Positions 1-38,050 of a stretch of 38,050 nucleotides of DNA are shown in pieces (position 1 is the first letter of the stretch; each line of letters begins with the position of its first letter). The stretch spans positions 1-38,050 of the forward strand of contig JAFAKE010000074.1 in NCBI GenBank assembly GCA_019235715.1, in the 5' to 3' direction. This DNA is from Vulcanimicrobiota bacterium (GTDB lineage Bacteria; Vulcanimicrobiota; Vulcanimicrobiia; Eremiobacterales; Eremiobacteraceae). The notes beneath the pieces are model-generated. The model made no database searches and was not told where the DNA came from. It saw only the letters and a program-made list of their open reading frames with translations. Position numbers and translations under genes: made by a program.

Positions 1-1
1 C

Positions 2-799
2 GCCGAAGGTATTGGCATGGCTGTCGGTGATGGCTGCATTGCTCACGGTTACCGCGGATCGAATAACACGAACCTCATCATTACTATGGGTAATGACGAG
101 CGCGACGTGCTGGCAACTGTAGCCGCCGGGATAAATGATCACAAACAACTCTTCGTCGACGGTCGAAGCAGGCGTGCCACGGCCGTATCATGGCCAAAGA
201 GCGCTGCAGGCTTCCGCATATCTATTGGTACCAGGGCTATCGTCGATCAGTTTGCGGAATTCGCGGTGCTTGACAAAGGCAGCAGCGAAAAGCGCTTCAC
301 CGAGGCGGTTTTTTCGCTCGACAAAGCAACACTCGCCGCGGTATTGAGGGGACTCTTCACCGCGGACGGCACCGTCGCAAATTACGGGGACAAGTCTCAG
401 TACGTGTCGCTTGATTCGTGCTCGCTTACCCTTCTGCAACAGGTTCAGTTGCTTTTGTTGTCCTTCGGAATAAAAGCGAAGATATATCGAAACAGGCGTT
501 CTGCCGGCGTTGCACTGCTCCCCGATGGCAAAGGTGGATCGCGTAAATATGCCGTCCGAGCGATGCACTCGTTGCGAATGTCCAAGAACTCGCGATTAGT
601 GTTTGAGGCAGAGATCGGATTTCATGCAGAGTCGACAAAAGCCAAGCAGCTTACGGCGATGAATGCCGGTGTTGCGTGCTACCAAGATGCGTTAACCGAT
701 GAGATCGCCGAGATTTCTCCTGACGGTTCGGCTGATGTTTTCGACCTGTGTGAGTACGACACTGCTCATTTTGTAGCCAACGGGCTACTCGTGCACAAC
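2..799 (+). mobile_element. Intein with LAGLIDADG homing endonuclease, 5' partial
   Basis: In-frame protein insertion in nrdJ. Two LAGLIDADG-type motifs are visible, [10 protein letters not shown] at nt 11-40 and [11 protein letters not shown] at about nt 344-376; both keep the metal-binding aspartate. The C-terminal splicing block reads [10 protein letters not shown], with the terminal His-Asn immediately before Cys+1 of the host at nt 800. The N-terminal splicing block lies outside the window. Base composition differs from the host: a hand count gives about 51% G+C in 421-540 against about 72% in 2221-2280, consistent with acquisition from elsewhere. Confidence 0.92.
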
Positions 800-3082
800 T
801 GCAGTGAGTATATGTTTTTGGATGACACAGCGTGCAACTTGAGCTCAATCAACTTGATGAAGTTCTACGATACCGATCGGAATCAATTCGACGTCGACAG
901 TTACCTGCACGCGATCCGCCTATGGACGGTCGTGCTCGAGATCTCGGTGCTCATGGCGCAGTTCCCGAGCCCTGAAATCGCGCGTAAGTCGTATGAGTAC
1001 CGCACGCTCGGATTGGGCTATGCGAACCTCGGCACGCTCCTTATGGTTTCCGGCATACCTTACGACTCGCCACGTGCACTGGCCATGGCAGGCGTCATTT
1101 CGGCGATGCTCACCGGTGAATCGTATGCCACATCAGCGGAAATGGCGCGCGACCAAGGCCCGTTCCCACGTTACAAAGAGAATGCGGATTCGATGTTGCG
1201 CGTGATGCGCAACCATCGCCGTGCCGCGTACAACTCTACCGCCTCAGAGTACGAAGAGCTGTCCGTCATCCCGATGGGCATCGATCCCTCGCTAGCGCCG
1301 CCGTACTTGCTCGCTGCAGCGCGCGACAGCTGGGACCGCGCCCTCGCGCTCGGCGAGCAGCACGGTTATCGAAACGCGCAAGCCACATGTATCGCGCCGA
1401 CCGGCACGATCGGCCTCGTCATGGACTGCGATACGACCGGCATCGAACCTGACTTCGCGCTTGTGAAATTCAAGAAGCTAGCAGGCGGCGGGTACTTCAA
1501 GATCATCAATGAGTCGATCCCCGAAGCGCTGCGCAATCTCGGCTATACGGAGACCCAGATCGAAGATATCGTGCGTTACGCCAAAGGCACCGGCTCACTG
1601 TACGGGGCTCCATATGTCAATGCCGAGACGCTCAAGGCGCGCGGCTTCAACGAGGACGATATCGCGAAGGTCGAAAAGGCGTTGCCATCGGCGTTTGAGA
1701 TAGGCTTTGCCTTCAACCAATTCACGCTTGGCGATCCGACCATGCAGCGGCTCGGTTTCGCACCCGAACACTATACCGCAGCCGACTTCGATCTCTTGCG
1801 ATCGCTAGGCTTTACACGCGAAGAGCTCGAGACCGCCAACAACTACATCTGCGGCACAATGACCACCGAAGGCGCGCCGCACCTCCAGGAAGAGCATTAC
1901 GCGGTCTTCGATTGTGCCAACAAATGCGGCAAGATCGGGCGACGCTTCATCCATCATATGGGCCACGTGCGCATGATGGCCTCAGCGCAACCGTTTATCA
2001 GCGGTGCGATCTCCAAAACGATCAACATGCCCAATGAAGCGACGGTCGACGACATCAAGGAAGCGTACATGCGCTCCTGGGAGCTCGGCATCAAAGCGAT
2101 GGCGCTCTATCGCGACGGTTCCAAGCTCTCGCAGCCACTCTCCAACAAGGGCACCGACAAGACCGCGCAGGACGAAGACAAGCAGCTCGCGCTTTCCGAG
2201 GAATTCGCGAAACAGCTCGAGGAGGCGCGCAAGCAGCGCGCTGAGGAACTGCGTCCTGACGAGATCCTCGCGGCGGCGCAGCGCATTCTCGCAAACACCA
2301 CATCGACCGAGTTCAAGCGCCAGTTCGCCAAGGCGATCGAGCGCAACCGGCTGCCGGCCAAGCGCCGCGGCTGGACCCAGAAAGCGAAGATCGCAGGGCA
2401 TACCGTCTTTCTGCGCACCGGCGAGTATTCTGACGGCACGCTCGGCGAGATCTTCGTCGATCTGCACAAAGAGGGCGCGTCGTTCCGCAGCCTCATGAAT
2501 TGCTTTGCGATAGCGGTTTCGATCGGCTTGCAATACGGTGTGCCGCTCGAGGAGTTCGTCGACAAGTTCGTATTCACGCGTTTCGAGCCCAATGGATTCG
2601 TCGACCATCCGAACATCAAGCACTGCACCAGCGTCATCGACTACATCTTCCGGGTGCTCGGCATGGAGTATCTCGGGCGCACCGACTTCGTCCAAGTCAA
2701 GCCGGAGGATCAAGACGTCGACGCGGTAGGCCATGAGGATGCCGCGCAAGCCGAATTCGAGGCGCGCGTCGCCGCACAACAAGCGAACGACGAGGTGAGC
2801 CGGTCCACCAAAGGCGATGCCGGCGGCGCGCCGGCGTCCAAATCGACATCGCGGCCGAAGGGGTCGAACGGAACTCACAACCCGCCGGTCCAAGCCTCGC
2901 AAACTGCTGCGATCATGGACCCGGGTCTCGCTGCGCAGCTCGCAGCCGTCCGCTCCCGCGAGGCGCAGATGGCAGCGATGATGGGCGATGCTCCGCTGTG
3001 CGATGTTTGCGGCTCGATCACGCGGCGCAACGGCGCGTGTTACGTCTGCGACAGCTGCGGACGAAGCATGGGCTGCTCGTAA
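2..3082 (+). CDS. nrdJ: Adenosylcobalamin-dependent (class II) ribonucleotide reductase with intein, 5' partial
   Basis: Reduces ribonucleotides to deoxyribonucleotides using a B12-generated thiyl radical, without needing oxygen. The reading frame is open to the left window edge, so the N-extein and the start of the intein are missing. Codons 1-266 of the visible part are intein; the C-extein begins at nt 800 with C-S-E-Y and, 11 residues later, the second cysteine of T-A-C-N-L. Further family signs are the C-I-A-P-T-G-T-I-G segment near nt 1387-1415, a TSCPD-type domain at about nt 2340-2690, a low-complexity linker, and a cysteine-rich C-terminal tail (C-x2-C, C-x2-C, ending G-C-S) that would serve as zinc ribbon and redox shuttle. 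A palindromic terminator-like hairpin follows 29 nt after the stop. Family assignment is firm; the product is functional only if the intein splices. Confidence 0.95.
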
Positions 3083-3110
3083 GCTCTCGAGTCAAACCTG
3101 CACCTGCAAG

Positions 3111-3140
3111 GCCGGCCGCACGGCAAAGAGTGCGGCCGGC
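3111..3140 (+). terminator. Terminator-like hairpin after nrdJ
   Basis: A perfect 10-bp inverted repeat (GCCGGCCGCA at 3111-3120 and its complement at 3131-3140) encloses a 10-nt loop and is followed by TTAT. The stem is strong but the T tract is weak, so it is a likely rather than certain intrinsic terminator. Confidence 0.55.
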
Positions 3141-3287
3141 TTATCGTATGCTTTGGCGACGCGAAAAACGAGATCGCCCTTGCGCGACCGCACTTTCGCG
3201 CTTCTGATCGGCACGCACGGCGACGGCGCCGACCAGCATAGCTATGGCGTATTGTGGGTACAATTATCCTGGAAAGGAGATCGAACT

Positions 3288-3638
3288 TTGAGACACGTCT
3301 ATGCCATCCTCATCACCGCGCTGTTGAGCATCGCACCGGCGTTCGCCGACACGCCGCCGTACGTCGACACGTCGTGCGGTTCGTGGGTGAACGACGAATG
3401 GGTACCCAACGGCAGCTGCCCGCCTGAAAGCGAGCATCTCCGCCATAGCCAGGTCACCGGCACGATCACCTCTGTGAAAGGCCACCTTGTGACCTTGCAG
3501 CAGACCGATAAGGCGGTCGTCATCAATGACCAGCCGGCCCTCGAACGCCAGCAGACCGGCAAGGTCGCCGTCGGCCGCATGGTGGTAGCATACGGCTACT
3601 GGATGGATGGAACGTTCTACGCGACGTCGATCTACTAA
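3288..3638 (+). CDS. Small secreted protein of unknown function
   Basis: The frame is open much further upstream, but a good ribosome-binding site (AAAGGAGA at 3273-3280) lies 7 nt before a TTG at 3288, giving 116 residues. The first 21 residues form a signal peptide: a short basic start, a hydrophobic core (A-I-L-I-T-A-L-L-S-I) and an A-P-A-F-A cleavage site before D-T-P-P. The mature part is about 95 residues with a pair of cysteines in C-G-S-W and S-C-P-P, then a V-T-G-T-I-T-S-V-K-G-H-L-V-T-L segment that looks like a small beta-barrel similar to OB or DUF5666-like folds. No catalytic motif is visible. It is flanked by hairpins on both sides, so it is probably transcribed alone. Function unknown. 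Confidence 0.75.
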   Translation: MRHVYAILITALLSIAPAFADTPPYVDTSCGSWVNDEWVPNGSCPPESEHLRHSQVTGTITSVKGHLVTLQQTDKAVVINDQPALERQQTGKVAVGRMVVAYGYWMDGTFYATSIY

Positions 3639-3662
3639 CTTGTAAATCGATACGCTGGACGG

Positions 3663-3692
3663 AGGACGGCGGTCGCACGACCGTCGTCCTTT
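3663..3692 (+). terminator. Terminator-like hairpin after the small secreted protein
   Basis: A 12-bp stem (3663-3674 with 3679-3690, including one G-U pair) with loop GCAC is followed by TT. It starts 24 nt after the stop at 3638, the right place to end that transcript. The T tract is short. Confidence 0.6.
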
Positions 3693-3759
3693 CATATGCT
3701 CCGCGCTTTGCGACCACAGTCCAAAGGTGGCTTTACGCGGCTGGACGTAGGCGTCCGTC

Positions 3760-4215
3760 ATGACGATCCGCCGCTTCTCAACCGACGAGATCCCTTCTCT
3801 GCTCGATATGCGCCGTGCGATGACGCTCGAGCTCGACGGCAAAGACCTCGACGACGATCCGATCTGGCGCGACCGTTTCAGTGCATTCCTCCTCGAGCTG
3901 CTCGACAAGAACGAAACGATGTACTTCGTCGCCGAGCACGATGGAGCGCTTGTCGGCATGGGCGGGGTTTACAAATTGCGCAACCATCGCAGCGTGATCT
4001 ACGGCCAGCCGTCGGCATACGTGACCAGCGTCTACGTCATGCCCGCACACCGGCGCAACGGGATCGCACGCGCGATCACGCAAGCGACGGTCGATTGGGC
4101 GCGTGAAAACGGATGCGTCGTCGTGCGCCTGCGCGCATCCCGAATGGGCCGCATGGTGTATGAAGCGATGGGCTTCACGCCGACCGAAGAACTGGAACTG
4201 CCGCTGACGCGCTAG
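3760..4215 (+). CDS. GNAT-family N-acetyltransferase
   Basis: Cytoplasmic acetyl-CoA-dependent acetyltransferase of 151 residues, a full-length single GNAT domain. The central strand V-T-S-V-Y-V-M-P and the pyrophosphate-binding loop H-R-R-N-G-I-A (about residues 92-103) are canonical, followed by the helix with A-R-E-N-G-C and the closing strand with Y-E-A-M-G-F. The substrate cannot be told from sequence. The stop codon sits in a CTAG tetranucleotide shared with the stop of the convergent hydrolase gene. Confidence 0.88.
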   Translation: MTIRRFSTDEIPSLLDMRRAMTLELDGKDLDDDPIWRDRFSAFLLELLDKNETMYFVAEHDGALVGMGGVYKLRNHRSVIYGQPSAYVTSVYVMPAHRRNGIARAITQATVDWARENGCVVVRLRASRMGRMVYEAMGFTPTEELELPLTR

Positions 4216-5972
4216 ATCTTGGCGCGCACGATATCGGCGATCCTCAAGAGCGTGCTCTGCAAGTTCGTGCGACCATCGGACAGACGCGCGACCGGATCGA
4301 ACATGCCGCCGGGCACTTGATGACCGACCGGACCGAGCGAGATCCACTCGATGATGCCGCGCTTGCGCGCGCGGTTCCAATACGAGTTCCACACGATCTT
4401 CCAGCGCGACGCGAACAAGAGAGGTCCTAAGCGCTCGACATTATCTTTATCGCCGACGAGGTGGTGAAGGTGCTCCAAGTCCAGGAAATTGCTCGTGCCG
4501 CTCATGACGCCGCCAAGTGAGATCACCTCGATCGGCGCACCGATGGCACGTTTCAAGAACGTCGCCGCCGCCGCGGACATCTGACCGCCGCCGCTGTAGC
4601 CGACAAGCGTGACCGGCACGCCGCTGCCGACCGGATAGCCGTTATCAACCAGTCCCTCGTAGAGCAGCTTGGCGATCCCGTAGTTGTAGATCGGTCCGTA
4701 GCGCGAGTCTGCGGACACCGCGACGATGATCACGTTGCGCAGGTTGATGAACATACCGAGGATGCTGGCGGGATCCGCGAGCCTCGTCTTTTCGACGATG
4801 CGCCAAAAGCTCGACCAGATCGGATCTTGGTCGAGCGGCTTGTTGAGCACCGAATAGACCATCAGTCCGCGCAGCAAGCAGATGCGCGGAGGCAGTGTCG
4901 GCTCGAGGGCGTCCAAGAAGTTTTCGACGTCGGGCGTGTACTGCGAACTCGACTGGCCGATCCCGTCAAGGTAGATCATGTAGCGCGAGATGCCGGCTGC
5001 ACCCGGTCCAGCGACGTGCGCCGCGTTCGGGGCGATGTCGTCTCCGTACCACCCGGCCCACCAGCCAAGCGTTTCCAGCGGCGCAAGAAGCGCAGCGACA
5101 AGTGCCGCCACGAGACCGAACCAGAGCAGATCGAACGGCACCCGCAGCGGCGCCGGCAAGTGTACGGTCCAGCCGAACATCAGCGACTGCAACGGACGGA
5201 AGGCGACCGCGATCACCACGCAGATGACGATAAAGCCAAGCAGTCCTGCGACGACTTGCCAGCGCCCGGTCAGCGGGTGCAACTGCTTATGCGCGCGCAC
5301 GGCGCTGGCTGACGGCTGCTGCCCCTGCGCCTGGGATTGCTGCGCAAGCTCGAGTGCCCTGCTTTCTTCCGGTTGGAAGCTGACGCCGGAAACCGCGCTC
5401 ATCACCCTCAGTCCGAAAAGCAGGATCGGTTTGCCAAGCGTCTGTCGCGCCGCGACAAAAACCAGCCAACCCACGCCGACGTACAGAATTGCGTACTGCA
5501 GCGGCAGATCGCCGACCGCGGCAACGCCGACCAACGATGCCAGCAAGTACCAGATGCGCAGTCCCGAGCCGATCGCCAGGCCCGCGTATGGCAGCGCTTC
5601 AAGAAATGCGAAAAGCAGCGGTGCGTATGAGACAGCGTAAACGATTGCAAGTGAGCGCAGCGGGATGCGGGTCGCCAGCGGCAGATACGTGATCGCCCAC
5701 GTCGACAGCGTCAAGAAGACGTAGGAAAACACGAACAAGACCGCCGTGATAGCCAGACTGTACGCGAAACGCGCGGGCGGGATGCGGTTCGCGAACAGCA
5801 CGACCGATTGCCCGATCGCTTCGGAGAGTCCGGCGAGCACGACGATCGCCAACGCGACGAGAATGGAATCTTTAAGCGCAAGACTCGCGACGAACGCGTG
5901 TGGATTGAGCTCGAACACGCCGCGCAAGGTCGCCCACAAGTCGGGCGCCAGAGCTTGGACCGGATGATTCAT
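4212..5972 (-). CDS. Multi-pass membrane protein fused to an alpha/beta-hydrolase-like domain
   Basis: A 586-residue two-part protein. Residues 1-200 resemble a YIP1-type membrane domain with about five hydrophobic segments (around 35-60, 70-100, 108-130, 140-155, 158-176). Two more membrane segments lie at about 238-258 and 278-300. The C-terminal 260 residues carry a soluble domain beginning Y-M-I-Y-L-D-G-I-G-Q. It contains the nucleophile elbow V-T-L-V-G-Y-S-G-G-G (Ser460) and a late histidine in G-P-V-G-H-Q-V-P-G-G (His551), so a serine-hydrolase triad is plausible. No characterised enzyme with this arrangement comes to mind; the substrate may be a lipid or other membrane-associated ester. 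It starts 6 nt after the stop of the DUF4239 gene and is probably co-transcribed with it. Confidence 0.75.
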   Translation of the reverse strand: MNHPVQALAPDLWATLRGVFELNPHAFVASLALKDSILVALAIVVLAGLSEAIGQSVVLFANRIPPARFAYSLAITAVLFVFSYVFLTLSTWAITYLPLATRIPLRSLAIVYAVSYAPLLFAFLEALPYAGLAIGSGLRIWYLLASLVGVAAVGDLPLQYAILYVGVGWLVFVAARQTLGKPILLFGLRVMSAVSGVSFQPEESRALELAQQSQAQGQQPSASAVRAHKQLHPLTGRWQVVAGLLGFIVICVVIAVAFRPLQSLMFGWTVHLPAPLRVPFDLLWFGLVAALVAALLAPLETLGWWAGWYGDDIAPNAAHVAGPGAAGISRYMIYLDGIGQSSSQYTPDVENFLDALEPTLPPRICLLRGLMVYSVLNKPLDQDPIWSSFWRIVEKTRLADPASILGMFINLRNVIIVAVSADSRYGPIYNYGIAKLLYEGLVDNGYPVGSGVPVTLVGYSGGGQMSAAAATFLKRAIGAPIEVISLGGVMSGTSNFLDLEHLHHLVGDKDNVERLGPLLFASRWKIVWNSYWNRARKRGIIEWISLGPVGHQVPGGMFDPVARLSDGRTNLQSTLLRIADIVRAKI

Positions 5973-5978
5973 AGGCGC

Positions 5979-6773
5979 TTAGTGCGCTGACGCCGGACCC
6001 GGATAGGGCAGTTCCAACTCTTGCACGACGTCCTGCAACGGCGTCACCGGCACGCGGATGTACCCACGCTGCGGACGATCGAGATCGAGAATCGTCGCCA
6101 GCGTCAGCGCCAGCATCCCTGCGAATAACACGAACGGACCGATTTCAAACCGGCCCAGTCGTGCGAAGTCTGCCCCGAGCAGCGCTGCGGCGAGCAAGAT
6201 TACGCCGACGACGATCGCCAGCACCGCCCCGGGAATGACCGCGTTCAAAGCAGCAGCCTGCTCGCCTGCCATATCGATCGCGTTGTTGAGCGTCTGGATG
6301 AACAGCGGCACCATCGTCGAGTGAGGGTCTTTGGCCGCCGCCCGCATGGCAAGCGCCCACATCTTCACTTGCAGCGTGTGGCTGCGGGACCCCGGCTCCT
6401 CGCGCGCATTTGGCCGCGTGCCGGCCTTCGCGAAATCGAGCCTCGCCACAGAGTATGCGCGCAGCAAGCCCCACATCTTCCTGCCGTCCGCCGCATCCAA
6501 GAGCGGCACGCGCAAGGCGGTCGTGCCAATGGCATTGGCTTCTTGGACCGTGATCTCGCGCCGCTGGTCAAAGCGCGACACAGCGAGCGAAAAGGAGAAG
6601 CCGAGGAGCAGCCCGACCAAGCCGAATGCGGCGGCCTGAATGACGCCGAATGGCGCATCGTCCTTGTCGCGATCGCGCATGTAGCGGCCGAAGGCAAAGC
6701 CGCCGACGCCGAACAGTCCGATCAACAGCAAGACGGCGACCGTCGCGCTGACGATCGTCATGTCATTCAACAT
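5979..6773 (-). CDS. DUF4239 (bestrophin-like) membrane protein
   Basis: A 264-residue protein with two N-terminal membrane helices (about residues 5-28 and 40-65), a soluble helical middle and two C-terminal membrane helices. The segment G-L-L-L-G-F-S-F-S-L-A followed by F-D-Q-R-R and V-Q-E-A-N-A-I-G-T-T is the typical DUF4239 signature; this family is remotely related to bestrophin channels, but its role is unproven. The frame extends to 6917, but that extension lacks similarity and overlaps the divergent gene's upstream region; the ATG at 6773 (M-L-N-D-M) is preferred, with 6761 as an alternative. First gene of a two-gene unit with the membrane hydrolase. Confidence 0.8.
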   Translation of the reverse strand: MLNDMTIVSATVAVLLLIGLFGVGGFAFGRYMRDRDKDDAPFGVIQAAAFGLVGLLLGFSFSLAVSRFDQRREITVQEANAIGTTALRVPLLDAADGRKMWGLLRAYSVARLDFAKAGTRPNAREEPGSRSHTLQVKMWALAMRAAAKDPHSTMVPLFIQTLNNAIDMAGEQAAALNAVIPGAVLAIVVGVILLAAALLGADFARLGRFEIGPFVLFAGMLALTLATILDLDRPQRGYIRVPVTPLQDVVQELELPYPGPASAH

Positions 6774-6894
6774 GACGGCAAAGTGCGCTGCATGACGCGG
6801 TGCATGTGCTGTCAGCTTTTGGGCGCGCACGCCTCCTCCTGCCCGGAGCGCGAGCCAAGCAGGAATCATCTGCGCAGCGCGGACAGAGGTGCCT

Positions 6895-8001
6895 ATGCCC
6901 GTTTCCGGTCCTCGCATCGCAAGCGCGAGCTTCTACGCGAGCTTCCTCTTCGATGTCGCCGACACGATCGACCTCACCAAGCTCGGCAGCATCGCCGGCG
7001 AAGACACGGCGCCGGCGCCCTTGCGCTTCCGGGCGGCCAGCACGCCGGAGAATATCCAGTTCGCCGTGCCTCCCGTCGCCGCAAACCTTCCAACCATCGC
7101 ATTCGACGGCGTCAGCGCGAGCGCACGTGCGAAGATCTACGATTACGGCGTCGTCTCCATACGTTTTGCGGTCCCGTACTCAGGTGATTGGTCCGGTTTT
7201 ATCGATCTCGTCATCGGTTTGCGCGCGGGCGACCGCCTGCTCCATCATGCACGTACGATCCTCGACGGCATTCTGCGCGACTGCGCCAGCGCGCTGGTTG
7301 AACCGCATCCGACCCTTGTCGAAGACTATTTCACCGCCGCGATTGAAGAACTCGACGTTCCACTCGACGCCGCCGCTCTGCTTGCGAACTACGGCGCGGC
7401 CATCGTGGGCTTGATCTCGGCGGAACACCAACCGCTTTCACCCGAAGAGCAAACTGAGACGCTGCGGCTGCGCTTCAGCTACCTGCCTGACGATCTCGTC
7501 GTCGTGCAGTGGGATTCCGCTTTCATCTACGACAGCCGTGAACACGCGCAGGTCATCGTCGATCTGCTCGAATTCGCCAATTCGCAACTCGTCGAGTTCC
7601 GCACGTACGACGCCCGGCTGGATCAAGAGCTCGATGCGATCTACCCCGCCGAGGTCGCGCCGCGGCCGCGCTGGTCGGCGCTTCACCGCCGTCAAGCGGA
7701 GGAGCGCGCGCAGGAGCTGCGCTATCTGCTCGTCGATATCCGCGAGCTCGCGGACCGCGCAAGCAACGCGCTCAAGATCGTCGGCGACGCATACTACGCA
7801 CGCGTCTATCGCGCGATCGCGCAACGGCTCGGGCTGGACGTGTGGCAACGCCAGATCGAAAGCAAACTCGATGCCGTCGGCGATGTGTACCGCTACTTCA
7901 CGGACCAGGCACAGACCGCGCGCAGCGAGTTTCTCGAGCTGATCGTCATATTGCTCATCGCGATCGAGATCGTCGTCGGCATCCTTGGTCTACGTCATTG
8001 A
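6895..8001 (+). CDS. RMD1/YagE (DUF155)-like protein with C-terminal membrane anchor
   Basis: A 368-residue protein. The order of features fits the RMD1/DUF155 family: a region with Y-D-Y-G-V-V-S-I-R-F, then L-P-D-D-L-V-V-V-Q-W-D-S-A-F-I-Y-D, then a helical part with L-L-E-F-A-N-S-Q-L-V-E-F-R-T-Y-D and L-D-Q-E-L-D. It ends in one hydrophobic helix (L-I-V-I-L-L-I-A-I-E-I-V-V-G-I-L-G) that would tail-anchor it. Eukaryotic members act in mitochondria or sporulation; the bacterial role is unknown. ATG 6895 has an AGAGG at about 6884-6888; a GTG at 6889 is possible. It diverges from the DUF4239 gene across about 120 nt. Confidence 0.68.
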   Translation: MPVSGPRIASASFYASFLFDVADTIDLTKLGSIAGEDTAPAPLRFRAASTPENIQFAVPPVAANLPTIAFDGVSASARAKIYDYGVVSIRFAVPYSGDWSGFIDLVIGLRAGDRLLHHARTILDGILRDCASALVEPHPTLVEDYFTAAIEELDVPLDAAALLANYGAAIVGLISAEHQPLSPEEQTETLRLRFSYLPDDLVVVQWDSAFIYDSREHAQVIVDLLEFANSQLVEFRTYDARLDQELDAIYPAEVAPRPRWSALHRRQAEERAQELRYLLVDIRELADRASNALKIVGDAYYARVYRAIAQRLGLDVWQRQIESKLDAVGDVYRYFTDQAQTARSEFLELIVILLIAIEIVVGILGLRH

Positions 8002-8041
8002 GCACTTCCGACTCGCAAACGACCTGCGGAGACTAACCATA

Positions 8042-8935
8042 ATGGCAACAACGCTGCTTCAAGCCCTTCCCTACGCCGCATGGGAACCGACCAAACGAAC
8101 GTTGCACCTGTGGACGCAGATCGCCGGCAAAATCCGGCTTGCGCTCGCGCCGCATCGCAACCATTGGTGGCACGTCACGCTGCACGTCAACTCGCGCGGG
8201 CTTTACAGCCCGCCGCTGCTTGCAGGCGACGTTTTTTTCGACATGACCTTCGACTTCGACCGTCATGTCTTCGAGATCGCCGCATCCGACGGGAGAAGCG
8301 TGTCTCGCCCGCTGCACGACGGGCTGTCCGTCGCGACATTCTACCGCGACGTCATGAAGATGCTCGACGGACTCGGCGTACGCGTTCGCATTCTGGCCAA
8401 ACCGTATGGCGTCGACATGCACACGCCGTTTGCGGACGACGAGGAGCACCACAGCTATGACGGCGATGCCGTGCGGCGCTGGTGGCACATACTCGGATGG
8501 ACGCGCGACGTTTTCGAAGAGCATGCTGACGCCTTCATCGGCAAGACGGGACCGATGAACGTCTTCTGGCACACGCTTGATTTTGCGCTCAGTCAGTACT
8601 CCGGGCGGCGCGCTCCCGAACGTCCGGGCGCAAGTCGCGTCGAACAGGAAGCATATTCCCATGAAGTCATTGCAGTCGGCTTTTGGGCCGGCGATGCGAA
8701 CGTTCCCATGCCCGCCTACTACACGTACACAGCACCGGAGCCGCCAACGCTGACGTCTATGCCGTTACAGCCGGTCTCCGAAGCCAAGTGGGTGCCCAGC
8801 GGCAGCGGCCACCTCGGCATCCTGCCCTACGATGCGGTGTTCGGCGCGAGCGATCAGCGCGGCACGCTGCTCGCGTTCCTCAAGAGCGGCTTCAACGCCG
8901 GTTTCACGTCTGGGAAGTGGCCGCCATCTCCGTAG
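8042..8935 (+). CDS. DUF5996 family protein
   Basis: 297 residues from the ATG at 8042, which has GGAG about 12 nt upstream; an in-frame start at 7985 would overlap the preceding gene. The N-terminal L-P-Y-A-A-W, H-L-W-T-Q-I-A-G-K-I-R-L-A and N-H-W-W-H-V motifs and the middle D-M-T-F-D-F-D segment match the DUF5996 family, which has no established function. The C-terminal part, W-x-F-W-A-G-D then Y-Y-T-Y-T-A-P-E-P, is also typical. No signal peptide. It lies 40 nt after the DUF155-like gene and overlaps the convergent epimerase gene by 32 nt. Confidence 0.78.
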   Translation: MATTLLQALPYAAWEPTKRTLHLWTQIAGKIRLALAPHRNHWWHVTLHVNSRGLYSPPLLAGDVFFDMTFDFDRHVFEIAASDGRSVSRPLHDGLSVATFYRDVMKMLDGLGVRVRILAKPYGVDMHTPFADDEEHHSYDGDAVRRWWHILGWTRDVFEEHADAFIGKTGPMNVFWHTLDFALSQYSGRRAPERPGASRVEQEAYSHEVIAVGFWAGDANVPMPAYYTYTAPEPPTLTSMPLQPVSEAKWVPSGSGHLGILPYDAVFGASDQRGTLLAFLKSGFNAGFTSGKWPPSP

Positions 8936-9911
8936 AAGAGCGCCACGCACGCAGCAGCTCGGACTCGCGCTCGCGCGTCAAACCCGCGCGCAGCTGACGC
9001 GCTAGGCCGACGTCTTTGGTCCACGCCAAGGTGGCGCGCACGGTTTCGTCGAGCGGACGCAGGCGCAAACCTGCCGCGACGGCGCGCGCGGAGCTCGCCC
9101 GCACCATGTCGCTTTCGCCCGACGGGATCCACAGCGGCAGTTCCGTCCACGGCGTGACACCGCGTTCGAGCAGGAACTGCTCGCTCACCCAAACGGGCTC
9201 GCCGCTTTGCGCCGCGGCGCGGGTCGCCGAGATGACGTCAGCCATCGTGAGCGCGCCATATGTGCCGCTCGCGTTGAACGTGCCGGTCACGCCGGAGCGC
9301 AATCCATCGATGATGAAGCCGGCCAGGTCGCGCACATCGATGAACGACACGGGTGCATCCTGCGGCGCCGGCACGAGGACGTCGCCGCCCAGCGCGAAGC
9401 GATGCGGCCAATACGTGAAGCGGTCGCTCGGATCGCGCGGCCCGACGATCAGGCCCGGCCGGATGACGAACGCGCGAGCGCCGAAGCGGTTCGTGACGAC
9501 GTCTTCGCACAACCCCTTGAGCGCGCCGTACGTCTCCGGTTTCACCTCTTCTGTCGCGGGATCGTCTAACTGCACCAACGGTTCATCTTCATCGCCGGCG
9601 CCGCTGAAGTGCTCGGGATAGACGCTCATCGTCGACACGAATGCGTATGCGCCTGCGCGCTCGCCCAGCGCCTCAACCGACGCCTGCACGATTCGCGGAA
9701 CGTAGCCGCAGGTGTCTACAACGGCATCCCAACAGCGCGTTCCTAGGGGGCTAAGATCGTGCCCCCGGTCGCCGGCTATCCACTCCACGCCTTGCGGCGC
9801 CGCACCGGTCTTTCCACGATTGAATATGGTGATGCGATCGCCGCCGGCCTGCGCCGCTTCTATCAGATGCGGTCCGAGGAACTTCGTGCCTCCGATGATG
9901 AGCAGGTTCAT
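8904..9911 (-). CDS. NAD-dependent epimerase/dehydratase family protein
   Basis: A 335-residue extended short-chain dehydrogenase/reductase. The N-terminus M-N-L-L-I-I-G-G-T-K-F-L-G is a variant of the Rossmann G-x-x-G-x-x-G loop (the G-G-T-x-F-x-G subgroup). It is followed by F-N-R-G-K-T, S-T-M-S-V-Y and Y-G-A-L-K, which supply the Tyr-x3-Lys catalytic pair, and V-I-R-P-G-L-I-V-G-P. Members act on nucleotide sugars or similar carbonyl compounds; the substrate is unknown. It begins 6 nt after the aspartic protease-like gene, so it is the last gene of a three-gene operon. Confidence 0.87.
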   Translation of the reverse strand: MNLLIIGGTKFLGPHLIEAAQAGGDRITIFNRGKTGAAPQGVEWIAGDRGHDLSPLGTRCWDAVVDTCGYVPRIVQASVEALGERAGAYAFVSTMSVYPEHFSGAGDEDEPLVQLDDPATEEVKPETYGALKGLCEDVVTNRFGARAFVIRPGLIVGPRDPSDRFTYWPHRFALGGDVLVPAPQDAPVSFIDVRDLAGFIIDGLRSGVTGTFNASGTYGALTMADVISATRAAAQSGEPVWVSEQFLLERGVTPWTELPLWIPSGESDMVRASSARAVAAGLRLRPLDETVRATLAWTKDVGLARQLRAGLTRERESELLRAWRSSTEMAATSQT

Positions 9912-9917
9912 CGGCGT

Positions 9918-10793
9918 TCAGTCGAACGCGGCGATGCCGCGCACGTAGTCGAGCATGAGCACATGGAACGCCCAGCCATTTGAGCCAAGCTTGCCGGCGA
10001 CGTGTTCGCCTTCGAACACGTCGTCGCCCGGACGTGTCGTGAACGATACCGCGCCCATCGGCACGTCGAGGATGCGCACTTCGGGCACCTCGATCCAGTC
10101 GATGCCGGCAGCGATGTTGCGCACGCTCCACTCCGGATGCGCGCCATGCCATTTCGCGAAACGCTCGTGGGTGATGAAGCTGGTTGCGACGACGCTGCCC
10201 GTGCGCTCGACCAGCGATGCGGCCGTGTCGAGCATCATCTCGATGAGCTCGCCCTCGACCACGACCGGCAGCGACGGATAGTTCGGCGTCGGAAAGTGGA
10301 GCTTGACGGGATTGATCGCATCGGAGGTTATCGAGCGCCCATCGGGATGCCACGTGATCGCCTGGTTGCGATAGTCGATCGTCCACACGCGGCCTGCGAA
10401 CCACGAGCTGCCCAGTTGCACGTCGACTCCCGCCAAAATGGCATCCTTCGGATCCGGCGCGATCACGGGCAGCGTTCCATCGCCGCCCACCGGCGGCAAA
10501 GGCGGCACGAATTGCGGCAACGCTGCACGGCCGTTATTGACCGGCGAGCGCGTACGCTGTGCGAACGAGTTCGCGATAAACCCGCCGCCGTCGGTGTCGA
10601 GCCACGCCAGCGCGCGCGAGCCGTCGCTCGCCGACAAATGCAAGAATGGACGGCCGCCCTTGAACAGCGCCGGCAAGTCGAGATCCGGCGCGGCAGTGCC
10701 GGCGGCGAGCGCGCGGCCGACGTGGGCGCCGTCCATCAAGCCGAGAGCTGCGGCGAACGCGCCGGCACCGCGCAGAAACCAGGCTCGTCTCAC
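9918..10793 (-). CDS. Secreted retropepsin-like aspartic protease homologue
   Basis: 291 residues starting with GTG in a GTGA overlap with the osmC-like stop. The N-terminus R-R-A-W-F-L-R-G-A-G followed by a hydrophobic stretch resembles a twin-arginine signal. Two clan-AA half domains can be seen. The first has A-W-L-D-T-D-G-G (Asp66), where the usual third Gly of D-T-G is Asp. The second has M-M-L-D-T-A-A-S (Asp189) and ends L-G-S-N-G-W-A-F-H-V-L-M-L-D-Y, the usual C-terminal pattern. It may be an active periplasmic or extracytoplasmic protease, or a degenerate relative. Confidence 0.68.
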   Translation of the reverse strand: MRRAWFLRGAGAFAAALGLMDGAHVGRALAAGTAAPDLDLPALFKGGRPFLHLSASDGSRALAWLDTDGGGFIANSFAQRTRSPVNNGRAALPQFVPPLPPVGGDGTLPVIAPDPKDAILAGVDVQLGSSWFAGRVWTIDYRNQAITWHPDGRSITSDAINPVKLHFPTPNYPSLPVVVEGELIEMMLDTAASLVERTGSVVATSFITHERFAKWHGAHPEWSVRNIAAGIDWIEVPEVRILDVPMGAVSFTTRPGDDVFEGEHVAGKLGSNGWAFHVLMLDYVRGIAAFD

Positions 10794-11218
10794 CGCTTGA
10801 GCGTCGCGTTAAGCGTTACGTTCACGCTGGCAAGCGCCACCGATACCGGACACGTCTTCTTCGCCTCGTCCGCGATGGCTTTGAACTGCGCTTCGTCGAT
10901 CCCCGGAACGACGGCATTCGTCGTGAGCGCGATCGAAGTGATGCGATAGCCTTCCGGCTTCTGCTCGATCGTCAGCGCAGCACTTGTGTCAATACTCGTC
11001 GGCGGGTGACCCGCCCGCGTGAGCGCCGCGGCGGTCGCCATGCTGAAGCAGCCCGCGTGCGCGGCAGCGATCAGCTCCTCCGGATTGGTGCCCTTGCCTT
11101 CGCCGAAACGCGAGTCGAAGCTGTATGCGCCATCGAACGCGCCGCTTCCAAATCGCATATGGCCGCCGCCGCCTCGCAGATCGCCGCTCCATTGAGCCTG
11201 TGCAGTACGTATGGGCAT
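10790..11218 (-). CDS. osmC: OsmC-family peroxiredoxin
   Basis: Thiol-dependent peroxidase that detoxifies organic hydroperoxides in the cytoplasm. At 142 residues it is full length for OsmC/Ohr proteins. Both conserved redox cysteines are present: Cys57 in H-A-G-C-F-S-M-A and Cys123 in K-T-C-P-V-S. The N-terminal W-x-G-D-L-x-G-G-x-G and N-P-E-E-L-I-A-A-A-H segments fit the OsmC rather than Ohr branch. Upstream AAAGGAT at about 7 nt is a good ribosome site. First gene of the operon with the retropepsin-like and epimerase genes. Confidence 0.92.
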   Translation of the reverse strand: MPIRTAQAQWSGDLRGGGGHMRFGSGAFDGAYSFDSRFGEGKGTNPEELIAAAHAGCFSMATAAALTRAGHPPTSIDTSAALTIEQKPEGYRITSIALTTNAVVPGIDEAQFKAIADEAKKTCPVSVALASVNVTLNATLKR

Positions 11219-11360
11219 CGTTATCCTTTCGTATCCTTTCGATAAGGCAATGTCGTCGGCCGCGGCTTAACCCAGCCTCTTGGCGCGTCCTGCCGCGTGT
11301 GCATCGATCGCCGCACTGCGTTCAAAGGTCACACGCGACGCGGCACAAAACGGGCAGGCG

Positions 11361-12359
11361 GTGAGATATTTCGTCACGGGCGCCACCGGTTTCGTCGGCG
11401 GAGCAGTCGCGCGGCAACTCGTCCAAGCGGGCCACGCGGTCATCGCCCTCGCCCGCGATCCGTCGAGGGCGCGCCATCTTACCAAACTCGGCGTGACGAT
11501 CGCTTCCGGCGACGTCACCGATGCTGCAAGCCTGCGCGCGCCGATGACCGGCGTTGACGGCGTCTTTCACATCGCCGGCTGGTACAAGATAGGCGAGCGC
11601 GACCGCTCGCCTGGCGCGGCGATCAACATCGAGGGCACGCGCAATGTGCTCACCGTCATGAAGCAGCTGGAGATCCCCAAGGGGGTCTACACGAGTACAC
11701 TTGCCGTCAACGGCGATACGCATGGCGCGCTCGTGGACGAATCGTATCGCACAACGGGCGGGCCATGGTTATCCGAATACGACCGTACGAAATGGGTCGC
11801 ACATCACGAGGTCGCCGAGCCGATGATGCGCGGCGGCTTGCCGCTCGTCATCGTCATGCCGGGAGCCGTCTATGGACCCAACGATCCGAGCGCGCTCGGC
11901 GATATGCTGCGCATGTACCTCAAGCGCCGGCTGCCCCTGACGCCGCGCGACACCGCGTTGTGCTGGGGCTTCCTCGACGACATCGCGCGAGCGCACATCC
12001 TCGCGATGGAAAAAGGCAGGACCGGCGAGTCCTACATCATAGCCGGCCCGCCACATACGCTGACCGACGTTTTTGCGACTGCTGCACGCATCACCGGCAT
12101 TCGGGCGCCGCGCTTTCACCCAAGACCGACGACGATGCGCGCGATGGCTGCCCTGATGAGCGTGCTGGGAGCGCTCGTCCCCTTGCCCTCGACCTTCACC
12201 GGCGAAGCGTTGCGCGCGAGCGCCGGCGTGACGTATATCGGCGATAACGCAAAGGCAAAGCGCGAGTTCGGCTACGACCCGCGCCCGATCGAGCCCGGTT
12301 TGCGCGCAACGCTCACCTCCGAGATGCAGCGCCTCGGCATGACTGCGCTCGCGGCATGA
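11361..12359 (+). CDS. NAD-dependent epimerase/dehydratase family protein
   Basis: 332 residues from GTG 11361 (V-R-Y-F-V-T-G-A-T-G-F-V-G), where the Rossmann strand begins as in the family; an in-frame TTG at 11280 would add 27 unconserved residues. Catalytic features are S-T-L-A-V-N-G and a Tyr-x3-Lys site in S-E-Y-D-R-T-K, followed by M-P-G-A-V-Y-G-P-N-D-P-S. The family is the dihydroflavonol reductase/hopanoid-associated sugar epimerase type of extended SDR. The exact substrate is not predictable. Its stop overlaps the start of the uracil-DNA glycosylase gene in ATGA. Confidence 0.85.
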   Translation: MRYFVTGATGFVGGAVARQLVQAGHAVIALARDPSRARHLTKLGVTIASGDVTDAASLRAPMTGVDGVFHIAGWYKIGERDRSPGAAINIEGTRNVLTVMKQLEIPKGVYTSTLAVNGDTHGALVDESYRTTGGPWLSEYDRTKWVAHHEVAEPMMRGGLPLVIVMPGAVYGPNDPSALGDMLRMYLKRRLPLTPRDTALCWGFLDDIARAHILAMEKGRTGESYIIAGPPHTLTDVFATAARITGIRAPRFHPRPTTMRAMAALMSVLGALVPLPSTFTGEALRASAGVTYIGDNAKAKREFGYDPRPIEPGLRATLTSEMQRLGMTALAA

Positions 12360-13066
12360 CGCTCGCTCGTGTTCGCCGGCGCATCGTCGCATGCCGGCGC
12401 TGTCCGGAGCTGCGCCGCTACTGCGCCGGGATCGCGCGCGTGCGCAAACGCGAGTTTGCGACGCAGACCTACTGGGGCAAGCCGGTGCCGAGCAGCGGCC
12501 CCGCCGATGCACGCCTGTTGATCGTCGGACTCGCACCCGCGGCCCACGGCGGCAATCGCACCGGGCGCATGTTCACGGGCGACGGTTCGGCGTCGTGGCT
12601 GGCACCCGCGCTGTACGCGACGGGGTTTGCGACGCAGCCGACCTCCGAGCACCGCGGCGACGGCTTTGAATTGGTCGAAGCATTCATGACTGCGGCGCTG
12701 CGCTGCGCACCGCCCAAGAATAAGCCCAAACCGCATCAGATCGCGAACTGCGCAGAGCACATGCGCGCCGAGCTCGCGCTGTTGCGACGCCTCCAGGTCG
12801 TCATCGGTCTGGGCAAGATCGGCTTTGACATCGCGTATGACCGGCTGCGCGAACGCGGTTATGCCGCCGAAGGTCGGCGGCGTCCGCGCTTCTCTCACGG
12901 AGCCGAGTGCACGCTGCGGGCGCCGGACAAGCCGGCGCTCACGCTGTTAGGCAGTTACCATCCCAGCCGGCAGAACACGAACACCGGTAAACTCACGGCA
13001 GCGATGCTCAAAACGGTTTTCGCGCGTGCGCGCGCGTTGCTGCGTGCGCGCGCGCAAGCAGCCTAA
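12356..13066 (+). CDS. Uracil-DNA glycosylase family 5 (UDGb)
   Basis: Removes uracil and other deaminated bases from DNA in base-excision repair. The 236-residue protein has the family-5 motif G-L-A-P-A-A-H-G-G-N-R-T-G-R-M-F-T-G-D (about residues 57-75) and motif G-S-Y-H-P-S-R-Q-N near the C-terminus. N-terminal C-R-R-C plus later cysteines, including C-A-P-P, are the expected 4Fe-4S ligands. Alanine in place of the catalytic Asp/Asn in G-L-A-P-A is normal for family 5. The Ala/Arg-rich C-terminus is a run of GCG/CGC codons. It is translationally coupled to the upstream epimerase (ATGA overlap) and shares CTAA with the convergent dehydrogenase stop. Confidence 0.93.
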   Translation: MTLARVRRRIVACRRCPELRRYCAGIARVRKREFATQTYWGKPVPSSGPADARLLIVGLAPAAHGGNRTGRMFTGDGSASWLAPALYATGFATQPTSEHRGDGFELVEAFMTAALRCAPPKNKPKPHQIANCAEHMRAELALLRRLQVVIGLGKIGFDIAYDRLRERGYAAEGRRRPRFSHGAECTLRAPDKPALTLLGSYHPSRQNTNTGKLTAAMLKTVFARARALLRARAQAA

Positions 13067-14025
13067 GTGCGCGGCCTTGCGGCGAACGCCTTGATCGCGG
13101 CGACGATGCGCTCGGTGCGCCGTCGGACTGCCGGCTCCGTCCAGCCGCTGTAGTGCGGCGTCATGATGACGTTGTCCAAAGCGGCGAAATCATGATCGGC
13201 CGGCGCGCACGGCGCGCCGGGCCGATCTGGATAATGGTACCACACGTCGAGGATCGCACCGGCGATGCGCTTGGCGCGCAGCGCTTCGTAGAGGTCGCCC
13301 TCGACGACGACAGCTGCGCGCGCGACATTGATGAGCACCGCGCCTGGCTTCATCAGCGCCAGGCGGCGCGCGTCAAAAGCGCCGCGCGTCACATCGGAGA
13401 GCTCGCAGCAGATGACGACTGCATCGGCCCAACGCACGAGATCGTCAACCGCGGCGCCGTCGCAAAGAGCGCCGATCTCCATCTCTAGTCCCGGCGGCGG
13501 CACAGCGCGCTGCGGATGCATCGTCACGGCGCGGCACTGCAGGCCGAACGCCGCGGCGCGCTTCGCCACTTCGTGGCCTATGCGCCCGAAACCGAACAAA
13601 CCCAACGATGAGCCGTAGATCTCTTCGACAAAAACCTTTGAGATGAATCCGTACGCCCAGTCGCCGGCGCGCAGCCGGCGATCCGCGTCGATCAGCTTGC
13701 GCCGGAACGCGACGAGCGTCGCGATGACATACTCGGCGATCGGCTCTTCGGTGCCGCCTGAACTGATCACCTCGACACCTTGCGGCACGTATGCGCGATC
13801 GATGTTCTCCGTGCCCGCCCACGGACATACGATGAGCTTTAGGGCGCCCGCGCGGCGCGCCATCTCGCGATCGAAGCGGCCGCTGACGAGTATCTCGGCG
13901 CGCGGCAAAGCGCGTTCGAGCGCAGCGGCGTCATCGTCGCGCACCAAGGCGACCGAGCACGCGGGCTCGAGCCGCTCTTTCAGCCGAGCCGCCCAGGGCG
14001 CCCATGTCACGATAAGCACTTCCAT
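13063..14025 (-). CDS. D-isomer-specific 2-hydroxyacid dehydrogenase
   Basis: 320 residues, cytoplasmic NAD(P)-dependent oxidoreductase of the D-2-hydroxyacid family. The nucleotide loop is G-L-F-G-F-G-R-I-G at about residues 142-150; the active-site arginine lies in I-N-V-A-R-A-A-V-V and the histidine in M-T-P-H-Y-S-G-W-T. The family more often has N-V-A-R-G; the Ala is a mild variant. Phosphoglycerate, glyoxylate/hydroxypyruvate and other 2-oxoacids are all possible substrates. The start codon shares one base with the methyltransferase stop (TGATG), so the two are coupled. Confidence 0.9.
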   Translation of the reverse strand: MEVLIVTWAPWAARLKERLEPACSVALVRDDDAAALERALPRAEILVSGRFDREMARRAGALKLIVCPWAGTENIDRAYVPQGVEVISSGGTEEPIAEYVIATLVAFRRKLIDADRRLRAGDWAYGFISKVFVEEIYGSSLGLFGFGRIGHEVAKRAAAFGLQCRAVTMHPQRAVPPPGLEMEIGALCDGAAVDDLVRWADAVVICCELSDVTRGAFDARRLALMKPGAVLINVARAAVVVEGDLYEALRAKRIAGAILDVWYHYPDRPGAPCAPADHDFAALDNVIMTPHYSGWTEPAVRRRTERIVAAIKAFAARPRT

Positions 14026-14825
14026 CAGCGCTTGCGCATGACAACGACCATTTGCCAGGCCTCGTCGCGCGTGCCCAGCGGCACATCCGGCGTGAGGTCG
14101 CCGTGCCAGCCGACGACGTCGAAACAGCCGCTTGCTGCTGCGGCGTGGCGCAGCCCGCTGCGCAGCCAGATGCGGTACTGGAGCCGATCGACGATGCGCA
14201 CCGTCTTTCGCCCGGTGCGGTAGCGCGCCTCGATCTCGATAAGAGGCTCGAAGGTCTCTTCGATCGGGTCAACCCGCGTGTGCGCGAAACGCGTCGAGAT
14301 GACGACATCCGGATAGCGCATCGTCCAGCGCGTCCGGCTGCGCGACCGAATGCCCGCGAAGAAATCGCCCGGATGCGTCAGCTCCGCGACGAACAGCCCG
14401 CCGCGCCGCAGCGCACCCGCGGTCGCGCGCAGGGTCGCTATCGCATCGGCGTCCGTCGTATTGTGACAAAACGAGTCGAACAGGCAATAGGCAAGATCGA
14501 CGCGGCGCGGTAGGCGAAACGTGCGCATGTCGCCGCGAATCAGCTCGACGGCCGCTCCATCCCGGCGCGCGAGGCTGCGCGCGTAGGCGAGCATCTCGCG
14601 ATTCGTGTCCAGACCGTACGCGCGGATTCCGCGTGTGGCCAGCTCGCGCAAGTGATGGGCGGGCCCGCAGCAGAGCTCGAGGGCCGCGCGCACCGGTGAT
14701 GCGCCATAGCGGCGCGCAAGCGCGAGCAGGCCGTCGGATTGCTCGGCGAAATCGCGGAATCCAAACGCGAGATCGTAAAGCCGCGGGTGCTCGAACAGCG
14801 TCCTGTTACGGGCAGACGAGGACAT
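14025..14825 (-). CDS. Class I SAM-dependent methyltransferase
   Basis: 266 residues with the Rossmann methyltransferase order: motif I A-L-E-L-C-C-G-P-A-H-H, acidic loop G-L-D-T-N (about residue 73), motif II with G-D-M-R-T-F, and V-D-L-A-Y-C-L-F-D-S-F. The substrate is not identifiable. It overlaps the end of the disulfide oxidoreductase gene by 20 nt and the start of the dehydrogenase gene by 1 nt, forming the middle of a three-gene operon. Confidence 0.85.
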   Translation of the reverse strand: MSSSARNRTLFEHPRLYDLAFGFRDFAEQSDGLLALARRYGASPVRAALELCCGPAHHLRELATRGIRAYGLDTNREMLAYARSLARRDGAAVELIRGDMRTFRLPRRVDLAYCLFDSFCHNTTDADAIATLRATAGALRRGGLFVAELTHPGDFFAGIRSRSRTRWTMRYPDVVISTRFAHTRVDPIEETFEPLIEIEARYRTGRKTVRIVDRLQYRIWLRSGLRHAAAASGCFDVVGWHGDLTPDVPLGTRDEAWQMVVVMRKR

Positions 14826-16206
14826 GCGTTTGGCCTTCGAGCCGTTCGCATAGCTCTTCGGCCGGATATGTCAGAATTTCCGACAGCGTCGGGTGCAGGT
14901 GCGGCATCTCGATGACGTCGCGCACGTTGGCATGGAAATATAGCAGCGCGATCGCCTCGTGAATCAAGTCCGCCGCCTCTGCCCCAACGATAGCGACGCC
15001 GAGCATGGTGCCGTCAGGCGCGGCGAGGATCTTCGCAAAGCCGGCCGTGACGTTGGCGGAGATGGCCTTGCCAAGATCGTTGAACGGGAAGGATGACGCG
15101 ACGTACTCGATGCCGCGCGCCTTGCACTCGCGCTCAGTCCGGCCGGCGATCGCGACTTGCGGGTCCGTGAAGACGGCGCGCGCGCGCTGCAGATCCAAGT
15201 TCGCCTTGCTCATGCCGTCGCCGAAGGCATTGCGCACGGCGAGTTGGCCCTCGTACACAGCGACGTGCACGAGCTCGTTGTTCCCCGTGATGTCGCCGGC
15301 GGCGAAGATGTCGGGGTTGCTCGTGCGCATGTACTCGTCGATCTTGACGCCGCGCCGGTCGAACTCGACGCCTGCCGACTCAAGGCCGAATCCATCGACG
15401 TTGGGGCGCCGGCCCAACGCCATGAAGATCTCATCCGCCTCGAACACGAGCTCCTCTCGGCCGCGCTGGGCCACGACACGCCTGCGCTGCCCCGTACGCT
15501 CAACGCGTTTGATCGCCAGCTCCGTACGCAGCTCGATGCCGTCTTCTTCGAGCGCGGCGCCCAGCGCGGCGCCGACATCTTCGTCCTCCTGCGAGAGCAC
15601 GGTGCGGCTGCGCTGCAACATCGTGACCGTGCAACCCATGCGGCGCAAGTACTGTGCGAGTTCGCAGCCTGTCGGGCCGCCGCCCAGCGTGATGAAGCTG
15701 GCGGGCGGATGCTCCAGCTCCAGCACGTCGTCGCTGGTCAGGTAGCCGGCCTCGCGCAAGCCCGGGATGTCGGGCACGTTGATGAGCGAACCCATCGCCA
15801 ACAAGAACTTGGCAGCGCGCAGCGTGTCTGCGCCGATCTGCAGTTCGCGTGGACCAGTGAAGCGTGGCTGGCCGCGGAACAGCGGAAACTGCTTGATCTG
15901 CTCGACGCGGTAGTCGGCGAAGCCTTCGATGATGCGCCGCTTGCGAGCGACGACAGCCGGCACGTCTGGCGTGACGTCGGCGACGTGGATGCCGACTTCG
16001 CCGGCCGTGCGCGCGAGATGCGCGACTTCGGCAGAGCGCAGCTCCGTCTTGGAGGGCATGCAGCCGCGCAAAATGCACAATCCGCCGAGTTGTGCATCGC
16101 CCTCGGCGAATGCCACGCGCTTGCCGAGCCTGCGCGCGGTGGTTGCGCCGGCAAACCCGGCGCTGCCGGCGCCGACGACGCACAGATCGAACTCATGCGT
16201 GCTCAT
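14806..16206 (-). CDS. FAD-dependent pyridine nucleotide-disulfide oxidoreductase (dihydrolipoamide dehydrogenase/mercuric reductase-like)
   Basis: 466 residues from ATG 16206, preceded by AGGAAGAGG; the longer open frame to 16455 lies over the divergent gene and is unsupported. The FAD loop is V-V-G-A-G-S-A-G at residues 10-17, the redox-active disulfide C-x4-C is Cys44/Cys49 (G-G-L-C-I-L-R-G-C-M-P-S-K), and the NAD loop is G-G-G-P-T-G-C-E. The C-terminal H-L-H-P-T-L-S-E motif gives the His-Glu pair of class I disulfide reductases. The GPTG-C-E loop and absence of pyruvate dehydrogenase neighbours leave the partner substrate open; no metal-binding cysteine pair of MerA is present at the C-terminus. 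Confidence 0.9.
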   Translation of the reverse strand: MSTHEFDLCVVGAGSAGFAGATTARRLGKRVAFAEGDAQLGGLCILRGCMPSKTELRSAEVAHLARTAGEVGIHVADVTPDVPAVVARKRRIIEGFADYRVEQIKQFPLFRGQPRFTGPRELQIGADTLRAAKFLLAMGSLINVPDIPGLREAGYLTSDDVLELEHPPASFITLGGGPTGCELAQYLRRMGCTVTMLQRSRTVLSQEDEDVGAALGAALEEDGIELRTELAIKRVERTGQRRRVVAQRGREELVFEADEIFMALGRRPNVDGFGLESAGVEFDRRGVKIDEYMRTSNPDIFAAGDITGNNELVHVAVYEGQLAVRNAFGDGMSKANLDLQRARAVFTDPQVAIAGRTERECKARGIEYVASSFPFNDLGKAISANVTAGFAKILAAPDGTMLGVAIVGAEAADLIHEAIALLYFHANVRDVIEMPHLHPTLSEILTYPAEELCERLEGQTHVLVCP

Positions 16207-16303
16207 GGCCGCGCCTCTTCCTCGCATCTGTGCGTCAAAGCCTTTCCCGCGCTGCACGAGGGTGCGACAAGGCAAACGCAGCCCGCGCACGCAAACGCGC
16301 GGA

Positions 16304-17023
16304 ATGAAATCGATCCGATTCCATGTCGATGGCGAAACGCTGAGCGGAACGATCGAGGGCGAGATGGCCGTGGCGCGCGATCGGCGCTGGCCGCTCGCAC
16401 GCGTCGCTCTGCTCGCGCCGGTGCTTCCGTCCAAGATCATCGGTGTCGGCCGCAACTATGCCGATCATGCGGCTGAGCTCGGCAACGCGCTTCCTAAAGA
16501 ACCGCTGCTTTTTCTCAAAGCGCCGTCGGCGCTGCTCGATCCTGGCGCGAACATCGTCTATCCGCGCCAAAGCACGCGTGTGGATTACGAAGGGGAGCTT
16601 GCCGTCGTCATCGGCCTGCGCTGCCGTGACGTCTCGCGCGCAAACGCGTTCGACGTGATCGCAGGCTATACTATTTGCAACGACGTCACGGCACGCGACC
16701 TGCAGCAGCACGACGGCCAGTGGGCGCGAGCAAAGGGGTTCGACACGTTCGCGCCGCTCGGACCGTGCGTCGTTTCAGATCTCGACCCTGCGGAGCTGCG
16801 CATCCAGACGCGGCTCAATGGCGCCGTCAAACAGGACTGCGCGACGAATAGGCTGATCTTCGACGTGCCCGCCCTGATCGAATACATCAGCGCGGCCTTC
16901 ACGCTCGAGCCAGGCGATGTCATCGCCACCGGAACCCCGAGTGGCATCGCTCCGATGCAGCGCGGTGACGAAGTCAGCGTGACGATCGAAGGGATCGGCA
17001 CGCTGACGAATCGCGTCGTGTGA
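16304..17023 (+). CDS. Fumarylacetoacetate hydrolase (FAH) family protein
   Basis: 239 residues from ATG 16304. It carries the whole FAH-fold pattern: G-V-G-R-N-Y-A-D-H-A-x-E, V-D-Y-E-G-E-L-A-V-V-I-G (metal-binding glutamates), N-D-V-T-A-R-D, the lysine and aspartate in K-G-F-D-T-F, and A-T-G-T-P-S-G. Members hydrolyse or decarboxylate oxaloacetate, acylpyruvates or aromatic ring-cleavage products using Mg2+. The short N-terminal domain and lone setting fit the YcgM/acylpyruvase-type branch, but specificity is not proven. Divergent from the disulfide oxidoreductase gene across about 100 nt. Confidence 0.9.
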   Translation: MKSIRFHVDGETLSGTIEGEMAVARDRRWPLARVALLAPVLPSKIIGVGRNYADHAAELGNALPKEPLLFLKAPSALLDPGANIVYPRQSTRVDYEGELAVVIGLRCRDVSRANAFDVIAGYTICNDVTARDLQQHDGQWARAKGFDTFAPLGPCVVSDLDPAELRIQTRLNGAVKQDCATNRLIFDVPALIEYISAAFTLEPGDVIATGTPSGIAPMQRGDEVSVTIEGIGTLTNRVV

Positions 17024-17047
17024 GACTGAGCCTCCTTTGGCGCGTGA

Positions 17048-17797
17048 TTACTTGGCGGGCGCGGGAGTCGGAGCGGCGCTGGGCGCGGAGGGAGCTGGCG
17101 TCGAGTGGTGCGGTACGCCCGTCGTTCCCGGCGGCGGTGCCGGCGTCGGCGTTCCTCCCGGCGTCTCGGCCGGCGCTGCGGAGCTACCCGGCGCGGGCGC
17201 AGGCGTAGCCGGCAGCGGCGTCGCCGAAATGGCGACCGCTTGCGGCTGCACGAACACGTCTTCAGTCACCGCGATATGGAACACGGCGTTCTTTTGGATC
17301 ACCATGTCCGAGCCTTTGCGCAGCGCGTCGAACAAGAAGAAGTATGGCACGACCATACTTGCGACGTCATCGGCTGCAGGGCCGTAGCCATTCCTCTCGT
17401 TCTGATCGAGCACGGCGCTCGCATGCGTGATCGCGACGTTGATGCGCCCGCTGTCCGTCAGCGAGATCGGATAAAAGGTCAACGACACAAAGCCCGGCGT
17501 GTTGCCGCCGTGCGCAGGACTCACGTAGCGCACGCGCCCGTAGCCGATCGTGCCTTGGGCCACTACGATGCGCGAGTTGAGCTTGACGTCGTCAGACACG
17601 ACCCACGAGAACGGATCACCGGCATGACTGGATGCCGAGGAGAGCGCGGTGAGCATGCGGATGCGGATGAACGTCCCTTCAGGGATCAGCGAATCCTTGG
17701 TTTGCGAGTCGACCGGTGCCGTGGCGTGCGGAATCGCCAGCGCCGTGGCCGGGATGCAGGCGAGAATCAGGGCGGCAAGTATGGTGGGAAGCTTCAT
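17048..17797 (-). CDS. Secreted protein with proline/alanine-rich C-terminal tail
   Basis: 249 residues from ATG 17797, where a clear signal peptide begins (M-K-L-P-T-I-L-A-A-L-I-L-A, cleavage near A-L-A); the open frame continues to 17881 but that part looks untranslated. The mature domain, about residues 22-180, has L-I-P-E-G-T-F-I-R-I-R-M-L-T-A-L-S-S and G-D-P-F-S-W-V-V-S-D-D-V, a beta-rich pattern resembling the TrbI/SH3-like domains that bind or gate at the cell surface; this is only a resemblance. The last 60 residues are a Pro/Ala/Thr-rich low-complexity tail, likely a cell-wall-spanning or unstructured region. Function unknown. Confidence 0.7.
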   Translation of the reverse strand: MKLPTILAALILACIPATALAIPHATAPVDSQTKDSLIPEGTFIRIRMLTALSSASSHAGDPFSWVVSDDVKLNSRIVVAQGTIGYGRVRYVSPAHGGNTPGFVSLTFYPISLTDSGRINVAITHASAVLDQNERNGYGPAADDVASMVVPYFFLFDALRKGSDMVIQKNAVFHIAVTEDVFVQPQAVAISATPLPATPAPAPGSSAAPAETPGGTPTPAPPPGTTGVPHHSTPAPSAPSAAPTPAPAK

Positions 17798-17974
17798 CAC
17801 TACGTCCGGGGCATCTGGCCCACACGGCATAGATACGACGCGGCTCGCGTGGCCGCCTTTGCTAGACGTGAGCGCCGTCATATCCCGAACGCGCCTGGAA
17901 GTCAGATGATATTCAGCAGATATTAGGGCTGTGCGTGTAAAGTGAGCGTTGCAATGTCGATCTCGAGCGCTTCC

Positions 17975-19789
17975 TCAACCGGCCAAGTCCAGCAGCGGTC
18001 CGCAGACGACCGCGGCGCAGCCTTCCTCTTCTATCTCCTGTGCGGCGGCTTCGTGCTGCTGTTCGCGCTCATTCTGTGGTACTTCCCCGCGCACGTTTAA
18101 AGGCTCGCCATCGAGGATGGCGGTCGCCCAGCGGGCGGCCAAGCCTGCCGACGGCTCCTCACTTGGCAGATCGATGTAACACAGGCCCTCGCGACGTTCA
18201 CGATACCACGCCGAGAGGATCGACACTTCGTCGATCTCTTCTTGGCGTGCGAACGAATGCGCGACGGCGTTGGGCCGGTAGCGCTCCGCGAGCAACGCGG
18301 CCAGGCGAGCGCGAGCATGATCGCGCTGCGGCAGCCGGCGCGGCAATTCGCATTCGCCGGTAAGCCGACCGCCGCAAAAAAGGAAGCACTGCTCCACGCT
18401 CGGGTCGGTGGACGGTGCGAGCACGAGCACGTTCAGTCCGATCGCGTACTCGAGCTCCGCATGGCCGGCGCGCAACCGGCGAAGCCGGTCGAGCCTTCGG
18501 TCTTCGCGCCGCGCGACATCGTCGCGCCCGCGCGCCGCCGCTTCGTCGCGTCGCCTGGCCGTCGCCAACAAGATGTCGTCGGCGCCGCCCTCCAGGAACG
18601 CCACGGCCTCGTCGACAAGCGCCTCGGCCTGTCCGGGCGGCAGCGGCAGCTCGTCGGCGACCGGCGCATCCCCTCCGCGCAGACCAAGAGCGTCCTGCAA
18701 CGCTGCAACGGCGGCGCGAACGGCATCCATGCTGCGATAGGGCCCATAGTAGCGCGCGCCGTCGGCGATCAAGCGCGTCGTCGCCACGACGCGGCCGTGC
18801 GGTCCGCGCTCGAGCTTGATGAATGCGAACTCCTTGAAATTACGCAGAAGCGCGTTAAATGCCGGATCGTGCTGGCGCACGAGCCGAGCTTCGAGCAGCA
18901 GCGCGGCGAATTCCGAACCCGTCACGAGATAATCGAACGACGCGACGACGCCGCGCAGCGCTTGTACCTTCAGACCGGCCGGCGCACCGCTGGTCGCATA
19001 CGCGCGCAGACGCTGGCGCAGGTTGCATGACTTTCCGATGTAGACGACTTGATCGCCCGCGTCCTTGAGCAGATAGACGCCTGGTTTCGATGGCACACCG
19101 GCAAGCTCGTCTCGAAGTATCGAAGTCCACACCGGCAATTGCCCGGGAGGCTGGCGCAGCGCCCGCTGCCGCCGTCGCGGCTGAGCGCGCAAGCGCAGAT
19201 ACTCGAGGAGCGCGCCGTACGTGAACACGCCCTGATCTTCAAGCTTGCGGATGCAGTGCACGAGCAGTTCGGCCGTAGCCGTCGCGTCAGCAAGTGCGCG
19301 ATGATGGCGTTCGACATCGATGCCCAGCTCGCGCGTCAAGGTGCCCAGCCGATAATTGGCCACTTCGGCGATCGTGCGGCGCGCGAGCACGAGCGTGTCG
19401 ATCGTCGGGTTGGCCAAACCGCGATAGCCGTGCGCGCGCAATTCATGTTCGATGAAGCCCGCATCGAAGCGCACGTTATGGCCGACGATGATCGCGTCGC
19501 CGATGAACTCGAGCACGTCAGGCAGGATGCGTCCGATGAGCGGTGCGCCGGCGACCATGTCGTCGGTGATGCCGGTCAGCGCTGTGATGAAGCGCGGAAT
19601 CGGCTGGCGCGGGTTGACGAAAGAGCGCCAGCGCCGGACCAAACGGCCCTCGGCGACGTGGACCAGCGCGATCTCGGTGACCGCGTGTTTGCCGGCGATG
19701 CTGCCGGTCGTTTCGATGTCAAGCACCGCGAACGGGCACGACCAAAGGTCGGTCTTCTCGAGCGCGCCCACGCTCGCGACGTCCAACAT
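17975..19789 (-). CDS. DEDDh 3'-5' exonuclease fused to a UvrC/Cho-like GIY-YIG endonuclease
   Basis: 604 residues. The N-terminal domain (1-180) is an epsilon/DnaQ-type exonuclease with D-I-E-T-T-G (Asp24, Glu26), V-G-H-N-V-R-F-D (Asp109) and H-H-R-A-L-A-D-A (His163, Asp168). The second domain (about 233-310) is GIY-YIG: P-G-V-Y-L-L-K-D then V-V-Y-I-G-K-S with R-Q-R-L-R. The remaining 290 residues resemble the UvrC middle region, but no RNase H-type C-terminal catalytic half was recognised. The same domain pair is known from actinobacteria (Rv2191-like); a role in nucleotide-excision or related DNA repair is inferred. Stand-alone gene. Confidence 0.88.
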   Translation of the reverse strand: MLDVASVGALEKTDLWSCPFAVLDIETTGSIAGKHAVTEIALVHVAEGRLVRRWRSFVNPRQPIPRFITALTGITDDMVAGAPLIGRILPDVLEFIGDAIIVGHNVRFDAGFIEHELRAHGYRGLANPTIDTLVLARRTIAEVANYRLGTLTRELGIDVERHHRALADATATAELLVHCIRKLEDQGVFTYGALLEYLRLRAQPRRRQRALRQPPGQLPVWTSILRDELAGVPSKPGVYLLKDAGDQVVYIGKSCNLRQRLRAYATSGAPAGLKVQALRGVVASFDYLVTGSEFAALLLEARLVRQHDPAFNALLRNFKEFAFIKLERGPHGRVVATTRLIADGARYYGPYRSMDAVRAAVAALQDALGLRGGDAPVADELPLPPGQAEALVDEAVAFLEGGADDILLATARRRDEAAARGRDDVARREDRRLDRLRRLRAGHAELEYAIGLNVLVLAPSTDPSVEQCFLFCGGRLTGECELPRRLPQRDHARARLAALLAERYRPNAVAHSFARQEEIDEVSILSAWYRERREGLCYIDLPSEEPSAGLAARWATAILDGEPLNVRGEVPQNEREQQHEAAAQEIEEEGCAAVVCGPLLDLAG

Positions 19790-19877
19790 GCGAACGCAGG
19801 TTCGTCGAACATACGTACGATACCCTGCAGGGCCGCGCGGGCGGTCGACTCTGCCGGGCCGTGGAAGGCGCGCGGGT

Positions 19878-20582
19878 ATGCGCCTCTTCTGGGTTCATGG
19901 TTCCGGATACACGCAAGACAGCTTTCGGGCGCAAGCCGCCGCGTTTCCTGAGTCCGATGCGCTTTCGCTTCCCGGGCATCCGTCAGGTGAACCGCTTTCC
20001 AGCATCGGCGAAATGGCGGACTGGGTCTGCAACGAAATCCGTCGGTCTGGCCAAGGACCGGCGATCGTCGGCGGTAATTCGCTCGGCGGCGCGATCGCGC
20101 TCGACTTAGCGCTTCGTCATCGGGGTGACGTCGGCGGCCTGATCCTCATCGGCACCGGCGCGCGGCTGCGTGTGTCGCAAGCGATCTTCGATATGCTCGA
20201 CAACGACTGGCCGGAATCGATCGCGTCATTCGTCGACTTCGCGGTCTCGCCGCATGCATCGGGCGAGCTGCGCGAGCGAGTACGCGCCTGGCATCAAACC
20301 GTCGGCAAACGCGCGACGCGTATGGATTACGTGGCATGCAATCAGTTCGACGTCATGGGCCGGCTCGCGGAGATCCGCGCGCCTGCACTGATCGTTGTCG
20401 GCGGCGAGGACCGGTTGACGCCGCCGAAGTTCTCACGCTACTTGCACGAGCAGCTCGCCGGAAGCGAACTGCTTGAGGTTCCCGGCGCGGGCCACATCGT
20501 GATGGCGGAGCGGCCCGACGTCGTCAATCCCGCGATCGAACGTTTTGCAGCGCGGATCGCCGGCGCTACACGCGAGCTATGA
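19878..20582 (+). CDS. Alpha/beta hydrolase
   Basis: 234 residues from ATG 19878, with GGAAGG about 9 nt upstream. The fold signature is complete: oxyanion strand L-F-W-V-H-G-S-G-Y-T, nucleophile elbow G-G-N-S-L-G-G (Ser68), acid in V-G-G-E-D-R-L-T-P-P and histidine in G-A-G-H-I-V-M. No signal peptide, so cytoplasmic. Substrate unknown. Its TGA stop abuts the stop of the convergent aldolase-family gene (6-nt overlap). Confidence 0.87.
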   Translation: MRLFWVHGSGYTQDSFRAQAAAFPESDALSLPGHPSGEPLSSIGEMADWVCNEIRRSGQGPAIVGGNSLGGAIALDLALRHRGDVGGLILIGTGARLRVSQAIFDMLDNDWPESIASFVDFAVSPHASGELRERVRAWHQTVGKRATRMDYVACNQFDVMGRLAEIRAPALIVVGGEDRLTPPKFSRYLHEQLAGSELLEVPGAGHIVMAERPDVVNPAIERFAARIAGATREL

Positions 20583-21476
20583 CCAGCGAGCGTCGGCTCT
20601 GGCCATCAGCGAATCGCTGGCGGCCGGTGAAAGTGCGGTCAGCGGCGGGCGTACGTTGCACCAGCGAGCATCAGCCGTCCTATGCGCGCATATCTCCTTG
20701 AGCGCCGCGATCATTGGATAGCCTTCAAAGACGAAGCGGGCCTCCGTGACTTTCTCTTGCAGCCGCCGCGCATCGGCCGAATCGCGTTCGTCGTAGAGCT
20801 CGCAGATCATCGCCGGGTGCGCGTTCGCCGTCGCGGTGACGCAGCCGGTGGCGCCCGCATGCACACCGTCGAGCAAGAAGCGCTCGCTGCCGACGAGGAC
20901 GTCGAGCCGCTCCCCAAAGCGCGTGCACAGCTCCTTAATGGCCAGCCAATCGCCCGAGCTGTCTTTGATTCCGGCGATCGTGCGCGGGTATTTCTCGCAC
21001 AAGATCTCGATCACCGAAGGCGTGAATGAAGCGCCGCTGAGCTGCGGTATTTGATACAGGTAGATCCGCAACTGCTCATCCGCGACGGTTTCGATCACGC
21101 GCGCAAACGATTCGACGATCCCGTCCTCCGCCAGATTCTTATAGTAAAAGGGCGGCAGCATGAGCACGCGTCTGACACCGCGATCCAACGCATGGCGCGT
21201 CAACGCAGCCGTGTCTCCGGCGGCGCAGCAGCCGGTCCCGACGATGAGACGTTCGGCTGGAAAGCCGCGCTCGATCACGCCGTCAAGAATCGCGTTGCGC
21301 TCGGCGACCGTGAACGAGTTCGCCTCGCCCGTCGTCCCCAAGAGCACGATCCCCTTACAGCCCGCGTCCGTGAGGAAACGAAGGTGCGTATCCAACAATT
21401 GTGCGCACGCGCTGCCGTCGTTCTCGAGCGGGGTAAGCGCTGCGCAAAAGACGCCGTGCGCGCCTCCCCGGCTCAT
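20577..21476 (-). CDS. Dihydrodipicolinate synthase/N-acetylneuraminate lyase family protein
   Basis: Class I Schiff-base aldolase or dehydratase, 299 residues from the ATG at 21476 (in an ATGA overlap with the proline dehydrogenase stop). The keto-acid site G-T-T-G-E-A-N-S (Thr48, Thr49), the tyrosine of Y-Q-I-P (Tyr141) and the Schiff-base lysine in G-I-K-D-S-S (Lys171) are present. The DapA arginine of the Y-N-V-P-S-R-T-G motif is absent: here the stretch reads Y-Q-I-P-Q-L-S-G, closer to the NanA pattern. So lysine biosynthesis is unlikely and the name dapA is not used. Linkage to proline dehydrogenase suggests a substrate from proline or hydroxyproline breakdown, which is an inference. 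Confidence 0.85.
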   Translation of the reverse strand: MSRGGAHGVFCAALTPLENDGSACAQLLDTHLRFLTDAGCKGIVLLGTTGEANSFTVAERNAILDGVIERGFPAERLIVGTGCCAAGDTAALTRHALDRGVRRVLMLPPFYYKNLAEDGIVESFARVIETVADEQLRIYLYQIPQLSGASFTPSVIEILCEKYPRTIAGIKDSSGDWLAIKELCTRFGERLDVLVGSERFLLDGVHAGATGCVTATANAHPAMICELYDERDSADARRLQEKVTEARFVFEGYPMIAALKEICAHRTADARWCNVRPPLTALSPAASDSLMARADARWS

Positions 21477-22384
21477 GCGCGCCACATCGACGACAGAAAG
21501 AACATCAGATTTGCCGGGCGCTCGGCAAGTCTGCGCATGAAATATGGGTACCACTGCGCACCGAACGGCACGGCGATGCGAACGCCGAAGCCGCGCGCGA
21601 CCAGCCACTGCTGCAGCCGTGGCCTGACTCCGTACAGCATCTGGAATTCGAAGCGGTCCGCCGCGATGTCGTTGCGCTGAATGAATTCGATGGCGTGCTG
21701 GACAATCGCCTCATCGTGCGTTGCGATGGCGGTGAAACCGCCGCTCGATAAGCTGGCCTCCATAAGCGCAACGTAGTTGCGGTCGACATCGCGCTTACGC
21801 GGATAGGCGACTGAGGCCGGCTCCAAGTACGCGCCCTTGACGATGCGTATGCTTGGACGAAGATGCAGAAGAGCGTCGAAATCCGAGCGCGAGCGGTACA
21901 AGTACGACTGGAGCACAATGCCGATGTTGTCGAGACCGTCGGCGCGCAACGCGCGGTAGATGTCAAGCGTCGGCTGTACGCACGCCGATTGCTCCATGTC
22001 CATGCGGACGAAGTTCCCATGCCGCCCGGCGGCCGCGATCACCTTCGCGACGTTCTCGCGCGCGAGGTCAGAGTCGATCAGCAGACCGAGATGCGTGAGC
22101 TTCAACGCGACGTTCGCGTCCGCGCGCTGCGCGGCGAAACGTTCCAACATCCCGCAATACTGCGCCGCGACTGCGCGGGCGTCGGCGACCGTGCTCACAT
22201 CTTCTCCAAGCAATCCGGCAGCGACGCGCATACCCGCGGCGTTCGTGGCCGCAACCGCGCGCATGAACTGCTCAAACGTCTCGCCCGCGACGAAGCGATA
22301 GGCGCCGAAGCGCCGGCCGTGCGCCATGACGAAGCGCGCCATGCTCTCGTTGTTGGCCGCGCCGAGCAATGCCGCGCGCAACAT
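21473..22384 (-). CDS. Proline dehydrogenase
   Basis: FAD-dependent oxidation of proline to pyrroline-5-carboxylate, first step of proline catabolism. 303 residues, a stand-alone monofunctional PRODH without the P5C dehydrogenase half of PutA. Conserved segments include V-A-L-K-L-T-H-L-G, V-R-M-D-M-E-Q-S, G-I-V-L-Q-S-Y-L-Y-R-S, I-R-I-V-K-G-A-Y-L-E and the C-terminal F-E-F-Q-M-L-Y-G-V-R with R-I-A-V-P-F-G-x-x-W-Y-P-Y-F-M-R-R-L-A-E-R-P-A-N. It starts 3 nt after rimM's stop, in the slot usually held by trmD. Confidence 0.92.
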   Translation of the reverse strand: MLRAALLGAANNESMARFVMAHGRRFGAYRFVAGETFEQFMRAVAATNAAGMRVAAGLLGEDVSTVADARAVAAQYCGMLERFAAQRADANVALKLTHLGLLIDSDLARENVAKVIAAAGRHGNFVRMDMEQSACVQPTLDIYRALRADGLDNIGIVLQSYLYRSRSDFDALLHLRPSIRIVKGAYLEPASVAYPRKRDVDRNYVALMEASLSSGGFTAIATHDEAIVQHAIEFIQRNDIAADRFEFQMLYGVRPRLQQWLVARGFGVRIAVPFGAQWYPYFMRRLAERPANLMFFLSSMWRA

Positions 22385-22387
22385 CGC

Positions 22388-22900
22388 TCAAAGCAGCTCT
22401 TCGAAGCCGTCCGGCAACGCCGTGGTGATCGTGCGCGTCACGCGGTCGACGCGCAGCCCGTAGGCGGCGAGCATCGGGATCAAGACCCGCTTGGCGCCGA
22501 CGACGAGCATGTCGGCGCTGGGATATTGCGCGATGCCGACGACTGCGCCGACATCGCCGAGCTTTTCGTCGACCACGCGCATACCGACCAACTCCGCTTC
22601 GCGGTATGCATCCGCCGGCAACGGCGGCAGGTCGGCGGACGCGACGAGCAGCGCCGCCCCGCGCAGCTCGTCCGCTGCATTCGCATCGTCGACGTCCTCG
22701 AAGGCAACGCGCACGTGCCCAGTCGCGGGTCGAACCGAGCGTACGACGAGGGAACGATCACCCTTGCCGGCGGCGCGCGCGACGACGCGCTGACCGGCGA
22801 CCAGCGAGAATGCGGACGCGGCGACTTTGACGTCGCCGCGCAAACCGAATACCCCGACCACGCGGCCGATCAATACCAGTTCCTCGCCGCCGGGTGTCAA
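22388..22900 (-). CDS. rimM: Ribosome maturation factor RimM
   Basis: 16S rRNA-processing factor that assists 30S assembly by binding S19. 170 residues with the N-terminal barrel V-L-I-G-R-V-V-G-V-F-G-L-R-G-D-V-K-V and the PRC-like second domain (E-L-V-G-M-R-V-V-D, L-V-V-G-A-K-R-V-L-I-P). The usual annotation starts at TTG 22900 in a TTGA overlap with the KH gene stop. An internal TTG nine codons later has GAGGA in front of it and would place the start nearer the conserved region, so the exact start is uncertain. Confidence 0.92.
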   Translation of the reverse strand: MTPGGEELVLIGRVVGVFGLRGDVKVAASAFSLVAGQRVVARAAGKGDRSLVVRSVRPATGHVRVAFEDVDDANAADELRGAALLVASADLPPLPADAYREAELVGMRVVDEKLGDVGAVVGIAQYPSADMLVVGAKRVLIPMLAAYGLRVDRVTRTITTALPDGFEELL

Positions 22901-23418
22901 TCGATGATTTCGACGCTGACCTTTTCGCCCGTACCGACGGTGGCGGCCTTGACCACGGTGCGGATAGCCTGCACGATCCGGCCCTGCCGGCCGATCACTT
23001 TGCCGCGATCCTCTTCAGCGACGCGCAACAGCAGCACGGGACCGCGGTCGTCTTCGGTCGCACCGATCGAGATCTGCTGCGGCTCGTCGACGATGTGCTC
23101 GACGATGTATTTCAAGACTGCCGCCGCGCGCTGCACGCCGTCGCGTACGTCTTCATCCTCGTCGCGTTCATCGCCCTCACCGGCGTAATCCGAGCGCGCG
23201 GGCGCCGCCGCCGGCGTGGAGCCTTTGTCAGACTCAACATCGTCTCCGGGGTCGCTGTCGCCGTCGAAGTCGTCGTCTTCCTCATCTTCGTCGCCGTCTA
23301 CATCTGCGTCGTCGTCGAATTCCCGCGGCTCGTCGGCGTCCGCCGGCGGCTTGGGCGTGTCTTCGTCGTCCTCTTCATCGAGGTCGATGTCGGTGAATTC
23401 CGGCGGACGGTCAGGCAT
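22897..23418 (-). CDS. khpA: KH-domain RNA-binding protein with long acidic N-terminal extension
   Basis: RNA-binding protein of the KhpA/YlqC type, encoded between rpsP and rimM as in many bacteria. The C-terminal about 80 residues are the whole KhpA module, with the KH loop [13 protein letters not shown]. The family is normally about 76-80 residues; here an extra N-terminal stretch of about 90 residues contains about 44 Asp/Glu and only six Lys/Arg. No other start would give a KhpA-length protein with a clear ribosome site, and the extension stays in frame with rpsP overlap (8 nt). The extension could be an intrinsically disordered regulatory or binding arm. Confidence 0.85.
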
Positions 23419-23713
23419 TGGCTTTTCCTTTGCGCTTCTCGCGCGGCTTGCGCGTCGGCACCTTTGATTTGTCGAATAGACCCTTGTCGGCGAGCAGGCG
23501 CGCCACGGTGTCCGAGGGTTGCGCGCCGTTTCCGAGCCAGCGCTTCACCTTGTCTTCGTCGAGAACCAGCTCCGCAGGCTGGCGCCGAGGGTTGAAGTGC
23601 CCGATGATCTCGATGAAACGCCCATCGCGCGGAGAGCCCGAATCGGCGACGACCACGCGGTAGGAGGCTTGCTTCTTCGCGCCGGTACGGCGCAACCTGA
23701 TCTTGACGGCCAA
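23411..23713 (-). CDS. rpsP: 30S ribosomal protein S16
   Basis: Structural protein of the small ribosomal subunit, 100 residues, full length. It begins V-K-I-R-L-R-R-T-G and has Y-R-V-V-V-A-D-S and [12 protein letters not shown] as in all S16 proteins; the tail is basic. The start is TTG at 23713, fixed by a near-perfect ribosome site AAAGGAG that ends 5 nt upstream. It lies 10 nt after ffh. Confidence 0.97.
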
Positions 23714-23723
23714 TGTATCTCCT

Positions 23724-25040
23724 TTAGTGCAATGGTATGCGCGGCGCGCCGCGCTGCTTGCTCAGCGATCTCATCATCTTCTGCGACGCTTCGAACTGCT
23801 TGACCAAGCGGTTGATGTCTTGAACGGTTCGTCCGCTTCCCGCTGCGATGCGCCTGCGCCGGCTGGCGTTGAGGATGCGCGGGTCATCGCGTTCTTGCGG
23901 GGTCATCGACAGGATGATCGCCTCGACGCGCGCCAGCTCGCGCTCGTCGACTTCGGGGCGCTCGGCCAGCTTGCCCATGCCGGGAATCATCTTGAGCAGA
24001 TCCTGCACCGATCCCATGCGTTTGATCTGCCGCATCTGCTCGAGGAAGTCCGACAACGTGAAGCGCGCGTCGCGTATTTTCGTCGCAAGCTTCTTCGCCT
24101 GCCGTTCGTCAAAGACGCGCTGACTCTTCTCGATAAGCGTCAGCACGTCGCCCATGCCGAGGACGCGCGACACAAGGCGATCGGGATAGAAGGGTTCAAG
24201 CGCGCCGATCTTCTCCCCGACGCCGATGAACTTCACCGGCTTTCCGGTCACGGCCCTGATGGACAGCGCCGCGCCGCCGCGTGCGTCGCCGTCGAGCTTC
24301 GTCAAGATCATGCCGGTGACGCCGATGCGCTGATCGAAAGTGGTCGCGACTTTCACCGCCTCTTGGCCCGTCATCGCGTCAACGACGAGCAGCGTCTCGA
24401 TCGGCTCTACCGCGGTCTTGACGCGTTCGAGCTCCGCCATCATGGGTTCGTCGATCTGCAAGCGTCCAGCGGTGTCGAAAATCGCGACGCTGTTGCCGGT
24501 GCGGCGCGCTTGCTCGAGCGCGCGCCGCGCGATCGCCGGCGCATCGCCATTGCCCGGTTCGCTATATACGGGAACCTCGATCTGCGCGCCAAGGGCGATG
24601 AGCTGCTCGACCGCAGCGGGGCGGTGGACGTCGCACGCGACGAGTAACGGCCTGCGTCCTTGGCCCTGCCACAGCGCGGCCAGTTTCGCGGCCTGCGTCG
24701 TCTTGCCGCTGCCCTGCAAACCCGCCAGCATCACGGCAGAGACACCGCTCGGCGCGAAACGCACGGGAGCTTCTTGCGAGCCGAGCAGCTCGATCAGTCC
24801 ATCGCGCACGATCGCGATAACCGCCTGCGCCGGCGTCATCGACTCGAGCACCTCTGCGCCCACGGCGCGCTCGCGGATGCGCGCGATGAAGTCCTTGACC
24901 AGCGCGAGGTTGACGTCTGCCTCGAGCAGCGCGATGCGGACCTCTCGGAGCACCTCCGAGACGTCGGCTTCGCTCAGTTTGCCGCGCGAACGCAGCCGCG
25001 TGAAGATCGCCGCGAGGCGGTCAGAGAGGGATTCGAACAT
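23724..25040 (-). CDS. ffh: Signal recognition particle protein Ffh (SRP54)
   Basis: GTPase that binds signal peptides and 4.5S RNA to target membrane proteins to the Sec translocon. 438 residues with N domain, G domain ([31 protein letters not shown]) and a methionine-containing M domain with [16 protein letters not shown] and the [13 protein letters not shown]-binding segment. Starts at ATG 25040, 50 nt after acpP. Part of the fatty-acid/translation block. Confidence 0.97.
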
Positions 25041-25090
25041 CGATGAGAACTAGCGCGGGTGCGGGAGCGGGGCGGTGCCGCGCGCGACCG

Positions 25091-25330
25091 TCACGCCTTT
25101 TCGCTGACCTCTTCGATATACCGCACCGCGTCGCCGACCGTCTTGATCTTCTCAGCCTCTTCGTCCGGTATGTCGAGATTGAATTCCGTCTCGAGCGCCA
25201 TCACGAGCTCGACCTGGTCGAGTGAATCCGCGCCAAGATCGTCGGTGATCGATGCGTCCATCGTCACTTCGTTCTCTTCTACGCCGAGCTGCTCGACGAT
25301 GGTCTTCTTCACTTTGTCGAAGACTGACAT
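25091..25330 (-). CDS. acpP: Acyl carrier protein
   Basis: Carries growing acyl chains on a phosphopantetheine arm attached to Ser36 in the D-S-L motif ([11 protein letters not shown]). 79 residues, strongly acidic, typical AcpP length. The start is preceded by GGGGAGG, though about 12 nt away. It lies 40 nt after fabG and 50 nt before ffh; together with fabH, fabD and fabG it supplies the type II fatty-acid synthesis pathway. Confidence 0.97.
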
Positions 25331-25370
25331 CAGGTTTTTGGACCTCCCCTTGCCGCCCTCACGGAGGGCG

Positions 25371-26117
25371 CTACATATGCAAGCCGCCGTCGACGCACAG
25401 CGTCTGACCGGTGACGTACGCCGACGCGTCGCCGGCGAGGAATACGGCGACGCGGGCGACTTCTTGTGGCGCCCCGAAGCGGCGGAGCGGAACGCGTGCG
25501 AGGTACTGCGCCCGCAATGCTTCGGACAATCCCGCCGTCATGTCCGTCTCGATGAACCCGGGCGCAAGTGCGTTGACGCGGATGCTGCGCGACCCGAATT
25601 CCTGCGCGAGCGACTTGGTCAAGCCGATCACGCCGGCCTTCGCCGCGACATACGCGCTCTGCCCCGGATTTCCCGTCAGCGCCACGACGGAAGTGACATT
25701 GATGATCGACCCGCTCTTCTGAGCTATCATCGCCTTTCCCGCCGCCGCGCACGTATAGAACATCGACTGCAGGTTCGTCGCCAGAGTTTTTTCAAGCTCG
25801 TCCCAGCGCATGCGCAGGATGAGCTGGTCGTATGTGCGGCCCGCGTTGTTGACGAGCACGTCCAATCGGCCGAGCGTCGAAACGGCTGCGCCGACAAGTG
25901 CGGCCGCATCGGGCTGCACTGAGACGTCGGCGACGTGCACGTGCGCCATTCCGCCGGCCCCCTCTACCTCCTGCTTGACCGCCTCGAGCGGCTCGGGCCG
26001 TCTGCCGGCAAGCATGACCGTCGCGCCTTCGCTCGCAAACGCAAGCACGATGGCGCGCCCCAGTCCCGTTCCTCCTCCGGTCACAAGCGCGGTCTTCCCC
26101 GCGAGCGCGCCGCTCAC
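25371..26117 (-). CDS. fabG: 3-oxoacyl-[acyl-carrier-protein] reductase
   Basis: NADPH-dependent reduction of 3-oxoacyl-ACP in fatty-acid elongation. 248 residues, classical [11 protein letters not shown] cofactor loop (residues 14-21), N-N-A-G, catalytic Ser in N-V-T-S-V-V, Tyr and Lys in Y-V-A-A-K, and P-G-F-I-E-T-D-M. The C-terminus G-Q-T-L-C-V-D-G-G matches FabG. It begins with GTG in a GTGA overlap with the fabD stop, so it is translationally coupled. Confidence 0.95.
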
Positions 26118-27103
26118 GTCGCGGGCGCCTGCGCCGGATGCGAAGCGTCCGCTGCCGCGCGCCGCATTGACTGCTCGAGTTTGCCGAGACTCTCGCGATC
26201 GGAGACATGCGCGACGCGGTCAGCCGTGACGCCCGCGATGCGCCGCATCATCGGCGCGAGCACCGCGCTCGCTCCGCACTCGACGATGAAATCCGGCCGG
26301 CGCGCGGCGAGCGCTTCGGCTGTTTCGTGCCAGCGCACGCGCGACACAAGGCTGGCGATGAGGCAGGAGCGGATCTGGCCGACAGACTCATAAGGGCGGA
26401 CTTCGACGTTGCTGATGACCTCGAACGACGGCGCCTCAAGATGCGCGGATTCGACAAACGGTGCGAAGCGCGCGACCGCGGAGCGCATCAATTCGCTATG
26501 CCAGGCACCTGAGACGTTGAGAACGACGACGCGCTTCGCGCCCGCATTCTTAGCGATGTCGCACAGCGCGTTGACGCCGGCGACGTCGCCGGAGACGACG
26601 ATCTGGATCGGCGCATTGAGGTTTGCGATGTCCACGCGCGCGCCGCTCTCGGCGCGGGCCTGCGCGCACATCGCTTCGACGCGCGGCTGATCGAAGCCGA
26701 TGATCGCCGCCATCGCGCCGGGCGCCTCATCGGCGGCGGCGCCCATCGCCAGACCGCGCTCGTTGACGAGACGCAGCGCTGCATCGAAATCGAGCGAGCC
26801 TGCGATCGTCAGCGAACAGTACTCGCCAAAGGAGTGGCCGGCCGAAACGATGGCCGTCGCGCCAAGCGTCTCAACCGCCTTATAGATCGCCATGTTCGCG
26901 GTGAAGATCGCCGGCTGGCTGACGCGCGTTTCACGCAGTTGCTCGTCTGTGCCGTTGCGGCAGAGCTCGAGCATGTCATAACCGACGATGCGCGACGCCC
27001 GCTCGAAGCATTGTGCTGACGGACCGAACGCCTCGGCGACGTCGACGCCCATCCCGACGCTTTGCGATCCCTGTCCTGGGAACACGACTCCAAGCGTCGG
27101 CAT
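26114..27103 (-). CDS. fabD: Malonyl-CoA:ACP transacylase
   Basis: Transfers malonyl from CoA to ACP. 329 residues from ATG 27103, where the conserved start T-L-G-V-V-F-P-G-Q-G-S-Q begins; the open frame to 27331 runs into fabH and is not translated in this frame. The catalytic Ser91 is in A-G-H-S-F-G-E-Y, and V-S-G-A-W-H-S carries the histidine. It lies 8 nt after fabH and overlaps fabG by 4 nt. Confidence 0.95.
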   Translation of the reverse strand: MPTLGVVFPGQGSQSVGMGVDVAEAFGPSAQCFERASRIVGYDMLELCRNGTDEQLRETRVSQPAIFTANMAIYKAVETLGATAIVSAGHSFGEYCSLTIAGSLDFDAALRLVNERGLAMGAAADEAPGAMAAIIGFDQPRVEAMCAQARAESGARVDIANLNAPIQIVVSGDVAGVNALCDIAKNAGAKRVVVLNVSGAWHSELMRSAVARFAPFVESAHLEAPSFEVISNVEVRPYESVGQIRSCLIASLVSRVRWHETAEALAARRPDFIVECGASAVLAPMMRRIAGVTADRVAHVSDRESLGKLEQSMRRAAADASHPAQAPAT

Positions 27104-27111
27104 GCGGCCGG

Positions 27112-28221
27112 CTATGCTTGCGCTGCTTGCGTCGCCGCCGCAACGGGCGGCGTTCCGACCGGAGCCCCCAGCCAGCGCCACACGACCGCGCCCCACGAAA
27201 GACCGGCGCCGAAGGCGACGAACACGACGATGTTCCCCTTCTTCACCTGCCCCGAACGAACGGCGTCGGCAAGCGCCAGCGGAATCGACGCAGCCGAGGT
27301 ATTGCCATACTCGTCGATGTTCGAGATGCATTTGTCAAGCGGCAGCTGCAGCATCTTCATCGTGGCGTCCACGATGCGTTTATTCGCTTGATGCGGCACG
27401 ACGAAGTCGACGTCGGAGGGTGCGAGCCCCGCCTTTGCAAGCGCTGCTTGCACCGAGCCAGCCATTTGCTGCACGGCGAACTTGAACACGGCTTGGCCTT
27501 GCATTTGGATGTAGCCCAAGCGCTCTTCTGAGATGACGCCATTACTGCCCGCTACACCGCTCGACGCGGCGCTGTGCGCGTTCACGCTTCCGCCAACGTG
27601 TCCGTTCATCATCCGGTTGAGCGGCATACGGCTTCCGCCGCCGGGAAGGTAGAGCACGCTTGGATCCGAGCCTTCGGCACCGAGGTCGCTGCCGAGGAAG
27701 CAATCCTCATCCGAGCGCTCGACCACCACGGCGCCTGCGCCGTCGCCGAAGAGCACGCACGTCGCGCGATCGGTGTAGTCGACGAGTTTGGAAAGCGTTT
27801 CAGCGCCGATCACGAGGATGCGCGCGTAGACGCCCGAGCGGATCAGCGCGGCGGCCGTCGTCAGCGCGTAGACGAAGCCCGAGCAGCCGATGGAGACGTC
27901 GAACGCCGCGGCGCCCGGAATTCCCAAGCGCGCTGCGACGATGCATGCCGTCGCGGGAAAAAGGTAATCTGGCGTCGCGGTTGCGACGATGACGCATTGC
28001 ACGTCCTTGGCTTCGCAGCCGGCGGCCGACAGCGCCGCGAGCGCTGCCGGCAGCGCGATGTCCGACGTCGCTTCATTGGGGCCGGCGATGTGCCGGCGCT
28101 TCATGCCCGTGCGCTGCACGATCCACTCGTCGCTCGTGTCGACGAGCTTTTCGAGGTCCTCGTTCGCGAGGATCCCGGGCGGCGCGTAGGCGCCGACGCC
28201 GCTGATCGTGACGCCGTTCAT
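27112..28221 (-). CDS. fabH: 3-oxoacyl-[acyl-carrier-protein] synthase III
   Basis: Initiates fatty-acid synthesis by condensing acyl-CoA with malonyl-ACP. 369 residues, somewhat longer than the usual 310-330. The catalytic triad is present: Cys113 in S-I-G-C-S-G-F, His in V-P-H-Q-A-N-K-R and Asn in Y-G-N-T-S-A-A-S. Extra length comes from an insertion of roughly 15-20 residues before Y-I-Q-M-Q-G-Q-A-V-F-K-F and a Pro/Ala-rich C-terminal tail after G-A-V-V-W-R-W. It starts 12 nt after rpmF. Confidence 0.95.
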   Translation of the reverse strand: MNGVTISGVGAYAPPGILANEDLEKLVDTSDEWIVQRTGMKRRHIAGPNEATSDIALPAALAALSAAGCEAKDVQCVIVATATPDYLFPATACIVAARLGIPGAAAFDVSIGCSGFVYALTTAAALIRSGVYARILVIGAETLSKLVDYTDRATCVLFGDGAGAVVVERSDEDCFLGSDLGAEGSDPSVLYLPGGGSRMPLNRMMNGHVGGSVNAHSAASSGVAGSNGVISEERLGYIQMQGQAVFKFAVQQMAGSVQAALAKAGLAPSDVDFVVPHQANKRIVDATMKMLQLPLDKCISNIDEYGNTSAASIPLALADAVRSGQVKKGNIVVFVAFGAGLSWGAVVWRWLGAPVGTPPVAAATQAAQA

Positions 28222-28233
28222 CGCATGGCCCGC

Positions 28234-28431
28234 CTAGCCGGCAGGCGCAGCCTCGTCTTCTTGCGCGATGGCCAGGCGGCCGTCGTAATATCCGCAATTC
28301 GGACACGCGAAGTGGGGGCGCCGAGGCTGGTGGCACTGCGGACAGGACGACAACGCGGGGGGCGTCGTTTTCCACGTCGCGCGCCTCGTTCTCGTATTCG
28401 ATTTGCTGCGCTTCTGTTTTGGGTTTGCCAT
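28234..28431 (-). CDS. rpmF: 50S ribosomal protein L32
   Basis: Small zinc-ribbon protein of the large ribosomal subunit, 65 residues. Starts M-A-N-P-K-Q-K-R-S-K-S as usual, with the conserved C-x2-C pairs at Cys30/33 and Cys43/46 that bind zinc. It lies 8 nt after the DUF177 gene and 12 nt before fabH; the DUF177-rpmF-fab order is widespread in bacteria. The cysteine-rich form implies zinc dependence. Confidence 0.96.
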   Translation of the reverse strand: MANPKQKRSKSNTRTRRATWKTTPPALSSCPQCHQPRRPHFACPNCGYYDGRLAIAQEDEAAPAG

Positions 28432-28439
28432 CGTTACAC

Positions 28440-28946
28440 TTAGTTCGCTCCGGGTTCTTGGATAAATTTCGCCAGGCCTGCCAGCCGCTCGTCGATCTGT
28501 TCGTCGCGGCATTCGCAGCGTTGCGTGTTGCGATTGACGCCGCAGTGCGGACAGATACCGCGACATTCGTCGCCGCACACCGCCGCGATCGGCTCGTCGA
28601 CTTCGAGCAGCTGCTCGACGAGTTCGCTCAGGTCTATCGTGCGATCGACGAGCGGCGCGACGTCGGCGAACTGCGCATCTTTGGCAGACACATCTTCGCT
28701 GAACGGCTCGGCGATCTCCACGCGGGTCGAGCGCACGAACGGTTCGAGGCAACGCACGCATGTCTCGACTTCGGAGCCTGTGATCTCGCCTTCCACGTAC
28801 ACGCCGCGCTGGATCCGCCGAATACCAGCGGTCACACGCACGCCATCCGGATAGCGAGCCGCAAGCTCGTCGCGCAGCCGCAACGATTGATCGACGTCGA
28901 TAACCTCGACGTCGGGGCCGAAGAGTCGTTCTACTGAGATTTTCAC
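28440..28946 (-). CDS. DUF177/YceD family protein
   Basis: Protein of the YceD family, which is nearly always encoded just before rpmF and is linked to 23S rRNA accumulation or L32 biogenesis. 168 residues from GTG 28946 (V-K-I-S-V-E-R-L-F). Cysteines appear as C-V-R-C near residue 85-88 and later C-G-D-E-C, C-P-H-C-G, C-E-C, likely zinc ligands. The frame is open to 29060, but that region contains the promoter and leader hairpin, so the longer start is rejected. First gene of the long minus-strand block. Confidence 0.9.
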   Translation of the reverse strand: MKISVERLFGPDVEVIDVDQSLRLRDELAARYPDGVRVTAGIRRIQRGVYVEGEITGSEVETCVRCLEPFVRSTRVEIAEPFSEDVSAKDAQFADVAPLVDRTIDLSELVEQLLEVDEPIAAVCGDECRGICPHCGVNRNTQRCECRDEQIDERLAGLAKFIQEPGAN

Positions 28947-28967
28947 GGGGAAGCCTGCGAATACGAA

Positions 28968-28988
28968 AGCCCGTCCACGCGACGGGCT
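28968..28988 (-). promoter_or_regulatory. Leader hairpin between promoter and first gene
   Basis: A perfect 8-bp stem (AGCCCGTC at 28968-28975 with its complement at 28981-28988) with a 5-nt loop sits about 12 nt after the expected transcription start and 22 nt before the GTG start of the DUF177 gene. On the minus strand it is followed by TTTCG, so it could act as an attenuator, a protein-binding site or an mRNA-stabilising structure. No ligand can be named. Confidence 0.45.
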
Positions 28989-29006
28989 GTCAAATCGACT
29001 TGCATC

Positions 29007-29035
29007 ATTATAGATAAGCGCGCTTTCGGTGTCAA
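29007..29035 (-). promoter_or_regulatory. Consensus sigma70-type promoter of the DUF177-rpmF-fab-ffh block
   Basis: Read on the minus strand, TTGACA at 29035-29030 and TATAAT at 29012-29007 are separated by exactly 17 nt, a perfect match to the housekeeping consensus. The expected start is near 29000, giving a 5' leader of about 54 nt to the GTG of the DUF177 gene. Confidence 0.85.
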
Positions 29036-29087
29036 ATGTGCCTGTCTGCGGGACAGCCATTTGCGGATAGACAGACAGACGAGTGGC

Positions 29088-30089
29088 ATGTACGATCGCG
29101 CGATGAGGCGCGCGATGACGGCCGGCGATTGGACCACGCTGCTCATCCTTGCCATTATTTGGAGCGGCTCATTTCTTTGTTACCGCATCCTGGCGCCGGC
29201 TCTCGCTCCTGAGACCACCGTTTTCTTGCGCCTGCTCATCGCGACGCTGGCCTTGCTTCCGTTCCTCGGCGCGCGCGCACGGATGCTCAGCGGACGTTCG
29301 GCTTGGATGTCCTTCGCCGCCATGGGGGCATTGAACAACGTTATCCCGTTCATGCTGATCGCGTGGGCGGAGACCCGGATTTCTGCAGGTCTGGCCGCGA
29401 TCATCAACGCGACGACTCCGATGCTCGGCGTCATCATCGCGGCGGCTGCCCGTGAAGAACCGCTGCGCCTCAACCGCGCGGCCGGCGCGTTCTGCGGACT
29501 CGCCGGCGTCGCCGTGCTGTTGTTCCCCGACATCCGCGCAGGCCTCCATGGAAGCGCCACCGCTCAGGTGGCCGTTCTCGCCGCTTCGCTTTCGTACGCA
29601 GTTGCCGGCGTTTATGGGCGGCGCTATTCGGCCGCCGGCATCGACCCATTGGCGGCGACCTTCGGACAGCTCTGCGGCGCCGCGGCGTTATCGTCACTGC
29701 TCGTGCTGCGCACGCCAAGCGATCTTGCAGCGCTGGCGCACCTATCCGCATCCGGATGGGCAGCGCTTGCGTTCCTCGCATTGCCCGCAACGTCGTTCGC
29801 GTACGTTTTATACTTCAGCTTGCTGGCGCGCGCGGGAGCGACGAACGCGTTGCTCGTCACGCTGCTCGTGCCCGTGAGCGCCGTCGTGCTTGCCGCGCTA
29901 CTGCTCGGCGAACGGTTGAACGCCACGAACGTCGCCGGCATGGCCGTCATCCTCGCGGGATTGCTGCTCATCGATGGGCGGGTGTTCGCGGCGCTTGCGC
30001 GGCCCCTGAAGCTGACGACGATGCAGCGACTTCGCCGCGCATCTGCGGAACGGCGAAATACGAGTCAGGCATCTCGCGTGGAAACCTAA
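29088..30089 (+). CDS. EamA/DMT-superfamily transporter
   Basis: 333-residue integral membrane protein with ten predicted helices arranged as two EamA repeats: residues about 10-140 (L-I-L-A-I-I-W-S-G-S-F onward) and about 155-300 (V-A-V-L-A-A-S-L-S-Y-A onward). A-x-x-N-A-T-T-P and L-V-P-V-S-A-V-V-L-A-A-L-L-L-G-E-R are repeat-end motifs. It exports a small metabolite, amino acid or drug; which one is unknown. ATG 29088 is chosen; TTG 29061 and ATG 29103 are possible. The hydrophilic tail of about 35 residues overlaps the convergent secreted-protein gene by 122 nt. Confidence 0.88.
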   Translation: MYDRAMRRAMTAGDWTTLLILAIIWSGSFLCYRILAPALAPETTVFLRLLIATLALLPFLGARARMLSGRSAWMSFAAMGALNNVIPFMLIAWAETRISAGLAAIINATTPMLGVIIAAAAREEPLRLNRAAGAFCGLAGVAVLLFPDIRAGLHGSATAQVAVLAASLSYAVAGVYGRRYSAAGIDPLAATFGQLCGAAALSSLLVLRTPSDLAALAHLSASGWAALAFLALPATSFAYVLYFSLLARAGATNALLVTLLVPVSAVVLAALLLGERLNATNVAGMAVILAGLLLIDGRVFAALARPLKLTTMQRLRRASAERRNTSQASRVET

Positions 30090-30909
30090 AGCGCGTCGCG
30101 CTGTAGTCGTACGAGCCATGAAAGCGCATGAAAGCGATGCGCCCTTCACCCGATAGCGTGCCGGAGTCGTTGAGCCAGTAGCGTCCGACGGGCCTGAACG
30201 CAGCGATGAGCTGCAGACTGCCGACGACGGGACCGTTGCGCTTTTCGACCGCGACGGTCAGCTGCCACACCCGGAACGAGCGCTTGTCTACGATCAACTC
30301 GCGCAGTGGATGATCGTTTGGATCACCGCTGACGCTGCTCAGCCGCAGGTCGTATGCGGGATGCCCGCTGTAGGTGCTGTCGCCCGCGAGGGCGATCTGA
30401 TAGTGCACGCTTTGATCGCTATCGATCTGTTGCGCGAGCGCCGTCGCTTGATCGAGTTGGACGGCCGAGCCTCCGACGTCGACGCCGGGAGCCAAGCCCG
30501 CCGGCGCATCCGCTGCGGAAGACTGGAAATCGAGCGCCCATGGGACCGGTGGACCCACCGTGCGCTGCGCCGATGCGACATCCTGCATGAGCGAACGCCG
30601 ATCGCGGTCGCGATACCACACCTGGTAGACATTCGCGTGCGGCCGCGCCATGAAATGCAGCGTCGTGGTAGAGTGCCCGTCTTGGGCATAACCGCGCGTC
30701 AGATCCAACCGGTTCGCATTGATGGAAAGGACATAAGACGCATATGGCGGATTCGGCGCGGCCGCCATGGCCGCGACACAGCGCCGGTAGATCGCGACCG
30801 GGTCATCGACCGCGGGCTGCGAGGGTCGGACGCGCGCCGAGCTGTCTGCCCGCACCGACGGTGCGGCCAAGCCGATGATGAGGACGAGCGTCAGGGCGCT
30901 CTTGTGCAT
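29968..30909 (-). CDS. Secreted protein of unknown function
   Basis: 313 residues with a signal peptide (M-H-K-S-A-L-T-L-V-L-I-I-G-L-A-A, cleavage after V-R-A). The mature part starts with R-R-C-V-A-A-M, then beta-rich repeats (Y-V-L-S-I-N-A-N-R-L, D-L-R-L-S-S-V-S-G-D, W-Q-L-T-V-A-V-E-K, R-F-R-F-P-R-E). The pattern resembles a LolA/LppX-like incomplete barrel but no family was recognised with confidence. The C-terminal Ala/Ser-rich tail overlaps the convergent transporter gene. Function unknown. Confidence 0.72.
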   Translation of the reverse strand: MHKSALTLVLIIGLAAPSVRADSSARVRPSQPAVDDPVAIYRRCVAAMAAAPNPPYASYVLSINANRLDLTRGYAQDGHSTTTLHFMARPHANVYQVWYRDRDRRSLMQDVASAQRTVGPPVPWALDFQSSAADAPAGLAPGVDVGGSAVQLDQATALAQQIDSDQSVHYQIALAGDSTYSGHPAYDLRLSSVSGDPNDHPLRELIVDKRSFRVWQLTVAVEKRNGPVVGSLQLIAAFRPVGRYWLNDSGTLSGEGRIAFMRFHGSYDYSATRFRFPREMPDSYFAVPQMRGEVAASSSASGAAQAPRTPAHR

Positions 30910-30968
30910 GCGGTGGGCCTCGTCACCCTCGATATTTTTCCCAGAGCCGCAAGGCCTTAAGCGGCGTT

Positions 30969-31976
30969 CTAAAGGGCGCGCACCACGTTCAAGCCGTCCA
31001 GCTGGCGTAGCGCATCATCGAAGGAGCGCACTGGCAGGATCGTGGCGCCGCGCGTGCCCGAGACCGCGGGGAAGTCGGCTTTGGGCACGAGGAATACGGT
31101 CGCGCCCTGGCCGATCGCGGCGCGCAGTTTCTCGATCGCGCCGCCGACGGGTAAGACGCTGCCATCTGCCGCCAGCACGCCGGTGCCGGCGATCTTCTTG
31201 CCGCCCGCGAGCGCATGACCGCGTAGCGTGCGGTAGATCTGCAGCGCGAACATCAAGCCCGCGGACGATCCGTTGATGTCCTTGACGTCGTACGTGACGT
31301 GCACGGGCAGCGAGACGATGTGCGTGTGCGACGAGACGACGATGCCGAACAGCGGTTTGCCGCGAGCAAAGGCAGTTCGGCACGTGACTGTCAGGCGTTC
31401 GCCCGCTCGCTCTATCTCAAAGGTGAACTGCGACCCGACTGGCTTGGATGCCGCGGCGCGTGCGATCGCGTCGGGGCCGTCGGGCGGCTTCGCATCGACC
31501 GTGACGATCGTATCCCTGGCCTGGAAGCAGTTGGCCGCCGGCATGCCCTTGCGCACCTCAGCGATCGTGACGGTCGTCAGCGTCTTTACCGGCAACCCGG
31601 CCGCGCGTTCCGCGACCACCTGCGCCACCTGCTGGCTTTGGGTCATGGCGTCTTCCAGCTCGCGGTCGAACTGCACGTCGTTGGCGTCGCCCGCGTACTC
31701 GACGCGCGGCACGACCTCAAAGCCGGGCAGCAGCTTGCCGGCGACGTAGAACGCGGGCCGCCCGGGCATCACCTTCACATCGGTCAGATACAGCGTGCCA
31801 GGCGGCGGAGAATGGCCGGGCACGTGCACGACGCCGTTCAGGTCGATGGCATCGCCGGGCCCGAACACGAGGAATGGCAGCGGTATGTAGAACAGCGCGA
31901 GGCTGATGCCGACGCCGACGAGCGCGGCCCAGAGCAAGCGGATGCGCGGTGGATGTTCGGCCTTGTGCTCCGTCAC
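30969..31976 (-). CDS. Membrane-anchored PDZ/Lon-type (S16) serine protease, YlbL-like
   Basis: 335 residues. One N-terminal membrane helix (about 13-37) anchors the protein, followed by an extracytoplasmic PDZ-like region (about 130-195) and a Lon proteolytic domain. The Ser-Lys dyad is visible: Ser238 in N-G-S-S-A-G and Lys283 in G-A-I-E-K-L-R-A-A; I-A-G-T-G-V-L and D-G-S-V-L-P-V-G-G are standard. YlbL-type proteases degrade regulators such as cell-division inhibitors in other bacteria; the role here is inferred. GTG start in a GTGA overlap with the coiled-coil gene. Confidence 0.9.
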   Translation of the reverse strand: MTEHKAEHPPRIRLLWAALVGVGISLALFYIPLPFLVFGPGDAIDLNGVVHVPGHSPPPGTLYLTDVKVMPGRPAFYVAGKLLPGFEVVPRVEYAGDANDVQFDRELEDAMTQSQQVAQVVAERAAGLPVKTLTTVTIAEVRKGMPAANCFQARDTIVTVDAKPPDGPDAIARAAASKPVGSQFTFEIERAGERLTVTCRTAFARGKPLFGIVVSSHTHIVSLPVHVTYDVKDINGSSAGLMFALQIYRTLRGHALAGGKKIAGTGVLAADGSVLPVGGAIEKLRAAIGQGATVFLVPKADFPAVSGTRGATILPVRSFDDALRQLDGLNVVRAL

Positions 31977-32452
31977 GAATGCGCGCGCTGCTCGAGCGAC
32001 CCGTTGCCGCTCAAGCTCGTCGCGAGCTGCTCCCGGCCCTTGTGCACGGCCGCAAGCGCGTTGCCCAAGCTTGTGTCCAACGATGAAAGGACGCCGTCGG
32101 CGTATTCTTCCGCACCGCGCCGGATCTCGCGCGCCTGCCTTTCCGCCTGTGCGACGATCTGGCTTGCGCGTTCGCTCGCTTGACGCGAGATCTCCGAGTC
32201 GTCGAGCAACTGCGTTTTCGTCGTCGATGCTTGCGTGATCATCGCGGCGGCCTGCGCTTTGGCGTCTTCGATCAGCCGGTCTTTCTCCTTCGTGACCGCC
32301 TTGGCGCGGCCCACCTCATCCGGCAGCGTCGAACGCAGCTTCTCGAGCAGATCGAGCAGCTGGTCCTGGCTGACGATGCGCGCGCCGAACGGCAGCCAAA
32401 CGCCCTCCTTGATCGAGCTCTCGAGCCTGTCGATCACGGTGTAGACGCTCAT
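31973..32452 (-). CDS. Coiled-coil protein, DivIVA/ATP-synthase b-like
   Basis: 159 residues from ATG 32452, which has AGAGGTGAT about 4-8 nt upstream. The sequence after residue 40 is a long charged alpha-helix (K-E-K-D-R-L-I-E-D-A-K-A-Q-A-A-A-M onward), predicted coiled coil, with no membrane segment. The opening M-S-V-Y-T-V-I-D-R-L-E resembles proteins annotated as ATPase-like or DivIVA-like between coaD and the Lon-type protease in related genomes. It may be a cytoskeletal or division factor; that is only an inference. Lies 4 nt after coaD. Confidence 0.75.
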   Translation of the reverse strand: MSVYTVIDRLESSIKEGVWLPFGARIVSQDQLLDLLEKLRSTLPDEVGRAKAVTKEKDRLIEDAKAQAAAMITQASTTKTQLLDDSEISRQASERASQIVAQAERQAREIRRGAEEYADGVLSSLDTSLGNALAAVHKGREQLATSLSGNGSLEQRAHS

Positions 32453-32456
32453 GGGA

Positions 32457-32960
32457 TCACCTCTTCCCTTTTCTGCGGCGCGCCAGCATGTGGCGCAGAA
32501 CCGACTTCGGTACGAACTCGGCGACATCGCCGCCGAGCGCGAACACTTCCTTCACCGAAGACGACGAGACGTATGCGAACTCCGCACTGGCGGGCATGAA
32601 AATCGTTTCGGCGCCGCCCTTGAGCTTGCGGTTCAACAACGCCATCGAGAATTCGTGCTCGAAATCCGAGACGATGCGCAGCCCTTTGATGATGAGCGCC
32701 CGCTCGAAGCGGCGCACGTAATCGACCAGCAGGCCCTCGAACGAATCGATCTCGACGTTGCGCAGGCCGGCGCAAGCCTCGCGCAGCATCTCAACCCGCT
32801 CTGCCAGACTGAACATCGGCGACTTGCTCGGATTGGCGACGACGGCCACGGTGACGCTCGTGAACTGCGCGGCGGCGCGTCGCACGATGTCAAGATGTCC
32901 GAACGTCACTGGGTCAAAACTTCCCGGGTAGACGACGACGATGCCGCTCGTCTTGCCCAT
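32457..32960 (-). CDS. coaD: Phosphopantetheine adenylyltransferase
   Basis: Penultimate step of coenzyme A synthesis (4'-phosphopantetheine to dephospho-CoA). 167 residues from ATG 32960. Nucleotidyltransferase motifs are clear: Y-P-G-S-F-D-P-V-T-F-G-H-L-D-I-V at about residues 11-26, and Y-V-S-S-S-S-V-K-E-V near residue 130. R-L-R-I-V-S-D-F-E-H-E and G-L-L-V-D-Y also match. Overlaps rsmD's stop by one base. CoA feeds the fatty-acid genes nearby. Confidence 0.96.
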   Translation of the reverse strand: MGKTSGIVVVYPGSFDPVTFGHLDIVRRAAAQFTSVTVAVVANPSKSPMFSLAERVEMLREACAGLRNVEIDSFEGLLVDYVRRFERALIIKGLRIVSDFEHEFSMALLNRKLKGGAETIFMPASAEFAYVSSSSVKEVFALGGDVAEFVPKSVLRHMLARRRKGKR

Positions 32961-33592
32961 CACGCCCGCCGTGTGCGCGAGCTTTGTTTGCGCTCGCGAC
33001 CGGGAACCCGAGCGCCCTCCTCTGCGGCGCGCTGCTGGCTTGAGCCCTTCCCGCGCTTGCACACCGCAAATGTGAGCGACGTGTCGCCGTATTTCGCGCG
33101 TTTGACGACCTCCAGCGACTCCGGCAACCGCGGCTTGCCATTGGACGCGTGCTCGATCACCGCGATGCCGTCCGGATTGAGCAACGACTTTTGCATCATG
33201 AGGCGCAGCTCGTCGAAGGCGCCACGCTCGTACGGCGGGTCGACCAGCACGATGTCGAAGGTGCCGCGCAATGCGCGCAGCGCGCGCATGGCGTTCATGG
33301 GCATGATGCGCCAGTTGTCGCCGTCGGGAACGACGCGCACGGCATTGCGCCGGATCGTCATGACCGCATTCGCATCGTCGTCGACGAACACGACGGACGC
33401 CGCGCCGCGCGACATCGCCTCCAGACCCAGTGCGCCAGAGCCGGCGAACAGATCGAGGACGCGCGCGCCTTCGACGCGCTGCGCCAAAATGGCGAACATC
33501 GCTTCACGGACTTTGGCGCCGGTCGGCCGCGTCTTCGCGCCTTTCGGCGCGCTGAGCACGGCGCGCGCCCGGCTTCCCCCCGCCAATCGCAT
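32960..33592 (-). CDS. rsmD: 16S rRNA (guanine(966)-N(2))-methyltransferase RsmD
   Basis: SAM-dependent methylation of G966 in 16S rRNA. 210 residues with N-terminal G-G-x-x-R-x-R, K-T-R-P-T-x-x-K-V-R-E-A-M-F, motif I D-L-F-A-G-S-G-A-L-G-L-E-A and the catalytic motif D-P-P-Y-E-R-G. A Lys/Arg-rich tail of about 25 residues extends the C-terminus. Lies 35 nt after recG; the rsmD-coaD pairing is conserved widely. Confidence 0.95.
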   Translation of the reverse strand: MRLAGGSRARAVLSAPKGAKTRPTGAKVREAMFAILAQRVEGARVLDLFAGSGALGLEAMSRGAASVVFVDDDANAVMTIRRNAVRVVPDGDNWRIMPMNAMRALRALRGTFDIVLVDPPYERGAFDELRLMMQKSLLNPDGIAVIEHASNGKPRLPESLEVVKRAKYGDTSLTFAVCKRGKGSSQQRAAEEGARVPGRERKQSSRTRRA

Positions 33593-33627
33593 CGAGCCTT
33601 GGATTGGACGGCGGCTGTGCCGGCTCC

Positions 33628-35724
33628 TTAAGAGCTTGCGAGCAAGACGCTGTCTGTGTGTTGCGTCGCCAAGAACGCCGCGAGGCGAGCGTTTTCGGGC
33701 TTCTCGAAGCGCGGATCGCTCGCCACCAGCGCATCGGCGTCCTTTTTGGCTTCCAGAAACACGCTGTAGTCGCGCACGAGCTGCGCGAGACGCAGGTCGG
33801 CGAGCCCGTGCTGGCGGGTGCCCAGCAGATCGCCCGAGCCGCGGATGCGAGCATCCTCTTCGGCGATCGCAAAACCATCGTTCGTCCGCTCGAGCAGCGC
33901 CAGGCGCGCCGAGTCTTCGGCGTCGCCCGCAGCGACCAGAATGCAGTATGATGCCGCGGCGCCGCGGCCGACGCGCCCGCGCAACTGGTGCAGCTGCGCC
34001 AAACCAAAGGTGTGCGCGTCGAAGACGAGCATGACGGTCGCGTTGGGCACGTCGACGCCCACTTCGACGACGGTCGTCGCGATCAGCACGTGCAGAAAGC
34101 CGTCGGCGAACATGCGCATGATCTTCTCTTTGTCCGCGCCCGCGATCTTCCCGTGCAGCAAGCCGACACGCAGCCCGGCGAGCTCGTGCGCGCGCAGCCG
34201 CTCTGCCTGCTTCACCGCGGTGTGCATCGCGCGCTCCGATTCGTCGATCGCCGGACAGACGATGTAGGCTTGCCGTCCTTGCGCGACTTGCTCGCGAATG
34301 AAGGCGAATATCTTGTCCTTGCTGTCCACGTCGCGCAGATACGTCTTCGGGGGCTTGCGGCCCGGCGGCAGCTCGTCGATGACCGAGATGTCCAAATCGG
34401 CGTATACCGTTTGCGCGAGCGTCCTTGGAATCGGAGTCGCGGTCATCACCAACGTATGCGGTGTAAGCGCCCCAGCTTTCGCGCGCAGCGCGGCGCGCTG
34501 CATCACGCCGAAGCGGTGCTGCTCGTCGATGACGACGAATCCAAGCTTGTGAAAGGCGACGTCTTCGGTCAACAGCGCATGCGTGCCGACGACCACGTCG
34601 AGCTCTCCGCGCCGGAGCTGATCGAGGATGTCATCGCGCGTCGAGCGGCGCAGTGCGCCGACCAGCATCGCGACGCGCACACCCGCCGGCGAAAGCAGCC
34701 GCGTGAGGCTGTTAAACTGCTGGGCCGCCAATATCTCCGTCGGTGCCATGAACGCGGCCTGATAGCCCGCGCGTACGGCGAAGAGCACGGCAGCCGCCGC
34801 AACCGCCGTTTTCCCGGAACCGACGTCGCCTTGCAGCAAGCGGTTCATCGGCCAACTGCCGGCGAGATCGCCGACGATCTCATCGACGACGCGCTCTTGC
34901 GCGCCGGTCAAGCGGAACGGCAGCAACGCGCGCATGCGTTGGTGGAAATCGGCAAGCGCGCCGGGCGCGGCCGCGCTCGATAGATCGGGCGAACTCTCTC
35001 CGCGGCGCGCGGCGCGGCGGCGCGCCGCTGCCAACGCCAGGAGAAAGAATTCCTCGTAGATGAGCCGCTCGCGTGCGCGCTGCGCATCCTCGAGCGACTT
35101 CGGCTGGTGGATCGCACGCACGCACCATAGCGCATCCGCGAAGCGCCGGCGCGCCGTCAGACCTGCGGGCAGGGGATCCAGCAACGCGGCGCCCTTCGCG
35201 CGCGCACCGACGCGCGCGAGCGCGCGTGCGACGAGGCGCTGCACCGCGTAGTTCGAAAGCCCGGCCGTCAACGGATAGACGGGCACGAGCTCGCCGCTAT
35301 ATTCCTCGTCGTCTGTGACGACGCGGTGGCGGCCCACGAGCATCTGCACCCCTGTAAGCGTCGCCTCAGCACGGCCGCGCATGAAGACGCGCTGACCGGC
35401 TTTAAGGACCGAGCCGAGGTAAGGACGGCCGAACCACACCGCCGTGATGGCGCCAGTGCCGTCGTCGACGACTGCGGTCGTCTTCGCGCGCACGCGCCCG
35501 CGCAGCCGGATGTGCTTGACGTGGCGGATCACGCCCATCACGTTGACCTCGCCCTCGATGGATGGAAGCGCCCGCAGCGCAGCGACGGTCAGCGCGGCGC
35601 GGAGGTCGTCGTAGCGATAGGGATAGTGGCGCAGCAGGTCGAGGACGCTGCGTATGCCCAGGCGTTCGAACTGCTCGATGGTGTTGCGCCGCAGCGCCGC
35701 CAAGGCGGTCAGCGGCGCCAGCAA
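33628..35724 (-). CDS. recG: ATP-dependent DNA helicase RecG
   Basis: Remodels stalled replication forks and branched DNA. 698 residues from TTG 35724. The wedge domain with the OB fold is at about residues 60-150, followed by two RecA-like helicase lobes: G-D-V-G-S-G-K-T-A Walker A, D-E-Q-H-R-F-G-V Walker B, T-A-T-P-I-P-R-T-L, and the motif VI region Q-L-R-G-R-V-G-R-G. The frame is open to 35886, but codons above 35763 overlap the tRNA-Cys gene, so translation there is excluded; the TTG start leaves L-A-P-L-T-A-L as N-terminus, the usual RecG beginning. Confidence 0.94.
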   Translation of the reverse strand: MLAPLTALAALRRNTIEQFERLGIRSVLDLLRHYPYRYDDLRAALTVAALRALPSIEGEVNVMGVIRHVKHIRLRGRVRAKTTAVVDDGTGAITAVWFGRPYLGSVLKAGQRVFMRGRAEATLTGVQMLVGRHRVVTDDEEYSGELVPVYPLTAGLSNYAVQRLVARALARVGARAKGAALLDPLPAGLTARRRFADALWCVRAIHQPKSLEDAQRARERLIYEEFFLLALAAARRRAARRGESSPDLSSAAAPGALADFHQRMRALLPFRLTGAQERVVDEIVGDLAGSWPMNRLLQGDVGSGKTAVAAAAVLFAVRAGYQAAFMAPTEILAAQQFNSLTRLLSPAGVRVAMLVGALRRSTRDDILDQLRRGELDVVVGTHALLTEDVAFHKLGFVVIDEQHRFGVMQRAALRAKAGALTPHTLVMTATPIPRTLAQTVYADLDISVIDELPPGRKPPKTYLRDVDSKDKIFAFIREQVAQGRQAYIVCPAIDESERAMHTAVKQAERLRAHELAGLRVGLLHGKIAGADKEKIMRMFADGFLHVLIATTVVEVGVDVPNATVMLVFDAHTFGLAQLHQLRGRVGRGAAASYCILVAAGDAEDSARLALLERTNDGFAIAEEDARIRGSGDLLGTRQHGLADLRLAQLVRDYSVFLEAKKDADALVASDPRFEKPENARLAAFLATQHTDSVLLASS

Positions 35725-35762
35725 AAGACCTTGAAGCCCCGCTTCGGGCGCTGCGGCGGACT

Positions 35763-35837
35763 TGGAGGCGACAGCCGGAGTCGAACCGGCGAATGGAGCT
35801 TTTGCAGAGCTCTGCCTTACCACTTGGCTATGTCGCC
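35763..35837 (-). tRNA. tRNA-Cys (GCA)
   Basis: Read on the minus strand, it folds as a full cloverleaf. The acceptor stem GGCGACA pairs with TGTCGCC, with discriminator T and encoded CCA (35765-35763). The D arm is AGCCAAGTGGTAAGGC; the anticodon stem GAGCT/AGCTC has loop CTGCAAA, anticodon GCA (Cys); the T arm is GCCGGTTCGACTCCGGC. It lies 38 nt upstream of recG on the same strand, so it may share a transcript. A TATATATACAAT-type stretch at about 35898-35907 could be its -10 region, but no -35 was seen. Confidence 0.96.
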
Positions 35838-35949
35838 GCGCGGGCTGGCCGATTCGGCGCGACCGCCGTCCCTTCCCGGCGGGCACCCGCTGTCTCGATT
35901 GTATATATAATGATGATTCGCGTTTTAGGCGGCTGCCGAAGGGGACCCT

Positions 35950-36282
35950 TTACCGGTCGAAGAGCGCACGCAGCTCCGTCTTGGCTCGCTCGAGTTTGTC
36001 GCGCCGGCTTTTAGGCAGCTTGGCACCGGCGCGATTGATGTAGAAGTTGAGCATCGACATCGCCGACTGATACGACGTGCCCTTGCGGCGCCTGCTGTGT
36101 TCGGCAGAGCGTTTCAGCGATGCGGCGATCTCTTTCGGGTCGTCGGATGCGAATACGCCGCGCTCAAGATCCAACGCATTGCTGTGCTCGGTCACGTCCT
36201 GCGACCAGCGCTTGCTCGCAGGCGTCGCGTGCGCCGGGCGCCGTGCCGGTTTCTTCCTCTTCTTCTTCATGTTCTTCTTCAT
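35950..36282 (-). CDS. DUF3175 domain-containing protein
   Basis: 110-residue basic protein. A K/R-rich N-terminus is followed by the whole DUF3175 signature: K-R-W-S-Q-D-V-T-E, A-L-D-L-E-x-G-V-F, I-A-A-S-L-K-R-S-A-E, S-A-M-S-M-L-N-F-Y-I-N-R-A-G, and L-E-R-A-K-T-E-L-R. It is common in soil bacteria and its function is unknown; the basic character suggests nucleic-acid binding. ATG 36282 has GAGGGA about 6 nt upstream. Placed 10 nt after a small membrane-protein gene and next to NHEJ genes. Confidence 0.86.
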   Translation of the reverse strand: MKKNMKKKRKKPARRPAHATPASKRWSQDVTEHSNALDLERGVFASDDPKEIAASLKRSAEHSRRRKGTSYQSAMSMLNFYINRAGAKLPKSRRDKLERAKTELRALFDR

Positions 36283-36292
36283 GATGCGTCCC

Positions 36293-36769
36293 TCAGGCTC
36301 GCTCGATGGCCTCGTAGCACGCGGCGGTGATGATGCCGTACACGCAATGCGGAATGAGGTCGCTCATCCAATCCGCCGTCTTCCACTTGCGCAGATCGGT
36401 CGCTTTGAGATACACGGCGGGCGCGTCGGCGCAGACCATCGCACACAGGCCGAGCAGTGAGCCCAGCAGCGGCCACGGAATGCGCCGCGCGCGCGAGCGC
36501 AGCAAACCGTACGCGGCACCCATGCCGATCCCGACGGCATAGCCCATCAGCGCGCCGAGTCCGCTGCGCCGGTTGCGCAAGCGGTCGTCCTTGTGGCGCT
36601 GCGGCCGCCCAAGCGCACGCAATCCGGCTTTGCGCGCGAGAATCGCGACGACGGCGGCCGGTACCGAACTTGTCGGGCGCCCGCGGGCAGCCATGTCCGC
36701 GTATGTGGCGATGTCGAGCGCAAGCGTGCCGACCATTCCAGCGGTCGTTCCGATCGCGAGCTTATTCAT
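36293..36769 (-). CDS. Small membrane protein of unknown function
   Basis: 158 residues with about four hydrophobic helices (around 4-24, 72-92, 99-117, 138-153). The start is ATG 36769 with AGGA about 8 nt upstream; a GTG at 36775 has worse spacing. Conserved-looking pieces are G-T-L-A-L-D-I-A-T-Y, G-R-P-T-S-S-V-P and D-W-M-S-D-L-I-P-H. Similar unnamed proteins occur in actinobacteria-like genomes. Its start codon shares the CATG tetranucleotide with the divergent ligase gene. Confidence 0.7.
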   Translation of the reverse strand: MNKLAIGTTAGMVGTLALDIATYADMAARGRPTSSVPAAVVAILARKAGLRALGRPQRHKDDRLRNRRSGLGALMGYAVGIGMGAAYGLLRSRARRIPWPLLGSLLGLCAMVCADAPAVYLKATDLRKWKTADWMSDLIPHCVYGIITAACYEAIERA

Positions 36770-37805
36770 GAACACATCCTACCCGGAAAGCAAGCGCCCG
36801 AGCGCCCGCGAAGACGCCAGCTTGAAACGATTCGAACCGGCTGAGGCGCGCGCCGTCGACGAACTGCCGGCGGACGGCGGTTGGCAATACGAGCCCAAGT
36901 GGGATGGCTTCCGCTGCGTGGCGTTCAAGCGCGCCGCACGCGTCGAGCTGCGCTCGAAGTCGGACAAGCGGCTCGACCGGTATTTCCCAGAGGTCGTCGC
37001 GGCGCTGAAAGAGCTTGCGCTCGATACGTGCATCCTTGACGGTGAGCTGGTCATCCGCGACGGCAATCGCTCGGATTTCGACGAGCTGCTGCAGCGCATC
37101 CATCCGGCGCAAAGCCGCGTGCAGATGCTCGCCAAGACCCACCCCGCGCATTACATCGTTTTCGACATACTCGCGGATGCTACGCGCAGCAGCCTCGAGG
37201 AGCAGCCGCTGGCGAAGCGGCGCCTGCGGCTCGAAGCGATCGCGAAGAAATATTTCAAGCCGCGCGGACTCCTCGAGCTTTCTCCGGCGACGCGCAGCCG
37301 CAGTCTCGCGGCGCGCTGGCTGCGCACCCACGGAGCGCGCGACGGCGTCGTCGCCAAGCGGCTTGCAGAGCCCTACCGAGCGGGCTCGCGCGACGCGATG
37401 GTCAAGGTCAAACGCAAGCGCACGGCTGACTGCGTCGTCGGCGGCTTCCGGTATGCCTCCAAAGGCAAAGTCGTCGGCTCGTTGCTGCTCGGATTGTACG
37501 ATCGCGAGGGCAAGCTCGACCACGTCGGTTTCATGTCGGGCATACGCGACAGCGAGCGCGCGGCGTTGACGAAGCGGCTCGAAGCGCTCAAGGGAGAACC
37601 GGGATTCACCGGCAGCAAGCCCGGCGGCCCGAGCCGCTGGAGCACCGAGCGCAGCGAGCAATGGGAACCGTTGCGCCCGCAGCTCGTGGTCGAAGTCGAA
37701 TTCGACCACGTGACGGGAGCGCGGTTCCGTCACGGCACGCGCTTCGTGCGCTGGCGGCCGGACAAGAAGCCGGCGCAATGCACGATGGAGCAGCTGCGCG
37801 CGTGA
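36768..37805 (+). CDS. ATP-dependent DNA ligase, LigC/LigD-ligase type
   Basis: Seals DNA nicks or ends; the set with the next gene points to non-homologous end joining. 345 residues with adenylation motif E-P-K-W-D-G-F-R (lysine nucleophile), I-L-D-G-E-L-V-I, D-G-V-V-A-K-R and the M-V-K-V-K-R-K-R-T-A-D-C-V-V motif V, then an OB domain ending R-F-V-R-W-R-P-D-K-K-P-A-Q-C-T-M, typical of the LigC type. The start overlaps the divergent gene's start (CATG); an internal start is possible. The stop overlaps the polymerase gene in GTGA. Confidence 0.92.
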   Translation: MNTSYPESKRPSAREDASLKRFEPAEARAVDELPADGGWQYEPKWDGFRCVAFKRAARVELRSKSDKRLDRYFPEVVAALKELALDTCILDGELVIRDGNRSDFDELLQRIHPAQSRVQMLAKTHPAHYIVFDILADATRSSLEEQPLAKRRLRLEAIAKKYFKPRGLLELSPATRSRSLAARWLRTHGARDGVVAKRLAEPYRAGSRDAMVKVKRKRTADCVVGGFRYASKGKVVGSLLLGLYDREGKLDHVGFMSGIRDSERAALTKRLEALKGEPGFTGSKPGGPSRWSTERSEQWEPLRPQLVVEVEFDHVTGARFRHGTRFVRWRPDKKPAQCTMEQLRA

Positions 37806-38050
37806 GCAAAGCGGCGCTGATCCCGAGCGGCGTCGCGGACGCGTCGGTGAGTTTCGGCTCGCGCACGGTCCAACTGACGAACTTACCGAAGATCTTTTGG
37901 CCACGCGCGAAACCGCCGATCAGCAAAGGCGATCTGTTGCGCTACTATGCCGCCGTCGCGCCATGCTTGCTCCCGCACCTGCACGATCGCGCGATGGTCA
38001 TGAAGCGCTATCCCAACGGCGTCGGCAAGCCGTTCTTCTTCATGAAGCGC
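37802..38050 (+). CDS. LigD-type NHEJ polymerase/primase domain protein, 3' partial
   Basis: First 83 codons from GTG 37802; the gene runs past the window edge. The sequence L-T-N-L-P-K-I-F-W-P, K-G-D-L-L-R-Y-Y-A-A-V-A-P, L-L-P-H-L-H-D-R and M-K-R-Y-P-N-G matches the N-terminus of LigD polymerase domains, which fill gaps at broken ends with ribonucleotides. It is a separate gene here rather than fused to the ligase, and the GTGA overlap makes coupled translation likely. Ku is expected nearby but is not in the window. Confidence 0.9.
   Translation, partial: MSKAALIPSGVADASVSFGSRTVQLTNLPKIFWPRAKPPISKGDLLRYYAAVAPCLLPHLHDRAMVMKRYPNGVGKPFFFMKR

Follow-up and report, generated by a model that had tools for sequence, protein, structure and literature searches.

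A membrane bundle of Yip1 type joined to an alpha/beta-hydrolase domain is encoded by a single gene in the window analysed here, a stretch of 38,050 nucleotides from a Vulcanimicrobiota bacterium (contig JAFAKE010000074.1); the hydrolase domain has the expected fold and strand order with three invariant candidate catalytic residues, the membrane half is homologous by profile to bacterial Yip1 proteins, and the two halves, which we call part A and part B, remain linked across phyla whether fused or separate (Table 1). We consider it somewhat more probable than the contrary that the product hydrolyzes acyl esters of lipids while tethered to the membrane, its Yip1 bundle serving to position either the enzyme or the substrate.

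The gene at 4212-5972 (-) is real. The open reading frame starts with ATG, encodes 586 residues and has exactly these limits, and the gene is present once in its 2.5-Mb genome, which the nearest named loci and the hydrolase tree assign to Eremiobacterota; because full-length relatives (approximately 43-73% identical) occur in other genomes, and because comparison with the copy in a genome of the same genus (G002, 73% amino acid identity) gives a dN/dS of 0.24 (NG86), indicating purifying selection, the gene is more than a chance reading frame. By region, the same comparison gives 0.17 for the hydrolase part and 0.39 for the linker region. A GNAT acetyltransferase gene lies tail to tail with the window gene, overlapping it by 4 bp, and a bestrophin-like gene lies just upstream and is probably co-transcribed with it. 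The same two neighbors flank the gene in G002, and of all loci compared only those of G001 and G002, which belong to the genus of the window, share the bestrophin-like neighbor; since its adjacency is so limited, we do not regard it as a core part of the system.

Table 1. Features of the window gene and its upstream neighbor (window coordinates; residue numbers refer to the window protein)
Feature	Position	Strand	Basis
Whole gene, 586 aa: Yip1-like bundle, two additional membrane helices, alpha/beta-hydrolase	4212..5972	-	ORF, homologs, AlphaFold2 model
Part A, residues 1-195, Yip1-like domain, five predicted membrane helices	5388..5972	-	AlphaFold2; hhalign with Yip1 proteins
Linker, residues 196-232, variable, low confidence	5277..5387	-	pLDDT 47-70 by block; poorly conserved
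Sixth membrane helix, residues 233-257	5202..5276	-	AlphaFold2; precedes the segment that corresponds to the only membrane helix of split B proteins
Seventh membrane helix, residues 274-308	5049..5153	-	Counterpart of the N-terminal anchor in separate B proteins
WWAGWY juxtamembrane motif, residues 304-309	5046..5063	-	Also conserved in split B proteins
Part B, residues 324-586, alpha/beta-hydrolase domain	4215..5003	-	VIA-align rows span 303-586, best Z 13.1
Asp336-Gly337 loop after first strand, candidate oxyanion-hole region	4962..4967	-	Gly 62/62, Asp 49/62
D-S-R-Y-G-P-I-Y-N, residues 422-430	4683..4709	-	Asp422, Arg424, Tyr425, Tyr429, Asn430 invariant 62/62
Ser460, predicted nucleophile	4593..4595	-	62/62; strand-turn-helix position
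Asp510, predicted catalytic acid	4443..4445	-	62/62; after strand 501-506
His551, predicted catalytic histidine	4320..4322	-	62/62; after strand 541-545
Bestrophin-like domain (PF14023) gene	5979..6917	-	Same strand, 6 bp upstream of window gene

An AlphaFold2 model of the window protein (mean pLDDT 86.0, pTM 0.83) was built on an 80-row alignment, A2, in which the window protein is joined by 41 of the 46 references that are fused, 18 of the 27 with A only, and 20 of the 33 with B only. The model bears out the seven or so membrane segments counted in the first-pass annotation: seven long helices (residues 36-61, 66-94, 105-126 with a break, 130-154, 158-195, 233-257, and 274-308) precede the alpha/beta domain. 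That annotation had also called the membrane half YIP1-like, and hhalign against bacterial Yip1 proteins agrees (99.1% probability, E 4.5e-19, over 160 columns). A profile that includes the membrane half also finds standalone Yip1-like proteins in Chloroflexota, and all four of those scanned pass the PF04893 (Yip1) cut-off. Within the family itself, PF04893 is matched at E <= 0.1 by only 4 of the 80 members (E 1.8e-5 at best); of the relatives scanned one by one, the highest-scoring reaches 23.0 bits where the cut-off is 28.6, and the window protein matches no Pfam family at E <= 1 and lies below the reporting threshold of PF04893. We therefore file part A as Yip1-like, the profile match being good but the curated cut-off not being reached, and there is good support at the level of sequence profiles for reading the first five helices as a divergent Yip1-like domain. 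Such a domain would share with the Yip1/YIPF proteins the five-helix membrane architecture, but differs from them in its sub-threshold score, in its fusion to a hydrolase, and in a topology that the charge pattern suggests may be inverted.

The soluble half is supported as an alpha/beta-hydrolase fold carrying a candidate Ser/Asp/His triad in the canonical order. In the model, the GYSGGG motif containing Ser460 forms an elbow between strand 454-459 and helix 461-477, and the order of nucleophile, acid, and histidine is matched along strands 454-459, 501-506, and 541-545. The serine and the late histidine singled out by the earlier reading thus occupy the expected places, and Asp510 supplies the acidic residue that it had left unnamed; all three are invariant in the 62 aligned rows that cover them, the remaining 18 of 80 rows being A-only. 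Gly337, Asn413, Asp422, Arg424, Tyr425, Tyr429, Asn430, Gly461, Gly462, Gly488, and Trp532 are equally invariant (62/62). Structural comparison by VIA-align likewise upholds the label "serine-hydrolase-like": the best match to the soluble half has a Z of 13.1 (200 residues, 4.0 A) and 676 of 1000 chains reach Z >= 8, the rows listed being mainly carboxylesterases, dienelactone hydrolases, lipases, and acyl thioesterases (TesA, the Pks13 TE, and human PPT1), with ClbQ also among them. No single family stands out, the top rows being tied at Z 11.6-13.1. Foldseek found no PDB match to the window protein at E <= 0.001; esterases and acyl thioesterases head its list with probabilities up to 1.00, none at that threshold. 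The Pfam Thioesterase family is weakly matched by 14 of the 80 members (E 9.6e-4 at best); the window protein has no match at the Thioesterase (PF00975) cut-off, and the best listed relative scores 20.1 bits against 26.4. The window protein thus resembles the alpha/beta-hydrolase esterases and thioesterases (TesA, carboxylesterases, dienelactone hydrolases) in fold, strand order, and the positions of Ser, Asp, and His, but differs from those branches in being embedded in the membrane by seven helices, in matching no curated subfamily, and in its private invariant residues Asn413, Asp422, Arg424, Tyr425, Tyr429, Asn430, and Trp532.

The first-pass annotation could match this architecture to no characterized enzyme, and neither could we in the family libraries, the PDB sequences, and the literature searched. 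Although several phyla contain the unit, no scanned member, the window protein included, reaches a curated Pfam or NCBIfam cut-off over either part. PDB sequences gave no match for the window protein, and the A2 profile gave only weak matches to membrane helices, coiled coils, and nucleophile elbows; the sole NCBIfam match to the window protein, MamB, was rejected as chance at 12 bits. The PADLOC-DB anti-phage defense profiles matched the window protein and two relatives with no family; viral contigs scanned for relatives held none, so that no phage link was found. The diacylglycerol lipases DAGLA and DAGLB offer an analogy by architecture alone, an N-terminal helical bundle being followed by an alpha/beta-hydrolase that acts on membrane lipids; their membrane part is not, to our knowledge, known as Yip1. 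Both are listed as AB-hydrolase lipases in a five-TM dataset (PMC8327215). The fusion of Yip1 and hydrolase was not found described in the literature searched, which consisted of open-licence papers; the parts are of known kinds, and their pairing appears to be undescribed there.

Relatives are distributed over Eremiobacterota, Cyanobacteria, Chloroflexota, and a few further phyla, 215 having passed in a scan of approximately 85,000 species genomes. Among the best 80 of these 215 loci, i) A, B, and an additional C-terminal domain C form a single ORF at 42; ii) A is separate and B joined to C at 12; iii) A and B are separate and C is missing at 15; iv) B stands alone at one (L118), in whose genome a whole-genome search places A on a different contig; and v) the remaining 10 are cut by contig ends or have a shortened or partial C. 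Wherever A and B are separate ORFs (27 of the best 80 loci) they are adjacent on one strand, with overlapping stop and start in 12 of the 27; at L097 and L102 the two overlap in different frames, which may reflect frameshifts. Whole-genome searches extend the association. Of 146 cyanobacterial genomes (the centre included), 14 have B and 13 of these have A, G396 being the one exception; among the 132 genomes lacking B, A occurs in only 2, as ordinary Yip1-like proteins. Seven cyanobacterial pairs form a set of loci of their own, arranged head-to-head on opposite strands (G102:C61, G260:C81, G263:C77, G294:C89, G317:C20, G354:C1, and G384:C6). Two of 151 Chloroflexota genomes have B, with A adjoining in both; A-like, ordinary Yip1-like proteins occur without B in 11, and in one more genome the match is confined to 37 residues of the anchor region. 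A Trueperaceae genome has several A/B pairs, and on rhizobial and actinobacterial replicons a shorter A-like gene directly precedes B (in NGR234 it was found by profile, E 5e-5). Because A and B are found fused, overlapping, or head-to-head across phyla, they behave as one functional unit.

We infer from these observations how such a unit might work. The five-helix Yip1-type bundle and the two-helix connector would hold the hydrolase domain tight to the membrane, a hold that the Trp-rich juxtamembrane motif would mediate; Ser460-His551-Asp510 would most likely attack an acyl ester, and less likely a thioester; the substrate, whether a lipid or some different hydrophobic molecule, would be reached from within the bilayer; and the bundle would bind, orient, or laterally feed that substrate, or else set the location of the enzyme in the membrane. 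Hydrolysis of an acyl ester or thioester is likely because a conserved candidate triad sits in an esterase/thioesterase-like fold, and a substrate derived from the bilayer is favored because the membrane bundle stays with the enzyme, fused or not, and because the Trp-rich motif between anchor and domain is conserved. A membrane or envelope substrate, which the earlier reading had proposed, would be plausible. A possible but doubtful generalization is that some bacterial Yip1-type proteins serve specifically as partners for serine hydrolases that act on lipids. A and B, split or fused, would then make up a widespread and unnamed system of two parts for editing membrane lipids, the Yip1 bundle offering the hydrolase its substrate out of the bilayer. 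If so, a membrane fold of unclear bacterial function would acquire a concrete biochemical role; that a Yip1 bundle is linked to a serine hydrolase makes the role of bacterial Yip1 proteins testable.

The likeliest alternative, which we nevertheless judge improbable, is that the membrane part is a mere anchor and that the substrate of the hydrolase is soluble or bound to a carrier, such as acyl-CoA, acyl-ACP, or a thioester of polyketide type. The weak Thioesterase matches in 14 of 80 members and the appearance of TesA, the Pks13 TE, and ClbQ among the VIA-align rows are what one would expect of such an enzyme, but a seven-helix part with a conserved Yip1 bundle exceeds the needs of an anchor, and separate A proteins still travel with B even though separate B proteins possess an anchor of their own.

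For the side of the membrane on which the proposed lipid hydrolase would work there is only a weak leaning, the charge counts being in conflict. A cytosolic hydrolase domain is favored because 16 of the 17 separate B proteins have no Lys or Arg ahead of their anchor, and by the positive loop between helices 1 and 2 of part A (net charge +2.4); it is disfavored by the acidic stretch after helix 7 (net charge -3.1) and by the topology of eukaryotic Yip1 proteins, N-cytosolic and C-luminal according to PMC6682643, which would put the domain outside. The charge pattern points to an outside N-terminus for part A and the opposite after helix 7, and we weakly infer that the domain faces the cytosol.

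An improbable alternative is a structural rather than metabolic role, in which a Yip1-based device for membrane shaping or trafficking would employ the hydrolase to remodel lipids locally, altering curvature or composition. The profile homology to Yip1 would suit such a device, as would the large share of cyanobacteria among the carriers, since these bacteria possess internal membranes. Eukaryotic Yip1 proteins oligomerize and act in vesicle formation, according to PMC6682643, but the bacterial unit is also found in Chloroflexota, on rhizobial replicons, and in Eremiobacterota.

Gene neighborhoods bear on both the lipid substrate and the kind of chemistry. An all-against-all comparison of flanking ORFs from 82 loci returned chiefly overlapping-frame ORFs, local synteny, and common families, and no conserved partner gene in Cyanobacteria or Eremiobacterota; an alpha/beta-hydrolase gene recurs beside A/B in four Chloroflexota loci (L115, L119, L120, and L121). 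Since neighbors are not conserved in Cyanobacteria and Eremiobacterota, the case for a lipid draws on the architecture and on a handful of remote relatives. In 4 of 5 rhizobial and actinobacterial loci examined (L029, L031, L138, and L139) a UDP-glycosyltransferase gene precedes the A-like gene and B, the glycosyltransferases of L138 and L139 being assigned by resemblance to those scanned. These glycosyltransferase neighbors, with the patatin-like neighbor in one of the loci, are a thin hint of lipid or hydrophobic-metabolite chemistry. The glycosyltransferase genes also give some substance to a quite improbable alternative, that the catalytic domain is an acyltransferase moving acyl groups between lipids or onto a sugar that the neighboring glycosyltransferase makes. 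Some enzymes of the alpha/beta-hydrolase fold do transfer acyl groups, but fold and triad do not tell transfer from hydrolysis, and the main clades show no glycosyltransferase neighbor.

On these Nonomuraea, Microvirga, and Sinorhizobium replicons the three-gene set (approximately 4000-6800 in each locus) consists of an MGT-type UDP-glycosyltransferase, a short Yip1-like membrane gene, and the hydrolase; a patatin-like gene precedes it in L029 and a DUF900 hydrolase follows it in L031. The fifth locus, L030, does not show this arrangement and looks degraded: in this pSymA copy of S. meliloti ABS7 (L030:5854-6606) the match ends at query residue 488 and Gly replaces the nucleophile Ser (YGGGAQ). 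Eight S. meliloti records have the same partial match.

Most fused relatives are larger than the window protein. Those of cyanobacteria and Eremiobacterota have the same A and B parts (approximately 43-58% identical), but extend to some 1200 residues (about 1170-1290) by the additional C-terminal domain C of approximately 600 residues, which is absent from the three genomes of the window's genus that were searched (G000, G001, and G002, of which G001 is an incomplete genome whose copy of the gene is cut by a contig end). No convincing remnant of C lies near the window gene, the best tblastn match (E 0.004) being far from it. In Chloroflexota loci, two-part versions lacking C are the rule. That the window protein is a decaying remnant left by loss of C is hardly credible: the absence of C from all three genomes, with no convincing trace nearby, is what decay might leave, but 586 residues retain an intact frame, the candidate triad, and purifying selection (the dN/dS of 0.24 against G002 making the shortened protein look functional), and two-part proteins are normal in Chloroflexota.

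A maximum-likelihood tree of 68 hydrolase domains, rooted at the midpoint, unites all Eremiobacterota copies in one clade (97/93), whose nearest partners are some of the cyanobacterial sequences (96/91), so that it lies within their overall range. On a simple reading of this midpoint-rooted tree, the sequences suggest that the gene passed between Cyanobacteria and Eremiobacterota and that a whole domain was lost afterward.

Domain C itself, located in L050-L114 (for example, L051:9762-11510), was modeled with a pLDDT of 85.7 and a pTM of 0.90; its alignment, A3, holds 49 of 57 C references. It matches no Pfam family with support and no PDB sequence convincingly, and its fold has no Foldseek match at E <= 0.001 and a best VIA Z of 3.7. 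An invariant Cys (C448) and His (H334; model numbering) are reminiscent of permuted papain-type sites and might form one.

Three further observations concern the surroundings of the window gene. The bestrophin-like gene probably begins downstream of its listed start, because matches within the genus set in near residue 78, and a start there would abolish its overlap with the divergent gene at 6889. That gene (6889-8001, +) encodes a 370-residue protein with a hydrophobic segment at its C-terminal end, matched by no Pfam model and 76-81% identical in G001 and G002. Finally, an ORF at 17-3082 (+), which we take to be ribonucleotide-reductase-like, apparently starts within an intein (it ends ...LLVHNC, whereupon the reductase resumes), and its G002 homolog seems to hold several inteins.
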